64,000 nt of DNA from Clostridium sp. Marseille-Q2269 (GTDB lineage Bacteria > Bacillota > Clostridia > Clostridiales > Clostridiaceae). Below the pieces are notes generated by a model. The model had not been told where the DNA came from. It was given only the letters and a program-made list of their open reading frames with translations, and made no database searches. The stretch lies in assembly GCF_943736985.1 (NCBI RefSeq), contig NZ_CALSFS010000008.1, positions 1 to 64,000 of the forward strand, read 5' to 3'. The translations under genes were made by a program, and so were the position numbers. This document shows positions 1 to 64,000 of this stretch, in pieces (position 1 is the first letter of the stretch; each line of letters opens with the position of its first letter).

Positions 1-127
1 ATGAGAAAATATCTTGGAAGCAGTAAAATGTTATTAATTCCATTTTTCTCTTTCCCATTAGGTGCAGGAATGAATCTTGAAACTATTGTAAAAGCTGGAG
101 GTCCTGGAATATTATTAGGAATAATAG
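1..127 (+). pseudogene. 2-keto-3-deoxygluconate permease fragment (kdgT-like)
   Basis: The open frame from the first base reads MRKYLGSSKM, then LLIPFFSFPLGAGMNL and GGPGILLGI. This matches the stretch of KdgT-family permeases that reads LIPFFAFALG...GILLG in the Escherichia coli protein (remembered family sequence). KdgT imports 2-keto-3-deoxygluconate through the cytoplasmic membrane. The ATG at base 1 is probably an internal Met, so the gene would continue to the left of the window. On the right it is cut off: after LLGI the frame runs into tRNA-Trp sequence and stops within about 12 codons, losing the C-terminal third of the family. It is either a true gene remnant made by a rearrangement or a chimeric assembly join. 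Confidence 0.7.
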
Positions 128-170
128 ACGGTTTTGGAGACCGCTACTCTACCAATTGAGCTATACCCCT
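128..170 (-). pseudogene. tRNA-Trp(CCA), 5' part only
   Basis: On the minus strand the sequence starts AGGGGTATAGCTC and continues through a D arm and a complete anticodon arm with loop CTCCAAA (anticodon CCA, Trp). This corresponds to about tRNA positions 1-43. Immediately after the 3' side of the anticodon stem the match ends and the sequence becomes kdgT-like, so the variable loop, T arm and acceptor 3' strand are missing. A tRNA-Trp gene of this 5' sequence is typical of clostridia (from memory). The upstream promoter is intact. It is a dead tRNA gene, an integration/deletion scar, or an assembly error. Confidence 0.75.
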
Positions 171-240
171 ATATATCAATTATTAATATACCTAGAGTCA
201 AAATCTTATCCTCTTAGGCATCGTTCCAACGACAAATATT

Positions 241-269
241 ATAATACACGATATTTTCAATTATGTCAA
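241..269 (-). promoter_or_regulatory. Promoter of the truncated tRNA-Trp gene
   Basis: On the minus strand there is TTGACA (264-269), a 17-nt spacer and TATTAT (241-246), close to the sigma-A consensus. Transcription would begin about 65 nt before the tRNA 5' end. The leader includes an inverted repeat TCGTT/AACGA at about 222-233. No gene is seen between 171 and 350. Confidence 0.55.
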
Positions 270-350
270 TATAGATTTTCATTTTTTACTAAAAATATAC
301 TTGTAAATATCCACTTAATTATTACATAAAGATAATTTAAATTATACTTA

Positions 351-1094
351 TTAATCCTTGAAATGTTTAAAATTATTCCATAACCTCATAACAGGAGTTG
401 CATACTTAAGTATATTTATATTACAATCATTGCTAAATAGCTTATCAAATCCTTTATCCATAATTTTATTATCCAAATTTCTAATGTGAAAATCTAATTC
501 ATTATCAGTTAAATTATCCATAAATCTTCTAAGAACAAGAGAATGATTATAATTCTGAAATAATTTTTTAGTAGATTTATCATAAACTTTTTTTCCACAA
601 ATATCATATGCTGAATATATTCCTGTTATAATTGATGTAAGTTGACCGAATCCTAATCCAGGTGAAATAGTACCAAAACAATTACCTATAAAATAAGTGT
701 TATCAATCTTAGGTTTATTACATATTCCTATCATATACCTAGTTATTTCAAAATTATCTGTTATCTCAAAGTTTTGCTCTAAATCATTACAGGCTAAATT
801 ATATACCTTCTGCCACATATCATTTATATCTAATTTTATATTGCTAGGATAATAATGAATAAATAATTTATTAACTTCATCTATAGGCTATAAATTTATA
901 TTATAATTTCCTCTTAGATAAGGTATACAATCTTTAATAGGTTCATCAAGAACACTAAACATGGCCTCTGCATTAACAAATCTATCTCCTACTCTATTTC
1001 GTTTTTCAAAAATAGTTGGTTTAATTCCGTACATTTCCAATGTTTTAGCACAAGAAAGACCAGATATTCCATCTCCCATTATAGCTACCTTCAT
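351..1094 (-). pseudogene. Decayed NAD(P)/FAD-dependent oxidoreductase
   Basis: The N-terminal piece starts at an ATG (1094) behind GGGAGGTG and carries the dinucleotide-binding motif GDGISGLSCAKTLE, then a Glu-Lys ending of the beta-alpha-beta fold (FEKRNRVGDRF). After about 68 codons an in-frame TAG (888-890) interrupts it. The same frame continues after the stop (PIDEVNKLF...) into a C-terminal piece with FIGNCFGTISPGLGFGQ, typical of the FAD-binding C-terminal part of geranylgeranyl-reductase-like flavoproteins. Together the pieces make only about 247 codons, while related proteins are about 350 or more, so the middle (substrate domain) also appears deleted. Not functional as a full-length enzyme; substrate unknown. 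Confidence 0.75.
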
Positions 1095-1186
1095 TAAAAG
1101 CACCTCCCACACCATATAGTATAAACGGAAAGCATATCTTCATACATTACAATAACTTAGAATAATGAAGAGCTAATCTGATCTTT

Positions 1187-1573
1187 TTAAAAATATATTC
1201 TTTTTCCACAATGTGGACAATATTTAAAATTACTATCTATTTCTTTTCCACAATTATCACAAATTATTGTATGATTCTCATAATATGATTTTTCACTATA
1301 TATTTCCTGTAAATCCATATTATTGAGGTTTTTATATTCTCTCACACTATTTAAATTTTCCTTTGATATATAATATACTGTATTACAACATCTAGATTTC
1401 AAATAATACTTTTCTCCCCATTTAATAAGTGGTATAAAGAAAAAGTGAAAAATATTATAAGTTTTTATAACAGTATATCTGCTTAAACTTCCACATTTTT
1501 TGCAAATTAAATTTTCAAGCTCCTCTATTTCTTCCTTTTTTGTATTTATACCAAATATACCAAAGAAGAACAT
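1187..1573 (-). CDS. Zinc-ribbon domain protein
   Basis: A 128-residue protein with start ATG behind AGGAGA. It has two cysteine pairs of zinc-ribbon type: CKKCG near residues 24-28, and a C-terminal CDNCGK...CPHCGKRIYF over the last 30 residues, which is the classic short zinc_ribbon_2-like form. The middle has a hydrophobic, aromatic stretch (IFHFFFIPLIKWGEKYY) and an isolated CC. No catalytic domain is visible, so a binding or structural role is inferred. It stands alone between the decayed oxidoreductase and a membrane protein, in the same direction as both. Exact function unknown. Confidence 0.6.
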   Translation of the reverse strand: MFFFGIFGINTKKEEIEELENLICKKCGSLSRYTVIKTYNIFHFFFIPLIKWGEKYYLKSRCCNTVYYISKENLNSVREYKNLNNMDLQEIYSEKSYYENHTIICDNCGKEIDSNFKYCPHCGKRIYF

Positions 1574-1624
1574 AAATCTTCTCCTCTCATATTAGTTATT
1601 TTATTATTTATACATAATGTAAAT

Positions 1625-2509
1625 CTAATGTTTCCAAAAATCATTCCAATCATCAGTAGTATTTAATCTTCTCCAAGGTCTAAAACTTCCAAATTTACTT
1701 TTTACAACGATACCAATACTTAATGGTATTATAAATAATATGCTTATTATATGACCTAACCCTAAAAAAACTATACTTCTAATTAATTCATAAAAAGCCA
1801 CACCAATAAATATAGCCACCATAGGAGATACCTTAGACTTTAAAAATCTCTTTCCTACATACAAGGAAATAGCTGTAAATCCCATAAGAAAAACTATTAA
1901 TAAAGCCATACATACTATTGGAATCAATATGATACCTACAATACTAAATAATAAGATAATCAACAGTATAAATGTTAATATTATAGAAGCATATCCATAA
2001 ACTAGGTTCTTTCCTAATTCTTTATCTATGGCCGATGCCATACGCATTTCATTATATGGCATTACATTATATACTACAATGCAAAGTATTAACAATAATA
2101 TAGCCACTGATATTCTACTATAAGAAAATTTAATATTTTCTATGTTGATATTTCTAAAAGGAATTTTAGCTTTTTCAAATTTTTCCTTTACATCCCCTTT
2201 TATATCTCCCTTTGGCCCTTTTGTAACTTTTCCAGCCATAGACGTTACATCACCCGTAACTTTTCCATTTATATATACATTCCCACCTATAGAAGTTACA
2301 TCACCATTTACAACACCATTTACATATATATCTGAACCTATGCTTATAACATCTCCATTTTCTACTTCACCGGGCTGAATATATATATTTTCATTAAATT
2401 TTACTACGCCTTCTACAACTGTATAAGAATTACTTGCTTTAACAGTATGTATTGGAATACTAAATAAGCACAGCATTACAATAACTATACAAAAGTATAT
2501 CTTTTTCAT
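1625..2509 (-). CDS. Bactofilin-like (polymer-forming repeat) membrane protein
   Basis: The start is the ATG after AAGGTGG; a GTG lies one codon upstream. The protein has a signal peptide (MKKIYFCIVIVMLCLFSIPIHTVKAS, ending at the Ala-Ser), then about 60 residues of short repeats of the type GDV-SIGSDIYVNG-VNGDVTSIGG. This is the turn-rich beta pattern of polymer-forming/bactofilin-like proteins. A charged linker with KGDIKGDVKEKFEKAK follows, then about four hydrophobic segments (RISVAILLLILCIVVY, YGYASIILTFILLIILL, LIPIVCMALLIVFLMG, MVAIFIGVAFYELI and beyond). The repeat domain should lie outside the membrane. A role in envelope organisation or stress response is only inferred. The next gene upstream is 14 nt or more away on the same strand. 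Confidence 0.6.
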   Translation of the reverse strand: MKKIYFCIVIVMLCLFSIPIHTVKASNSYTVVEGVVKFNENIYIQPGEVENGDVISIGSDIYVNGVVNGDVTSIGGNVYINGKVTGDVTSMAGKVTKGPKGDIKGDVKEKFEKAKIPFRNINIENIKFSYSRISVAILLLILCIVVYNVMPYNEMRMASAIDKELGKNLVYGYASIILTFILLIILLFSIVGIILIPIVCMALLIVFLMGFTAISLYVGKRFLKSKVSPMVAIFIGVAFYELIRSIVFLGLGHIISILFIIPLSIGIVVKSKFGSFRPWRRLNTTDDWNDFWKH

Positions 2510-2525
2510 CACAAAACACCACCTT

Positions 2526-3434
2526 CTATTTAAAAGTACTTTTTAGTAATGATATATTGTGCTCTATCATATCTTCATACAATATATTGTTATCATAAAC
2601 CTTCATAAGTAAAGATTTTATTTTATATTTGTCTAATAGGTTTTTATTATTTTCAAGTATATCATTGTCACTTGATAAAAATATGCATTTGTCTTTATAC
2701 TTTTTACATATATCTTCTATTTCTTTCTCATTAGTTATTTTATCTTTATCATCTCTTTTAATTTTTACTGTGTTTAAATTTAGATATTTTATAAAATAGT
2801 CTAGTTTATCCTCATCTACTATAAATATATAATCACCAGTTTTATCTGATATGTTATTAAATTCCTCCTCATAACTCTTAATTCTCTTTAACATATCAGA
2901 AAAATTTTTTTCATAAAAATCTCTATTACTGGGATCTTTATCTTGTATAGCATTTTTTATGTTAGATAATGCTATTTTATAATTATTTAAATTCAAAAAA
3001 TAATACGGATTATCTTTTAATATTTTATTTCCAAACTTTACTTCTTTTTCATAAGGCATTAATTTAGAACCTCTAGATACATTAACTACTCCTACTTTAC
3101 TTTTATCTAATTTTGATAGGAAATCATCAATCCAAGGCTCAAAACCAGATCCTACATAAAAAAATAGATCCTTACCACTTATATTTTCCAGTGTGTCCTC
3201 CTTTACTTTATAATTCATCAATTCATCTTTGTTTTTAAATATATATTCTATATAGTGCTTATCTTTTACTATTTCTTTTATTATGTTATATAAGTTTTTA
3301 TCTGTAGTAACTATATCTAGATATACTTCCTTTTTTATGTTATCGTCTCCATCAACACCATTATTTGTTCTTGAACAACCAAATAAACTTATACATATTA
3401 TAAATCCAATTATAAGAATAATATTTTTCTTCAT
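2526..3434 (-). CDS. Orphan ZnuA-like metal-binding lipoprotein
   Basis: A 302-residue lipoprotein: signal MKKNIILIIGFIICISLFGC with lipobox Cys at residue 20. The body resembles periplasmic metal-binding proteins of the ZnuA/TroA cluster (GSGFEPWIDDFLSKLDKSKVGVVNVSRG, then NPYYFLNLNNYKIALSNIKNA). In that family the segment is normally DPHxWLD, with a metal-ligand His; here it is NPYYFLN. The usual His-rich loop is also absent, so classical zinc or manganese binding is doubtful. No ABC permease or ATPase gene is adjacent. It may be a degenerate or specialised surface lipoprotein. The start ATG sits behind AGAGGTG. Confidence 0.6.
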   Translation of the reverse strand: MKKNIILIIGFIICISLFGCSRTNNGVDGDDNIKKEVYLDIVTTDKNLYNIIKEIVKDKHYIEYIFKNKDELMNYKVKEDTLENISGKDLFFYVGSGFEPWIDDFLSKLDKSKVGVVNVSRGSKLMPYEKEVKFGNKILKDNPYYFLNLNNYKIALSNIKNAIQDKDPSNRDFYEKNFSDMLKRIKSYEEEFNNISDKTGDYIFIVDEDKLDYFIKYLNLNTVKIKRDDKDKITNEKEIEDICKKYKDKCIFLSSDNDILENNKNLLDKYKIKSLLMKVYDNNILYEDMIEHNISLLKSTFK

Positions 3435-3633
3435 AAATACACCTCTGTAACATATATATTGAAATATATGTATTATCTAATGAACATTCATATTATATTT
3501 TACATAATAGATTTTTTTATTGCAAACTTTATATAATACTTTATATAATTTAGTTCATTTAACTAAGAATATTTATTATTTGATAAAGCTATGTTAAAAT
3601 AGTATAGGAAATTTAGTATTGAGAGGTTTTATT

Positions 3634-4878
3634 ATGTACGTAAGCATGGATAAAGTTTTAATATCTATCTCTACAGCCCTAGACTTGGCTGAAATAAGCT
3701 CCATAGGAAATACTAATATCATAGTAGAAGATGTTACTAACATAGATTACTCAAACCATTTATTTCTCAATCATTCTCAAAGAACATGCTATATATCTTT
3801 ATGTTTAGCTAAAGCTTTAAATATACATGGCACTCACTTAGAAGAATTATATGTATCCTCTTTACTTCATGATATAGGAGCCACAAATTTTCTTTCAAAA
3901 AGTCATTCTAGTAGTAAATTTATTTTAGGACATTGTATTACTGGGTCACAAATCACTAAGTCTTTTCCTATTTTTAATAATATATCTAATTTTATATTAT
4001 ATCATCATGAAAATTGGGATGGAAGCGGAGCCTTAAATATGAAAAAAGAGAATATTCCTATACAAAGTCAAATTATAAGATTGTCTGATTTAACAGATCT
4101 TTTATATAAAGATAGTATACCTTCTTATGAGCAAAAATCCTATATAATAAATTGGATTAATAATAATAAAAATATAATATTTTGTCCTGAAGTAGTAGAT
4201 GCTTTTTTACAAGTGTCTTGTACTGATATGTTCTGGCTAGACTTGGAAAATACTAGTTATTTAAAATCTGCTCTAGATAACATTAGTCCTATACATGACT
4301 ATAAATTAGATTTGCATAAATTTATGGATATAGCTTATATATTTTCAGAGATAATAGATAATAAAAGTTCCTTTACAGCTGATCACTCTAGAGAAATTGC
4401 AAAGCTATGTTACAAAGTAGGTAAAGCTATAGGATATGATGAAACAAGATGTATGAAACTTAAAATAGCTGGCCTTCTTCATGATATAGGTAAGCTAGCT
4501 ATACCAAAAGATATTTTGGACAAAAAAGGTCCTTTAACTAAAAAAGAATTTTCAGTTATAAAATCTCATCCTTATTATACTAATATAATTTTAAATAGAT
4601 TTGGAGAGATTGGTGATATTGGTTCTTGGGCATCAAATCATCATGAAAAATTAAATGGTAAAGGCTATCCTAGAGGATTGAAAGCAGAAAACTTATGCCA
4701 AGAAGATAGAATTATAGCAGTTTGTGATATATATCAGGCCCTAATAGAGGATAGACCTTATAGAAAAGGAATGAACTTAAAAAAAGCTTTTTCTATATTA
4801 GATAAGATGGTAGCAGAATCATTAATATGTGGCAAAGCTGTATATAATTTAAAACAAGCTATGTCATATAATAACTAA
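3634..4878 (+). CDS. Protein with two HD domains, the C-terminal one HD-GYP
   Basis: The start is the ATG at 3634, seven bases after GAGAGG; a TTG 15 bases earlier lacks a ribosome site. The N-terminal half has an HD phosphohydrolase pattern (HSQRTCYISL, LLHDIGATNF, HHENWDGSGA) with no GYP triplet. The C-terminal half has the full HD-GYP pattern: HSREIAKL, LLHDIGKLAIP, HHEKLNGKGYPRG and CDIYQAL...RPYR. HD-GYP domains hydrolyse cyclic di-GMP or related dinucleotides (family knowledge). No sensor or membrane segment is seen. It lies 48 nt upstream of tsaE on the same strand and may be co-transcribed. The substrate of the first HD domain is unknown. Confidence 0.75.
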   Translation: MYVSMDKVLISISTALDLAEISSIGNTNIIVEDVTNIDYSNHLFLNHSQRTCYISLCLAKALNIHGTHLEELYVSSLLHDIGATNFLSKSHSSSKFILGHCITGSQITKSFPIFNNISNFILYHHENWDGSGALNMKKENIPIQSQIIRLSDLTDLLYKDSIPSYEQKSYIINWINNNKNIIFCPEVVDAFLQVSCTDMFWLDLENTSYLKSALDNISPIHDYKLDLHKFMDIAYIFSEIIDNKSSFTADHSREIAKLCYKVGKAIGYDETRCMKLKIAGLLHDIGKLAIPKDILDKKGPLTKKEFSVIKSHPYYTNIILNRFGEIGDIGSWASNHHEKLNGKGYPRGLKAENLCQEDRIIAVCDIYQALIEDRPYRKGMNLKKAFSILDKMVAESLICGKAVYNLKQAMSYNN

Positions 4879-4926
4879 AGTTGTTTTTCCTCTATCTTTG
4901 TGCTATAAATATTTTGAGGTGATTAT

Positions 4927-5385
4927 ATGGAATTCTTAGTTAACTCTATAGAAAAAACAATTCATATAGGAGATTTTATAGGGCGTCATTGTAGTTCAGG
5001 AGATATTATATGTCTAAATGGTGATTTAGGTGCAGGTAAAACTCACTTATCTAAGGGAATAGCTACAGGTCTAAATATCCAAGATACTATAACTAGTCCA
5101 ACTTTTAATATAGTTAATGAATATAATGGGAAATTAAAACTATATCATTTTGATGTTTATAGAGTAAATGATCCAGATGAAATAGAAGCTATAGGATTTG
5201 ATGAATACATATTTGGAGAAGGTGTAAGCATTATTGAATGGTCTGATTATATAGAGGATCTTATTCCAGATGAATATATGGATATACGAATAACTAAAAT
5301 GCCTAACATGGGTGACAATTATAGAAAAATATCAATAACTTATCATGGTAATAGATATGATTATATAAAGGAGCTAAAAATATGA
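4927..5385 (+). CDS. tsaE: tRNA t6A synthesis ATPase TsaE
   Basis: A 152-residue P-loop ATPase with GDLGAGKT at residues 32-39, then TSPTFNIVNEY and the conserved YHFDVYR...GFDEY...IEWSDYI of TsaE (YdiB/YjeE). TsaE works with TsaB and TsaD to transfer threonylcarbamoyl to A37 of ANN-decoding tRNAs, driving turnover of the complex by ATP hydrolysis in the cytoplasm. It starts behind GAGGTGAT. The stop overlaps the tsaB start by four bases (ATGA), indicating translational coupling. Length is normal for the family. Confidence 0.93.
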   Translation: MEFLVNSIEKTIHIGDFIGRHCSSGDIICLNGDLGAGKTHLSKGIATGLNIQDTITSPTFNIVNEYNGKLKLYHFDVYRVNDPDEIEAIGFDEYIFGEGVSIIEWSDYIEDLIPDEYMDIRITKMPNMGDNYRKISITYHGNRYDYIKELKI

Positions 5386-6095
5386 AAATTCTAAGCATAG
5401 ATTCTGCTACAGAATGCGCTAGTTGTTCTGTATTAGATGAAGACAAATTATACGGCGAAATAAATTTTAACTATAAAAAACAACATTCTACCATATTGAT
5501 GAGTATGATAGATACTTTACTTAAAAATATAGATTGCGACATATCCTCTATAGATGCTTTCGTTATATCTAAAGGACCTGGATCTTTTACAGGATTAAGA
5601 ATAGGGTCTGCTACCGTAAAAGGATTAAGTGAGGGTACAAAAAAACCTTTTATTTCTGTATCTTCTCTAGATAGTTTGGCTTTTAATTTGGCTTTTACGG
5701 AAGGTATTATTTGCCCAATATTAGATGCCTTAAGAGGAAATGTTTATACATCTTTATATAAATTTGAAAATGAAAAACTTGAGAAATTGATGGATTATAA
5801 CGTAATATCCATAACAGATTTGATAGATATACTAAAGTGTAGAAATGAATCTATAACATTTGTAGGTGATGGTATTTTAAAATTTAAAGATACTATATTG
5901 AGCGCTCTAAGCAATGTGAAATTTGCTCCTAGCCATTTAAACTTAGCTCGTTCTTCTTCTTTGGGGGAATTGGGATTAAAATTATTAAAAGATGGCTATA
6001 AAGATGATATTCGTACTTTTGCTCCTCTATACATAAGAAAATCTCAGGCAGAACGAGAATATGAAAAAAAAATGGGAATGAAAAATAATGAATAA
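5382..6095 (+). CDS. tsaB: tRNA t6A synthesis protein TsaB
   Basis: A 237-residue protein of the ASKHA fold. It has the N-terminal ILSIDSATECASCSVLD, then ISKGPGSFTGLRIGSATVKGL, the hallmark of TsaB (YeaZ). TsaB is the non-catalytic partner that binds TsaD and TsaE in threonylcarbamoyl transfer to tRNA. The C-terminal segment PLYIRKSQAERE is also typical of the family. It overlaps tsaE by 4 bases and rimI by 8 bases, so tsaE-tsaB-rimI is a tightly coupled operon. tsaD is not in this window. Confidence 0.93.
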   Translation: MKILSIDSATECASCSVLDEDKLYGEINFNYKKQHSTILMSMIDTLLKNIDCDISSIDAFVISKGPGSFTGLRIGSATVKGLSEGTKKPFISVSSLDSLAFNLAFTEGIICPILDALRGNVYTSLYKFENEKLEKLMDYNVISITDLIDILKCRNESITFVGDGILKFKDTILSALSNVKFAPSHLNLARSSSLGELGLKLLKDGYKDDIRTFAPLYIRKSQAEREYEKKMGMKNNE

Positions 6096-6546
6096 AAAAG
6101 ATATAATTATATTGCCACTATCCCTAGAATATATAGATGGCGTAATGGAGATAGACAGTTTAAGTTTTTCTGTACCTTGGAGTAAAATTTCTTATGAAAC
6201 AGAGCTTAAAAATAAATTTGCAAAATATATAATTGTTGTAGATAAAACAAATAATAAGGTTTTAGGATTTGCAGGAATGTGGCTTATAATAGATGAATGC
6301 CATATAACCAATATAGCCGTTCATCCAAATTATAGAGGACTAGGAATAGGAAATATCTTAATGAATGAAATAATAGAGTTTTGCAAACAGCATACTATAA
6401 CTGGTATAACATTAGAAGTTAGAGAATCTAATACCACTGCTAAAAACCTTTATTATAAACACGGCTTTAAGGATAGCGGTATAAGAAAAGGCTATTATTC
6501 AGATAATAACGAAAATGCTCTATTAATGTGGAAAACAGATTTATAA
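6088..6546 (+). CDS. rimI: Ribosomal protein alanine N-acetyltransferase RimI
   Basis: A 152-residue GNAT-fold protein. The acetyl-CoA loop RGLGIG lies at residues 83-88, preceded by ITNIAVHPNY and followed by LEVRESNTTAKNLYYKHGF, the RimI signature. RimI acetylates the N-terminal Ala of ribosomal protein S18 in E. coli; substrates in clostridia may be broader. The tsaB-rimI order is conserved in Firmicutes. It starts inside the end of tsaB, so translation is coupled. The operon ends at a strong hairpin about 85 nt downstream. Confidence 0.88.
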   Translation: MNKKDIIILPLSLEYIDGVMEIDSLSFSVPWSKISYETELKNKFAKYIIVVDKTNNKVLGFAGMWLIIDECHITNIAVHPNYRGLGIGNILMNEIIEFCKQHTITGITLEVRESNTTAKNLYYKHGFKDSGIRKGYYSDNNENALLMWKTDL

Positions 6547-6630
6547 AATAATTTATAAAATCATATAAATAGAAAAACTATTTTTCTCCATAGTTTTGTA
6601 AATTACACAAATACATTTATATTCCTAATA

Positions 6631-6672
6631 AAAATATACTTAATAAGATTTAAACCTTATTAAGTATATTTT
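6631..6672. terminator. Bidirectional terminator between rimI and tyrS
   Basis: A 17-bp perfect inverted repeat (AAAATATACTTAATAAG with an 8-nt loop) has A-rich and T-rich flanks on either side. It lies between two convergent genes and can serve both. Confidence 0.8.
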
Positions 6673-6720
6673 TTATAATCATTTTAGATTACATTTATTT
6701 TATTATTAAAATATAATTTA

Positions 6721-7944
6721 TTACTCTACTATTATTCTATTAAAATTCTTTTTGCCTCTTCTAATCATTATACCATCTTCTGTAACATGTTCTTCTATTA
6801 CTACCAGATTTACATCTGTAACTTTTTCATCATTTAAGTAAAGGCCACCTTGTTTTATTAACCTTCTAGCTTCGCTTTTAGACGGTAATATTTCACACTT
6901 AACTAATACATCTACTAATAAGTTATTTAGCTCTTCTTTGCTTATATGGGATGTCGGCATGTTTCCTAAGTCTTTAGCATTCCCACCAAATAAAGCTTCT
7001 GCAGCAACTTTAGCTTTTTCTGCTTCTTCTTCTCCATGTATAACTTTAGTAACTTCAAAAGCTAACACTTTTTTAGCTTCGTTTATTTGTGATCCTTCTA
7101 ATGATGAAAGTCTTTTAACTTCATCCATTGGTAAGAAAGTTAATAAACGTAAGCATTTTTCTACATCTGCGTCTGCTATGTTTCTCCAATATTGATAAAA
7201 TTCATATGGTGATGTTTTTTCAGGATCTAACCATAAAGCTCCACTTTCTGTTTTACCCATTTTCTTTCCTTCACTATTAGTTAAAAGAGTAAAGGTCATA
7301 CCATAGGCTGCTTTAGTTTCTTTTCTCCTTATTAGGTCTACACCTGCCAATATATTAGACCATTGATCATCTCCACCTAATTCCATAACACAATTATACT
7401 TTCTATTTAATTCTAAGAAATCATAACCTTGCATTAGCATATAGTTAAACTCTAAGAAAGATAATCCTTTTTCCAATCTACTTTTAAAGCATTCTGCTGT
7501 TAACATTTTGTTTACTGAAAAATGAACACCTATTTCTCTTAAAAATTCTATATAATTTAAGTTCAAAAGCCAATCTGCATTGTTTACCATAATGGCTTTA
7601 TCTTCTGAAAAATCTATTATTTTTGCTAATTGTTTTTTAAAACAATTACAGTTATGCTCTATTTGCTCTTTTGTCATCATTTTTCTCATATCTGTTTTCC
7701 CAGTAGGATCCCCTATCATTCCTGTTCCTCCACCTACTAAGGCTACAGGTCTATGTCCAGCTTTTTGCATATGAGCCATAACCATCATTTGAAGGAAATG
7801 TCCTACATGTAAGCTATCTGCTGTAGGATCAAAGCCTATATAGAAAGTAATTTTTTCTTTTCCTAAAAGTTCTCTTATTTCTTCCTCATGAGTTAATTGT
7901 TTTATGTAACCACGTTCTTTTAATACATCATATACGTTACTCAA
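6721..7944 (-). CDS. tyrS: Tyrosyl-tRNA synthetase
   Basis: A 407-residue class I synthetase charging tRNA-Tyr. It has the HIGH-type motif HVGH at residues 46-49 ([14 protein letters not shown]), the tyrosine-site region QGYDFLELN, and [11 protein letters not shown] as the KMSKS-type loop. An S4-type RNA-binding domain is at the end ([19 protein letters not shown]). Length is typical of bacterial TyrS. The start ATG has AGGAGGAATGAAC before it. Unlike leuS, I see no T-box (no GGTACCGCG) in its short leader; a plain sigma-A promoter is close to the start. Confidence 0.97.
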
Positions 7945-7977
7945 TGTTCATTCCTCCTAATATTAGTTCCTTTTTTT

Positions 7978-8006
7978 AGTATATATTGAAAGCTATATTT
8001 TATCAA
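7978..8006 (-). promoter_or_regulatory. tyrS promoter
   Basis: On the minus strand TTGATA (8001-8006), a 17-nt spacer, then TATACT (7978-7983). The leader to tyrS is only about 25-30 nt. Confidence 0.55.
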
Positions 8007-8061
8007 TATTCATATAAATAATGTTTAACGTAATTTATATTAATTATTACATTTATCTAAA

Positions 8062-8100
8062 ATTAAAGCTATTGAAAATTTCCTTATCAATAGCTTTAAT
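8062..8100 (-). terminator. Terminator after the small P-loop gene
   Basis: A 14-bp stem ATTAAAGCTATTGA / TCAATAGCTTTAAT, with TTTT following on the minus strand. It lies downstream of the gene that ends at 8163. Confidence 0.7.
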
Positions 8101-8162
8101 ACTTAATATAAAATTATTTTTAATCTATATAAACTAAAAATTGTTTTCAATCCTAATAATCC

Positions 8163-8570
8163 CTATGCTACGTACTTTCTTATAATCTCAGGTATATCCT
8201 TTTCTTCATTGATACTTATATAAAAATTCACATTGTAGTGTTCTCCAATATCCTCCAAGGCATAAAATAATTGTGCCGCATTATAAACACTCTTAGTTAC
8301 AATATCAAACAGCCCATCAATATATACGCTTTCAATATCATAATCTTTTGCTAAAATGCCGCACAAAAATCCATAAAATCTCTCGGAACTATTAATTTTA
8401 AACTCAGAACTATCAATCAATCTTATTTTGCTATTTAGTTGAAACATAGCGCTATTATCCTCGTCAATATAAACAATATTACCCTCTCTAAATTTGACCT
8501 CCTCGTTAGCCATATTAATCATAGCTTTTGTTTTCCCTGATCCTCTTTGATCACAAAAAACTTGAATCAT
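8163..8570 (-). CDS. Small P-loop-like protein of unknown role
   Basis: A 135-residue protein starting at the ATG eight bases after AAGGGG; a GTG three codons upstream overlaps the ribosome site. It opens with MIQVFCDQRGSGKTKAMINMAN, a Walker-A-like loop (RGSGKT) whose usual first Gly is missing. A Walker-B-like strand ESVYIDGLFDIV follows about 85 residues later. It is too short for a complete AAA or helicase domain. It may be a compact nucleotide-binding protein. It stands alone with its own terminator and lies downstream of the AlbA_2 gene on the same strand. I do not recognise a named family. Confidence 0.5.
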   Translation of the reverse strand: MIQVFCDQRGSGKTKAMINMANEEVKFREGNIVYIDEDNSAMFQLNSKIRLIDSSEFKINSSERFYGFLCGILAKDYDIESVYIDGLFDIVTKSVYNAAQLFYALEDIGEHYNVNFYISINEEKDIPEIIRKYVA

Positions 8571-8706
8571 TTCTACCACCCCTTTTATAATATTTAGGTG
8601 AACTCCTCACCTTAAATTATATAGTAATTAAAATGATTTTTCAATAATATTTGGAATATTTACAATATAAAAAATAGTCTATAATATTACATTTTATAAT
8701 GTTTTT

Positions 8707-9864
8707 TTACCTATTTTTCTTATAAAATTTATTTATTCCTGGAAACATAACTTTAAAACAATTCTCTCTAAAAGAATTTATAAAGATAACTTTTCCCTTT
8801 CCTCTAAATGCTTTTTTCATTCTTCTAAAACCATTTCCCGATTTAGTAAATCTATTTTTATCATCAAGTGTTATTAATTTTTCATATATCCACATATTTC
8901 TTTTTAATGTATTAAAGGAACTCATATTATTATCTCTTAATAAACATCCTGGACTTATTATACTAATACTTTTATTGTCTATTAATACCTGTATCTCTTC
9001 ATAAAATATGGAATAATCTCTATATAACACTGCATTATTTATAGCTTCACATACTGCATCTATAGGATATGATTTAGGTAAAATATTTAGTAAAATATTT
9101 CTAGACCTATCTATAATATATAATAAATCTCCTTGAATTATATTAACTTTATCAAATTTGTTATTTATATTATTAATTATCTTTATTCCGTTGTGAGGTA
9201 AAAATATATTATTTTTTCTAGAAAATATAAGTAATCCTCCTAAAGATCCTACAAATTTACCTAGTTCCTTATCATAGTTTATTATAGATGCTTTTTCCAT
9301 CATACTTATTCTATTGTCTTCATTAACAGCCACACCCATTGCACTAAAGTATTTATCTACTAAAGATATCTCCATATCCTTTTCATCACTTTTGATTATA
9401 GAACATAGCTCAATATTTAAACTTAAATTGTCCTGAAGAGAAGATATAATCTCTTCCTTTCTCATAACATCTGTAGTTGATCCTCTTCTTATATAAAAAA
9501 CTCCATTTTCTCTCATCTGATAAGGCTTCTGATCACTATCATATATATTAATAATAACTAATCTTTTCCCTTTATATTGCAATGTTTCTAATGATATGGG
9601 TACAGGTGGATCTGTCCTTGAACTTATGATTTGTTGTATCTGTTCCTCTGTAAAATCCATATTATCTATACCAACTATATTTTTAGTTTTATCCTCTACC
9701 CCTATGATGATATATCCTCTACCACCTTTAGAGTTAGCAATGGCAGAAACATCTTTTGTTAATTCCTTTTTCCCACTTTCCGTATTAATATCTATAATCT
9801 GTTTGAAATCTAATTTTAAACCTTCATTTTTTTTAATTAAACTAGCCAATTTTTTTTCATCCAT
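8707..9864 (-). CDS. AlbA_2/Schlafen-type ATP-binding putative regulator
   Basis: A 385-residue protein. The N-terminal 130 residues are an AlbA_2 (Schlafen AAA_4-like) domain: EGLKLDFKQII, then DVSAIANSKGGRGYIIIGVED and YQMRENGVFYIRRGSTT. Near residues 265-285 comes a GHKL-like ATPase segment, VCEAINNAVLYRDYS, as in the RecG-like C-terminal ATP-binding domain (PF13749). Proteins of this layout are often called transcriptional regulators or ATP-dependent helicases; the role is not established. It lies downstream of the large structured noncoding island, on the same strand, behind AGGAGT. It could be an accessory gene linked to that island; this is only an inference from adjacency. Confidence 0.65.
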   Translation of the reverse strand: MDEKKLASLIKKNEGLKLDFKQIIDINTESGKKELTKDVSAIANSKGGRGYIIIGVEDKTKNIVGIDNMDFTEEQIQQIISSRTDPPVPISLETLQYKGKRLVIINIYDSDQKPYQMRENGVFYIRRGSTTDVMRKEEIISSLQDNLSLNIELCSIIKSDEKDMEISLVDKYFSAMGVAVNEDNRISMMEKASIINYDKELGKFVGSLGGLLIFSRKNNIFLPHNGIKIINNINNKFDKVNIIQGDLLYIIDRSRNILLNILPKSYPIDAVCEAINNAVLYRDYSIFYEEIQVLIDNKSISIISPGCLLRDNNMSSFNTLKRNMWIYEKLITLDDKNRFTKSGNGFRRMKKAFRGKGKVIFINSFRENCFKVMFPGINKFYKKNR

Positions 9865-10001
9865 AACACTACTCCTAAAATACTTATAGCTGATAATATA
9901 TTATATACATAAAAACCGATTTATATATTATATTTTAAATGATTTAATTTAATATTTACAGAGTATTTTCAAAATAAGTCGTAAAATAAGAAAATTACGA
10001 C

Positions 10002-10108
10002 ATAACAGACTTTAAAGGATTAAAATTAAAACAAGGAATACTTTTAGTCAATAGATAGCTATTTTCCTTAAAAGTATTCCTTGTTTTAATCCACTTAAAG
10101 ACTGTTAT
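10002..10108. repeat. Long near-perfect hairpin within the island
   Basis: ATAACAG...CTTTAA...GGATTAAAA...AAGGAATACTTTTA on the left is mirrored by its complement on the right, giving a stem of about 40 bp with small bulges and a loop of about 20 nt. Such a structure is longer than an ordinary terminator. Confidence 0.7.
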
Positions 10109-10478
10109 ATAAATTTTTAGTCTCACATAAATATTTTAAATTTAAATATAAAATAATTGGCATAGCCAGGAAATTAATCCATAGGAAATTTCATTGCTAA
10201 CGCATAAATATTTAGTATTAATAATACTTGTATAAATTTTATAAATCATATATTAGTCTGGCATACTACGCATTAATTTTCTAACGAAAATTTTTTAAGA
10301 CTTTTTTAAATAATAAAAATAATTGAGAGTTTCTAATAGCTTTAAATATCTTTATGAGTCTACAATATTCTTATAAATAAAAACATAATTGTAGATTTTA
10401 CGTAACAAAGAGGAGTAAAATCCTCCTTTGTACTTCCTATTCCACATAAAATTACGTTTAAATAGATATAATATCTTT

Positions 10479-10693
10479 CTTAGATTAAAAAATTGGGATA
10501 AGTGGCGTAAAAAGGCATTTGAACAAAATTAGAGATTCTTATTTGTTTTCGAAAATATATGTATATTCCAAATTATTGTTTGAGCGTTCAGCCAGTTATA
10601 ATTTGGAATCATATATTTTAAGGAAAAACAAATTAGAATTTCTTATTGAAGTGAATTGTCTTTCAAGCCACATATCCCTTTTTTTAATCTAAG
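10479..10693. repeat. Nested long inverted repeat within the island
   Basis: Outer arms at 10479-10506 (CTTAGATTAAAAAATTGGG, then ATAAGTGGC) and 10667-10693 are complementary over about 27 bp with few mismatches. Inside, 10531-10576 and 10597-10644 form a second long imperfect stem (AGATTCTTATTTGTTTT and AAATATATG..TTCCAAATTAT on the left), closing a loop of about 20 nt that contains GAGCGTTC. Confidence 0.7.
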
Positions 10694-10727
10694 GTAGTGA
10701 CTTTTAAGTCGTAATTTTATTATTTTA

Positions 10728-12386
10728 TTAATATTCATAAAAACAACTTCCGCCTATGAATTCCCTTAATATAGAATTATCAGGAACCAAATCCATATCA
10801 ACCTCTTTGAAAAAGTTTAGGAAACTTTTCAATCTAGTTGCTTCATAGTAAACGTCACTATTCTTATCTATCTTATTAAGTTCTTCAAGAGCGTATTTTT
10901 TTAATACACAAAGTTCATAGACTATTGTGGAGTTAAACATTATATCTGCATTTTCTTGGAACACAAATATATTTCTATCTTCTCCCCTTTTTATGGAAGA
11001 CCACATTCTTAAAGTTTCTTCTCCTCTATAGCCCCTTGATAAATAGTCTCTAACTAATCTTCTTATTATTCTTACATCAGTTGTGGACACTCTATTATGG
11101 TTGTCTATATTTAATTGAGTTAGTGCGCTTATATATATTTTAAATTTATTTTCATCGTTTATCTCTCTTGTTAATATTGGATTTAATCCATGTATTCCTT
11201 CTATTATCAATATACCATTTTTAGGGAGTTTTATTTTATTACCTTTATATTCTCTTTTTCCAATTTTGAAATTAAAAGTAGGTAATTCGATCTCTTCCCC
11301 TTTTAATATTTGTTTTAAATTTTCATTAAATAAATCTATATCTAAAGCATCAATAGATTCAAAATCATAGTCTCCATTTTTATCTCTAGGCGTGTTCTCT
11401 CTATCTACAAAATAATTGTCTAAAGAAATAGGAACAGGAATCAAGCCATTTACTCTTAACTGGATTCCAACTCTATTTGCAAATGTAGTTTTTCCTGATG
11501 ATGAAGGTCCTGATATTAGTATCATCTTTATATTATTTTTGTCATATACTATGTCTGCTATATTTGCTATTTTCTTTTCATGTAATGCCTCTGATACTCT
11601 TATTATATTTTTTATTTCACCGTTAACAACTTTGTCATTCAATGCTCCTACATCTGCTACATCTAAAATTCCCCCCCATCTTTCTGTTTCTCTAAATATT
11701 TTCGTAAGTTTTTTATATTCAATAAAATCTGGAATATTAAATGGATCTTTTTCTCTAGGATATCTTAATATAAATCCTGGATCATAGTACATAATATCAA
11801 ATTTTTTAATTGCTCCTGTTGAATATGCCATTGTTCCATAGAAATAATCGTATCTTCCATCTAATTCATACAATTTTACTTCCGTATATGGAACATGATT
11901 TAAAAGTCTAACTTTATCTTTCATTCCATACTCTTTAAATATTTCTACAGCTTTTTCTTTTTTAATCCAAACCTTTTTTATCTTTATATCTTTATTTATT
12001 ATTTCATTCATTTTATTTTTAATTTTTAATATATCACCTTTATTTAATAATAGATTTTTATGAATTTCACCATATAGTCCTTTACCTAAAGAATGCTCAA
12101 TAATAACAGTAGCCTTTGGATATAAGTCTAATACTGCTTTTATAAATATAAATTGCAAAGTCCTAACATAAGTATTTAATCCCATCCTATCTGTTATGTC
12201 TACAGGGGTGAATAATCCTTCTTTTTTAACTTTGGAAGCTAGTTCATAATATTCTCCATCTATTTTCCCAAGTAATGCAGGCAAGTTACCTTCTAATTTG
12301 TTTTCTTTCATTACATCATACAAATTTTTATCCTTAGATACTAAAATGCTACTACCATTAGGTATATCTAGCTTTAATTCTTCCAT
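10728..12386 (-). CDS. Nucleoside kinase of the uridine kinase/PRK family with N-terminal TGS domain
   Basis: Start chosen at the ATG nine bases after AGGAG; an ATG three codons upstream directly abuts that site. The N-terminal region (about residues 1-60) is TGS-like (LKLDIPNGSSILVSKDKNLYDVM), followed by a threonyl-tRNA-synthetase-like second domain with the GLYGEIH and EHSLGKG context. The kinase domain begins at ISGPSSSGKTTFANR (Walker A) with PVPISLDNYFVDRENTPRD and GILIIEGIHGLNP. This three-part layout is common in clostridia and thermophiles and phosphorylates nucleosides such as uridine in homologues; the exact substrate is not visible. Its stop codon directly touches the structured island. 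Confidence 0.8.
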   Translation of the reverse strand: MEELKLDIPNGSSILVSKDKNLYDVMKENKLEGNLPALLGKIDGEYYELASKVKKEGLFTPVDITDRMGLNTYVRTLQFIFIKAVLDLYPKATVIIEHSLGKGLYGEIHKNLLLNKGDILKIKNKMNEIINKDIKIKKVWIKKEKAVEIFKEYGMKDKVRLLNHVPYTEVKLYELDGRYDYFYGTMAYSTGAIKKFDIMYYDPGFILRYPREKDPFNIPDFIEYKKLTKIFRETERWGGILDVADVGALNDKVVNGEIKNIIRVSEALHEKKIANIADIVYDKNNIKMILISGPSSSGKTTFANRVGIQLRVNGLIPVPISLDNYFVDRENTPRDKNGDYDFESIDALDIDLFNENLKQILKGEEIELPTFNFKIGKREYKGNKIKLPKNGILIIEGIHGLNPILTREINDENKFKIYISALTQLNIDNHNRVSTTDVRIIRRLVRDYLSRGYRGEETLRMWSSIKRGEDRNIFVFQENADIMFNSTIVYELCVLKKYALEELNKIDKNSDVYYEATRLKSFLNFFKEVDMDLVPDNSILREFIGGSCFYEY

Positions 12387-12509
12387 TTTATTCATCTCCT
12401 CATTTTAGGCTGTACTATTATTATAATTCAATTTATTCTATTTTGTTACTTATATTTATTCATATTTTTATTGAAAATTGCCACAATATGATTATAAGGA
12501 GGTTTACAT

Positions 12510-13178
12510 ATGTTTATAGTCTTAATTAGAACTATAATTTTATACCTTTTAGTTATATTATCTATGAGACTAATGGGAAAAAAACAAATAGGCGAATTAG
12601 AGCCTTTTGAATTAGCCATAACTATAATGATATCCGAATTAGCATCATTACCTATGCAGGATTCTCGTATACCATTATTACATGGAATAGTTCCTATATT
12701 AACACTTTTAATACTTCAAAATATGTTTTCACTTTTACAGCTTAAAAGTGAAAAACTAAGAAGCTTAATTAATGGAGAACCTAGCATATTAATAGAAAAT
12801 GGTACGATTAATTTCAATGAATTAAAAAATCAACGCTTTAATATAAACGATATGATGGAAGAACTAAGACTTCAAGGATATTATGATTTAGGAAATATAG
12901 AGTATGCAATATTAGAGACTAGTGGTCAATTATCCATAATTCCTAAAACTGAAGAATGTGCTGCAACTAAAAAAGATTTATCTATAAAAACCACACAAGA
13001 AAAATTACCTGTAACATTAATTTTAGATGGAAAACTTAATAAAAGAAACTTAAAATTAATAAAAAAGGATGAACAGTGGCTAAAAAATAAATTAAAAGAA
13101 AAAAATATTAATTCTTATGATGAAATACTAGTAGCTATTTTAAATTCTAAAGGAAGTCTATATTATGAAAAAAAATAA
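12510..13178 (+). CDS. DUF421 membrane protein (YetF family)
   Basis: A 222-residue protein with three N-terminal membrane segments (MFIVLIRTIILYLLVILSMRLM, AITIMISELASL and GIVPILTLLILQNMFSLL). A cytoplasmic DUF421 domain follows, with the family signatures GKKQIGELEPFELA, GEPSILIENGTIN and MMEELRLQGY...IEYAILETSGQLS. YetF-type proteins are envelope proteins, some sporulation- or germination-related; the biochemical role is not established. The ribosome site AAGGAGG is strong. It is followed 20 nt later by a DUF4363 gene, a pairing often seen in clostridia, so the two products probably work together. Confidence 0.82.
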   Translation: MFIVLIRTIILYLLVILSMRLMGKKQIGELEPFELAITIMISELASLPMQDSRIPLLHGIVPILTLLILQNMFSLLQLKSEKLRSLINGEPSILIENGTINFNELKNQRFNINDMMEELRLQGYYDLGNIEYAILETSGQLSIIPKTEECAATKKDLSIKTTQEKLPVTLILDGKLNKRNLKLIKKDEQWLKNKLKEKNINSYDEILVAILNSKGSLYYEKK

Positions 13179-13198
13179 AATTATAAGTAGGTGATATT

Positions 13199-13579
13199 AT
13201 CAAGAGAAGTATAGCATCATTTGTATTATTTTTAATTTTAATTCTTACACTTTTAAACTATTCCTCTAAGCTAAATACTACTTGTAAAAATTTTATGAAT
13301 CAATGTACTCAGTTAGAAAATTTAATTTCCTCTGAATCCTGGGAAAAAGCATATACTAAATCCAAAGAAATATTTGATAATTGGAAAAATGATCATTTTG
13401 TTATTTCTATGGTTATAAATCATTCAGAAATAGATAATATAAACAACGAATTATCTAAACTTACTCAATATGTAAAGTCTGAGAACAAAGATGAATCTTT
13501 AGCTTCTATTAATATAGTCAGATTTTTATTAGAGCACATTATGTTAATGGAAAAAATAAATATAGAGAATATAGTATAA
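13199..13579 (+). CDS. DUF4363 family protein with apparent ATC start codon
   Basis: From the first ATG (13295) only a 94-residue body is predicted, but the same frame continues upstream to a clear signal-anchor: KRSIASFVLFLILILTLLNYSSKL. AGGTG lies five bases before an ATC codon at 13199, exactly where an ATG is expected (reading MKRSIASF...). No ATG, GTG or TTG exists upstream before the in-frame TAA. So the gene uses a near-cognate start, is weakly expressed, or has lost its start (or this is a sequencing error). The full form would be 126 residues: one membrane anchor plus a helical external domain, as in DUF4363 proteins that pair with DUF421. Confidence 0.65.
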   Translation: MKRSIASFVLFLILILTLLNYSSKLNTTCKNFMNQCTQLENLISSESWEKAYTKSKEIFDNWKNDHFVISMVINHSEIDNINNELSKLTQYVKSENKDESLASINIVRFLLEHIMLMEKINIENIV

Positions 13580-13684
13580 TATGATTCTAACTTTGGCTAT
13601 AAGTATATGCTAATATTATATATATCACTCACAATTGGTTTGCTGCACTTTTAAAAAATATATAAATGAATTATAATTAAACTG

Positions 13685-13765
13685 TGGAAAATATTTGAGT
13701 AATAATCTATAATATAATTATGGTTAATAAATAAAAGTCCCATAGGGACTATATAAGTCCCTATG
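13685..13765 (+). promoter_or_regulatory. fba: fba promoter and structured leader
   Basis: A candidate promoter is TGGAAA (13685-13690), 17 nt, TATAAT (13708-13713). The leader then has AGTCCC (13736-13741), GGGACT (13745-13750) and a second AGTCCC (13756-13761). The central element can pair with either copy. The larger hairpin CATAGGGACT/AGTCCCTATG (13741-13765) has a 10-bp stem and is followed by a weak T-rich run. The two folds exclude each other, so it could act as an attenuator, or just be a terminator for the upstream pair. Confidence 0.45.
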
Positions 13766-13803
13766 TATTTATTTTAAATTTATTTTGGAAGGTGGAATAT
13801 TAA

Positions 13804-14730
13804 ATGGCATTAGTAACAACTAAAGAAATGTTTAAGAAAGCTTATGAAGGCAAATATGCTATAGGTGCATTCAACATTAACAATATGGAAATATTACAAG
13901 GAGTTGTAAACTCTGCTAAAGCTGCAAACTCAGCTGTTATACTTCAAGTATCTACAGGTGCTTTAAAATATGCAGGTCCTAAATACTTAAAAGCAATGGT
14001 AGACGCAGCTATAGCTGAAACTGGAATAGATTTAGCTCTACACTTAGATCATGGTCCAGATTTTGATGCTGTAAAATTAGCTATAGAAAGTGGATTTACT
14101 TCTGTAATGTTTGATGGTTCTCATTATGATTATGAAGAAAATGTAGCTAAAACTAAAGAAGTAGTAGAATATGCTCACGCTCGTGGAGTTGTAGTTGAAG
14201 CTGAATTAGGAGTATTAGCAGGAGTAGAAGATGACGTAAAAAGCGACGTACATATCTACACTGATCCAGAACAAGCAGTAGATTTCGTAAACAGAACAGG
14301 TGTTGATTCTTTAGCAATAGCTATAGGAACAAGCCACGGTGCTTACAAATTTGCTGGAGAAGCTCAATTAAGATTTGATATATTAGAAGAAATCCAAACA
14401 AAATTACCTGGATTCCCAATAGTTCTTCACGGAGCATCTTCTGTAGATCCAGAATCTGTTGAAACTTGCAACAAATATGGTGGAGCTATCAACGGAGCTA
14501 AAGGAGTTCCTTCTGATATGCTTAGAAAAGCATCTTCAATGGCTGTATGTAAAATAAACATGGATACAGATTTAAGATTAGGTATGACAGCTGGTATAAG
14601 AAAAGTTCTTTCTGAAGATCCAAAACAATTTGATCCAAGAAAATACTTAGGTGAAGGTAGAAAGAGAATTGAAAAAATCGTTGAAGATAAAATAAAAGAC
14701 GTTTTAGGTTCAACTGATTCTTTAAAATAA
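13804..14730 (+). CDS. fba: Class II fructose-1,6-bisphosphate aldolase
   Basis: A 308-residue cytoplasmic glycolytic enzyme that cleaves fructose 1,6-bisphosphate to dihydroxyacetone phosphate and glyceraldehyde 3-phosphate with a divalent metal. Zinc-ligand motifs are visible: ALHLDHGPD, VEAELGVLAG, AIAIGTSHGAYKF and IVLHGASSV. The catalytic-loop region KINMDTDLRL is also present. The gene is less AT-rich in codon choice than its neighbours (many GCT/GGA codons), consistent with high expression. The ribosome site GGAAGGTGG lies just after a structured leader, and a strong hairpin follows the stop. Confidence 0.96.
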   Translation: MALVTTKEMFKKAYEGKYAIGAFNINNMEILQGVVNSAKAANSAVILQVSTGALKYAGPKYLKAMVDAAIAETGIDLALHLDHGPDFDAVKLAIESGFTSVMFDGSHYDYEENVAKTKEVVEYAHARGVVVEAELGVLAGVEDDVKSDVHIYTDPEQAVDFVNRTGVDSLAIAIGTSHGAYKFAGEAQLRFDILEEIQTKLPGFPIVLHGASSVDPESVETCNKYGGAINGAKGVPSDMLRKASSMAVCKINMDTDLRLGMTAGIRKVLSEDPKQFDPRKYLGEGRKRIEKIVEDKIKDVLGSTDSLK

Positions 14731-14742
14731 TAAATTTAATTC

Positions 14743-14780
14743 ATAGAAAGTAGATAGATTAAAATCTATCTACTTTCTAT
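14743..14780. terminator. Terminator after fba
   Basis: An 18-bp perfect stem ATAGAAAGTAGATAGATT with a 2-nt loop; T-rich sequence follows to the right. It may also serve ndpA, which converges from the right. Confidence 0.8.
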
Positions 14781-14836
14781 TCTCTGTTATTTATTTTATA
14801 TTTTATTCTGTATGTTCAAATGATATATTATGCAAA

Positions 14837-15874
14837 TTATTTTTGCATATAATTATACACATTTTTAATTACGATATTTACAGAACCATCTCCTACTCTC
14901 CTTACTTCAAATCTTGATTCATCATGATAAGATTCTTCATCTATGTATAAGTCGATATCCTTATCTACCTTTACCCTTATCCTTTTAAATTTTTTATCTA
15001 CCCATTCCTTGTCTACAGGCACTTTTTCTTTTACTCCCTGTTGTGAAATAAACCCTTCGTAGTTTAATTTAGCATCAGGATTCTCTCCAAAAATATCATT
15101 AGAAACTTCTTTTACATCTATAGTATCTTCTTCCTTTAATAGCTTATTTACTGTTCTTATTATTTTTTCTGATGTATCTGCATTTTCATTTAAATTAGAT
15201 TTAGCCCACTCTTCTGTAGCTTTAACAAAATTCTTTGTAGCATCTCTTTCATTTTCTACTATCCTGCAGCCTAAGTATTTACTTATAAAATAGTTTGATC
15301 CATATTCTTCACTATCTTTAGATTTTTTTTGTTTATCTATAACCATTAAATTAAACTCTTGTCCTTCTCTTATAGGTTTTATAAATGCACACTTCTGTAT
15401 TTTTTGAGCACTAGCAGGCAATCCTGTGAATTCTGGAACTATGTCTATACCAATTTTATCTTCAACCATATCCACTACATGAATATAATTTTTAACATAA
15501 TCCATCTTTAATATGGCAAGCATTGGTCCATATTCTGTAGATATAGAAACTATCATCAAATCACAAGATGCTATATTATCATTGCCTTTCATCAATATAA
15601 AAAGCTGCCTAGCTAACTCTTTAGAGACATTTAATAGATCATTTTGACCATTTAAATATTCTTGAGAAAGTTCTTTTACTATATTTCTTTCCTGATTAAA
15701 TACAGCATATTTTAACTCTTCATCTTTTAAACATCTATCAACATGCTTTAATATAAATTTATATATTTCATCATCTAATCTTAATTTATATTCATTTAAT
15801 ACAGGTTCTTCACTGTTATTATCTAGTATATGTATTATAGCTTCATTAATATTAACTTCTTTTATATATTCCAA
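14837..15874 (-). CDS. Nucleoid-associated protein (NdpA family)
   Basis: Start taken at the TTG eight bases after AAGGAG; a GTG three codons upstream overlaps the ribosome site. About 345 residues of the NdpA/YejK family (PF04245). It has the typical early EAIIHILDN, a middle LMIVSISTEYGPMLAILKMDYV and a KFVKATEEWA-like segment. NdpA binds the nucleoid in E. coli, but its function is unclear. In Firmicutes it is often a single-copy accessory gene. There is no partner here: it faces fba and diverges from the CYTH-domain gene, with about 300 nt between. Confidence 0.75.
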   Translation of the reverse strand: MEYIKEVNINEAIIHILDNNSEEPVLNEYKLRLDDEIYKFILKHVDRCLKDEELKYAVFNQERNIVKELSQEYLNGQNDLLNVSKELARQLFILMKGNDNIASCDLMIVSISTEYGPMLAILKMDYVKNYIHVVDMVEDKIGIDIVPEFTGLPASAQKIQKCAFIKPIREGQEFNLMVIDKQKKSKDSEEYGSNYFISKYLGCRIVENERDATKNFVKATEEWAKSNLNENADTSEKIIRTVNKLLKEEDTIDVKEVSNDIFGENPDAKLNYEGFISQQGVKEKVPVDKEWVDKKFKRIRVKVDKDIDLYIDEESYHDESRFEVRRVGDGSVNIVIKNVYNYMQK

Positions 15875-16191
15875 AAATAACACTCCTTACTTACATCATT
15901 TAACATATATACATTATATTTCAAAGTTTAAACAAATTCAAAATTCTATAACCAATATGTTACCATAAAAACTTTATTTTTTTCAAAACACATTATTATA
16001 TAATAACATAAAAATATTTTATATCTATAAAACATTACACTAAAATTAAGAACAATTTAATTTACCATAATTTTTAATATAAATTTAAGATGGTACTAAA
16101 TTGTTTTTATAACTATTATGGTACAATAATAATATAAACTTAATAACATGCTATAATCAATTTACTTATATACCTATTAGGAGTGATTTTA
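15875..16191. other. Divergent intergenic region
   Basis: An AT-rich spacer between the divergent ndpA and CYTH genes. An imperfect hairpin at about 16047-16114 pairs AACAATTTA..ACCAT with ATGGT..TAAATTGTT. ATGGTAC recurs at about 16090 and 16118. No small gene is visible. Confidence 0.4.
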
Positions 16192-16730
16192 TTGAAAGAA
16201 ATAGAAACTAGAATAATAAAAATAAATGTAGATGAAATTAGAAATAAATTATTTAATTTAGGTGCTGTAAGGTTAAAGAAGAAAATCAAATTAATAAAAT
16301 ATATGATTTCCCCAACAAAGAATTAATAAAAAATAAGGGATATGCAAGAATTAGATATATAAAAGATCTTATTAAAAAGGAAGAACATTATTATATGACT
16401 GTAAAAAAACTTATAAGTCAAGAAAAATATAAAATCATGGAAGAAAATGAAACTGAAATATTAGATTCTAAAGAAGGTGAAAATATTTTTAATGCCTTAG
16501 GATTAAAATTGGTAGAATCTATATCAAAATTTAGAGAAAGCTATAAATATGACAATACATTAGTGGAAATAGATATTAACGATCCATGTTTTTGCCCTTT
16601 CCCTTACATAGAACTTGAATCTGACAATGAAGATGAATTAAAGAACCTAGTACAATTATTAGGTTATTCCATGGATGACACTACTTCAAAAACTATATAT
16701 GACATACTAAAAGAAGAAAAGGTAAAATAA
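16192..16730 (+). pseudogene. CYTH-domain (class IV adenylate cyclase-like) gene with frameshift
   Basis: A TTG start at 16192 behind TAGGAGTG opens KEIETRIIKINVDEIRNKLFNLGAV, with the EIETR form of the CYTH ExExK/R signature. At about 16270-16274 (GTAAGGTTAAAG) the frame shifts: the first frame stops after about 16 more codons. The next frame continues VKEENQINKIYDFPNKEL...GYARIRYIK...YMTVKKL...FRESYKYDNTLVEID, the rest of a CYTH domain. One missing base near AGGTT (for example AGAGTT originally) would restore about 180 residues. CYTH enzymes act on triphosphates (adenylate cyclase, thiamine triphosphatase). It is either truly broken or a one-base read error. Confidence 0.75.
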
Positions 16731-16734
16731 AAAT

Positions 16735-17610
16735 ATGTTTGGATACGTTACCCCTTGTAAAATGGAACTTAAAATAAAAGAATATGAAAAATTTAGAGCT
16801 TATTATTGCGGATTATGCAAAACTATAAAAAGAGATTATGGTGAACTGCCTAGAGTAACTATAAATTATGACATGACATTTTTGGCAATATTATTGGATT
16901 CCTTAGAAAATAATAAAAATATATTTGTAAAAGAACATTGCATTGTTCACCCTGTGAAGAAAAAAGTTATTATAACTAACAACGAAGCTATAAAATATGC
17001 AGCTTTTTTTAATGTAGCTTTAAGTTATTATAAACTTTTAGATAATGTAGAGGATGATGGTTCTATAAAAAGCAATATATCATCTAAATTTTTGAAAAAA
17101 TATATACACAAAAATAAAAATTTATATAAAAAACATATCCACAGTGTGGATAATTCTTTAAAAAGTTTATATGTATCTGAAAAAAATTATAAAGATAAAA
17201 GCATTGATGAAATTTCTCATCACTTTGCTCATTTAACTGGATATATATTATCTTCCTATAAGGATTTTAATTTCAAAGAAAATCTTTACTGGTTAGGATA
17301 TAATCTAGGAAAATGGATCTATATAATTGATGCTTTTGATGATCTAGAAAAAGACATGAATCAAAAAAAATTTAATGTTATAAATAATGTGTACAATAAA
17401 AATAATTTAAATTATAAAGAATTTAAAGGCACTATAAAAGACAAAATAGATTTTTTACTAGTAAACTGTGCTAGTGCCTGTTTAAATAATTTTAACGCTA
17501 TTCCTATTGTAAAAAATAAGGGTTTATTATATAATATTTTACAATTTGGGTTAATGGAAAAAATGGAAAGAGTATTAAAAGGAGTGAATTTAGAGAATGA
17601 ATCCCTATGA
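16735..17610 (+). CDS. DUF5685 family protein
   Basis: A 291-residue protein opening [33 protein letters not shown], with the cysteines CGLC characteristic of DUF5685. LDNVEDDG (residues about 102-109) and [11 protein letters not shown] (about 202-212) are Asp-rich helices reminiscent of isoprenoid-synthase-like all-helical folds; this resemblance is my inference. It begins four bases after the CYTH stop behind a weak site and overlaps the next gene (DnaJ-domain) by 14 bases, so the genes are translationally coupled. DUF5685 next to a J-domain gene is common in clostridia; function unknown. Confidence 0.7.
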
Positions 17611-18175
17611 AATATTAGGAGTAAATAAAAATGCTTCTAAAGAAGAAATACAACACGCTTATAGAAAATTAGCTAAGAAATACCATCCTGATCAATATGG
17701 CAACAATCCACTTAGAGATTTAGCTGAACAAAAAATGAGAGAAATTAATGAGGCTTATGATTATTTAATGAAAAATCATAGTTCTCAAAATTACAATTCT
17801 AATAGCTACGGTTCCAATAACTATGCTTCTATAAGAGCAGATATAGATAGGGGTAATATATCCTCTGCTGAACAAAAATTAAATAGTATCAATGTAAGAA
17901 ATGCAGAATGGTATTATCTTATGGGCCGGGTAAACTATTCCAAAGGATGGTATGATGTAGCTCATAATTACTTTAATAATGCCTATAACCTAGATCCTTC
18001 GAATTTTGAATATAAAGATGCCTTAAATAAAATGAATAGAAATAATAATTCTTATAGAAAACCTTATTATTCTGAAAGAAGAAGTGATCCTGATATGTGT
18101 AGGATTTGCGGTACCCTTTACTGTATGGACTGTTGTTGTGAATGTTGTGGCGGAGATTTTATTAGTTGTTGTTAA
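17597..18175 (+). CDS. J-domain protein with Cys-rich tail
   Basis: A 192-residue protein. Residues 1-65 are a J domain ([21 protein letters not shown] with HPD at 30-32), which stimulates DnaK ATPase activity. The linker is rich in Asn, Ser and Tyr. The middle has a TPR-like segment ([41 protein letters not shown]). The tail has many cysteines ([21 protein letters not shown]...CC), perhaps a metal site. It is not DnaJ itself, since the G/F and central zinc domains are absent. It starts inside the DUF5685 gene behind AGGAGTG, so both probably act on the same target. Confidence 0.78.
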
Positions 18176-18199
18176 AATAATTGGGGGAGATGATAGTTT

Positions 18200-18724
18200 A
18201 TGAAAACTACCCACTTAAAATCTTCAAATATAGCTAAAGGGGGTATATTTACGGCTATAGGATTTTTACTTATTTATTTAAGCACTATATTGCCTGTAAA
18301 CAAACTGTCTTTATTAGCTACTGCTTCTGCTATTATCCCTATAGCCATAGTAAGTACAAATGCTAAAAATGGATTTTTAGTGTATTTATCCACATCAATT
18401 TTATGTTCTATAGTAGTAGGTATAAGTAGACCTCCTGTACTACTTTATATAATATTTTTCGGATTATATGGTCTAATTAAATATTATATAGAAAAATTAA
18501 ATAAAATATATATAGAAATAATATTAAAATTTTTATATTTTAACATATGCTTAGGAATTTTATTTTATATATATAGACTATTTTTTAAAGGTATTCCTAT
18601 GGTAACCACATATATATTTTTCTATTTTATTGCAGCTGAAATAGCCTTTATTGTATTTGATTATATTCTAACACTCTTTATATTTTATATTGATAAACAC
18701 TTTATTAAAAATATAAAGGGTTAA
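18200..18724 (+). CDS. Small polytopic membrane protein of unknown function
   Basis: A 174-residue hydrophobic protein with about five or six membrane segments: GIFTAIGFLLIYLSTIL, SLLATASAIIPIAIVS, FLVYLSTSILCSIVVGI, LLYIIFFGLYGLI, ILKFLYFNICLGILFYIY and YIFFYFIAAEIAFIVFDY. It resembles small ECF-transporter S-component-like or MptD-type proteins only in general character; I do not recognise it. It starts with ATG behind GGGGGAGATG, 24 nt after the J-domain gene, and is likely the last gene of that operon. Confidence 0.6.
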   Translation: MKTTHLKSSNIAKGGIFTAIGFLLIYLSTILPVNKLSLLATASAIIPIAIVSTNAKNGFLVYLSTSILCSIVVGISRPPVLLYIIFFGLYGLIKYYIEKLNKIYIEIILKFLYFNICLGILFYIYRLFFKGIPMVTTYIFFYFIAAEIAFIVFDYILTLFIFYIDKHFIKNIKG

Positions 18725-18728
18725 TATA

Positions 18729-18756
18729 TTGACAAAATTGCTCAATTTGTTATAAT
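18729..18756 (+). promoter_or_regulatory. Promoter of tRNA-Gln
   Basis: Consensus TTGACA (18729-18734), a 16-nt spacer, and TATAAT (18751-18756), about 22 nt before the tRNA. Confidence 0.75.
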
Positions 18757-18777
18757 AAATTTTGTTAATATATTTAT

Positions 18778-18852
18778 TGCCCATTCGCCAAATGGTAAGG
18801 CACCTGCCTCTGGAGCAGGCATTTGTTGGTTCGAATCCAGCATGGGCAGCCA
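18778..18852 (+). tRNA. tRNA-Gln(CTG)
   Basis: A complete cloverleaf: acceptor TGCCCAT paired with ATGGGCA (U1-A72, usual in bacterial tRNA-Gln), anticodon stem CCTGC/GCAGG with loop CTCTGGA (anticodon CTG), T loop TTCGAAT, discriminator G and encoded CCA. Confidence 0.93.
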
Positions 18853-18853
18853 G

Positions 18854-18880
18854 AAGAGTTCTTTTTAAGAACTCTTTTTT
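18854..18880 (+). terminator. Terminator after tRNA-Gln
   Basis: Stem AAGAGTTC / GAACTCTT, followed by a run of T. Confidence 0.85.
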
Positions 18881-18948
18881 ATGTTAATAAAATATACTTC
18901 ATTTGTACAAAATATATATATATATGAGTTTTAAGTGAGGTGTATAAA

Positions 18949-19353
18949 TTGAATTATAAAATTAAAAAGAAATTTTTATTTTATTCTATATTTGTAATAT
19001 TACTTACAAGTATCTTAGTAATACCGGTATATAATGCTAAAGCTTATAAAGATATTTTTGCCGAGGAAGTAAAGCAAATAACATCAACTCCATCCTCTAC
19101 CAACTTAATAATAGATGTGAGAACTCCTAAAGAATTTAGTGATGGACATATACCTAAGAGCTTAAACATTCCATTAGATGATATTAAAAATACAGTTATG
19201 TCTAAAAATATAAATAAACATACTAAAATAATTATTTACTGTAATACCGGTTCTAGAGCTAGAAAAGCATCAACTTTATTGGACTCACTAGGTTTTACTA
19301 ATATATATGTTTTAGGTGGTTTGAATTCATGGCCATATCCTCTAGAATATTGA
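18949..19353 (+). CDS. Membrane-anchored rhodanese-domain protein
   Basis: Start taken at the TTG after AAGTGAGG with eight bases spacing; a GTG at 18940 overlaps that site. The N-terminal signal anchor (KFLFYSIFVILLTSILVIPVY) is followed by one rhodanese domain: LIIDVRTPKEFSDGHIPKSLNIPLDDI, then IIIYCNTGSRARKAS with the active-site Cys, and GLNSWPYPLEY. The product is secreted or exported but tethered. Rhodaneses carry sulfur as persulfide; the acceptor is unknown. It sits between tRNA-Gln and the leuS T-box and appears to be a single-gene unit. Confidence 0.82.
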   Translation: MNYKIKKKFLFYSIFVILLTSILVIPVYNAKAYKDIFAEEVKQITSTPSSTNLIIDVRTPKEFSDGHIPKSLNIPLDDIKNTVMSKNINKHTKIIIYCNTGSRARKASTLLDSLGFTNIYVLGGLNSWPYPLEY

Positions 19354-19377
19354 TTAAAATATATATTTAGTAATCCC

Positions 19378-19406
19378 TTGACAATATATGTATCATAATA
19401 TACAAT
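19378..19406 (+). promoter_or_regulatory. leuS: leuS promoter
   Basis: TTGACA (19378-19383), a 17-nt spacer, and TACAAT (19401-19406). It precedes the T-box leader. Confidence 0.75.
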
Positions 19407-19429
19407 TGAGTATAACTTAATATTAAAAG

Positions 19430-19645
19430 TATTGAACAGGAGTAGTAATATTTCTTCTATTACAAAGAGAACTGTTGGTTGGTGGAAAACAGTATAGAAA
19501 AATATGAACTTGCCTAGGAGCTTGTCTGTTAAAAACAGACACGGGTAAAACCGTTATTTTTATAAGAGAAATCTATTTTTTATAGATTTAATTAGAGTGG
19601 TACCGCGAATAACCTTTCGTCTCTATAAGAGATGAGAGGTTTTTT
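19430..19645 (+). promoter_or_regulatory. T-box leader (leucine) of leuS
   Basis: The leader has the T-box marks: GAACAGGAGTAGTAA, then AGAGAACTG with GGTTGGTGG, GAACTTGCC (specifier region), and AGAGTGGTACCGCGA (19594-19608). The latter is the T-box that reads the CCA end of uncharged tRNA. Terminator arms AACCTTTCGTCTCT and AGAGATGAGAGGTT (19611-19640) with a T tract follow. The candidate specifier is CTT or TTG within GAACTTGCC; both are leucine codons, which fits leuS. Uncharged tRNA-Leu should stabilise the antiterminator. Confidence 0.93.
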
Positions 19646-19732
19646 ATTTATAATTAAATAGATTATACAAAATTTATTTGATTATAACTTAAATTGTAAA
19701 TAATAATTTATAAAATAGATAGGAGGATTATT

Positions 19733-22174
19733 ATGGGAAACTATAGTACTAAAATTGATAAAAAATGGCAAACAAGATGGAATGAAGATTCTTTATACAA
19801 ATTTAATAATGAAAATTTAGATAAAAAATTATATGTACTTGAAATGTTTTCTTATCCATCAGGAAGTAAATTACATGCAGGACACTGGTTTAACTATGGC
19901 CCTGTAGATTCTTGGGCAAGGTTTAAAAGAATGCAAGGTTATAATGTATTCCAACCTATGGGCTTTGATGCTTTCGGTCTTCCAGCTGAAAACTATGCAA
20001 TAAAAACAGGTATACATCCAAAGGATTCTACATTTAAAAATATAGAAACTATGGAACAACAATTAAAAGCTATGGGTGCTATGTTTAACTGGGAAAATGA
20101 AGTTATAACTTGCTCACCAGACTACTATAAATGGACTCAATGGGTATTTTTAAAACTATACGAAAAAGGATTGGCTTATAAAAAGAAGGCTCCTGTTAAT
20201 TGGTGCCCAAGTTGCAATACTGTTCTTGCTAACGAACAAGTTATAGACGGAAAATGTGAAAGATGCGATAGTAATGTTGACAAAAAAAATCTAGAACAAT
20301 GGTTCTTAAAAATAACTGACTATGCAGATGAATTGTTAGAAAAACTTGATGATTTAGATTGGCCTGAAAAAACTAAATCTATGCAAAAACACTGGATCGG
20401 TAAATCTGTAGGTGCTGAAGTTACATTTAACGTATTAGATTCAGACTTAAGCTTTAATGTATTTACTACAAGGGTAGATACATTATTTGGAGTTACTTAT
20501 GTAGTTTTAGCTCCAGAGAATGAATTAGTGGATAAATTGACTACATCAGAAAATAAAGCTGAAGTTGAAGTATATAAAGATCAAGCTACAAATCAATCTG
20601 ATATAGAAAGACAATCTATAACTCGGGAAAAAACTGGTGTATTCTCAGGCTCATATGCTATAAACCCTATAAACGGTAAAAAAGTTCCTATATGGATAGG
20701 AGATTATGTCTTAAATACCTATGGAACTGGTTGTGTAATGGCGGTTCCTGCTCATGATGAAAGAGACTTTGCTTTTGCTACTAAATACAACCTTCCTATG
20801 GAAAGAGTTATAGAGGGTGGCAATTCTCTTCCTTATACAGAATACGGTAAGATAATAAATAGTGGAGAATTTAATGGATTATCTGTAGATAAGGGTAAAG
20901 AAGCTGTAATATCAAAACTAGAATCTATGAATCTTGGTAGAAAAAAAATAAACTATAGATTAAGAGATTGGCTTATATCAAGACAAAGATATTGGGGTGC
21001 ACCTATTCCTATAATTTACTGTGAAAAATGCGGTGCAGTAGAAGTTCCAATAGCACAACTTCCTGTAGAACTACCTTATAATGTAGAATTTTCTCCAGAT
21101 GGTAAATCACCTTTAGGGAAATGTGATGAATTTATAAATACAACTTGTCCAAAATGTGGTGGACCCGCAAGAAGAGAAGCAGATACACTAGACACCTTTG
21201 TATGTTCCTCTTGGTATTATTTAAGATATCCAGATAATAATAATTCAGAAGAACCATTTAATTCTGAGTTAATAAATAAACTACTTCCAGTGGATAAATA
21301 TGTTGGTGGTCCAGAACATGCTTGTATGCATCTTTTATATGCTAGATTTATAACTAAAGCATTAAGAGACATGGGATATCTAAACTTTGATGAACCATTC
21401 TTATCTCTTACTCATCAAGGCTTAATACTAGGGCCTGACGGTTTAAAAATGAGTAAATCTAAAGGAAATACTATATCTCCTGATGATTATATAAGTGAAT
21501 TTGGAGCAGATGTGTTTAGAATGTACCTAATGTTTGGATTTGATTATACAGAAGGTGGAGCTTGGAGTGACGATGCTATAAAATCTATTGGAAGATTTGT
21601 AGATAGAGTAGAAAGAATATTGGAAAATTCTATAGAAGAAATAAAAAATAGTAAAAATAATAAATCTACTACTGATAAAGATGAAAAAGAATTAAATTAC
21701 GTAAGACATCATAGTATTAAATCTATAACTGAAGATATTGATAAAATGCAATTTAATACTTCTATAGCTAGACTAATGGAATTCACAAACAGCCTATCCA
21801 AATATTTAGGCAATGATACTATTAAAAATGCTTCATTCTTAAAAGAAAGTATAATTGACTTTATAAGACTATTGGCCCCTTTTGCTCCTCATTTTGCTGA
21901 AGAACAATGGGAACTTTTAGGGCTAAATTCTTCTGTTTTCAATGAAAGTTGGCCTGAATTTGATACTAAAGCTTTAATAAAAGATGAAGTTGAAATAGCT
22001 ATACAAGTAAATGGTAAAATAAAAGCTAAAATAAATATATCAACTAGCTCATCGGAAAATGAAATAAAAGAAGAATCGTTGAATAATCAAGATATCAAGA
22101 ATGCTATAGGTGATAAAGAAATAAAAAAAGTTATAGTAATAAAAAATAGATTAGTTAATATAGTTGCAAAATAA
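19733..22174 (+). CDS. leuS: Leucyl-tRNA synthetase
   Basis: An 813-residue class I synthetase. HIGH-type motif HAGHW near residues 47-51 ([13 protein letters not shown]), zinc-knuckle cysteines [10 protein letters not shown] and CEKCGAVEV...CPKCGG, CP1 editing-domain signatures ([19 protein letters not shown] and AVPAHDERD), KMSKS at [10 protein letters not shown], and a C-terminal anticodon-binding region ending LVNIVAK. Length and order are normal. It starts behind AGGAGGATT downstream of its T-box. It charges tRNA-Leu in the cytoplasm. Confidence 0.98.
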
Positions 22175-22194
22175 TATAAAATTTTATAATTTTT

Positions 22195-22228
22195 AAAGGT
22201 GAGTTATACTTATAACTCACCTTTAATT
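22195..22228 (+). terminator. Terminator after leuS
   Basis: A 13-bp perfect stem AAAGGTGAGTTAT / ATAACTCACCTTT with a 4-nt loop, then AATTTT. Confidence 0.85.
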
Positions 22229-22321
22229 TTATTAAATCCTTATTTGTTTTTACTATTTATATTCTAAAAAATTAATATATAATTTTACTAGTAAATCATT
22301 AACCTATATTAGTAAGTCATA

Positions 22322-23110
22322 TTATTTATACATTTCTATAGTTTTTTCTGTAGATTTTAAAAGACTATTTAATTCAAATACTTCCCCTTCTTCTATAAGC
22401 TTATTTAATTGGGCCTGATACCTATTTGAATCTATAATCTTACCCATAGATTGTAAAATTAAAATATTATCCATTATGTAAGATACTAAACTTGATTTTA
22501 CCTCAAAAAGCTTTTGGGCGTCTTTTATTTCATCTTTTATTTCCATCATTAGTTCATCTAAGTTGAAAGCGGCATCTGCAGCTGATTTAAGTTTTAACTT
22601 TATATCTTCAGGTATTTGATGTTTGTATTTATAATTTAATGAATGTTCTATAGTAGCCCAAAAGTTCATAGCTAATGTTCTTATTTGAAGTTCTGCTAAA
22701 ATATCCTTTTCCCCTTCTGCCATGCTAACCGGATATTTTATAATCATATGGTAACTTCTATAACCGCTGTTTTTTACATTAGTTACATAATCTTTTTCAT
22801 ATATTATGTTCATATCTTTTCTTTGCCTTACTAGTTCTACTACTCTTTCTATATCGCTAGTAAATTGGCACATTATTCTTATACCAGATATATCTTCCAT
22901 TTCATAAGAGATTCTATCTAGTGGTATATTAAATTTGTTTGCTTTTTCTAAAATACTAGAAATTTCTTTTACTCTTCCCGTAACAAATTCTATAGGGGAA
23001 TATTCATTTTCTTCTCTATATTCTTTTCTTATGCTTCTAAATTTAACCTTGAGTTCTTCTACTGCTTGCTTGTATGGTATCAAAAAAGTTTTCCATTCAC
23101 CTAATGCCAT
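22322..23110 (-). CDS. Small alarmone ((p)ppGpp) synthetase, RelA/SpoT domain only
   Basis: The ATG start (23110) follows AAAGGGTG; a TTG six codons upstream overlaps the site. About 262 residues with one RelA/SpoT synthetase domain: IEFVTGRVKEISSILEK, DISGIRIMCQFTSDIERV, NSGYRSYHMIIKYPV and AELQIRTLAMNFWATIEHSLNYKYK. There is no HD hydrolase and no TGS/ACT tail, so it matches small synthetases of the RelP/RelQ type, which transfer pyrophosphate from ATP to GDP/GTP during stress. The C-terminal helical region (MGKIIDSNRYQAQLNKLIEEGE) supports tetramer formation in homologues. Monocistronic by appearance. Confidence 0.88.
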   Translation of the reverse strand: MALGEWKTFLIPYKQAVEELKVKFRSIRKEYREENEYSPIEFVTGRVKEISSILEKANKFNIPLDRISYEMEDISGIRIMCQFTSDIERVVELVRQRKDMNIIYEKDYVTNVKNSGYRSYHMIIKYPVSMAEGEKDILAELQIRTLAMNFWATIEHSLNYKYKHQIPEDIKLKLKSAADAAFNLDELMMEIKDEIKDAQKLFEVKSSLVSYIMDNILILQSMGKIIDSNRYQAQLNKLIEEGEVFELNSLLKSTEKTIEMYK

Positions 23111-23274
23111 GTCATTCACCCTTTTCAATATGTGCTTTAAAATTCATAAATAATTCCAAGTAATATATTGCTATTATATATTATTTTGATATTATAATTA
23201 TATATAATATTATAATTATAGTATTTGATATAATTATAATATCAGATATGAATGGGAAAATGAAGGTGATAATT

Positions 23275-24108
23275 TTGGATTACTGTGAATCGCATGAAGA
23301 TAATGCTAATGATTGGAAGATATATAAGGAAAATAGCCCTGAATGGTTAAAAGAAAAGTCACTTCTATATGAAAGAAAAGTCACCTGCCCTGTATGTGGT
23401 AATGTATTCATGGCGAAAGCTGTAAAGACCTCTTCTTATAGAATTTTAAAAAAAGACTCTGATCTTTTTATAAGATATTCTATTATAAATCCTTATTTTT
23501 ATGATGTTTGGATTTGTAATGAATGTGGTTATGCAGCTATGAAAAAAGATTTTAATAGTATAAAAAACTTTCAAATAGATTCTGTAAAAGAAGGAATAAC
23601 AGAAAATTGGATACCTAGAGAATATCCTGAAATATATAATGTAGATATAGCAATTGAAAGATTTAAATTATCTTTGTTAAATTATGTAGTTCTTGAATCT
23701 CCTTCAAGCAAAAAAGGCTTTAATTGTTTAAAATTAGCTTGGATGTATAGACTAAAAAATAATTATGATAAAGAAAATTTATTTTTAAATGAAGCTTTAG
23801 GTTGTCTTAAAGAATCCTATTTTTTAGAGGATTTCCCCATATATGGTATGGATAGATATACTACCACCTATTTAGTTGCAGAATTAATGCGAAGAACAGG
23901 CAGTAGTGAAGAAGCTTTACGTTGGTTTAGTAACGTTATAACTGCTCATGGAATTTCTAGTAGGTTAAAAAACTTAGCTAGAGATCAAAAGGATCTTATA
24001 AAAGAAGAAATGAACAAAATACATATAACTTCTGAAGAATCTACATACAACAAAAATGATAAACTTAATAATAAAAAAAAGAAGGAGACAATCTTTACTA
24101 AATTTTAA
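23275..24108 (+). CDS. DUF2225 protein with zinc-binding cysteines
   Basis: Start chosen at the TTG (23275) behind GAAGGTG; an ATG nine codons upstream has no ribosome site. About 277 residues. Early CPVCGNVF and later CNECGYAA suggest a metal ribbon, and the family core EYPEIYNVDIAIERFKLSLLNYVV continues into TPR-like helices (AWMYRLKNNYDKENLFLNEAL, then LVAELMRRTGSSEEALRWFSNVI). A basic Lys/Asn-rich tail follows. DUF2225 proteins are widespread in clostridia; the function is unknown. Confidence 0.78.
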   Translation: MDYCESHEDNANDWKIYKENSPEWLKEKSLLYERKVTCPVCGNVFMAKAVKTSSYRILKKDSDLFIRYSIINPYFYDVWICNECGYAAMKKDFNSIKNFQIDSVKEGITENWIPREYPEIYNVDIAIERFKLSLLNYVVLESPSSKKGFNCLKLAWMYRLKNNYDKENLFLNEALGCLKESYFLEDFPIYGMDRYTTTYLVAELMRRTGSSEEALRWFSNVITAHGISSRLKNLARDQKDLIKEEMNKIHITSEESTYNKNDKLNNKKKKETIFTKF

Positions 24109-24117
24109 AGAAAATAA

Positions 24118-24170
24118 AAATTCTATAGAAATATTTCTATAGAATTTATGAATGGACCCTATATTCATAA
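24118..24170. terminator. Palindromic terminator pair
   Basis: A 30-nt perfect palindrome (arms AAATTCTATAGAAAT) at 24118-24147 directly follows the DUF2225 stop. A second hairpin TTATGAAT/ATTCATAA (24146-24170) comes next. Confidence 0.5.
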
Positions 24171-24267
24171 AATATATATTGTCTCTTCTAAATTATATGT
24201 TTAATAGTCCCTGAAATAAAGAAATATTATATAATAATATACAATGTTTCTTTATTTGCCCATTATA

Positions 24268-24299
24268 AATCCCGTAAATTTAAACTATCTTTACGGGAT
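24268..24299 (-). terminator. Terminator overlapping the stop codon
   Basis: Arms ATCCCGTAAA (24268-24277) and TTTACGGGAT (24290-24299). The TAA stop of the phosphoesterase gene is in the loop, so the hairpin is partly coding. Confidence 0.6.
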
Positions 24300-24966
24300 C
24301 AAAATTTATATGGTCACAGGAAGTTAAATAGTATTCTGTTCCATCTCTCAGCCCTTCTAATGATCTTGTTGTGCTTATTCCATGTAAATGTCCATATATA
24401 ACTTTATCTACCTTATATTCCTTTAAAAGCTCAGTTATAGGTGAATCCTGAAATTTATCATTAGTAGCAGGATAATGTAACATTACTATAAATTTTTTTA
24501 TCCCTGATTTTTTTGCCGAGTCTAGTGATAATCTTAGTCTTATAAGTTCTCTTCTATATATCTTTTCATCATGAATTGTAAAATTATCTGATGGTTTAGG
24601 AATCCATCCCCTTGTTCCACATATAGCATAATCCTCATATACAAAAAAATTGTTTTGTATAAAATTCATATCTTCATACAATTTATTCAATTTAGTTATG
24701 GAACTCCACCAATAATCATGATTACCCTTTATTAGAATTTTTCTTCCTTTTAAATTATGAATCCATTCCAAATCCTGCAGTCCATCTTCCATTTTCATGG
24801 ACCAAGAAATATCTCCTGCAATAAGAATTGTATCCTTTTCTGTTATTTTAGTTTCCCAGTTTTCTTTTATTCTTTCATGATGCATAAACCATCTATCTCC
24901 GAATATATCCATAGGCTTATCTTCATTAAAAGCTAAATGTAAATCTGATATTGCATATAAGCTCAC
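24280..24966 (-). CDS. Calcineurin-like metallophosphoesterase
   Basis: A 228-residue enzyme starting at GTG behind GAGGTGATAGG. All metallophosphoesterase motifs are present: DLHLAF, GDISWSM, IKGNHDYWW, HYPATND and YGHLHG. The metal pair (Mn or Fe) is held by these Asp, His and Asn residues. The length and the DISWSM context match the YkuE/Ser-Thr phosphatase-like subgroup, whose substrates are mostly unknown. It precedes nothing else on its strand; the FlhB-like gene is 14 or more nt upstream and may be in the same operon. Confidence 0.82.
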   Translation of the reverse strand: MSLYAISDLHLAFNEDKPMDIFGDRWFMHHERIKENWETKITEKDTILIAGDISWSMKMEDGLQDLEWIHNLKGRKILIKGNHDYWWSSITKLNKLYEDMNFIQNNFFVYEDYAICGTRGWIPKPSDNFTIHDEKIYRRELIRLRLSLDSAKKSGIKKFIVMLHYPATNDKFQDSPITELLKEYKVDKVIYGHLHGISTTRSLEGLRDGTEYYLTSCDHINFDPVKIV

Positions 24967-24979
24967 CCTATCACCTCTA

Positions 24980-25240
24980 TTATTTTATTCTTTCATCTAT
25001 TTCCATAACATATGCTATTACTTTTGCTACTGCATCATATAATTCGTAGGGTATGGAATCTCCTATATCTACATTAGTTAAAAGATTTGCCAATTCTTTA
25101 TCATAAACTATAGGTACCTTTTCTTGTGTGGCTTTTTCTAAAATTTTATCTGCTACATATCCCATACCAGCAGCAGTAACCACTGGAGATGTGTAACTTT
25201 CTTCATATTTTAAAGCTGCAACCTTCTTTCTTTCATTCAC
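24980..25240 (-). CDS. FlhB C-terminal-domain-like export protein
   Basis: Start GTG at 25240 behind GGGTGATT; an earlier GTG (25249) overlaps the site. About 86 residues resembling the cytoplasmic C-terminal part of FlhB/YscU: NERKKVAALKYEES, SPVVTAAGMGYVADKILEKATQEKVPIVYDKELA. The usual autocleaved NPTH sequence of FlhB is replaced by TSPV, so the substrate-switch cleavage is not conserved. Stand-alone homologues of this type (YlqH-like) occur in Bacillus and clostridia outside the flagellar operon; the function is unclear. It follows a FliK-like gene by about 10 nt. Confidence 0.78.
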   Translation of the reverse strand: MNERKKVAALKYEESYTSPVVTAAGMGYVADKILEKATQEKVPIVYDKELANLLTNVDIGDSIPYELYDAVAKVIAYVMEIDERIK

Positions 25241-25260
25241 AATAATCACCCAATCTTTTA

Positions 25261-26907
25261 TTATGCTTTAATATCAATAGCATTTAAATTGTTATCACTA
25301 AAAAATTCTCTACAATTTGATATATTGAAAATATCTACTTTTTGCTCTACTTTTACAAAAATATTATACCCTATACTGCCCATATCTTCTATAAGTTTAT
25401 TTTTCCCTTTATTTAATAAACCTACCCATTCTTTCATAGTTTTTATGTTTATCTCCATATTACTATTTTTAAGAGTTATATAAGCATCCACTATGTCCAT
25501 ATTAGCCGTAGCTATAGATGTAGCTATCTTTACATTACTAGAGTCTATCTTTTTCCCTTTACCTCTTTCATCCTTTATTATAATTTTACAATCACACTGA
25601 TTTTCTTTAAAATTTAAAGGTAAATCTAGATAATAGTATTCATTAGATATGGTATTAAACATTTTAAAATTATTTATATTATTTTTTAATGTTCCCATTA
25701 TTTTATCATAGGATGAATTATTGCTATGTTTTAACATTTCCATCAGGTTTTTAGCTATATTTTTTATCTCATTTGTCTTTATATTTATTTGTTCTTTTAT
25801 ATCTGAAGAATCTATTTGTACTTTGTTGGATGCCATTTCTATTGATTTTGTTTTAACATTTTTTGTAGTTTCATTAACTAGAGTTTTATCCATTACTTCA
25901 GTATTTTCTAACTTTACTTTTAATCCTAGTATGTCTTGCTCTTCTTTAGTAAAATTTTTTAATATTCCATTTAAATCTTTCTCTTTTAACAATAAATCTC
26001 TTACCAAATTTATATTCTCTTGTTTTCCTGTGGCTATAAATTTTTTAAAAGTAGATACCAATTCATTATTTATATCATTTTCAGTACTATTATTAAAATT
26101 TTTTATTTCTTTTGATTGTGCTTCTTCCCCTATAATATTATCTCCATTAGATGCATTTGTTACTACAGACATTTCTTTATTGTTTATGGCAGATTTATTT
26201 AATTCTTTATCCATATTGTTTATTTTATTATAAATACTAGATTCTTTAAAAACTTCCCTAAAAGCCTTTATGTTTTCCTCCGTAAGATCTACATTAGTTT
26301 CTAATAATACAAATAAGTCTTCTTGTGTTAAGCTTTCTAATTGGTTAAATAGCCCTTTTAATATATTACTTATTTGTTGTCCTTTAGCACTTTGAAGATC
26401 TATTCCTTTACCTTTTATATAGTTTTGTATAAAGGCATCTCCTTCTTCAGAATTACTTTTTAATTTTTCCATAAAGTTAGACAAATTTATAATTTTTAAT
26501 ATATTATCTTTGGTTAAAGGCATATTATGCTTTATCATTTTCTCCAATAAGGGATATTCTTCTTTATTTAGTTTTATGTTTTCTTTGAGCAATAAATTCT
26601 CTATAGAATTTTGCTGTTTTTGTTGCTCCTCTACTAAATTACCTTCTAAAAATTTTAAAACTAGCTTCCCTTCTTCAAAGCCTAAAACTTTAAATTTAAG
26701 CAGCCCATTAGGTAGCATTCCTTTTAAGTCTTCAATAGAAGCCTTAAACTGCCATCCATCTATTAATTTTAATATTGCTTCTCCTTGGCTCTCCCCTTGC
26801 CCAATTACCCTTGCAGCAAAAATCTCATCTATTTCAAAAGAAAGCTTACTAGATATTTTTTTTGTATTACTATTATAAACATTATTTATATTTAAAATGC
26901 CTGGCAT
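25261..26907 (-). CDS. Flagellar hook-length control-like (FliK-like) protein
   Basis: Start at the ATG after AGAGGTGAT; an earlier start 34 codons upstream has no site. About 548 residues, mostly low-complexity Asn/Lys/Glu-rich helix, with an early LSFEIDEIFAARVIGQGESQGEAILKLI and GWQFKASIEDLKGMLP segment. The C-terminal 150 residues look folded (YYLDLPLNFKENQCDCKIIIKDERGKGK and NSNMEINIKTMKEWVGLLN). This is the FliK C-terminal/YlqG style. It precedes the FlhB-like gene, so the pair may form a small export checkpoint unrelated to the flagellar operon. Function not established. Confidence 0.6.
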   Translation of the reverse strand: MPGILNINNVYNSNTKKISSKLSFEIDEIFAARVIGQGESQGEAILKLIDGWQFKASIEDLKGMLPNGLLKFKVLGFEEGKLVLKFLEGNLVEEQQKQQNSIENLLLKENIKLNKEEYPLLEKMIKHNMPLTKDNILKIINLSNFMEKLKSNSEEGDAFIQNYIKGKGIDLQSAKGQQISNILKGLFNQLESLTQEDLFVLLETNVDLTEENIKAFREVFKESSIYNKINNMDKELNKSAINNKEMSVVTNASNGDNIIGEEAQSKEIKNFNNSTENDINNELVSTFKKFIATGKQENINLVRDLLLKEKDLNGILKNFTKEEQDILGLKVKLENTEVMDKTLVNETTKNVKTKSIEMASNKVQIDSSDIKEQINIKTNEIKNIAKNLMEMLKHSNNSSYDKIMGTLKNNINNFKMFNTISNEYYYLDLPLNFKENQCDCKIIIKDERGKGKKIDSSNVKIATSIATANMDIVDAYITLKNSNMEINIKTMKEWVGLLNKGKNKLIEDMGSIGYNIFVKVEQKVDIFNISNCREFFSDNNLNAIDIKA

Positions 26908-27112
26908 ATTAATATCACCTCTTATAATATCTTGCATAGACTTACTACACGAATTATATTTACATACTTTATTATCTATTATCGTACTACATATATATTT
27001 ACTAAACAAACTAAAAAAGAGTATTATTATATTCCTCTATGATTAAAACTTCTAAATATAATTTAAAATCCTATATTATTAAATAAAATCATTATTTTTC
27101 TGTATAAAAAAT

Positions 27113-27146
27113 ACTGATTAAATAGGTAAATAACTATTTAATCAGT
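27113..27146 (-). terminator. Terminator after ribU
   Basis: Stem ACTGATTAAATAG / CTATTTAATCAGT, followed on the minus strand by ATTTTTTA. Confidence 0.8.
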
Positions 27147-27170
27147 TGTTATAATACTTACATTTTATTT

Positions 27171-27758
27171 TTAATCCCGCAATATAGGAGATACGCTTTT
27201 ATATATAACTTGAGTTATTAAAGATATTATAGCTCCTTTAAGTAAATTAAATGGAATTATGGACCAAAATATAAAACTCTTTAAATCCACTATTTTAGAA
27301 TTTAACTTATTACCTAATGCTACTACCGCTTTTATTGGAAAATTTAATGCTTTTTCATATAATGGTAAAAGAACATAATAATTTAATATTCCTGCCACTA
27401 CAGACATGCATATTGTTCCTATTATTAATCCTAATATTGCACCTTTTTTACTCTTATCTTTCTTATAAATATATGCTGAAATACCTACTAAAACAGATCC
27501 CACTAAAAAATTTGCAGTTTCTCCTATGAAAACTGTACTTCCTTTAAATATACCATGTAGTATATTTTTCATAAGTTCTATTAATATACCTGCCACAGGA
27601 CCTAAAGCAAAACCACCTAATAATGCTGGAATATCGCTTATATCAATCTTTAGAAAATCTGGGAATATAGGTATTGGAATTTCTATAAACATAAGCAAAA
27701 ATCCTATAGTTCCTAGTAAGGATATCTTCACCAACTTGTTCAATTTACCGTTTTTCAT
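27171..27758 (-). CDS. ribU: Riboflavin ECF transporter S component RibU
   Basis: A 195-residue membrane protein that binds riboflavin and hands it to the ECF transporter core. It has about six membrane segments with the family signatures ISLLGTIGFLLMFIEIPIPIFP, LKIDISDIPALLGGFALGPVAGILIELMKNILHGIF and FKGSTVFIGETANFLVG. An FMN riboswitch lies directly upstream, fitting vitamin-repressed import. No ECF A/T genes are in the window; they are usually elsewhere. The start ATG has GGAGGG before it. Confidence 0.93.
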   Translation of the reverse strand: MKNGKLNKLVKISLLGTIGFLLMFIEIPIPIFPDFLKIDISDIPALLGGFALGPVAGILIELMKNILHGIFKGSTVFIGETANFLVGSVLVGISAYIYKKDKSKKGAILGLIIGTICMSVVAGILNYYVLLPLYEKALNFPIKAVVALGNKLNSKIVDLKSFIFWSIIPFNLLKGAIISLITQVIYKSVSPILRD

Positions 27759-27807
27759 ATTATCCCTCCATTTTGTATCCCTTCAAGAACTATACAATTG
27801 TAAAATA

Positions 27808-27968
27808 AAAGCCCTGATAAATAATATCAGGGCTTTGTAATCATAACTACAATTGTAATCTTCTTTCATCCAGACTTTACTGTCGGCTTCGGAATCTAAC
27901 CGAATCATGCCTATAAAAGGCTCGCGGGCTTTACCGCCGGTGGGGAATTTCGCCCCGCCCTGAAGATA
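27808..27968 (-). promoter_or_regulatory. FMN riboswitch (RFN element) of ribU
   Basis: Read on the minus strand, the aptamer has CTTCAGGGCGGGGCGAAAT, then CCCCACCGGCGGTAAAG, AGCCCGCGAGCC and AAGTCTGGATGAAAGAAG. These are conserved RFN elements (about 27858-27968). The platform is a terminator AAAGCCCTGATA / TATCAGGGCTTT (27808-27836). TACAATTGTA occurs twice (27793-27802 and 27848-27857) on either side of the terminator and is self-complementary, so it may form the competing antiterminator. Confidence 0.93.
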
Positions 27969-27992
27969 TAAATATTAATTTTATGTGTTTTT

Positions 27993-28021
27993 ATTATATA
28001 CTATTAATAATTTTAATTCAA
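27993..28021 (-). promoter_or_regulatory. ribU: ribU promoter
   Basis: TTGAAT (28016-28021), a 17-nt spacer, and TATAAT (27993-27998) on the minus strand, just upstream of the FMN aptamer. Confidence 0.65.
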
Positions 28022-28041
28022 TATCCATATTATAAAATTAT

Positions 28042-30198
28042 TTATTTTTTCATACTTAAAGAAATTCTGTTTCTCTTTTGGTCTACTTCTAATATTCTAA
28101 CTTCTACTATGTCTCCTACTTTTACAATATCTAATGGATGCTTTACAAAGCTATCTGAAAGTTGACTTATATGTACTAAACCATCTTGGTGGACTCCTAT
28201 ATCCACGAAAGCTCCAAAGTCTGCTACATTTCTAACTGTTCCCATTAAAACCATATCTGGTTTCAATTGAGCTATATCTACTACACCAGTCTTTAATATA
28301 GGCTTTGGTAAATCTTCTCTTGGATCCCTACCTGGTTTTTTTATTTCTTTAATAATATCTAATAAAGTAGGTTTACCTATATCTATTTTTTGGCATATAA
28401 CATCTATTCCCTCAGTATTAACTCTGCTATCTATATCCTGTAATTTATTATTTTTAATATATTCTAGATCATATTCCAATAGACTTAAAAATTTCTTAGT
28501 TCCTTCATATGATTCTGGATGTACTCCTGTATTATCTAAAGGTTCTTTACTTTCCATAACTCGAAGAAATCCTGCACATTGTTCAAATGCTTTTTGACCT
28601 AATCTTTTAACCTTTAATAATTCTTTTCTATTCTTAAATTTTCCTACTTCTTCTCTATAAGCTACTATATTTTTAGCTATAGAACTATTAATTCCTGAAA
28701 TATATGATAAAAGAGATGGAGTTGCAGTATTTAAATCTACACCTACAGCATTAACACAATCCTCTACTACTCCTTTTAATGATTCGTCTAATTTCTTTTG
28801 AGATACATCATGCTGATATTGACCTACCCCTATAGATTTAGGATCTATTTTTACAAGCTCTGCTAAGGGATCTTGAAGTCTTCTACCTATAGATATAGCA
28901 CCTCTTAAAGAAACATTTATATGTGGATATTCTTCTGTAGCTAATTTTGATGCAGAATAAACAGAAGCTCCTGCTTCGGATACTATAACATAATATATGT
29001 CTTTACCTTTTTCTTCTTTTATTTCTTTAAGCATTTTTGATATAACTTCTTCCGATTCTCTACTAGCTGTTCCATTTCCTAAAGATATTACATCTACATC
29101 ATATTTATAGATTAATCCTTTTAATATTTTTATAGATCCTTCCACATCATTTTGTGGCGCTGTAGCATAAACTGTAGCTGTATCTAACAGTTTTCCTGTT
29201 TCGTCTAATACTGCTATTTTGCAACCTGTTCTAAAACCTGGATCATATCCTAAAACTACTTTGTCTTTTATAGGTGCTTGCATTAAAAGAGCTTTTAGAT
29301 TTTCTTTAAATATTTTTATTGCCCCTTCTTCACCTTTTTCTGTTAACTCAGCTCTTATTTCTCTTTCTATAGATGGATATATTAATCTTTTTAAAGAATC
29401 CTTAATAGCCTCTTCTATATACACATCTGTTTCATTATTTCCTTTTAAGGATCTACCTTTTAAATACTCTATTATTTTATCTTCGTTACAAGTAATTTTT
29501 GCTGCTAATATTTTTTCTTTTTCTCCCCTATTTATAGCTAATATTCTATGAGGGGGAATATTTTTTACATTTTCTTTATAATCATAGTACATTTCATAAG
29601 GAGTAGGTTCACTACTATCTCCCTTTGTTTCTATTACTCCCTCTTTAAACACAAAATTTCTTATCCACTTTCTATATTCCGCTTCATCAGATATAATTTC
29701 ACTTATTATATCCATAGCTCCTTGCAATGCATCTTCAATAGTATTTACTTCTTTTTCTTCATCTATAAATTGACTTGCATATGTTTTTATGTGTTCTTTA
29801 AACTCTCCTCCTACTATTACCTTTGCTAATGGTTTTAGGCCTTTTCCTTCTGCTATAGTGGCTCTTGTCCTTCTCTTTGGTCTATAAGGTCTATATAAGT
29901 CATCTACTTCAGTAACAGTCTTACAATTAATTATACATATTTTTAGCTCATCTGTAAGTTTTCCCTGTTCTTCTATAAGCCTTATAACATCATCTTTTTT
30001 AGAATTTAAATTTCTTAAATATGTAAGTCTTTCGAAAAGCTCTCTAAGAGTTTCGTCACTCATTCCTCCTGTTACTTCTTTTCTATATCTTGCTATAAAA
30101 GGAACTGTATTTCCTTGATCTAATAAATCTATAACTGCATCTATATGTTTAATAGATATGTTCAATTCTTTTGATAAAACACTATTTATATCGCTCAT
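28042..30198 (-). CDS. tex: Tex-family RNA-binding/transcription accessory protein
   Basis: Start ATG at 30198 behind GGAGG. About 718 residues. Order: N-terminal Tex region (FIARYRKEVTGGMSDETLRELFERL, DLYRPYRPKRRTRATIAEGKGLKPLA), YqgF/RNase H-like domain (VLGYDPGFRTGCKIAVLDE), helix-hairpin-helix region (NTATPSLLSYISGINSSIAKNIVAYREE and VKRLGQKAFEQCAGFLR), and C-terminal S1 domain (GTVRNVADFGAFVDIGVHQDGLVHISQLS). Tex binds RNA and influences transcription elongation in homologues. Single gene. Its start lies about 100 nt from the divergent M28 gene. Confidence 0.92.
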   Translation of the reverse strand: MSDINSVLSKELNISIKHIDAVIDLLDQGNTVPFIARYRKEVTGGMSDETLRELFERLTYLRNLNSKKDDVIRLIEEQGKLTDELKICIINCKTVTEVDDLYRPYRPKRRTRATIAEGKGLKPLAKVIVGGEFKEHIKTYASQFIDEEKEVNTIEDALQGAMDIISEIISDEAEYRKWIRNFVFKEGVIETKGDSSEPTPYEMYYDYKENVKNIPPHRILAINRGEKEKILAAKITCNEDKIIEYLKGRSLKGNNETDVYIEEAIKDSLKRLIYPSIEREIRAELTEKGEEGAIKIFKENLKALLMQAPIKDKVVLGYDPGFRTGCKIAVLDETGKLLDTATVYATAPQNDVEGSIKILKGLIYKYDVDVISLGNGTASRESEEVISKMLKEIKEEKGKDIYYVIVSEAGASVYSASKLATEEYPHINVSLRGAISIGRRLQDPLAELVKIDPKSIGVGQYQHDVSQKKLDESLKGVVEDCVNAVGVDLNTATPSLLSYISGINSSIAKNIVAYREEVGKFKNRKELLKVKRLGQKAFEQCAGFLRVMESKEPLDNTGVHPESYEGTKKFLSLLEYDLEYIKNNKLQDIDSRVNTEGIDVICQKIDIGKPTLLDIIKEIKKPGRDPREDLPKPILKTGVVDIAQLKPDMVLMGTVRNVADFGAFVDIGVHQDGLVHISQLSDSFVKHPLDIVKVGDIVEVRILEVDQKRNRISLSMKK

Positions 30199-30305
30199 CT
30201 TTACCTCCAAATATTAAATAAAGTCACTAAAAATATATTATACCAGTTATATATCCTTTGGCAAATTAATATAAATTAAATTATAAACAATTTATAGGAG
30301 ATATC

Positions 30306-31634
30306 ATGAGAAATTTTGCCAAATTATTCTATATAGCTATTATTCTAACCTTTTTGTGTTTTAGTATACAAACTGCCTTATTTATAGAATCATTTAATAT
30401 AGACTCTGTGATTAATAATATTAATTTAATATCTTGTGATAAATTTAAGGGAAGACTTCCAGGCTCAAAGGAAAATAGACAAGTTGCAGAGTATATAAAA
30501 AATAATTTTAAAAGTAACAATCTTATTCCTTTTGAGAAAAACTTTTCCCAGGATTTTGGTTGCTTTTATCCTAGTAGAATTCATGGTAAACCATATCTAA
30601 GAGTAATGGATTCTAGTGGTAATTTAGTAAAAGATTATTCCTATGGAGAAGATTTTAAAGAAGATATGCTTAATTTTAGAGAAAATAAATTTTCTTTTTC
30701 TAACGAAAATGTAATGATCAAAGATGATTTTATGAACATAAATTATAATAATGGTAATTTCCTTATATATACAACTAAAGATTATGACTCTAATTTTAGA
30801 AGTTCTTTTGTAAAAGAAGCACCTTACAATATGTATGTAGTCACCAATGGAAAAGTTTTTTCTGAAATAAAAAATTTTTTACAGTCAGGTAACAAAATAG
30901 ATTGCTTTATACCTTACTCCATAAAAGAAACTGAACTTAGCAATATAGTTGGATATATAAAAGGGATTAATTCCAATGATGATCCTATTATTATTTCTTC
31001 TCACTTTGATCATTTAGGTGAAGATTTAAAAGGCACCATATATAGTGGAGCATTAGATAACGCCTCTGGCACTAGTTTTATGTTAGAATTAATTAAGTAT
31101 GTTAAATCTCTAGGAACTCCTAATAGAGATATTATATTTGTTTCTTTTAACGCAGAAGAATTTGGATGCTTAGGATCTAAAGCTTTCATTGAAAAATATT
31201 ATAGTAAAATAAAAAATGCTACAGTTCTAAACTTTGATATGATAGGAGGCAGAGAAAGCATTCCTCTTTGTATAATGGGATCTGACAAAGATACCGCTAA
31301 TACGCCTCTTATAAAAGAACTATCTAGGCTATGTTCCTCTAAAAATATTGATTTTAATTATATGTTTGAAAATGCTAGTGATCATTACTTTTTTAGACAA
31401 AAAGACATAGATGCCATAACATTTTGTGACAATGATACGTCTAAAATTCATACACCTAAAGATAAGATTCAGTTTATAAATAAAAACTCTATAAAAAGGT
31501 GTTACAAAGTAGCATCATTAAAAATTATAAAATCTGCCTTTAAAGAAAATTTATTTTATATATATTATAAAGAATTTATAATTGGCTCTTCTATTCTACT
31601 TTATATATTTATAAAGAAAGAAGAAAGAAAATGA
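30306..31634 (+). CDS. M28 family peptidase, membrane-anchored
   Basis: A 442-residue protein. N-terminal signal anchor (LFYIAIILTFLCFSIQTALF), C-terminal hydrophobic segment near IIGSSILLYIFI followed by basic KKEERK. The catalytic region has M28 zinc-ligand motifs: ISSHFDHLGED, SGALDNASGTSFMLEL, FVSFNAEEFGCLGSKAF, NFDMIGG and a late SDHYFFRQKDIDAITF. These peptidases remove N-terminal residues (aminopeptidase) outside the membrane. The substrate is unknown. Start ATG behind TAGGAGA. Confidence 0.85.
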   Translation: MRNFAKLFYIAIILTFLCFSIQTALFIESFNIDSVINNINLISCDKFKGRLPGSKENRQVAEYIKNNFKSNNLIPFEKNFSQDFGCFYPSRIHGKPYLRVMDSSGNLVKDYSYGEDFKEDMLNFRENKFSFSNENVMIKDDFMNINYNNGNFLIYTTKDYDSNFRSSFVKEAPYNMYVVTNGKVFSEIKNFLQSGNKIDCFIPYSIKETELSNIVGYIKGINSNDDPIIISSHFDHLGEDLKGTIYSGALDNASGTSFMLELIKYVKSLGTPNRDIIFVSFNAEEFGCLGSKAFIEKYYSKIKNATVLNFDMIGGRESIPLCIMGSDKDTANTPLIKELSRLCSSKNIDFNYMFENASDHYFFRQKDIDAITFCDNDTSKIHTPKDKIQFINKNSIKRCYKVASLKIIKSAFKENLFYIYYKEFIIGSSILLYIFIKKEERK

Positions 31635-31660
31635 GAAATTTCTTATAGTAAATATATAAA

Positions 31661-31761
31661 AGGGACTGTGGCATTAAAGAATTTAAGCACAATATATTGT
31701 TTTACAAGTTTAAAGTTAACACAATATATTGCAGGATTTACTCTTAGTGCCACAGCCATTT
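31661..31761. terminator. Very long imperfect hairpin between convergent genes
   Basis: About 40-bp imperfect stem: GG-CTGTGGCA...AG...CACAATATATTG on the left, the complement on the right, with a loop around ACAAGTTTAAAG. Each arm contains CAATATATTG, itself palindromic. Probably a bidirectional terminator; it could also be a small mobile-element relic. Confidence 0.55.
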
Positions 31762-31781
31762 TTATTACTTATCTTATAGTT

Positions 31782-32883
31782 TTAAAAATTTCCCTTTAGA
31801 TATTCTGTAATAAATAGATTTATATCTCCATTCATTACAGCATCTACATTACTAGTTTCTGCCCCTGTTCTATGATCCTTTACTAAATTATAGGGATGAA
31901 ATACATAAGATCTTATCTGACTTCCCCATCCCATATCTTTTAATTCTCCCGTTAAATCTTCTATCTTTTCCTTATGGGATCTTTCTTTTAATTCTACTAA
32001 TTTTGATTTTAAAACCTTCATAGCAGTTTCTTTATTAGTATGCTGGCTTCTTTCATTCTGACATTGTACTACAATGCCTGTTGGTATATGTGTTATCCTT
32101 ACAGCAGATTCCGTTTTATTAACATGTTGCCCACCTGCTCCACCTGCTCTATAAGTATCTATTCTCAAATCTTCATTCTTTATCTGTATTTCTTGATCAT
32201 CTGTTAATTCTGGAAGTACTTCTATAGATGCAAAAGAAGTTTGTCTTTTACCATTTGCATTAAAAGGAGATATTCTAACTAATCTGTGTATGCCCTTTTC
32301 ACCCTTGAGATACCCATATGCAAACTCTCCACTAATTCTTAATGTTACACTTTTTATACCTGCATCTTCAGCTTCCAATAAGTCCATAATTTTAAGCTTA
32401 AATCCTTCTTTTTCTGCCCATCTTGTATACATCCTAAATAACATATCGGTCCAATCTTGTGCATCCGTACCACCTACACCTGAGTGTAATGTCATTATTG
32501 CATTATTTCTATCATATTCTCCAGATAACAAGATTTCTATTTTAAATCTATCTATTTCATATTTCATATTTTTATATTCTGATAATATTTCCTTTTTCAT
32601 ATCATCATCTTCTTCTGATAACATTTGGCACAATACTATAATGTCTTCTATAGTGTTTTTTAGGCCTTCATATTTATCTAGTTTATCTTTTAAATACTTT
32701 TCTTCAGAAGTTATTTTTTGTGCTTCATTTATATTGTCCCAAAAATTAGGATTTTGCATTTTATTTTGAAGCTCTGATATACTATTTTGTATTCTTACTA
32801 TGTCAAAGAGACTCCCCAATTTCTTTTATTGTATTTTGAAGTTCATGAGAATTATTTATTATTTCTTGAATTTCTACTATCAT
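31782..32883 (-). CDS. prfB: Peptide chain release factor 2, with programmed +1 frameshift
   Basis: The first part starts at ATG (32883, MIVEIQEIINN...) and ends at CTT TGA (TGA 32803-32805). Reading must shift +1 to GAC (32804-32802) and continue DIVRIQNSISE to the stop at 31782. The site CTTTGAC, with GGGGAG just upstream as the stimulatory Shine-Dalgarno-like element, is the classic RF2 autoregulation device: low RF2 lets the frameshift occur. The protein, 366 residues, has RAGGAGGQHVNK (GGQ) and SPF (RISPFNANG) motifs, which recognise UGA/UAA. Normal RF2 length. It lies about 80 nt downstream of secA. Confidence 0.97.
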
Positions 32884-32916
32884 GTGCTCACCTCTATTAT
32901 TTGCTGAAAAAGTTAT

Positions 32917-32949
32917 AAAACCAGAAACCAAATAAAAGTTTCCGGTTTT
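32917..32949 (-). terminator. Terminator between secA and prfB
   Basis: AAAACC-GAAAC paired with GTTTC-GGTTTT (one mismatch), followed by TTTT on the minus strand. Confidence 0.7.
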
Positions 32950-32963
32950 ATTATAATATATTT

Positions 32964-35471
32964 TTATGCCATTCTACCACAACAATTTTTATATTTCTTA
33001 CCACTTCCACAAGGACATGGATCATTTCTACCTATTCTATTCTCTTTTTTAACAGGTTGTTTTTTTACTGAATCATCTTCATAATTAGTTGATGTTTCTC
33101 TAACTACCTTTTCTCTTTCAGGAGCTTTTTCTATTTCTACATGGAATAGATATCTAATAGTATCTACCTTAATATTATAGATCATTTCATCAAACATCTC
33201 ACTACCTTCAAATTGATATGCTTGAACTGGATCCTGTTGTCTGTATGCTCTAAGACCGATTCCCTGTTTTAAGTGATCCATATCGTCTATATGATCCATC
33301 CATTTGGTATCCACTACCCTAAGTAATACTACTCTTTCTATTTCCCTTATTTGTTCTTCACCAATTTCTTTTTCTTTATTGGCATATATTTGTTCTGCAG
33401 TTTCTAATAATTTTTGTTTTATTTCTTCATCTGAAAGGTTGTCAACATCTTTTTTATTTATTGCACCTTTTGGTAAACATATATCTTCTAAGTAGTTAAC
33501 AAGATTTTCAAGTTCTTTTTCAAATTCCTCTTCTACACCTGAAATATGAGAATTAGTTGCAGTATAAACTACATCTCTCATCATATCTTTTACTTGTTCT
33601 CTTAAATCTTCACCTTCTAGAACTTCACTTCTTTGTTTGTATATTATTTCTCTTTGTTTATTTATTACATCATCATATTGAAGTAAAGTTTTTCTTATAT
33701 CAAAGTTATTACCTTCTACCTTCTTTTGCGCGCTTTCTATAGCTGAACTTACCATTTTACTTTCTATAGCTTCATCTTCACCAAGTCCTAGTTTATCAAC
33801 TATTCCTTGCATTCTCTCTGAAGCAAATATTCTCATTAAATCATCTTCTAAAGATACAAAAAATCTTGATTCACCAGGATCTCCTTGACGACCTGAACGT
33901 CCTCTTAGCTGGTTATCTATTCTTCTAGACTCATGTCTTTCTGTACCTATAATCATAAGTCCGCCTGCTTCTTGTGCTTCTTTAGTAAGTTTTATATCTG
34001 TACCACGACCTGCCATATTAGTAGCTATTGTGACTGTACCATATTCCCCTGCATGAGATATTATTTCTGCTTCCATCTCATGGTATTTAGCATTTAACAC
34101 TTGATGTGGTACTCCTTTTTTCTTTAACATAGAAGATAACATTTCTGATTTTTCTATACTTACTGTACCTACTAACATTGGTTGCCCTTTTTTATGTCTT
34201 TCAACTATTTCTTCAACTATAGCTTTAAACTTACCCTTTTCTGTTTTATATACCACATCAGGGTTATCTATTCTAGCTATAGGCTCATGTGTAGGTATTA
34301 CAATTACATCTAATCCATATATTTCTCTAAATTCATTTTCTTCTGTTTGAGCAGTACCAGTCATACCTGATAATTTGTTATACATTCTAAAATAGTTCTG
34401 ATAAGTTATTGTAGCTAAAGTTTTAGATTCTCTTTCTACTTTAACTCCTTCCTTAGCTTCTATAGCTTGGTGCAACCCATCACTATATCTTCTTCCTTCC
34501 ATAGCTCTTCCTGTAAACTCATCAACTATTAAAATTTCTCCATCTTTAACCATATAGTCTTTATCTTTTTTCATTATATAATTAGCTTTTAAAGCTTGAA
34601 CTACATGGTGTTGTACTTCCATGTTTTCTGCATCAGCATAATTTTGTACTTTAAAGAAATTCTCTGCTTTATTAACCCCTGAATCGGTAAGCATAGCTGA
34701 ATTGGCTTTTTCATCTATAGTAAAGTCTTTTTCAGCTATTAATGATTTAGCAAAATAATCTGCAACTTTATAAAACTCTGTGGATTTTTCTCCTTGACCT
34801 GATATTATTAATGGTGTTCTAGCTTCATCTATTAATATAGAGTCAACTTCATCTACAATTGAGAAATTTAACTTTCTTTGAACTCTTTCTTCTTTGTAAA
34901 CTACCATATTATCTCTCAAATAATCAAATCCAAATTCACTATTTGTTCCGTAAGTTATGTCTGCTCCATAAGCTGCCTGTCTTTCTTCGTTAGTTAAATT
35001 ATGTAAAATAACCCCTACTTCTAGTCCTAAAAATTCATACACTGGGGCCATTAAATCTCTATCTCTTTTAGCTAGGTAATCATTAACTGTAACTATATGT
35101 ACCCCTTTTCCTGTTAATGCATTTATATAAGCCGGCAATGTAGCAACTAAAGTCTTACCTTCACCAGTTTTCATTTCTCCAATTCTACCTTGATGTAATA
35201 CTACACCACCAATTAATTGCTCTCTATAGTGCTTAAGTCCTATTGTTCTGTATGCAGCTTCTCTAACTAAAGCAAAAGCTTCTGGTAAAACATCTTCTAA
35301 TTTTTCTCCTTTTTCTAATCTACTTTTAAATTCTTCAGTCTTTAATTTAAAATCTTCGTCTTTTAAGGATTGCATTTTTTCGTCTAAAGCTTCTATTTTA
35401 TTCACTATAGGATTAATTCTTCTAAGTTCTCTTTCACTATATGTTCCAAATATTTTATTCAAAATTCCCAT
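32964..35471 (-). CDS. secA: Protein translocase ATPase SecA
   Basis: Start ATG at 35471 (MGILNKIFG) behind GAGGATG; an in-frame start five codons upstream has no site. About 835 residues. Walker [25 protein letters not shown]-type [19 protein letters not shown], helicase motif region [12 protein letters not shown] and [17 protein letters not shown]-terminal SEC-C zinc motif [15 protein letters not shown]. It drives protein export through SecYEG by ATP hydrolysis. It lies in the order hpf-secA-prfB, typical of Firmicutes. Confidence 0.98.
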
Positions 35472-35632
35472 GCTATTCATCCTCACTATTTATCAAATTT
35501 TATAAGTCTTGACTTCATAAATTATATCATTTAACTATATTCCATTCAACTTTTTAGAATAATAATTATCTAAATTTGTAAATAATAATTAATTATAGTA
35601 ACTCTTATATTAATAAGTTTTATCTATATAAA

Positions 35633-35664
35633 AAGTAGGCATATATATTTAAATATGCCTACTT
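35633..35664 (-). terminator. Terminator after hpf
   Basis: Stem AAGTAGGCATA / TATGCCTACTT followed by TTTTATA on the minus strand. Confidence 0.75.
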
Positions 35665-35698
35665 ACAATTCACTTTATTGACATGTTAATGTATTATT

Positions 35699-36226
35699 TT
35701 AAAATTCAGGTTCAATTAACCCATAGTTTCCATCTTTTCTTTTATATATAACATTTACTTCTTCTGTATCAGCATTTTGATATACAAAGAAATTATGTCC
35801 TAAAAGTTCCATTTGTAAAACTGCTTCTTCTGAAGACATTGGCTTCATAGCAAATTTCTTAGTTTTTACTATGTGAGTTTCTTTATCATCTCCATTTTTA
35901 TAGTCTGGTATATATTGAAATTTTAATGATCCATCATGAATTTTACGTTGAAGTTTAGTTTTCTGCTTTCTTATTTGTCCTTCTAATTTATCTATTACCA
36001 TGTCTATAGAGGCATACATATCTTCTGTTGTTTCTTCGCCTCTTAATATAACTCCATGAAATGGTATTGTAACTTCTATAGTTTGTTTATTTCTGTGTAC
36101 ACTTAATGTAGCTGTTGCAACTACATTAGGGTTGAAAAATCTTTCAAGCTTTGACAGCTTTTTTTCAACTGTCTCCCTTAAAGCACTTGTTACCTCAATA
36201 TTTTTGCCTATTACTGTTATTTTCAT
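35699..36226 (-). CDS. hpf: Ribosome hibernation promoting factor, long form
   Basis: A 175-residue long-form HPF. The N-terminal domain is MKITVIGKNIEVTSALRETVEKKLSKLERF (binds near the decoding centre of the 30S subunit) and the C-terminal domain has SEEAVLQMELLGHNFFVYQNADTEEVNVIYKRKDGNYGLIEP, which links two 30S subunits into a 100S dimer. Expression in Clostridium is often linked to an upstream raiA RNA, which is seen here. It starts at ATG behind AGAGGGG. Confidence 0.95.
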   Translation of the reverse strand: MKITVIGKNIEVTSALRETVEKKLSKLERFFNPNVVATATLSVHRNKQTIEVTIPFHGVILRGEETTEDMYASIDMVIDKLEGQIRKQKTKLQRKIHDGSLKFQYIPDYKNGDDKETHIVKTKKFAMKPMSSEEAVLQMELLGHNFFVYQNADTEEVNVIYKRKDGNYGLIEPEF

Positions 36227-36394
36227 TCTTCAGCCCCTCTTTCTGTAACTATTTTGTTTTGTAACTTCTTATGTTATGTATATTCTAATACTATTTTTTA
36301 AAAAACTCAATAGAAATTTTTTAAATTTACAAAATATTAAGTTATTTATAACAATTTCTTATTAATATACGTTATTTACTGATATTATAAAAAT

Positions 36395-36421
36395 AAGACC
36401 TATAGCTATACTATAAGTCTT
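36395..36421 (-). terminator. Terminator ending the raiA RNA
   Basis: Stem AAGACCTATAG / CTATAAGTCTT followed by TTTTTAT on the minus strand. It separates the RNA from hpf. Confidence 0.75.
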
Positions 36422-36636
36422 ATCTTTAGTTAAAATCAGCTGACCTGGTCTTTGACCCCACACTCGCCTGCTGGAACTTTCGCTACCCAGAGTTCATCTT
36501 CTCACTACTAATCCTCTCGTTTTTAATAACGGCAGGACTTACTTCTAAGCCGCACCATGCTCATCAAATATTTTTATTTAACTTACGTGGATCGTTTTGC
36601 CTGCGACTGGCATCGACTTTCAACCACAAACCTAAT
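36422..36636 (-). ncRNA. raiA RNA
   Basis: On the minus strand, between comFC and hpf, lies a G/C-richer ORF-free stretch: GGTTGAAAGTCGATGCCAG, TCGCAGGCAAAACGATCC, GAGGATTAGTAGTGAGAAGA and AGCAGGCGAGTGTGGGG. Its base composition is far from the AT-rich neighbours. This position (immediately upstream of raiA/hpf), size (about 200 nt) and conserved character match the raiA RNA motif of Clostridium, a widespread structured RNA linked to sporulation and stress in published work. The terminator at its 3' end suggests a separate transcript. Exact 5' end not determined. Confidence 0.75.
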
Positions 36637-36651
36637 TTTAATATATTTAAA

Positions 36652-37329
36652 TTATACATCACTTTTTGCTGCAGTCAATATAAAAATTTCCCTTGCTCCT
36701 GTTTTTTTTAACTCATTAGCACAATAAAAACAAGTAGCTCCTGTGGTCAAAACATCATCAATCAACAGTATTCTTTTATTTTTTATATATTTTTCATTAT
36801 AAACTTTAAAGCTTCCCTCAACATTTAACCATCTTTCAACTCCATTTAATCCTATCTGATCTTTTGTATTAGTTTTCTTTTTTAAACAATACTTTATTGG
36901 TATATTCATATTTTCACTTATGAATTTTGCCAGATATTCACTTTGATTATAACCTCTTTTTTTATAGGATTTTTTACTAGATGGAACAAAAGTTATAATA
37001 TCTGCATTTATACTAATTTCTTTTGCTTTTCTGTACATTAAATTAGCTATTATTTCTCCGCTTTTAAAATCACCTTTATATTTTAAATTTAATATAAGTT
37101 CCATCATTACACCTGAATAATAACAAGTAGGGAAAGCAGGAAAATAATTATTTCCTTTCCCTATAGTTTTAGCATCATTACAGTATTTTATAGAACCAAA
37201 GCATTTTTTACATATTAAATTTTCTTCTATATATTCTCCACATATTACACATTTATTTTCATAGGGGTATATTACCTCTTCCATACATTCTATAATATAT
37301 TTTATATAGTTAAAAATCCTAGTTCCCAT
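36652..37329 (-). CDS. comFC: ComFC-like phosphoribosyltransferase
   Basis: A 225-residue protein. N-terminal zinc-finger cysteines (CVICGEYIEENLICKKC) and a type I PRTase domain with the PRPP loop ILLIDDVLTTGAT (residues about 185-197) and VPSSKKSYKKRGYNQSEYLAKFI. ComFC helps DNA uptake in transformable bacteria; in others it may act in nucleotide salvage or repair. It overlaps the upstream ComFA-like gene by 28 nt, so the two are translationally linked. The exact start is uncertain, because no ribosome site is clear in the overlap. Confidence 0.82.
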   Translation of the reverse strand: MGTRIFNYIKYIIECMEEVIYPYENKCVICGEYIEENLICKKCFGSIKYCNDAKTIGKGNNYFPAFPTCYYSGVMMELILNLKYKGDFKSGEIIANLMYRKAKEISINADIITFVPSSKKSYKKRGYNQSEYLAKFISENMNIPIKYCLKKKTNTKDQIGLNGVERWLNVEGSFKVYNEKYIKNKRILLIDDVLTTGATCFYCANELKKTGAREIFILTAAKSDV

Positions 37330-38324
37330 GCTTCTTTATTAAAGTGTCTTATTACATCTTTAGCTTTTTCCATATGCATAGTTTCTGAATTAGCTAAAAA
37401 TATAATTTCTCCTTTAAAATCGTATTCACCTCTTCCAACAGTACCACATAGGTATATTAATTCTTTATAGTTAAACTTATTTTTATCTGATCCATAAATT
37501 ATTAAATCTATATCCTTAAATTTTGAAAATTCATCGTAAAATAAATGGGTTATAAATATACCCTCCTTCATCTTTTTGAAGTTGTATAAACTTTTATTAG
37601 AATCTAATTCTATATCTAATATTATATTTACATCAATGTTATTTATATAATTATTAAAATAGCTATATAAATTTTCACTAATAAAGTATGAAGGAGTATA
37701 TATAATTACTTTTCTTTTAGAATGAAATGACCATTTCATATAATCATAAATAATAAAAGGTATTTCTCTACTTATGTTGATTCTTGTTAATAAAGTCCTT
37801 GGCTCTATTATAGGCATTCTATCCTTTTTAACTGGTATATAAATGTTTCTACTATTAAGAAATAATTCTTCTATAGAATACATTATGCATCTACCTTCAT
37901 TACTAAGTTTAGACAAAATTAAATCTTTTATGCTATCTTTGTTGTAATTTGTATAACTACTCAGATCATCATATAATATAAAATCAAATTTTTCATCAAT
38001 ATTAAATGCTACGTTAAAATTAGTTACTTTTAAATTTGATGTTATATCTAACTTACTCCTTCTTATATAAGAGTATTGTCTAAAGTTACTTCTTCTTTTT
38101 ATATTTTGTATTATATCTATATTATTTTCTTCTTCATTTGTTATATATAAAATATTATTTTTATTTTTTACTAAATACAAAATAGAATCCACAAAAAAAT
38201 CAGTAGTATTATAAGGTATAGATATAACATTTAAAAATTTTTCTTTACCCTTACACCAGTTTAATATAACTTCCCCAAATTCATTAACTTCATATTCTTT
38301 TTTAAATTTTTCAAGTAAAGACAT
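37302..38324 (-). CDS. ComFA-like protein without Walker motifs
   Basis: Start ATG behind AAGGTG (the GTG three codons upstream lies in that site). About 340 residues. The C-terminal third resembles ComFA-type DNA helicases (LIYLCGTVGRGEYDFKGEIIFLAN...MEKAKDVIRHFNKEAWELGFL), with a VGRG that recalls SF2 motif VI (QxxGRxGR). ComFA normally has Walker A GKT and DExx, but here I see neither; FILYDDLSS is the only Asp pair near where motif II should be. It may be a degenerate helicase partner. Gene order comFA-comFC is conserved. Confidence 0.6.
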   Translation of the reverse strand: MSLLEKFKKEYEVNEFGEVILNWCKGKEKFLNVISIPYNTTDFFVDSILYLVKNKNNILYITNEEENNIDIIQNIKRRSNFRQYSYIRRSKLDITSNLKVTNFNVAFNIDEKFDFILYDDLSSYTNYNKDSIKDLILSKLSNEGRCIMYSIEELFLNSRNIYIPVKKDRMPIIEPRTLLTRINISREIPFIIYDYMKWSFHSKRKVIIYTPSYFISENLYSYFNNYINNIDVNIILDIELDSNKSLYNFKKMKEGIFITHLFYDEFSKFKDIDLIIYGSDKNKFNYKELIYLCGTVGRGEYDFKGEIIFLANSETMHMEKAKDVIRHFNKEAWELGFLTI

Positions 38325-38350
38325 AAAGTTCACCTTCTATATGTAATATA

Positions 38351-40585
38351 TTATTCTTCATTTATAATTTGGTTATCTAATACATTGCTTATACGCCATT
38401 TTAAAAGAGAATATCTTTTAAAAATTTTATCATTTTTAACCATAAAATTTATAGCCTTCAATGATCCAACTAAAACCACAAGTTGTTTTGCTCGTGTTAT
38501 TCCTGTGTACAATAAATTTCTATTCATCAAAAGTGGTGGACCTTGAAAGGATGGCATAACTACCACTGGGAATTCACTACCTTGGCTTTTATGAATAGTT
38601 ACAGCATAAGCTAAATCTATTTCATCTAAATATAAGCTTTCATATACTACTCTTCTTTCATTATCAAACAAAACTTGAACCGTCTCTTTTTCTTCATCTA
38701 TATCTTCTATATACCCTACATCACCATTGAATATTCCTAGCCCTTCTGCCTCTCCTTGGCCATTATTCTTAGTCCATTTTAGAGAATAGTTATTCTTTGT
38801 TTGCATAACTTTATCTCCTACTCTAAATATATAATCTTTAAATTCCATTTCTTTTTTCATATTATTTTTAGGATTTAAAACTGACTGTAATTCTTTGTTT
38901 AGATTAGATACTCCTAATATTCCTTTCCTCATTGGAGACAATATTTGAATATCGTTAATTTTATTCCAACTTCTATTGAATTTAGGAAGCCTTGTATTTG
39001 ATAGGTCTACTAGTGTATTTAATATTCTTTTAGGATCACTGCACTCTATAAAATAAAAATCCTTATCCTTCTTATTTATAAGTGGCATTTCTCCATCATT
39101 TATTCTATGAGCATTTACTATAATCATACTTTCTTTAGACTGCCTAAATATTTCTTTTAATCTCACCACTTTTACACATTTACTTTCTATTAAATCTCTC
39201 AATACATTTCCAGGACCTACTGAAGGTAATTGATCCACATCTCCAACTATTATTATTCTTGTACCTATTGATATAGCTTTTAAAAGAGTATTCATTAATA
39301 TTATATCTATCATAGATGCTTCATCTATAATTACTACATCACATTCTAAAGGAGTTTCCTCACCTTTAGAAAAAATTTCTTCTGTCTCCTCCCCCGATAC
39401 ACCCATTTCTAGCAATCGATGTATAGTTTTAGCTTCTCTTCCTGTTGTTTCAGACATTCTCTTAGCTGCTCTCCCTGTAGGGGCTGCCATAAATACTCTC
39501 ATATTAGCTTTTTCAAATATTTCCGTTATACAATTAATAATAGTTGTTTTTCCTGTACCAGGGCCTCCTGTTATTATTTCTACCCCATTTTCCAGTGCTC
39601 CTTCTATAGCTTCTCTTTGAGAATTATGAAACCTTATATTATTACTTTGTTCAAAGTTTAATATTTCATCCTTTATATTTATGTTTAAATTATCATATTG
39701 TGACAAAGATAAGTTAAGTATTTTCTTTGTAACTCCTAACTCGCAATAATAATAAGGCAAAGTAAAAACACAGTCTTCTTTATTTACTTTTTCTATCTTT
39801 AATTTATTTTCTGCCACATTATTGTATACATTTTCATTTATTTCTTCTTCTTTTACACCTAGTACATCTATAGCTTCACTTATAAGCCTATCTAAAAGCA
39901 TATAGGTATTTCCTAATCCACAAAATCCGTTTATTATATAATTTATTCCACTTTCAATTCTAAAAGGTGAGTTAGCTGCTATTCCTAAGCTTCTTGCTAT
40001 TTTATCTGCAGTCTTAAATCCTATACCTCTTATTTCATCTGTAAGTATGTATGGATTCTCTTTTACTATTGATACAGAATTTTCTCCGAATCTTTTATAA
40101 ACTTTCATACATTGATTAGGGGTTACTCCATAATTTTGAAAAAACATCATTATATTTCGTACTTCATTTTGTTTTATATAAGATTCATATATTGTATCTA
40201 TTTTTTTCTTTCCTATACCTTCTATCTCCGTTAATCTTTCTATATTATTGTCTAATATATTTAGAGTTTCTTCTCCAAACTTTTTTACAATTTTTTTTGC
40301 AGTTACTGGGCCTATCCCTGATATAATTCCTGAGGATAAATATCTTTCTATACCTACTATAGTATTAGGTACTACTTCTTCACAAATTTCTACTTTAAAT
40401 TGATTGCCAAATTGAGGATGAATAACCCATTGACCTTTCAATTTTAAATTTTGTCCCTCTGCTATATATGGCATACAGCCTACTATAGTCACAATATCTT
40501 TCTCTACCATTATTTTTGCTACTACATATCCATTTTCATCATTTGTAAAAACTATATCCTCTATATATCCCTGTATTTCCTGCAT
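38351..40585 (-). CDS. recD2: RecD2-type ATP-dependent DNA helicase
   Basis: Start ATG (40585) behind TAGGAGAG; an earlier ATG eight codons upstream has no site. About 744 residues of the RecD2/YrrC family: an N-terminal OB-like region (IQGYIEDIVFTNDENGYVVAKIMV), helix-hairpin-helix repeats (GIGPVTAKKIVKKFGEETLNIL, GIGFKTADKIARSLGI), then SF1 helicase motifs: Walker A ITGGPGTGKTTIINC, DEASMID, GDVDQLPSVGPG and AVTIHKSQGSEFPVV. RecD2 is a 5'-3' helicase for repair or replication without RecBC. It precedes the ComFA-like gene by 26 nt. Confidence 0.93.
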   Translation of the reverse strand: MQEIQGYIEDIVFTNDENGYVVAKIMVEKDIVTIVGCMPYIAEGQNLKLKGQWVIHPQFGNQFKVEICEEVVPNTIVGIERYLSSGIISGIGPVTAKKIVKKFGEETLNILDNNIERLTEIEGIGKKKIDTIYESYIKQNEVRNIMMFFQNYGVTPNQCMKVYKRFGENSVSIVKENPYILTDEIRGIGFKTADKIARSLGIAANSPFRIESGINYIINGFCGLGNTYMLLDRLISEAIDVLGVKEEEINENVYNNVAENKLKIEKVNKEDCVFTLPYYYCELGVTKKILNLSLSQYDNLNINIKDEILNFEQSNNIRFHNSQREAIEGALENGVEIITGGPGTGKTTIINCITEIFEKANMRVFMAAPTGRAAKRMSETTGREAKTIHRLLEMGVSGEETEEIFSKGEETPLECDVVIIDEASMIDIILMNTLLKAISIGTRIIIVGDVDQLPSVGPGNVLRDLIESKCVKVVRLKEIFRQSKESMIIVNAHRINDGEMPLINKKDKDFYFIECSDPKRILNTLVDLSNTRLPKFNRSWNKINDIQILSPMRKGILGVSNLNKELQSVLNPKNNMKKEMEFKDYIFRVGDKVMQTKNNYSLKWTKNNGQGEAEGLGIFNGDVGYIEDIDEEKETVQVLFDNERRVVYESLYLDEIDLAYAVTIHKSQGSEFPVVVMPSFQGPPLLMNRNLLYTGITRAKQLVVLVGSLKAINFMVKNDKIFKRYSLLKWRISNVLDNQIINEE

Positions 40586-40718
40586 AAAATCTCTCCTAAT
40601 ATTTTTCATTTCACTATTATTATCTAAAGTAATATCACTTATAACTGTAATAAATACTATAGTATTAGTCTTTATCTATTTAGAACAATTATATCATATA
40701 ATTATATAGAAAATAAAA

Positions 40719-40748
40719 AGGAATGGTATATTATGATACCCATTCCTT
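40719..40748 (-). terminator. Terminator after metK
   Basis: Arms AAGGAATGG-TAT and ATA-CCCATTCCTT, followed by TTTTTATTTT on the minus strand. Confidence 0.75.
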
Positions 40749-40780
40749 TATCTATTAACTTAAAATTATATATTTTTTAC

Positions 40781-41956
40781 TTATATATGTTTTTTTATTT
40801 CTTCTACTTTGTCTAATTTTTCCCATGGAACATCTATGTCTGTTCTTCCAAAATGTCCATAAGCAGCAACTTGTTTATATATAGGTCTTTTCAATTCTAA
40901 ATCTCTTATTATAGCACCAGGTCTTAAATCAAATACTTTATTTACAATTGAAACTATTTCTTCATCAGTTATTTTACCTGTTTCAAATGTATCAACTGAA
41001 ATAGATACAGGCTTAGCTACACCTATAGCATAAGCTAATTGAATTTCTAGTTTATCAGCCACTCCCGCTGCAACTAAGTTTTTAGCTACCCATCTTGCCG
41101 CATAAGCTGCAGATCTGTCAACCTTTGTTGGATCCTTACCTGAGAATGCTCCACCACCATGTCTTCCATATCCACCATAAGTATCAACTATTATTTTTCT
41201 TCCTGTTAATCCTGAATCTCCTTGAGGTCCACCAATTACAAATCTTCCTGTTGGATTTATAAAATATTTAGTGTTTTCATCTAATAATTCTGATGGTACT
41301 ATAACTTTTATTACATGTTCTTTAATGTCTTTATCTATTTGTTCTAAAGAAACATCTGCACCATGTTGGGTAGAAATAACTATGGCATCTATTCTTACAG
41401 GTTTACCATCTTCATATTCTACAGTTACTTGAGTTTTACCATCTGGTCTTAAATATGGTAATGTACCATTTTTTCTAACTTCTGATAACCTTTTTGATAA
41501 TTTATGAGCCATTTCGATAGGCATTGGCATATATTCTTTAGTTTCATTTGTAGCAAATCCGAACATCATACCTTGATCTCCAGCACCTACTGCATCTAAT
41601 CTTTCCATTTCACCTTTTTTAGATTCTAGGGCTTCATCTACGCCCATAGCTATATCTACTGATTGCTCATCTATTGATGTTATTACAGAGCAAGTATCAC
41701 AATCAAACCCATATTTCGCTCTGTCATACCCTATTCCTCTTATAGTTTCTCTAACTAATTTTGGTATATCAACATAACATTTTGTTGATATTTCCCCAAT
41801 TACCATTACCATTCCTGTTGTAACTGTTGTTTCACAAGCAACTCTTCCATTAGGATCTTTATCTAATATGGCATCCAAAACCGCATCTGATATCTGATCA
41901 CATATTTTATCTGGATGTCCTTCTGTTACTGATTCAGATGTAAATAACTTTCTCAC
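40781..41956 (-). CDS. metK: S-adenosylmethionine synthetase
   Basis: Start GTG at 41956 behind TTAGGAGGAATTAAA; an earlier ATG lies in the leader. About 391 residues. [21 protein letters not shown] (methionine/ATP site), [42 protein letters not shown] and [20 protein letters not shown], the classical MetK signatures. It makes S-adenosylmethionine from methionine and ATP. The SAM-I riboswitch upstream closes the feedback. Confidence 0.98.
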
Positions 41957-41990
41957 TTTAATTCCTCCTAAATTGCTAATTTTCATCTAA

Positions 41991-42137
41991 AAAAACACAA
42001 CCTCTTCAATAAGAAGAGGTTGTTATATAACGACGCTCTCTTATCTTGCAGATAACACTGCAGGAATTGGCACCGTAGTGAATATTCACTGGTTGCCGGG
42101 TTTCTCAGGGCCCATTTCCCTCCACCTCTCTTGATAA
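41991..42137 (-). promoter_or_regulatory. SAM-I riboswitch of metK
   Basis: The minus strand reads CTTATCAAGAGAGGTGGAGG, GGGCCCTGAGAAACCCGGCAAC and ACGGTGCCAATTCCTGCAG, the conserved S-box aptamer elements (about 42030-42137). The terminator ACAACCTCTTC/GAAGAGGTTGT with a T run (41991-42023) follows. High SAM should terminate transcription. Confidence 0.96.
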
Positions 42138-42163
42138 GAGTTTTTTATTATTATTTACTAAAA

Positions 42164-42192
42164 ATCATATCACACTAGAAAATACATGTCAA
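42164..42192 (-). promoter_or_regulatory. metK: metK promoter
   Basis: TTGACA (42187-42192), a 17-nt spacer, and TATGAT (42164-42169), minus strand, just upstream of the SAM-I aptamer. Confidence 0.75.
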
Positions 42193-42225
42193 TATTATAC
42201 TTACAACTTATTTATATAAAATAAA

Positions 42226-42254
42226 AAACATCTTTACTTATAGTAAAGATGTTT
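42226..42254 (-). terminator. Terminator of the tRNA cluster
   Basis: Arms AAACATCTTTACT / AGTAAAGATGTTT, with a T run on the minus strand. It begins at the 3' end of the last tRNA-Tyr. Confidence 0.8.
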
Positions 42255-42338
42255 GGTGGAGGAGGACGGATTCGAACCATCGAAGCGAATCGCAACAGAT
42301 TTACAGTCTGCCCCCTTTGGCCACTCGGGAACTCCTCC
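42254..42338 (-). tRNA. tRNA-Tyr(GTA), second copy
   Basis: 85 nt with acceptor GGAGGAG, long variable arm, anticodon GTA (loop CTGTAAA, stem AGA/TCT) and encoded CCA. It appears the same in sequence as the first copy. Confidence 0.95.
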
Positions 42339-42343
42339 ATGTA

Positions 42344-42419
42344 TGGAGCTGGCAATAGGAATCGAACCTACAACCTGCTGATTACAAGTCAGCTGCTCTG
42401 CCAATTGAGCCATGCCAGC
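42344..42419 (-). tRNA. tRNA-Thr(TGT), second copy
   Basis: 76 nt, acceptor GCTGGCA, anticodon TGT in CTTGTAA loop, T loop TTCGATT, encoded CCA. It appears the same in sequence as the other tRNA-Thr. Confidence 0.95.
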
Positions 42420-42436
42420 ATAATATAAGATTTTAA

Positions 42437-42512
42437 TGGTGGGCACAACAGGGCTCGAACCTGTGACCCCCTGCTTGTAAGGCAGATGCTCTCCCAGCTG
42501 AGCTATGCGCCC
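42437..42512 (-). tRNA. tRNA-Val(TAC)
   Basis: 76 nt, acceptor GGGCGCA paired with TGTGCCC, anticodon TAC in CTTACAA loop, encoded CCA. Confidence 0.95.
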
Positions 42513-42525
42513 ATTAAAATTAATG

Positions 42526-42610
42526 TGGTGGAGGAGGACGGATTCGAACCATCGAAGCGAATCGCAACAGATTTACAGTCTGCCCCCTTTGGCCACTCGG
42601 GAACTCCTCC
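42526..42610 (-). tRNA. tRNA-Tyr(GTA), first copy
   Basis: 85 nt with long variable arm, anticodon GTA and encoded CCA. Forms a tandem unit with tRNA-Thr. Confidence 0.95.
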
Positions 42611-42615
42611 ACATA

Positions 42616-42691
42616 TGGAGCTGGCAATAGGAATCGAACCTACAACCTGCTGATTACAAGTCAGCTGCTCTGCCAATTGAGCCATGCCAGC
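42616..42691 (-). tRNA. tRNA-Thr(TGT), first copy
   Basis: 76 nt, acceptor GCTGGCA, anticodon TGT, encoded CCA; first in transcription order. Confidence 0.95.
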
Positions 42692-42720
42692 ACATTTCTT
42701 GTGTCATATCGACAAGGAAT

Positions 42721-42749
42721 ATTATATCTACTTATTAATATAAATTCAA
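42721..42749 (-). promoter_or_regulatory. Promoter of the five-tRNA cluster
   Basis: TTGAAT (42744-42749), 17-nt spacer, TATAAT (42721-42726) on the minus strand, about 30 nt before tRNA-Thr. Confidence 0.7.
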
Positions 42750-42880
42750 ATAAAGTTTATAGCATTTACACCAGTTTTATACCTATATATGCCTATTTTT
42801 CTCTTTATATCTCTATTTTTCTCACTATTTCTTTTACATAAATTAATAAATATATTTTATAATATTAATGTCTATGTTAT

Positions 42881-42997
42881 ATGAAAGAACTTACCTACGA
42901 ATTAGAAAAAGATATTCCCAAAGTTAAAGACAGACTACTTGGATGTTTAACTAATATAGATCAAATAAACCTATGGAATAAAGATAAAATGCAATAA
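42881..42997 (+). CDS. Possible 38-residue small protein
   Basis: ATG to TAA encodes a 38-residue peptide that begins MKELTYELEKDIPKVK and contains RLLGCLTNIDQIN. It is charged and helix-prone, but no ribosome site is visible before the ATG, and I know no homologue. It may be real, a relic of a larger gene, or chance. It lies about 49 nt before yyaC on the same strand. It is the only coding-like sequence in the 350-nt gap between the tRNA cluster and yyaC. Confidence 0.25.
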   Translation: MKELTYELEKDIPKVKDRLLGCLTNIDQINLWNKDKMQ

Positions 42998-43045
42998 TAT
43001 TTATGTCCTTATATCAATATATATTAATATAAGGAGGGGTGCATT

Positions 43046-43570
43046 TTGGATATAGAAAAAACTCATTATACAGAATCATTATCTTATTATAAAATAGCAA
43101 ATTCTCTTAAAGATTATTTAGATAAAGATACTATAATAATATGTATTGGCACAGATAGATGTATAGGGGATTGTCTTGGTCCATTAGTAGGAACTATACT
43201 AAAATATAAAAATATACCTTTAAAATTATACGGTACCTTAGATGAACCTATACATGCTTTAAATATAGAAGATAATATGAAGATTATAAAAAAATCTTAC
43301 CCTAATAGTTCTATAATAGCTATAGACGCTTGTCTTGGAGATAAGGATAATATAGGTCAAATTCAAGTAAGAAACTTACCTATACAGCCTGGTAAAGGTG
43401 TTGGAAAGACGCTTCCTAAGGTAGGAGATCGATCAATTATTGGAATTGTGGATTCCAATGAAAACTGTGATATATTTCTTTCTGCTAATACTAGATTAAG
43501 CTTAATATTAAATATGGCTAAAGTTATTTCCCATTCACTGCTTCATTGTTGTCATATGTTAGATATTTAA
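43046..43570 (+). CDS. yyaC: Spore protease YyaC family
   Basis: A 174-residue protein, TTG start behind AAGGAGGGG. It matches the YyaC/DUF1256 family (related in fold to GPR-type germination proteases): ICIGTDRCIGDCLGPLVG, YGTLDEPIHALNI, IIAIDACLGDKDNIGQIQV and PGKGVGKTLPKVGDRSIIGIV. It is produced during sporulation in Bacillus; whether it cleaves proteins there is not settled. It lies between the tRNA cluster and the mbl-spoIIID block. Confidence 0.85.
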   Translation: MDIEKTHYTESLSYYKIANSLKDYLDKDTIIICIGTDRCIGDCLGPLVGTILKYKNIPLKLYGTLDEPIHALNIEDNMKIIKKSYPNSSIIAIDACLGDKDNIGQIQVRNLPIQPGKGVGKTLPKVGDRSIIGIVDSNENCDIFLSANTRLSLILNMAKVISHSLLHCCHMLDI

Positions 43571-43617
43571 ATAATATTTTTATATTAATATACTTTTTAA
43601 TTTATTTATATAAAAAA

Positions 43618-43650
43618 TTAGAGTTCATAGGCATCATCTATGAACTCTAA
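43618..43650. terminator. Bidirectional terminator between yyaC and mbl
   Basis: A 13-bp stem TTAGAGTTCATAG / CTATGAACTCTAA, followed by TTTTAT on the plus side and AATTTTTTA on the minus side. Confidence 0.75.
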
Positions 43651-43675
43651 TTTTATATGTAGTCAATTAAATCTA

Positions 43676-44704
43676 TTATACTAGATTTAATTCATCACCA
43701 GATTCTGATATTGATATCTTATCTAGATAATCTAGCATCTTTCCTGTTCCTTCTGCAACACAAGAGACTGCATTTTCTGCTATATGTACTGGTACTTTAT
43801 TAACATTTTCAATTAAATTGCTAAGGCCATTAAGTAATGCACCTCCGCCTGTCATTATAATACCTTTATCTGCTATATCAGCTGATAATTCAGGTGGAGT
43901 TTTTTCCAATACTGAATGAGTAAGTTCTGCAATTGATCTTACAGTATCCTGTAGGGCTTCTCTCATTTCATCTGAGGTTACAGTTAAGTTTTTTGGTAAT
44001 CCTGTAATCAAATCTCTTCCTCTTATATCCATTGACGTATTTTCTCCTGTTGGAAATGCAGAACCTATTTTTATCTTTAAATCTTCTGCTGTTCTTTCTC
44101 CTATCATAAGTTTATGCTTTCTTCTTATATATTTTATTATAGCATCATCAAACTTGTCCCCTGCTATTTTTATAGACGCTCGAACTACGATACCTCCAAG
44201 AGATATAACAGCTATGTCTGTAGTTCCTCCTCCAATATCTATTATCATACTTCCGCTAGCCTTAGTTATATCTAAATCTGCACCAATAGCTGCTGCTAAA
44301 GGTTCTTCTATTAAAAACACCTTCTTAGCTCCAGCATTTCTAGCCGCATCCATAACAGCTCTCTTTTCAACTTCTGTAGCTTCTGATGGAATGCATATTA
44401 CCACTCTTGGTGCAGATATTTTTTTCTTTCCACAAGCTTTTCCAATAAAATATTTTAGCATTCTTTCCGTAATATCATAATCTGATATTACTCCATCTCT
44501 CATAGGTCTTATAGCCACTATATTACCTGGTGTCCTACCAATCATTTCTCTAGCCTCTTGTCCAACAGCTAGAACCCTGTTTTTATTTCTGTCTATAGCT
44601 ACCACTGAAGGTTCATTTAAAATTACACCTTTACCTTTCATATACACAAGTACTGTAGCTGTCCCTAAATCAATTCCCATATCTGTTCCTACACTAAAAA
44701 ACAT
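43676..44704 (-). CDS. mbl: MreB/Mbl-family cell-shape actin homologue
   Basis: Start ATG (44704, MFFSVGTDMG) behind GTAGGAGTGG; an earlier start 21 codons upstream lacks a site. About 342 residues. Actin-fold phosphate loops GIDLGTATVLVYMKGKGV and IDIGGGTTDIAVISLGG, and late IIMTGGGALL. MreB-type filaments direct lateral cell-wall synthesis under the membrane. In Bacillus spoIIID is followed by mbl, the same order as here, which supports calling this one mbl rather than mreB. Confidence 0.9.
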   Translation of the reverse strand: MFFSVGTDMGIDLGTATVLVYMKGKGVILNEPSVVAIDRNKNRVLAVGQEAREMIGRTPGNIVAIRPMRDGVISDYDITERMLKYFIGKACGKKKISAPRVVICIPSEATEVEKRAVMDAARNAGAKKVFLIEEPLAAAIGADLDITKASGSMIIDIGGGTTDIAVISLGGIVVRASIKIAGDKFDDAIIKYIRRKHKLMIGERTAEDLKIKIGSAFPTGENTSMDIRGRDLITGLPKNLTVTSDEMREALQDTVRSIAELTHSVLEKTPPELSADIADKGIIMTGGGALLNGLSNLIENVNKVPVHIAENAVSCVAEGTGKMLDYLDKISISESGDELNLV

Positions 44705-44799
44705 TCCCGTATCCACTCCTACTCTATTGTAGTTATATGTCATGAGAATATTTAACATTTTTCTCATAACTATCTATTCTAATTATAATAGGAATGTAA

Positions 44800-45054
44800 T
44801 TAACCTTCAATAGCTTTATATTTCATCTTTGTAGCTTTTCCACCTCTTATATGTCTCTCTGCCTTGTTATAATCTAATATTTCTTTTGCTTCTTCAGCTA
44901 TTTGAGGGTTTATTTTAGGTAACCTTTCTGTCATATCCTTGTGTATTGTGCTTTTACTCACTCCAAAAACTTTAGCTGTTTTTCTTATAGTAGCTTTAGA
45001 ATCTATAATATAGTGTGCTACTTCAAGGACTCTTTCTTCAATATAATCTTTCAA
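44800..45054 (-). CDS. spoIIID: Sporulation transcription factor SpoIIID
   Basis: An 84-residue DNA-binding protein; TTG start behind AAGGAGGTAG. The helix-turn-helix is at residues 22-41 (TIRKTAKVFGVSKSTIHKDM), followed by basic C-terminal RHIRGGKATKMKYKAIEG. SpoIIID activates and represses mother-cell genes after sigma-E and helps turn on sigma-K. It lies directly before mbl, as in Bacillus. Confidence 0.96.
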   Translation of the reverse strand: MKDYIEERVLEVAHYIIDSKATIRKTAKVFGVSKSTIHKDMTERLPKINPQIAEEAKEILDYNKAERHIRGGKATKMKYKAIEG

Positions 45055-45126
45055 AGTGTGCTACCTCCTTAATCCCTTTATAGTTATAAATATGCTTGTA
45101 TAAAGGATTAAATTCATTTATATTTA

Positions 45127-45156
45127 GCCACTTTCCGCATAAAAGCGGAAAATGGC
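45127..45156 (-). terminator. Hairpin after spoIIQ
   Basis: Arms GCCACTTTCCGC / GCGGAAAATGGC (one G-T pair). The T tract after it is poor. It is only about 8 nt from the spoIIQ stop. Confidence 0.55.
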
Positions 45157-45163
45157 GTCCTTA

Positions 45164-45913
45164 TTAATATTTAATATATTTTGAAGGATTTATGTATTTA
45201 TTTCCCTTCATCATAGCAAAGTGTAAATGGTCTCCATATTTTTCATAAGCTGATCTTAATGTAGTTCTTCCTACATTGCCTATTACAGAGCCTTGCTTTA
45301 TTTGTTGACCCTTAGCTACTTTAACTTTAGAATTTAAATTAGCATATATACTTTTGATTCCATTTTGGTGATTAACAATTACTTTTACACCATCTTGGCT
45401 TGAAGTAACTATTTTCTCAACTTTACCATCTGCAATAGCGCAAATTGGTGCATTTAGTTTAGCTTTTATATCTAAACCTAAATTAGCTCTATAGCTTGAA
45501 GTAGAATTCCAAAATACTGGATCTTCTGAATATACTCTTGCTAAATTTCCTTCCACTGGTTTTATAAAGTTACTATTTTCAGTCTTGGAAACTTTAGCTG
45601 TCTCCTTTTCCTTTTGTTGATTTTTTTCATCCTGTTTATTTTGTTCTTTTTCACTTTCTTTGTTTTCTTCTTTTTTAACCTCAAGGGCATTATTATAGCT
45701 TTTACTATTTCCTTCTACAGCCTTTGCTGAATCTTTTTCTTTTTTATTTTCAATTGATTTATTATTTTCAATAGGCTCTCTCTTTACATGTGAATTACTT
45801 TTAACTGTAATTGCTGCTATAGCTGCTACTATGCAAAGACAAAGGAATAGAACTACATAAAACCCCTCCTTTTTAAAAAAGTTTGATTTTTTATTAGATG
45901 GTTTTTTTTCCAT
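45164..45913 (-). CDS. spoIIQ: Stage II sporulation protein SpoIIQ (M23-like)
   Basis: Start ATG (45913) behind AAAGGAGGTG; an earlier start 37 codons upstream is unsupported. About 249 residues: short cytoplasmic head, membrane anchor (FYVVLFLCLCIVAAIAAITV), a Lys/Glu/Asn-rich linker and a LytM/M23 domain (ANLGLDIKAKLNAPICAIADGKVEKI, VIVNHQNGIKSIYANL, DHLHFAMMKG). The first zinc His (usually HxGxD) is replaced by Asn (ANLGLD), while the HLH end is kept. Like the Bacillus protein it is probably inactive as an endopeptidase and serves as a forespore-side channel/zipper partner of SpoIIIAH. A sigma-F promoter precedes it. Confidence 0.93.
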   Translation of the reverse strand: MEKKPSNKKSNFFKKEGFYVVLFLCLCIVAAIAAITVKSNSHVKREPIENNKSIENKKEKDSAKAVEGNSKSYNNALEVKKEENKESEKEQNKQDEKNQQKEKETAKVSKTENSNFIKPVEGNLARVYSEDPVFWNSTSSYRANLGLDIKAKLNAPICAIADGKVEKIVTSSQDGVKVIVNHQNGIKSIYANLNSKVKVAKGQQIKQGSVIGNVGRTTLRSAYEKYGDHLHFAMMKGNKYINPSKYIKY

Positions 45914-45931
45914 ATCAACACCTCCTTTTTT

Positions 45932-45960
45932 TAGTTTGTCCAGTGGATAGCAAAAAATAC
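45932..45960 (-). promoter_or_regulatory. Candidate sigma-F promoter of spoIIQ
   Basis: On the minus strand GTATT (45956-45960), a 14-nt spacer and GGACAAACTA (45932-45941), fitting the sigma-F -10 consensus GGNNANANTR exactly. spoIIQ is forespore-specific in Bacillus, which agrees. Confidence 0.65.
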
Positions 45961-46080
45961 ATATTTTATTAAAAAATTTTCCCTTTTTTCCCCTAAATTT
46001 CAACATTATATTTATGAAATTCAATGAACAATTGTTGATTGTTGTAATTTTTTACCTTATTGCTTTGAATTAACAAAAAT

Positions 46081-46112
46081 AAAAAATCCTATGAAAATTC
46101 ACAGGATTTTTT
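46081..46112 (-). terminator. Terminator after spoIID
   Basis: AAAAAATCCT and AGGATTTTTT arms around ATGAAAATTCAC; T tract on the minus strand. Confidence 0.7.
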
Positions 46113-46180
46113 GTTTTATAAATATTTATAAAAACTTAGTTATTACAAGTTTAATATACATAGGTGTTAATTTATAAAAT

Positions 46181-47275
46181 TTAATTTTTATATTTAAGAG
46201 TTTCTATATCTACGCCTTTATAGTAATGCTTAAGTATATAATCATACTTTTTACCTGATTTACCCATTCCATTTGCACCCCATTGACTCATTCCAACATT
46301 ATGTCCATAACCATTACAATTTACTATAATATGATTACCTTTAAATTCTAGAGAAAACTTGGACGAGTTTAGTCCTAAAATTTTTCTAAATTCTGTACCT
46401 TTAATTTCTACATTACCTATTTTAATTCTCTTAATACTACCACTAGGTGTTTTTTCTTTTATTACCATTTGTTTACCTATATTTTTCTTATTAACATTAC
46501 ATTTAGGATATTGTTTTTTTATTATTTTTATAAATTCATCATATGAAAATTTTTTAATACTCTTAAATTTAGGAGCCTTCTCTTCTCCTGGACTTTCTAC
46601 ACTCTTTAAATATGGAACTTCACTATTAAAAACATTTTCACTATTCTCTGTTTTACCATTGCTAGTAGCAAAATAATATGGTGCCATAACTATTTCATTA
46701 TTATACACAAGTACATTTCCTTTAGTACTGTTAACACTTTCCTCTATTTTATTCCAATACTCATTTCTTTTACTTTTTGGCCAAGAATTTATTCTTTTAT
46801 TCTTAGGCATGAAAACTTGAGATTGAACACTGTCACAAACATCTGCATTTAATCTTTTATTATATTGGTTATCTCCAAACCCTTTCATATGGGCTAAAAC
46901 GTAGGTTCTAGCAGCTACTGCCTGAGCTTTTAAAGCTTCTATATGGAATTCTGCTGGCATTTCAGCTGAAACTACACCTCTTACATACTCTTCAAGTGGC
47001 ATTGCTCTTACTACTTTTTCATTGACAAAATAAACTCTAACCTGTGGTTCTGACTTTAATTTATATTTTTTGTTTATATCCATCTTGTCTACTTGCTGCT
47101 TTTTTTCTACTTGTTGTTTGTTTTCTAACTTAAATTTACTTATAGTCTTGGTAATCTTTGATTTATCTTCGCCACCAAAAGATAAAACAAAGGTTAAAAC
47201 TAACATAATACATACAGTACTTATGATTGTTATAAATAACTTATTGATATTAGTATACCTATTTAGTCTTCTCAT
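46181..47275 (-). CDS. spoIID: Stage II sporulation protein D
   Basis: Start ATG (47275) behind AGAGGG; an earlier ATG 12 codons upstream is less likely. About 364 residues with an N-terminal membrane anchor (INKLFITIISTVCIMLVLTFVL). Core signatures: MPLEEYVRGVVSAEMPAEFHIEALKAQAVAARTYVLAH, VCDSVQSQVF, YFATSNGKTENSENVF, YLKSVESPGE and a final GYGHNVGMSQWGANGMGKSG. SpoIID is a lytic transglycosylase that works with SpoIIM and SpoIIP in septal peptidoglycan thinning during engulfment. The ywmB-murA-spoIID order matches Bacillus. Confidence 0.97.
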   Translation of the reverse strand: MRRLNRYTNINKLFITIISTVCIMLVLTFVLSFGGEDKSKITKTISKFKLENKQQVEKKQQVDKMDINKKYKLKSEPQVRVYFVNEKVVRAMPLEEYVRGVVSAEMPAEFHIEALKAQAVAARTYVLAHMKGFGDNQYNKRLNADVCDSVQSQVFMPKNKRINSWPKSKRNEYWNKIEESVNSTKGNVLVYNNEIVMAPYYFATSNGKTENSENVFNSEVPYLKSVESPGEEKAPKFKSIKKFSYDEFIKIIKKQYPKCNVNKKNIGKQMVIKEKTPSGSIKRIKIGNVEIKGTEFRKILGLNSSKFSLEFKGNHIIVNCNGYGHNVGMSQWGANGMGKSGKKYDYILKHYYKGVDIETLKYKN

Positions 47276-47502
47276 GTTTTCCCTCTTTTCATAATAAAGT
47301 TTTCTATACAATTATATTTTTAATAGTTCTTTATTATGATAAGATATGATTTAAAACTTATTTTTAATATTGTATATTATAAATTTCCATATAAACTCAT
47401 TGGATTAATAATCTAATTTAAAAAAGTTGTTACAAAGTACAAACAGAAAAACATTAAAAATAAACTTCATATAAAACTACTAATAATTTCATAAATATAT
47501 AA

Positions 47503-47533
47503 AAAGAACTCACAGTAAATACCATAAGTTCTC
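47503..47533 (-). terminator. Terminator after murA
   Basis: Short arms AAGAACT / AGTTCT around a 16-nt loop, followed by TTTTTATAT on the minus strand. Confidence 0.55.
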
Positions 47534-47555
47534 TAAAATACAGCGTTATGCAATT

Positions 47556-48812
47556 TTAATATATTCTTCTAACATCTACTCCCAGTTTGTTAAGTTTTTC
47601 TTCTATTTTTACATATCCTCTATCTATATGATATACATCTGTTATTTCAGTCTCTCCTTCGGCTACTAAAGCACATAATATAAGAGCTGCACCTGCTCTT
47701 AGATCTGTAGCTTTAACTTGAGTTCCTGTCAATTTAGTAACACCTTCTATTACAGCACTTCTGCCATCAATCTTTATATCTGCACCCATTCTTTTCATTT
47801 CAGATACATGCATAAATCTGTTTTCAAATATAGTTTCCGTAATAATACTAGTTCCTTTTATAGTAGATAATAGTGCCATCATTTGAGCTTGCATATCTGT
47901 TGGGAATCCAGGATATGGCATAGTTTTTATGTCTACTGGCTTTAGAAGTTTTCTTCCATCTACTATAGCTATTTCTCCTTTTATTTTTATATCTACACCC
48001 ATTTCTGTAAGCTTTGCTATTATGGGTTTTAGATGTTCTTCCATAACACCATTTATTTTTATCCTACTTTTAGTTATAGCAGCAGCTATCATAAAAGTTC
48101 CTGCTTCTATTCTGTCATATATAGGTCTATGAGTTGTTCCTTTTAATTCATTAACACCTATTATTCTTACCGTATCCGTTCCTGCTCCTATAACATTTGC
48201 TCCTATACTATTTAAGAATCTACCCAAATCTTCTATTTCTGGTTCTTCTGCTGCATTTTCTATTACTGTTTCCCCTTGTGCCATAACCGCTGCCATCATT
48301 ATATTTTCAGTGGCTCCTACAGAAGGGAAATCTAAATAAATTTTATTTCCTAGTAATTTATCTGCTATAGCTTCCACATAACCATGACCTATATTAACTT
48401 TAGCTCCAAGAGCAGTAAATCCTTTTAAATGTAAGTCTATAGGCCTTGTACCTATATTACATCCTCCTGGCAATGCTATCTTAAATCTTCCGAATCTGGA
48501 CATCATAGGACCCATCAACAAAAATGATGCCCTCATTTTCTTTACTAAGTCACTATTGGGCTCTAAATTTTTTATAGGTTTAGCATCTATTATAATTCTA
48601 TTATTAACCTCGTCTATATCTACATTTGCTGAAATGCTTTTTAAAATATCTGTAATAACAAACACATCTTCTAACATTGGAGCATTATCTATAACACATT
48701 TATCTCCACTTAATATACTACCTGCAATGATTGGTAATACTGAATTTTTAGCTGTACTTATGTTTACCTCACCTTTTAACTTATTCATACCATTAATCAC
48801 TATATTATCCAT
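47556..48812 (-). CDS. murA: UDP-N-acetylglucosamine 1-carboxyvinyltransferase
   Basis: Start ATG (48812) behind GGAGGATAATG; further starts upstream have worse spacing. About 418 residues. It transfers enolpyruvate from PEP to UDP-GlcNAc, the first committed step of peptidoglycan synthesis. The fosfomycin-reactive active-site Cys lies in LPGGCNIGTRPIDLHLKGF. The late FPTDMQAQMMALL and DLRAGAALILCAL are also typical. Between ywmB and spoIID, as with murAA in Bacillus; many clostridia have two murA paralogues, so the numbering is not given. Confidence 0.95.
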   Translation of the reverse strand: MDNIVINGMNKLKGEVNISTAKNSVLPIIAGSILSGDKCVIDNAPMLEDVFVITDILKSISANVDIDEVNNRIIIDAKPIKNLEPNSDLVKKMRASFLLMGPMMSRFGRFKIALPGGCNIGTRPIDLHLKGFTALGAKVNIGHGYVEAIADKLLGNKIYLDFPSVGATENIMMAAVMAQGETVIENAAEEPEIEDLGRFLNSIGANVIGAGTDTVRIIGVNELKGTTHRPIYDRIEAGTFMIAAAITKSRIKINGVMEEHLKPIIAKLTEMGVDIKIKGEIAIVDGRKLLKPVDIKTMPYPGFPTDMQAQMMALLSTIKGTSIITETIFENRFMHVSEMKRMGADIKIDGRSAVIEGVTKLTGTQVKATDLRAGAALILCALVAEGETEITDVYHIDRGYVKIEEKLNKLGVDVRRIY

Positions 48813-48835
48813 CATTATCCTCCATTTCAATATTA

Positions 48836-49543
48836 CTAATATGTTAAATTTATCTGTGGTGTTCCTAATATTAAGTAGGATTTCTCTGAATTATATTTAC
48901 ATACAGCATAATTAAAGTCTATTTTCTTACCACATACATTTATTGGAGTATATCTTTTTGTATAAGCTGTGGTGCTATATCCATTATCTAATTTTACTGT
49001 TTCTATGTTTTTACTACCTTTTCTATTTAAAATAGAATTTATATCACTATTTAGCTTTTCTAAATTTTTATTATTATTTTCTGCCTTCAAATATTGAAAA
49101 ATATAATCTTTTTTATTATTCAATTCTAAATATGACTTTATTTTATTTTTTAAATTTATAAAGCTTTTATTTAATGTATTGCTCTTAAAATCCATCATAA
49201 CTATATTTTCATTGTTATATTCTTTTATATTGATGTTTCCTGACATTTCTTTATTATAAAAATAAATATTATAGCTATGTTTTTCTTTAAATAATTTTTT
49301 ATTAAAATTTTTATTTAACTCTAAATATGAACATATTTCTTTAATAAACTCTTTATGTGTTAATTGGGTGGAGAAACTTACATTACCTCCTAGTTCAACT
49401 ATTTGGCTATTTGTTTTTTCTGTTATTTCAAAAAAAAGTTCATCCTTAGCTTCAGCTTTGAAATAATTCTTTGGCCCAAACATAGCTGATACTATAGGAA
49501 ATAACAAAATAAATATTACGCTCAATTTTATGTTTTTACTCAT
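48836..49543 (-). CDS. YwmB family exported protein
   Basis: A 235-residue protein with an N-terminal signal segment (IKLSVIFILLFPIVSAMFG), then a domain with KTNSQIVELGGNVSFSTQ, and late NGYSTTAYTKRYTPINVCGKKIDFNYAVCKYNSEKSYLILGTP. This is the YwmB/TATA-box-binding-like fold (PF08680). It sits just upstream of murA in many Firmicutes. Exported or membrane-anchored; role unknown, perhaps in cell-wall synthesis during sporulation. Start ATG behind GGGGGAGAT. Confidence 0.75.
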   Translation of the reverse strand: MSKNIKLSVIFILLFPIVSAMFGPKNYFKAEAKDELFFEITEKTNSQIVELGGNVSFSTQLTHKEFIKEICSYLELNKNFNKKLFKEKHSYNIYFYNKEMSGNINIKEYNNENIVMMDFKSNTLNKSFINLKNKIKSYLELNNKKDYIFQYLKAENNNKNLEKLNSDINSILNRKGSKNIETVKLDNGYSTTAYTKRYTPINVCGKKIDFNYAVCKYNSEKSYLILGTPQINLTY

Positions 49544-49667
49544 ATTTATCTCCCCCTTTCTCTTTAGATTATTTACACAAATTTCTGATTGTATTCAATA
49601 CTAATATATTATTAATATATCGCTCTTTATAAAAAATGTGAGCTATTTTTAAAATATTAACAAAAAA

Positions 49668-49725
49668 AGCTTACAAGGTATACATAACTTTTATTGTAGT
49701 TAAAGTTATGTATACCTTGTAAGCT
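49668..49725 (-). terminator. ATP synthase operon terminator, 24-bp perfect stem
   Basis: Arms AGCTTACAAGGTATACATAA plus CTTT (49668-49691) and the exact complement (49702-49725), with a 10-nt loop. On the minus strand TTTTTTT follows. The stem is about twice the normal terminator length. Confidence 0.9.
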
Positions 49726-49738
49726 ATAAAATTTTTGA

Positions 49739-50140
49739 TTATATTTCTTTTGTCTTAATTCTAGCAATAGCTCTAAATAAGGCTAATTGTGCTCTTTTTA
49801 CATCTATGTCTTTTTTATCTGCTAATCTTTTTTCTGCTCTTTTTTTAGCATTCTCTGCTCTTTTTATATCTATATCTTCTGGCTTTTCACTAGCATCGCA
49901 AATAATATATAATTTATTATCTTCTATCCTTAATACTCCACTAGATGTAAATACATTATGTTTATTCCCATTTAAATCTATATATTTTGTAATAGTTGGC
50001 TTCAAATAAGTAATCATTTTAATATGATTAGGAAATATAGCTATTTCTCCATCTATCGATTTGGTTACTACTTCTTTTACTTCTCCAATTTTAATATGTT
50101 TTTCAGGAGTAAATATAGTAAATTCTATATTATCTTTCAT
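49739..50140 (-). CDS. atpC: ATP synthase epsilon subunit
   Basis: A 133-residue F1 epsilon subunit. N-terminal beta sandwich (FTIFTPEKHIKIGEVKEVVTKSIDGEIAIFPNHIKMITYL) and C-terminal helices (RAENAKKRAEKRLADKKDIDVKRAQLALFRAIARIKTKEI), which regulate rotation by contacting the beta subunits. The last gene of the atp operon, before a very strong terminator. Confidence 0.96.
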   Translation of the reverse strand: MKDNIEFTIFTPEKHIKIGEVKEVVTKSIDGEIAIFPNHIKMITYLKPTITKYIDLNGNKHNVFTSSGVLRIEDNKLYIICDASEKPEDIDIKRAENAKKRAEKRLADKKDIDVKRAQLALFRAIARIKTKEI

Positions 50141-50164
50141 ACTTATTCTCCTCTTATTAACCTA

Positions 50165-52418
<2,254 letters not shown>

Positions 52419-52439
52419 ATCTTACCTCCTTCAGAGATA

Positions 52440-53954
52440 TTACATCTCTGATAAAAATACATTTTTGAAATCATTAATAGCTTTATCTAGCTTGCTTTTA
52501 AGCTCATCAGTTAATTTTCCATTTTCCAATATCTCTTTTTCTATTTCTCTATAATGAGTATCCATATATTTAAATAATTCTTCTTCAAATAATTTTATTT
52601 TATTTACAGGTATATCTGAAAGATGATTATTAACTACGGCATAAAGAATTATTACCTCTTTTTCAACAGGCATAGGTTTATATTGAGGTTGTTTTAATAT
52701 CTCAACTAATCTTTTACCTTTTTCCAATCTTTTCACTGATTCTTTATCTAAATCAGATCCAAATTGAGAGAAAGCAGCTAATTCTCTATATTGTGCCAAA
52801 TCTAATCTTAATGTACCAGCTACTTGTTTCATAGCCTTAATTTGAGCATTTCCACCAACTCTTGATACTGATATTCCTGCGTTAACTGCTGGTCTTTGTC
52901 CTGCATTAAATAACTCAGATTCTAAGAATATTTGACCATCTGTTATTGATATAACATTAGTTGGTATATATGCAGTAACATCTCCTGCTAAAGTCTCTAC
53001 TATAGGTAGAGCCGTTAATGAACCTCCACCTAGTTTTTCTGACAATCTAGCAGATCTTTCTAGCAATCTTGAGTGTAAATAAAATACATCTCCTGGATAA
53101 GCTTCTCTTCCTGGTGGTCTTCGAAGTAATAGAGACATTGTTCTATAAGCTACTGCGTGCTTAGATAAATCATCGTATACTATCAAAACATCTTTTCCTT
53201 TATGCATAAAATATTCACCTATGCTACATCCAGCATAAGGAGATAAATATTGTAAAGGAGCTGAATCTGATGCTGTAGAGGAAACCACTATAGTGTAATC
53301 CATGGCTCCCATTTTAGTTAATTCATTAACTATATGTGCTACTGTAGATTGTTTTTGTCCTATAGCAACATATATGCATATTACATCATTATCTTTTTGA
53401 TTAAGTATTGTATCTATTGCTATAGCTGTTTTCCCTGTTTGTCTATCACCTATAATTAATTCTCTTTGTCCTTTACCTATAGGTATCATAGAATCTATAG
53501 CCTTTATTCCTGTTTGTAACGGTTCTTTTACAGACTGTCTATCTATAACTCCCGGAGCTTGAACTTCAACCGCTCTAGTTTCAGTAGTTAAAACTGGTCC
53601 TTTTCCATCTATAGGCATACCTAAAGAATTTACTACTCTTCCCACTAAGGATTCTCCTACAGGTACTTCAACTACTTTTCCAGTTCTTTTTACTACATTT
53701 CCTTCTTTTATACCTTCTTCAGATCCTAGTAAAACACAACCTACATTATCTTGTTCTAGGTTTAGAGCCATTCCATAAACATCATTTGGGAATTCTATAA
53801 GTTCCCCTTCCATACAATCTTGTAATCCATAAACCCTAGCGATTCCATCTCCAATTTGAATTATTGTTCCAGAATCTACAGTCTCTATGTTTGTATTAAA
53901 CTTTTCTATTTGTTGCTTTATTATTGATGTTATTTCTTCTGGCTTTATATGCAT
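52440..53954 (-). CDS. atpA: ATP synthase alpha subunit
   Basis: A 504-residue F1 alpha subunit. Walker [17 protein letters not shown], then [77 protein letters not shown] and the arginine-finger region [16 protein letters not shown]. Holds the non-catalytic nucleotide sites. Start ATG behind AGAGGTG. Confidence 0.97.
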
Positions 53955-53964
53955 AGTCTCACCT

Positions 53965-54504
53965 CTATTCTCTTTTGAGCATTTTCTTCTTTATGCTTTT
54001 TAATTTTGTACTTAGAGTACCGTCTATGACGTCATCTCCAACTCTTACATATACTCCACCAAGTATGTTTTTATCTAATTCTTCTTCTAATATTATTGTT
54101 TTATTATATCTATTCTCTAATTTTTTTATTAGTTCTTCTTTTTCTTCTTTTAATAGTGGAATTACAGTTTTAATATTAGCTAAAATCATATTATTTTTTT
54201 CTAGATATATTTTTTCCATCTGTTTTAGCTTTTCTTCTAGGTACAAAATTCTATCTTTATCTATTAGTACTAATAAAAATGATAAAAGCTGATTATCAAT
54301 TTTATCTTTAAATATTTCAGTAAATATATTCTTCTTTCTAGAAGTACTTATTTCCGGATGTTTTAATACTTTTAAAACATCTTCATTATTTTTTATTATA
54401 TTTACTACATCTCTTAGATCTCTTAAATATTCATCTACTTTATTATTCTGTTCTGCTACTTCATAAAGAGCTAGAGCATATCTCCTATCTAAATATTCAT
54501 ACAT
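53965..54504 (-). CDS. atpH: ATP synthase delta subunit
   Basis: A 179-residue protein that joins F1 to the b stalk. [24 protein letters not shown] at the N-terminus and a C-terminal [19 protein letters not shown]...[28 protein letters not shown], the GGxxxxxGDxxxDGS-like end of the family. Start ATG behind AAGGTAGG. It ends about 10 nt before atpA and follows atpF by about 2 nt. Confidence 0.95.
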
Positions 54505-54506
54505 AG

Positions 54507-54986
54507 CTATATACCTACCTTACTTATAAAATCCTTTATAAGTCTTCTATGCTCAACATCATCTATAGTTTTTTCTAATGTTTTAGAAGAAACTAATACA
54601 GCTAGTTCCACTGCTTCCCTCTTTATTTCATCTTCTGCATTTTTCTTTTGTCTTTCCGCTTCTAATCTTGATCTTTCTATTATTCTATCTGCTTCTTCAT
54701 GAGCTTCTTTAACAATATCCTCATATACTGTTTCAGCATTTGATTTATAACCTTCTACTATAGTTTTACCTTGTTTTTTTGCATTACTTAATTCTAATTG
54801 ATTTTTTTCTTTTAGATCTAATGCTATTTTTTGATTTTTATCTGCATCTTCTATTTTACTTATTATTTCATTTTGTCTGGAATCAACTACAGCAGCTATT
54901 TTATCAAACCAAAAATATTTTAATATTAAAAGCAGTATAATAAAATTTAATATTGAAGCTATGACTTGCGGAATGCTTATTTCCAT
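54507..54986 (-). CDS. atpF: ATP synthase b subunit
   Basis: A 159-residue protein with one N-terminal membrane helix ([23 protein letters not shown]) and a long charged coiled coil ([20 protein letters not shown], then [28 protein letters not shown]), the peripheral stalk dimer. Its ribosome site is partly folded into a hairpin after atpE (see the atpE-atpF hairpin entry). Confidence 0.95.
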
Positions 54987-54989
54987 ATA

Positions 54990-55014
54990 TTAAAAGCCTC
55001 CCTTCGGCTTTTAA
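54990..55014 (-). promoter_or_regulatory. Hairpin over the atpF ribosome binding site
   Basis: Between atpE and atpF, arms TTAAAAGCC and GGCTTTTAA enclose loop GAAGGGA (minus strand). The SD GGGAGG (54997-55002) falls partly in the loop, partly in the 3' arm. It could lower atpF translation relative to atpE, whose product is needed in 9-15 copies. Confidence 0.55.
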
Positions 55015-55048
55015 TTCCAAGTTTCTATGTAAATAGATAACTATAGAA

Positions 55049-55291
55049 TTAAACTACCTTAGATATTAAAATTAATGCTACTATTAATCCATAAATAGCT
55101 GTTGCTTCTGAAAAAGCACTACCTATAAGAAGAGTACTCATGATCTTACCACTTGCTTCTGGTTGTCTTGAAACACCTTCTACTGCCTTTCCTGTAGCAT
55201 TACCTGTTCCTATACCTGCTCCTATACAAGCTAATGCTGCTATTCCTGCTCCTAAAGCCGCCATTCCTGATACAAATGCTTTTGGATCCAT
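55049..55291 (-). CDS. atpE: ATP synthase c subunit
   Basis: An 80-residue hairpin with two membrane helices. The loop RQP is at 42-44 and the ion-binding Glu is E62 ([11 protein letters not shown]). In sodium-type rings a Gln at the first helix (GxGQG) and Ser-Thr right after the Glu are expected; here the first helix has GIGTGN and the Glu is followed by Ala-Thr. So a proton-type ring is inferred. Start ATG behind GAGGAGG. Confidence 0.95.
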
Positions 55292-55330
55292 AATAAATTC
55301 CTCCTCAATTTAAAAAATTATATTTCTTAA

Positions 55331-56011
55331 TTAATGTTCTGATATTACTTTTATATTAATCATAGTTAACATAACAAATATAAACATTTGAATTGTTCCA
55401 TCAAACAAATCAAAATATATATGGAATGGAATAGGTATTACCAATTGTGCAAAAGAACTTATTTTAGATAAAGCTGAATAAACCAAGTCCATAATAAGTA
55501 CTGCTGCAGTCATATTACCAAATAGTCTTAGACTTAGTGACACTGGCAACATAATTCGTTCTAATACATTTAGAGGTAATAAAAATAAATATGGTTTGCC
55601 ATATCCAACTAAATAATGTATTGTTCCAATTTTCTTTATAGCATAACCTTGTATTACTATAAATGATATTGCTGCAATTCCCGCCACTACGCTTAAATCT
55701 AAGGTTGGTGGTTTTAATCCTAGTAATCCCATTAAATTCATAAGTAGTAAGTATATCATTAATGTTCCTACGTATGGGACAAATTTTTTGAATTCTGGTC
55801 CCATATTTTCATTAACTAAACCTCTAACGGAATTTAACATTATTTCCATAATTGTTTGCTTTTTATCTGGAACTTTCTTTAGATTTCTTGTAAATATAAT
55901 ACTGGCTAAAGATATTATTACAATAATTACCCACTGAGTTATTAATGTTGAAGTAATACCGAATTTATATCCAAACAGATTAACATAAAATAATGGTAAA
56001 ATCTTTTCCAA
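55331..56011 (-). CDS. atpB: ATP synthase a subunit
   Basis: A 226-residue membrane protein, TTG start behind AAGGAAGTG. About five or six membrane segments. The functional Arg of the proton channel lies in SLRLFGNMTAAVLIMDLVY (a-subunit hallmark). Late IPIPFHIYFDLFDGTIQMFIFVMLTMINI also matches. It forms the half-channels for protons next to the c ring. Confidence 0.95.
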   Translation of the reverse strand: MEKILPLFYVNLFGYKFGITSTLITQWVIIVIISLASIIFTRNLKKVPDKKQTIMEIMLNSVRGLVNENMGPEFKKFVPYVGTLMIYLLLMNLMGLLGLKPPTLDLSVVAGIAAISFIVIQGYAIKKIGTIHYLVGYGKPYLFLLPLNVLERIMLPVSLSLRLFGNMTAAVLIMDLVYSALSKISSFAQLVIPIPFHIYFDLFDGTIQMFIFVMLTMINIKVISEH

Positions 56012-56025
56012 TTCATCACTTCCTT

Positions 56026-56394
56026 TTATACTTCATTTTTACCTAAACTTGTTCCATAAAATATTATAGATATAAAATTTGAACTATATCCAAGTAAAAA
56101 AGGAATAATATTTTTTGTGTTGTTTTTAGACAATACTAAGCCTATTACACACACTCCAATAATTCTAATGACAAAACCTAATGTAGAAAATATGGGACTT
56201 TTGTTTTTTACTACTACCATATCAGTAATTCTAGTATTTATAAATAGATTAATATTAGATGATATTAATCCTATCAAAAAGTAAAAACCACATCTAATAT
56301 TAAAAATAACACTAATAATAATAAAAAAAACTGTTCCCATAATAATATTAAATATTACTATTTTAGAAATCATTTTTTTAATTTCTGCTATCAA
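56026..56394 (-). CDS. atpI: ATP synthase protein I
   Basis: A 122-residue hydrophobic protein with about four membrane segments (IVIFNIIMGTVFFIIISVIF, GFYFLIGLISSNINLFI, ...IRIIGVCVIGLVL, IIPFLLGYSSNFISIIFYG). In other bacteria AtpI helps assemble the c ring. The first gene of the operon, TTG start behind GGAGG. It is poorly conserved in sequence, so the call rests mainly on position and topology. Confidence 0.85.
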   Translation of the reverse strand: MIAEIKKMISKIVIFNIIMGTVFFIIISVIFNIRCGFYFLIGLISSNINLFINTRITDMVVVKNKSPIFSTLGFVIRIIGVCVIGLVLSKNNTKNIIPFLLGYSSNFISIIFYGTSLGKNEV

Positions 56395-56429
56395 TTACAA
56401 ATCCTCCGGAATCATCTTTGTGATAACTT

Positions 56430-56457
56430 ATTATATAACTTATAGTATAATAGTCAA
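56430..56457 (-). promoter_or_regulatory. atp operon promoter
   Basis: TTGACT (56452-56457), a 16-nt spacer and TATAAT (56430-56435) on the minus strand, about 36 nt before atpI. Confidence 0.7.
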
Positions 56458-56814
56458 AATTTTAATTATACTTATTTATGCTCTTTTAGGTTTATTATTG
56501 CTAGTTTAAACGTTTTAAATGCTTTTAACCACTACTTACCTTCAAATATGTATTAATTTCTCTGTGTAAGAATAATTTAAAACATTTTATGCAATTTCAT
56601 CATTTAATTCAAAATTCAAACTATTTAGCTTTTTATAGTTTTTTTATATATTTTTTTTGAATTTCGCTGTTTTTTTTTTAAAATTTATAACTTTATTATA
56701 AATTCATGAAAAAATAATTATAAATATCACTATTTTATATAGTAATTGTTACAATTTATCAAAATAATAATGAATTAATCGTTTTTTATTCTTTCAATTG
56801 TTTCTAATAAAAAA

Positions 56815-56843
56815 ACAATATAAATAAATAATATTTATATTGT
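56815..56843 (-). terminator. Terminator after wecB
   Basis: Arms ACAATATAAATA / TATTTATATTGT with a short loop, then TTTTTTT on the minus strand. Confidence 0.75.
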
Positions 56844-56870
56844 TCTTTATTTTAACCATATTTTATTTTA

Positions 56871-58028
56871 TTATTTACTAATTTCAAACTCTTCTGGTCT
56901 TTTTTCTATTTTATCAAAATAGTATAATATACTATTTACTATTCTACATGACGCCTTACCATCCCCATAAGGATTTATTGCTTTACTCATACTATCATAT
57001 TTTTGTTTATTCTCTATTAAATCTAATGCTTCTTTAATTATAACATTCTTGTCTGTTCCCACCAATTTAACTGTTCCTACTTTTACTGCCTCTGGTCTTT
57101 CTGTTACATCTCTTAATACTAAAACTGGTTTTCCCAAATGCGGAGCTTCTTCTTGAAGTCCCCCTGAATCCGTCATTAACATATAGCATTTATTCATTAA
57201 ATTATGAGTTTCTTTTGTATCCAAGGGATCTAATAAATGTACTCTTTCTAAATCTCCTAATATACTACGAACAGTATCCCTTACTATAGGGTTTAAATGT
57301 ACTAAATATACAACCTCTACATCCTTATGCTTTTCTACTATAGTTTTCAATCCATTGCAGATGTTTTCTATTCCCTCTCCCCAATTTTCTCTTCTATGTG
57401 CTGTAACCATTATTACTTTTTTATTTTCATAATCTATTTTATTTAAGTTCTCATTTTCAAAAACATAATCTTCTTCTACTGTAAACTCCATAGCATCTAT
57501 AACTGTATTTCCTGTTACAAATATGCTTTCTTCATCTATAGCCTCTCTTACCAGATTATTTTTAGAACCTACTGTAGGTGCAAAATTTAAATCTGCTATA
57601 CTTCCTGTAAGCTTTCTATTCATTTCTTCTGGAAAAGGAAAATATTTATCAAAAGTTCTTAATCCAGCTTCTACGTGGCCAACTTTTATTTGCTTATAAA
57701 AAGCAGCTAAGGCTCCTGCAAAAGTTGTAGTTGTATCTCCATGAACCAATATTAAATTAGGTTTTTCTTTTTCAAAAATTTCTTCTAAACCTTCTAGAAC
57801 TCTAGTAGTTATACCCGTCAAACTTTGTTTGGTTTTCATTATGTTAAGATCAAAATCCGGCTTTATATCAAATAATTCCAAAACTTGATCTAGCATTTCT
57901 CTATGTTGAGCTGTTACACAAACATAATTCTCTATTTCTTCTCTTTTTTCTAATTCTTTTACTAAAGGTGCCATTTTTATAGCTTCTGGTCTAGTTCCAA
58001 ATATGGTAATAATTTTTACTTTATCCAC
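56871..58028 (-). CDS. wecB: UDP-N-acetylglucosamine 2-epimerase, non-hydrolysing
   Basis: Start GTG at 58028 (VDKVKIITIFGTRPEAIK) behind AAGGAGGCAGG; an earlier start overlaps the previous gene. About 385 residues. GTRPEAIKMAPLV, LVHGDTTTTFAGALAAF, GHVEAGLRTFDKYFPFPEE, VTAHRRENWGEG and MTDSGGLQEEAPHLGKPVLVLR. It interconverts UDP-GlcNAc and UDP-ManNAc, a precursor for wall teichoic or secondary wall polymer. It follows the WecA-type gene directly, supporting a wall-polymer role. Confidence 0.95.
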   Translation of the reverse strand: MDKVKIITIFGTRPEAIKMAPLVKELEKREEIENYVCVTAQHREMLDQVLELFDIKPDFDLNIMKTKQSLTGITTRVLEGLEEIFEKEKPNLILVHGDTTTTFAGALAAFYKQIKVGHVEAGLRTFDKYFPFPEEMNRKLTGSIADLNFAPTVGSKNNLVREAIDEESIFVTGNTVIDAMEFTVEEDYVFENENLNKIDYENKKVIMVTAHRRENWGEGIENICNGLKTIVEKHKDVEVVYLVHLNPIVRDTVRSILGDLERVHLLDPLDTKETHNLMNKCYMLMTDSGGLQEEAPHLGKPVLVLRDVTERPEAVKVGTVKLVGTDKNVIIKEALDLIENKQKYDSMSKAINPYGDGKASCRIVNSILYYFDKIEKRPEEFEISK

Positions 58029-58041
58029 TTTTCCTGCCTCC

Positions 58042-59076
58042 TTATTCTTTACGACTGAAAAATCCACATTTCCATGCTATTAATATAAGCGCTAACATTA
58101 TTACTGCAAGTAAAAAATATGATTTTTGATTACTTATTTGCATAGCTATTATAGCAAAGCTTCCTAATACAGCACTTATTAAATACATTATTATAACTGC
58201 TTGCCGTTGAGTTAATCCCATATCTAAGAGTCTATGATGAAGATGTCCTCTATCTGCTTGCATTATTGGCTTTCCATTTATCTTTCTTCTAATCATAGCA
58301 AATAAGGTATCATATATAGGCAATCCAAGTGCTAATATTGGTACAACTATAGCAAATGCTGTAGCAGATTTAATAGCTCCTTCTATAGATATAGCTGCTA
58401 ACAAAAATCCTAAAAGTTGTGACCCTGTATCTCCCATAAATATTGATGCAGGATTAAAATTATATGGTAAAAATCCTAATATAGAACCACTTAATATACT
58501 AGTTAATATGGCCGCTTCCCATCTTTGGTTTAATATGGCTATCACAAACATGGTAATGCATGAAATTAATGCAACCCCTGCTGCTAATCCGTCAAGTCCA
58601 TCTATTAAATTTAGAGCATTAGTTATACCTATTACCCATACTATAGTTATAGGTATAGCAAAAGCATGTAATCCTACATATAAAGTAGATTGATTAAAGG
58701 GATTTGTTATGAATTCTATTTTTAATCCACACAGTATTATACAAATAGCTGCAACTAGTTGAAATATAATTTTCTTTATAGGAGACATATCATATTTATC
58801 ATCAATAAATCCCCCTATAACTATAACAGTTGCCCCTAATATTATACCTGCTTCTTGTAAGGTCAAAGGACCTTTTTTAAATATTAAAGCAATTATAAAA
58901 GATATATATATTGCTATACCTCCTAAAAGTGGTATTGGCTTTTTATGAATTTTTCTTTTATCTTTAGGTATATCTACTACACCTAATATAACTGCAATTT
59001 TTTTTATTATAGGTGTTAAAACAACTGATAGTACTATAGCTGTAATAGCTCCAATTATGTACAATTTTGTATTCAT
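58042..59076 (-). CDS. MraY/WecA-family undecaprenyl-phosphate sugar-1-phosphate transferase
   Basis: A 344-residue protein with about ten membrane segments. Conserved cytoplasmic loops: DKRKIHKKPIPLLGG, GGFIDDKYDMSPIKK, NALNLIDGLDGLAAGV, FMGDTGSQLLGF and GHLHHRLLDMG. The DGLDGL and HLHHRL motifs mark the WecA/TagO/RgpG branch. It transfers GlcNAc-1-P to undecaprenyl phosphate, beginning teichoic-acid-like or capsular polymer synthesis. Directly before wecB. Confidence 0.92.
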   Translation of the reverse strand: MNTKLYIIGAITAIVLSVVLTPIIKKIAVILGVVDIPKDKRKIHKKPIPLLGGIAIYISFIIALIFKKGPLTLQEAGIILGATVIVIGGFIDDKYDMSPIKKIIFQLVAAICIILCGLKIEFITNPFNQSTLYVGLHAFAIPITIVWVIGITNALNLIDGLDGLAAGVALISCITMFVIAILNQRWEAAILTSILSGSILGFLPYNFNPASIFMGDTGSQLLGFLLAAISIEGAIKSATAFAIVVPILALGLPIYDTLFAMIRRKINGKPIMQADRGHLHHRLLDMGLTQRQAVIIMYLISAVLGSFAIIAMQISNQKSYFLLAVIMLALILIAWKCGFFSRKE

Positions 59077-59119
59077 TATAAAACTCTCCTTAATCTAATT
59101 ACAGGATTTACTATCTTAT

Positions 59120-59608
59120 TTAATATGAACCATCACCACTTAATGAATCATCATTTCTTATCCATTCTATAACTTCTATAATTCTAAATTCTTTTTTGGA
59201 ATCTCTTATTACTATTTTATCAATACCAGAGTTTATTATAAATCTTTTGCATAATGAACATGGTGCTGCATTTTCAACATATTTTTCAGTATTGTATTCC
59301 TTACCAACTAAGTACATAGTTGATGCTATCATATCTTGCCTTCTAGCTGATATAATGGCATTCTGTTCTGCATGAACAGATCTACACAGTTCATATCTAG
59401 TTCCACGAGGCACTTTTAGTTGTTCTCTTTTACAATATCCTAAATCACAACAATTCTTTCTTCCTCTAGGTGCTCCTGTATATCCAGTTGCCATTATTTC
59501 ATCATTTTTTACTATTATGGCAGCAAAATTTCTTCTAAGACATGTACCTCTTTCTAAAACAGTTTCACATATATCCAAATAATAATTATTCTTATCTATT
59601 CTATTCAT
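59120..59608 (-). CDS. dCMP deaminase (ComEB-like)
   Basis: Start ATG (59608) behind GGAGGG; an earlier ATG four codons upstream overlaps the site. About 162 residues. Zinc motif: His-Ala-Glu in SVHAEQNAIISA, and Pro-Cys-x-x-Cys in CSLCKRFIINSGIDKIV. Also TGYTGAPRGRKNCCDLGYCKRE. It deaminates dCMP to dUMP for dTMP synthesis. Length and motifs match the dCMP deaminase family, not cytidine deaminase. Confidence 0.9.
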   Translation of the reverse strand: MNRIDKNNYYLDICETVLERGTCLRRNFAAIIVKNDEIMATGYTGAPRGRKNCCDLGYCKREQLKVPRGTRYELCRSVHAEQNAIISARRQDMIASTMYLVGKEYNTEKYVENAAPCSLCKRFIINSGIDKIVIRDSKKEFRIIEVIEWIRNDDSLSGDGSY

Positions 59609-59855
59609 TAATCCCTCCATATATAATATAAATAAAAATTCAATGCTAACTATACTTTATTCTATAATAAAACCCGAATAATTAAAAGTATTTAAACTGA
59701 TTTTAGAGAAATTACTATATAAAAGCAATTTGTCAGTTATAGTGTACTCTCTTTAAAAATATATACTAAAATTTAAAAAAGTAATTATTGTTATAAATGT
59801 TTTATTTTTTAATAAATAAACATGATCAAAAACAATCAATATAATATAATATAAT
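59609..59855. other. Intergenic region between upp and the dCMP deaminase gene
   Basis: AT-rich spacer with the upp terminator to its left. A weak promoter for the deaminase may be TTGCTT, 17 nt, TAAAAT on the minus strand at about 59706-59734. No gene is visible. Confidence 0.35.
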
Positions 59856-59896
59856 AAAAATAAGAACAACAGAATTTTTCTGTTGTTCTTATTTTT
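59856..59896 (-). terminator. Terminator after upp
   Basis: A 19-bp perfect stem AAAAATAAGAACAACAGAA with a 3-nt loop; T-rich in both directions. Confidence 0.85.
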
Positions 59897-59934
59897 ATTA
59901 TTAGTATGTAAATACCTTTTAAATTCAACTTTTA

Positions 59935-60564
59935 TTATTTTGTACCAAACAATCTATCTCCTGCATCTCCTAAACCTGGAACCACATATCCTTTTTCATT
60001 TAGTTTTTCATCTACAGAAGCTACATATATATCTACATCTGGATGTCCATCCATAACTTCTTTTATTCCTTCTGGAGCTGCTACAAGACACATTAATCTT
60101 ATATGCTTTGCACCTTTTTCTTTTAATAATGTTATAGCATCTTTTGCAGATCCTCCTGTAGCAAGCATTGGATCTGTAACAATTACATCTCTGTCCCCAA
60201 TGTCTTGAGGTAGTTTGCAGAAATATTCTACAGGTTTTAAGGTCTCTTCATCTCTATAAAGTCCTATATGTCCTACTTTTGCTGCTGGTATTAATCTAGT
60301 CATTCCACCAACCATTCCAAGTCCTGCTCTTAATATTGGAACTATAGCTACTTTTTTACCTGATAACATTTTGCATTTTGTTTTACAAATAGGAGTCTCT
60401 ATTTCAACTTCCTTTAGTTGTAAATCTCTTGTAACTTCATATGCCATAAGCATAGCTACTTCTTCTACCAATTCTCTAAAATCTTTAGAACCAGTGTTTT
60501 TATCTCTAATTAAGGATAATTTATGAAGAATTAATGGATGTGCTATTTGTGTTACTTTACTCAT
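59935..60564 (-). CDS. upp: Uracil phosphoribosyltransferase
   Basis: A 209-residue enzyme making UMP from uracil and PRPP. Signatures: [64 protein letters not shown] and [22 protein letters not shown] (PRPP loop), and the C-terminal [16 protein letters not shown]. Start ATG behind TAGGAGG. In an operon with rpiB upstream, an order common in Firmicutes. Confidence 0.97.
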
Positions 60565-60592
60565 TTATATTTTCCTCCTAGTTATGTTTATA

Positions 60593-61030
60593 TTATTTTT
60601 CTAATTCCATCATTTTATTGATTCTGTTTTCATGTCTTCCACCTTGGAACTCAGCATTTAAAAAACTATCTACTATATCTAATGCTAAACCTACTCCTAC
60701 AACTCTTTGTCCTAGGGCTAATATATTAGCATTATTGTGTTCTCTACATGCATGAGCACTGAAAGTGTCACCACATAAAGCTGCTCTAATTCCCTTAACT
60801 TTATTTGCAGCTATGCTTATACCAATACCTGTTCCACATACTAATATTCCAAAATCAAATTCTTTTGCTACAACCTTTTCTGCAACTTTTTTTGCATAGT
60901 CTGGGTAATCACAAGATTCTTCTGTATATGTACCAAAATCTTGTATTTGTATTCCTTTACCTTCTAAATGTTTTATTATTTCATTCTTCAAAGGTAATCC
61001 TGCATGATCGCTTCCTAAAGCTATTTTCAT
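60593..61030 (-). CDS. rpiB: Ribose 5-phosphate isomerase B
   Basis: A 145-residue LacA/RpiB protein: ALGSDHAGLPLKNEIIKHLEGKG, SCDYPDYAKKVAEKV, LVCGTGIGISIAANKVKGIRAALC with the catalytic Cys, and CREHNNANILALGQRVVG. It interconverts ribose 5-phosphate and ribulose 5-phosphate. Start ATG behind GGAGGTG. Confidence 0.96.
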   Translation of the reverse strand: MKIALGSDHAGLPLKNEIIKHLEGKGIQIQDFGTYTEESCDYPDYAKKVAEKVVAKEFDFGILVCGTGIGISIAANKVKGIRAALCGDTFSAHACREHNNANILALGQRVVGVGLALDIVDSFLNAEFQGGRHENRINKMMELEK

Positions 61031-61086
61031 TTAAAACACCTCCATATTATTTATAATTTTGCAAAAAAAGAAGATAAACCACTTAT

Positions 61087-61539
61087 TTAGTTATGTCTAT
61101 CTTCTTTTAATTTTTTTAATAATAATAAAATAATATTTTTTAATTGGTTATAAGTATTTCTATATACCTCTATGTCTCCACCAAATGGGTCTAAGATTTC
61201 TCCTTTTTCTCCTACATATTCAGTTATGCAAAAAATTCTACTACTATCATCTTGAGATAAATTACACAATAAATCCTTGCCTGAATATGTCATAGTTAAT
61301 ATTAAATCTGATTGATCTAATATGTCTTCATCTAATTGAACTGCTTCTCTATTAGATAGGTCTATATTCATATCTTCATTAATTATTTTACAAGCGTTAC
61401 TTGACGAAACACTTCCTGGCACCACAGCTATTCCTGCTGATTTAGCAGTAACATCTTCTATATGGTTTAAATGATTAAATATAGCTTCTGCCATAAAACT
61501 TCTACAAGTATTTCCTGTACAAACAAATAATATGTTCAT
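61087..61539 (-). CDS. Low-molecular-weight protein arginine/tyrosine phosphatase (YwlE-like)
   Basis: A 150-residue phosphatase, active-site loop CTGNTCR at residues 7-13 (CX5R), and a general-acid Asp region ILDPFGGDIEVY. The Thr in the loop (CTGNTCR) is the residue that favours phosphoarginine in YwlE homologues, so arginine phosphatase activity is possible (inference). Position next to a Sua5-type gene and rpiB matches the ywlC-ywlE-ywlF series of Bacillus. Start ATG behind TAGGAGG. Confidence 0.88.
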   Translation of the reverse strand: MNILFVCTGNTCRSFMAEAIFNHLNHIEDVTAKSAGIAVVPGSVSSSNACKIINEDMNIDLSNREAVQLDEDILDQSDLILTMTYSGKDLLCNLSQDDSSRIFCITEYVGEKGEILDPFGGDIEVYRNTYNQLKNIILLLLKKLKEDRHN

Positions 61540-61548
61540 TAGTACCTC

Positions 61549-62604
61549 CTAATCTAAATTTATAATATCATAGCCTGCTGATTTTTTTAATCTATTCATT
61601 ATGGCTACTCCCATGTCTTTCTCATCAAATGCCTCAGATAAAATTAAATCTACATTTTTTTCATCAAAACTTCTTAAAACATAAAACAGATTGTGAGCAA
61701 TAGTACTTAAATCTTTTCTGCTACCTATGGAAACTACCTCTCCCTGTTTATAATTGCCTCTAGTTTCATCTGTAGCTATAATTCCTACTCTCTTTTTTGC
61801 ATCTATATAATTTTGCACTATTTCATTAATTTTTTCAATAGTTTTATTTAAATCCCCTTTAACTATTTTCAATGGAGCTTTGGGTGCATAATGTCTATAT
61901 TTCATACCTGGGGCCTTTGGTCTTAAGTCTTTACTAGGCTTTTTCATTATAGCTGGATCAATATATATATTTGGATCTACTTCTTTTAACATTTCTAATG
62001 TTATTCCACCTGGTCTTAGAACACAAGGCTCATCCACTGTACAATCTATTACAGTAGATTCAACACCTACTTCAGAAATTTCTCCACCTAATATTACATC
62101 TACTTTACCATGTAGATCCTCTATACAAGTTTCTACATCTGTTGGACTAGGCTTCCCTGATAAATTTGCAGAAGGAGCGGCTATGGGCACACCTGCCTTA
62201 GAAATAAGTTTGGCTGCTATTTTATTAGATGGCATCCTAATTCCTATACTATCTAACCCTGCACTAGTTTCATTGGGTATTATATCTTTTTTCTTTAATA
62301 TAATTGTCATGGGACCAGGCCAAAATCTATCCATTAATTTTTGAGCTATAGGAGATATATCCTCAACCAAATTCTTTATATCTTCTATATGACCTATATG
62401 AGCTATCAATGGATTATCTTGTGGTCTTCCTTTGGCTACAAATATCTTTTTTACTGCATCTTTATCCAAAGCATTAGCTCCTAGTCCATAAACTGTTTCT
62501 GTGGGAAATGCTACAAGGCCTCCTTGTCTTAATACATTTCCAGCTTGGCTTATAACATCTTCATCTATATTGTTCTCATCTAATTTAATAACCTTTGTTT
62601 CCAT
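61549..62604 (-). CDS. ywlC: L-threonylcarbamoyladenylate synthase (Sua5/YwlC type)
   Basis: A 351-residue protein. N-terminal YrdC domain: GGLVAFPTETVYGLGANALD, KGRPQDNPLIAHIG, FWPGPMTIILKK, AAPSANLSGKPSPTDV; followed by a Sua5 C-terminal domain (GITLEMLKEVD, then LRPKAPGMKYRHYAPKAPLKIV). It makes threonylcarbamoyl-AMP from threonine, bicarbonate and ATP, the first step of t6A. TsaE and TsaB, encoded at 4927-6095, act later in the same pathway. Start ATG behind GGTGG. Confidence 0.93.
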   Translation of the reverse strand: METKVIKLDENNIDEDVISQAGNVLRQGGLVAFPTETVYGLGANALDKDAVKKIFVAKGRPQDNPLIAHIGHIEDIKNLVEDISPIAQKLMDRFWPGPMTIILKKKDIIPNETSAGLDSIGIRMPSNKIAAKLISKAGVPIAAPSANLSGKPSPTDVETCIEDLHGKVDVILGGEISEVGVESTVIDCTVDEPCVLRPGGITLEMLKEVDPNIYIDPAIMKKPSKDLRPKAPGMKYRHYAPKAPLKIVKGDLNKTIEKINEIVQNYIDAKKRVGIIATDETRGNYKQGEVVSIGSRKDLSTIAHNLFYVLRSFDEKNVDLILSEAFDEKDMGVAIMNRLKKSAGYDIINLD

Positions 62605-62625
62605 AATGAACCACCATCCTAAGTT

Positions 62626-63345
62626 TTATAATAATTTTATTATAATAAGTCCCGCAATAACACCCACTATCATGTAAAAATATGAAGTGATTTTATCACC
62701 TAAATTTCTTGATTCTGGAATCATTTCAGCACATACCACATAAATCATTATTCCTGAAGCTAATGCTAAGAGTATACTTAAAAAATTTTTAGATATATTA
62801 GCAATATAAGAACCTAAGAGTACACCAAACAATGTAGGAATTGCAGTAAGAAAAACATAAAACAAAGTTTTACTCTTTTTTTCATTGGATGCTATTAAAG
62901 GAGTGGCCACTGCTATACCTTCTGGTATATCATGTATGGATATAATAATTGCCATTTTAAGACCTAATCTATTTCCTGCTTGAAACCCAACTCCCATTAA
63001 AATCCCCTCTGGGAAATTGTGCAATATGAGACCTAAAGCTGTCATAAAAGCTACCTTTTTATGCATATTTATGTCTATGCTGTTTGTATTTTTATCAATA
63101 AAATATACAATTAGTATACCTATTATTAAAAAAATTAAAACTCCAGAGTAGTTCCATGTGTTTAAGGCTTCTGGTATTAAATCAAAAACTACTACAGACA
63201 ACATAAGCCCTGCTGAAAAGCCCATAAATTTACACAGAAGTTTTTCAGAAGGATTTTTTAAAGACGTTCCTATTACAGCTCCTATCATTGTTCCTGACAA
63301 AGATATAATAGTTCCTATTACAATAATAAATAAAAATTTACTCAA
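62626..63345 (-). CDS. ZIP family metal ion transporter
   Basis: Start TTG at 63345 behind AAAGGTGA; an earlier start 18 codons upstream is unsupported. About 239 residues with seven or eight membrane segments. Family metal-binding helices: HNFPEGILMGVGFQAG and SIHDIPEGIAVATPL (the His-x-x-x-Glu motifs). Transports zinc or other divalent metals, direction depending on the family member. It lies just upstream of the Sua5-type gene. Confidence 0.88.
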   Translation of the reverse strand: MSKFLFIIVIGTIISLSGTMIGAVIGTSLKNPSEKLLCKFMGFSAGLMLSVVVFDLIPEALNTWNYSGVLIFLIIGILIVYFIDKNTNSIDINMHKKVAFMTALGLILHNFPEGILMGVGFQAGNRLGLKMAIIISIHDIPEGIAVATPLIASNEKKSKTLFYVFLTAIPTLFGVLLGSYIANISKNFLSILLALASGIMIYVVCAEMIPESRNLGDKITSYFYMIVGVIAGLIIIKLL

Positions 63346-63404
63346 AAAATCACCTTTTTTTATTGTTTCCATATGATATTTATTATTGTAATCTATCAAA
63401 TATT

Positions 63405-64000
63405 CTAATCAATCTGAATTTCTTTTCTAAGTTCTTTTATTTTTTCTATGCAGTCCTCTGTAAAGTGTGCATATACACACGTTCTATATAGTGCATCTAA
63501 CAAATAATACTTTTTAAGTCCACCTCTGCGTACAATTGTATAGTAAAAGTTTTTTTCAGGATCAATTCTTTTTAGTTTATAATAAAAGCTTGCAACATAA
63601 TTGTGATATTTAAGAAATTTTTCATTAACTTTTATTATTTTATTATTTCTAAGTGTTGCTGTTGTTAACAATATTATCTTAAAATCTTCTATATCATATA
63701 TATTGTTATATTTTTCTATGTGAACCAGTGATACTTTATCACAAGCTATGTTTAATTTTCTATCTAATATACCCAGTACAATTTTCAATCTATTATTAGA
63801 ATATTGGAATTTTAATTTTTCTCTATCTACTCTAATTATTACTGCTATTACTATTAATACTTCGATTATAACTAAATAAGCCAAGTAAAAAATATTATTA
63901 AAATTGTTATACAAATACAAAATTAGAGGTAATAGGATAAAAATAAAGCTCATAATCACAATAAATCTTTCATAAGATCTCTTTTGATTTCTAAGGCCTT
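63405..64000 (-). CDS. Membrane protein of unknown function, 5' end beyond the window
   Basis: The frame is open to the right edge; the first in-frame candidate start is a GTG at 63959 without a ribosome site, and codons upstream (RNQKRSYERFIVI) look coding, so the gene probably begins outside. It has two membrane segments (SFIFILLPLILYLY, FYLAYLVIIEVLIVIAVII), then a soluble domain with DREKLKFQYSNNRLKIVLGILDRKLNIACDKV. The architecture (two helices then a beta-rich domain) resembles PH-like membrane proteins in general; I do not recognise it. Confidence 0.55.
   Translation of the reverse strand, partial: GLRNQKRSYERFIVIMSFIFILLPLILYLYNNFNNIFYLAYLVIIEVLIVIAVIIRVDREKLKFQYSNNRLKIVLGILDRKLNIACDKVSLVHIEKYNNIYDIEDFKIILLTTATLRNNKIIKVNEKFLKYHNYVASFYYKLKRIDPEKNFYYTIVRRGGLKKYYLLDALYRTCVYAHFTEDCIEKIKELRKEIQID

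Follow-up and report, generated by a model that had tools for sequence, protein, structure and literature searches.

A gene-free, structured island in Clostridium sp. Marseille-Q2269 is probably a decayed mosaic of MITE-like palindromic elements

Introduction

Approximately 860 bases separate a gene of the PRK/uridine-kinase family from an AlbA_2 gene in a 64,000-nucleotide stretch of DNA from Clostridium sp. Marseille-Q2269 (the whole of this stretch is hereafter called the window). Is the strongly folding island in this gap one large structured RNA, or is it a non-autonomous mobile element? An earlier inspection made from the letters alone (the sequence-only reading) had put forward both. 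We consider it likely that MITE-like palindromic elements, non-autonomous and predicted to be moved by an enzyme acting in trans, make up the island as a mosaic that has since decayed. An interspersed hairpin repeat of about 220–250 bp, here named R1, would contribute the main part, as a single copy. The features discussed are as follows.

8707-9864, minus strand: AlbA_2 gene, left neighbour of the island
9982-10008, no strand assigned: left copy of the bounding 27-nt inverted repeat, 89% complementary to 10701-10727
10002-10108, no strand assigned: simple, long hairpin lacking the R1 loop motifs, whose stem has a perfect core of 22 bp
10376-10450, no strand assigned: GGAGG hairpin module (ACGTAACAAAGAGGAGTAAAATCCTCCTTTGTAC), common to repeats in other clostridia
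10476-10693, plus strand: R1 element of the window, whose ends CTTAGATTA...TAATCTAAG are inverted; the end motif recurs in genome G080, in copies of R1
10513-10662, plus strand: structural core of the window's R1 copy, 103.6 bits
10701-10727, no strand assigned: right copy of the bounding inverted repeat, meeting the kinase stop codon
10728-12395, minus strand: PRK/uridine-kinase family gene, right neighbour of the island

Results and discussion

Location and folding of the island

The DNA is AT-rich, with 28% G + C in the window and 23% in the island. The kinase is Clostridiaceae-like, and its top match among 206 Clostridiaceae genomes was 70% identical, so these genomes include no close relative of the window. 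Only two ORFs, of 43 and 57 amino acids, were found inside positions 9975-10727 at a 40-amino-acid limit and neither is a plausible gene, in agreement with the sequence-only reading, which had described a region without a protein gene abutting the kinase stop codon; the right end does indeed meet that stop at 10728.

Folding of positions 9975-10727 gave −194.5 kcal/mol for the plus strand (z = −11.6) and −193.8 kcal/mol for the minus strand (z = −9.4), each relative to 20 shuffles, and self-complementarity was far above that of shuffles on both strands alike. The inverted repeats which had been proposed could all be located. The similar sequence claimed for the two ends is the 27-nt repeat listed above, whose score of 18 was reached by none of 500 shuffles (shuffle maximum = 13). 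The hairpin at 10002-10108 has perfect 22-bp arms (10025-10046 and 10069-10090), compared to a longest perfect arm of 12 in 40 dinucleotide shuffles. The nested pair at 10479-10693 is formed by the arms CTTAGATTAAAAAA/TTTTTTAATCTAAG and a 39-nt pair at 74%, and the middle hairpin, placed near 10400-10430, lies at approximately 10402-10433. The folding energy of positions 10470-10700 was −83.2 kcal/mol. A terminator-like GTCGTAA/TTACGAC hairpin had also been suggested: its 7-bp stem is present, but the terminator scan marked only the hairpin at 10410-10427, once on each strand, and left the R1 part unmarked.

Searches with the whole island

A permissive Rfam scan of positions 9500-11200 produced three matches at E ≤ 1 (two microRNAs and one snoRNA), all far under the gathering score. 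When 29 loci of relatives were scanned at the gathering score, lysine riboswitch, TwoAYGGAY and T-box matches were found, and no family fell on a strong R1 match. GOLLD, ROOL, OLE and HEARO are, like the island, long and heavily structured; however, the comparison with them which the sequence-only reading had called for gave no covariance-model match, and the island consists of modular repeats and not of one conserved molecule. The idea of a single RNA of about 700 nt was therefore not upheld: there is no credible Rfam match, the two strands fold alike and in relatives the island was detected only as separate modules. It should also be noted that a weak R1 match (33.5 bits) at L025:2881-3046 in one of the relatives spans the TwoAYGGAY match at 2886-3040.

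Searching with the whole island gave matches at E ≤ 1e−7 in 7 of the 206 Clostridiaceae genomes (best two candidates scored per genome). The right hairpin (10476-10685) was matched at five places in four of the 206 genomes, again among the best two candidates of each, and the GGAGG module (10376-10450) was matched alone at four places in genomes G175, G102 and G162, with 78–84% identity. The whole island had no match in phage and plasmid records or in four genomes belonging to the genus of G001. A set of 71 short whole-island matches (E ≤ 1) from two genomes was taken as AT-rich noise.

The R1 family

Ten hairpins were aligned to derive a consensus, with changes on both sides in 23 of its 32 pairs, and from this a covariance model of R1 was built. 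The window has one plus-strand match to the model (103.6 bits, E = 3e−22), and the reverse strand gives a weak match there too. In this copy the GUUAA bulge is missing and the loop has GCCAG in place of the GCGAG of most copies, and for these reasons it reads as a worn, decayed one.

R1 is found well beyond the window. The model matched 77 of the 206 Clostridiaceae genomes (E ≤ 1e−3, at most the best 15 candidates scored per genome) and, at the level of the order, 78 of 225 genomes (E ≤ 1e−6, at most the best 13 candidates per genome); 5 of the 19 order genomes outside Clostridiaceae had a match. Eleven genomes were searched with more candidates and yielded from 11 to 110 matches each: at E ≤ 1e−6 G175 (n = 110, including 2 reverse-strand readings of a place already counted), G080 (n = 21), G082 (n = 21), G081 (n = 16) and G079 (n = 11); and at E ≤ 1e−8 G174 (n = 38), G001 (n = 23), G122 (n = 18), G179 (n = 17), G005 (n = 13) and G046 (n = 13). 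The right hairpin of the island is therefore a member of a repeat family scattered in many copies through the genomes of relatives, which supports the suggestion of a non-autonomous element.

Many dispersed copies, as in MITEs, are thus present in these 11 relatives. Two R1 copies in genome G142 have unlike flanks and share 97.3% identity over 225 bp. Twelve complete single copies measured 223–244 bp, and no protein-coding gene was found in these, in the island or in a 1.18-kb unit described below. Some R1 places are common to several species, which means that some copies are not recent arrivals.

We propose that R1 DNA would be spread by an enzyme acting in trans, with either the folded strand or the inverted ends as its recognition signal. 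The insertions that persist would be chiefly those 3′ of genes and in convergent gaps, where promoters would be unharmed, and the palindromes would later decay through the loss of their centres.

One element or several

It is quite possible, if short of probable, that the island did not arise as a pile of insertions but is a single element of 745 bp, with the 27-nt inverted repeats as its own ends, which would be compatible with the mosaic explanation above. The end inverted repeat exceeds chance in the shuffles, and units in G175 show by eye a similar order of ends, hairpin, GGAGG module, R1 and ends. However, the whole unit was not found a second time, matches elsewhere being limited to the right hairpin and the GGAGG module, and the left hairpin and middle (9971-10400) had no match in any of 33 genomes, in a search run without a positive control. 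The R1 model gave no match on the left hairpin (10002-10108).

A second type of repeat was observed at L026:3903-3970 and L027:4001-4073, with inverted arms like CAGAGGACAGTGAAGG...AAAATCCTCCTTCACTGTCCTCTG and a counterpart in the window at 10376-10450. The end module of this type is also present in the G175 units and in the island.

Ends, target sites and composite units

Five complete R1 copies in G080 are 232–233 bp long and have the ends TTTTTTCTTAGATTATGCTA.../...TAGCATAATCTAAGAAAAAA, with small differences between copies. The ends of R1 in G001, G122, G179 and G175 are also inverted and differ from those of G080; R1 thus has the terminal inverted repeats of a MITE, varying by lineage. 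In 13 copies the flanking repeats, as candidate target duplications, had a mean length of 2.5 bases versus 2.0 for mismatched flanks; two G179 copies had repeats of 8 and 6 bases, and the other copies had 0–4 bases. One comparison of an empty and a filled place showed approximately 45 extra bases at the junction. A search with the arm sequences in four genomes recovered both R1 copies and short copies with the same arms and no core, including a 66-bp hairpin in G179, and these core-less copies seem to be palindromes that lost their centre.

Larger units were found in G175. A 1.18-kb unit is present twice (94% identical) and contains two further hairpins of the R1 kind in inverted order; within its copy at L024 no ORF exceeds 76 amino acids. 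A 1.75-kb R1...R1 unit at two places (L116 and L117, 97.8% identical) contains a transposase remnant with two stops, and having been found at both places with a dead transposase it was moved or copied as one piece with no functional enzyme encoded inside it. Elsewhere in this genome (L093, L095, L099 and L101), the DNA between paired R1 hairpins includes an IS4 element, a Nudix gene, IS1634 fragments (L099) and an IS4-like fragment.

Such intervening DNA in G175 may be passenger DNA. Mobile insertion cassettes consist of passenger DNA between transposon ends, and some G175 pairs similarly enclose DNA which includes the Nudix gene or transposase remnants; unlike these cassettes, R1 has ends unmatched to known insertion sequences, and the G080 copies and most others inspected are single hairpins. 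An intact IS4-family transposase of G175 was considered as a parent of R1 and rejected, as a 1.6-kb copy of its element lies elsewhere with no R1 in the 4 kb read. Since it also occurs without R1, the 1.6-kb element found in an R1 unit is probably a nested passenger. The IS4-family protein had no match at E ≤ 1e−20 in 11 other R1-bearing genomes. No transposase which could serve as an autonomous partner was recognised in 20 loci (four genomes, best 40 arm-search candidates of each), where most ORFs were judged by eye and eight by Pfam. In G090, ORFs resembling MerR and IS605 OrfB (L135:2248-2999) were observed approximately 1 kb from R1, with one gene between.

These data also bear on a possible movement of R1 in single-stranded form, as DNA handled by a HUH/Y1 enzyme which would read the folded strand in the manner of REP/TnpA_REP or IS200/IS605, a route we regard as somewhat unlikely. 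It would suit the long hairpin with its conserved unpaired bulges and the target duplication that is mostly not seen in the 13 copies, and the paired inverted R1 copies in G175 resemble REP doublets in their layout. In the available text of PMC6006769, REPs are palindromes of 21–65 nt whose foot carries a guide tetranucleotide and which are found in genomes that also contain a tnpA_REP gene; REP classes with atypical feet also exist. Like the REP/BIME/REPIN sequences with TnpA_REP (RAYT) described there, R1 occurs as many intergenic palindromes, either single or in inverted doublets, but it is several times longer and no guide-tetranucleotide foot was seen. Judged by its lengths and, by eye, its ends, R1 is not a 21–65 nt palindrome with a GT[AG]G foot in the copies inspected. 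Further against this route, no HUH gene was recognised near R1 in loci inspected mostly as ORF beginnings by eye, and R1 orientation is mixed along four long contigs (G080 15 plus and 6 minus; G082 6 plus and 15 minus; G081 10 plus and 6 minus; G079 5 plus and 6 minus).

Placement among genes

We tallied the context of R1 at 67 places, which were listed by hand with one match per locus; genuine second matches of a locus were dropped, and the matches of G175 and G174, those of the seed loci and some others were left out. R1 was never inside an ORF of at least 90 amino acids (0 of 67 places). Among the 65 places where both neighbours were seen, 39 were between convergent genes, 24 between co-directional genes and 2 between divergent genes. 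Control gaps without R1 were convergent in 8 of 52 cases and divergent in 19 of 52, from loci largely but not wholly shared with the R1 tally and with ORFs cut at locus ends which may inflate the divergent class; in the window's own gaps each class made up 6 of 39. Relative to the 52 gaps, R1 had an excess of convergent neighbours (Fisher: P = 1e−6) and a lack of divergent ones (P = 3e−6), although orthologous places were counted apart and are not all independent. Between co-directional genes R1 opposed the genes at 14 places and followed them at 10, with no clear direction. This placement fits better with DNA that survives where promoters are unharmed than with a strand-specific RNA at the 3′ end of genes, and any effect of a transcribed R1 hairpin on mRNA ends is probably incidental.

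One other kinase locus carries an R1-like hairpin. In G103, whose kinase is 69% identical to that of the window, an R1-like hairpin with the exact loop (L033:3270-3418, 32.9 bits) lies approximately 115 bases after the same kinase gene; this was the only R1 match at 13 kinase loci of other genomes. The spot downstream of the kinase has thus been hit, or kept, in two distant species.

The folded core

Covariation was measured on 78 matches, from which one weak match was dropped by hand and the other 77 were reduced to 39 copies at < 88% identity. Changes on both sides were present in 31 of the 35 consensus pairs, and 92.4% of cells were paired, versus 66.6% in shuffles and 34–45% when partners were slid by one to three columns, with the caveat that the consensus structure came from the same sequences. 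The arms of a palindrome can also correct each other during replication, which mimics covariation. In the 39 copies the bulges and apical loop (UGUUUGAGC...AGCGAGUUU) are nearly constant, the invariant or near-invariant parts being UUGA.C near the base, CGU.AAGAA with its five-base bulge, the UGUUUGAGC/AGCGAGUUU loop and UUAG on the descending side. The compensatory changes which the sequence-only reading had proposed looking for go beyond the controls in the R1 core: the evidence is strong for the right hairpin module, but such changes were not shown for the island as a whole.

A core of this kind could be the folded substrate of an undescribed clostridial mobility system, in which a putative enzyme would read the constant bulges and apical loop of a long single-strand hairpin of DNA or RNA. 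We regard this reading as rather unlikely. With such an enzyme the stems and ends would be free to change between lineages while still pairing, one core could carry different ends across genomes, and paired cores could flank passenger DNA.

The same covariation, with constant bulges and loop, would be expected of a structured RNA, either an sRNA or a 3′-UTR domain, which has a function in the host and was spread as a regulatory or RNA-stability module. Pair columns 58/107 are G-U in 29 of the 39 copies, and G-U pairs outnumber A-C by 83 to 44 in 26 dereplicated copies and by 100 to 56 in 28 copies, which suggests, and does not prove, that the folding of one strand is favoured. However, the excess lies partly in loop columns and is 17 to 7 in the variable columns (P = 0.06). 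Match numbers which vary widely by genome, ends which change by lineage, the absence of a clear direction between co-directional genes and the lack of an Rfam family on the island and, in the 29 loci, on any strong R1 match also argue against such an RNA, and we consider it improbable.

That R1 copies are chiefly bidirectional terminators, duplicated because they are useful between convergent genes, is very doubtful: the hairpins are very stable, the convergent excess is as described above and two G142 copies have a T-rich stretch 3′ of the hairpin (so that other lineages may differ from G080), but clean G080 copies have a T6...A6 foot, which puts the T-run before the hairpin and not after it, a terminator does not need a constant 150-nt core with conserved bulges, and the scan did not call the R1 part of the window.

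Comparison with known repeats

The preferred reading, of mobile palindromes moved in trans, places R1 in a kind of element which is already known. Like the bacterial MITEs and stem-loop repeats described in the available text of PMC2267715 (Bcr1, ERIC, RUP, BOX and Efa-1), R1 is short, non-coding, intergenic and multi-copy, and folds on both strands. The same source describes two clostridial stem-loop repeats, Clop-1 of C. perfringens (93 bp) and Clot-1 of C. tetani (74 bp); R1, at 220–250 bp, is longer than either in this comparison by length, and parts of it may be identical with them. R1 also differs from known stem-loop repeats in being found in many species and in having constant bulges and loop with changing stems and ends. 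The unusual part is this constant folded core with changing ends. We found no description of the R1 family in literature searches or in the available text of PMC2267715, PMC8632094, PMC6429828, PMC2864571 and PMC6006769, a scope which is exclusive of supplements and subscription papers. Intergenic motifs of C. novyi are analysed in the available text of PMC6429828, whose motif tables lie outside the comparison with R1.

If this reading is correct, R1 is an uncharacterised repeat family present in 77 of the 206 Clostridiaceae genomes searched, which is more than one in three, and its recognition code would be legible from covariation, with constant loops, variable stems and lineage-specific ends. 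R1 would then be a testable system for the spread of mobile DNA that is recognised by its structure, and would explain structured gene-free gaps between convergent clostridial genes. The R1 model also lets annotators mask such islands, which otherwise keep resembling new large RNAs.

R1-like loops in viral contigs and positions along long contigs

The loop pattern was found in five viral contigs (L178-L182), none of which had an R1 match at E ≤ 0.01; in four of the five, the 21-nt R1 loop motif comes after a strong ACCCCCGT...ACGGGGGT hairpin.

We also looked at the positions of R1 matches in four genomes, each on one long contig, and found them concentrated in a single part of it. In G082, 19 of 21 matches lie at 4.1–5.1 of 5.18 Mb; in G081, 13 of 16 lie at 3.1–3.65 of 3.85 Mb; in G080, 19 of 21 lie beyond 3.3 of 5.47 Mb; and in G079 all 11 lie beyond 2.7 of 4.76 Mb. 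A replication-linked orientation of R1 appeared plausible in G080 but was rejected, as the four genomes disagree. The contigs of G079 and G080 start, by eye, with a dnaA-like gene.
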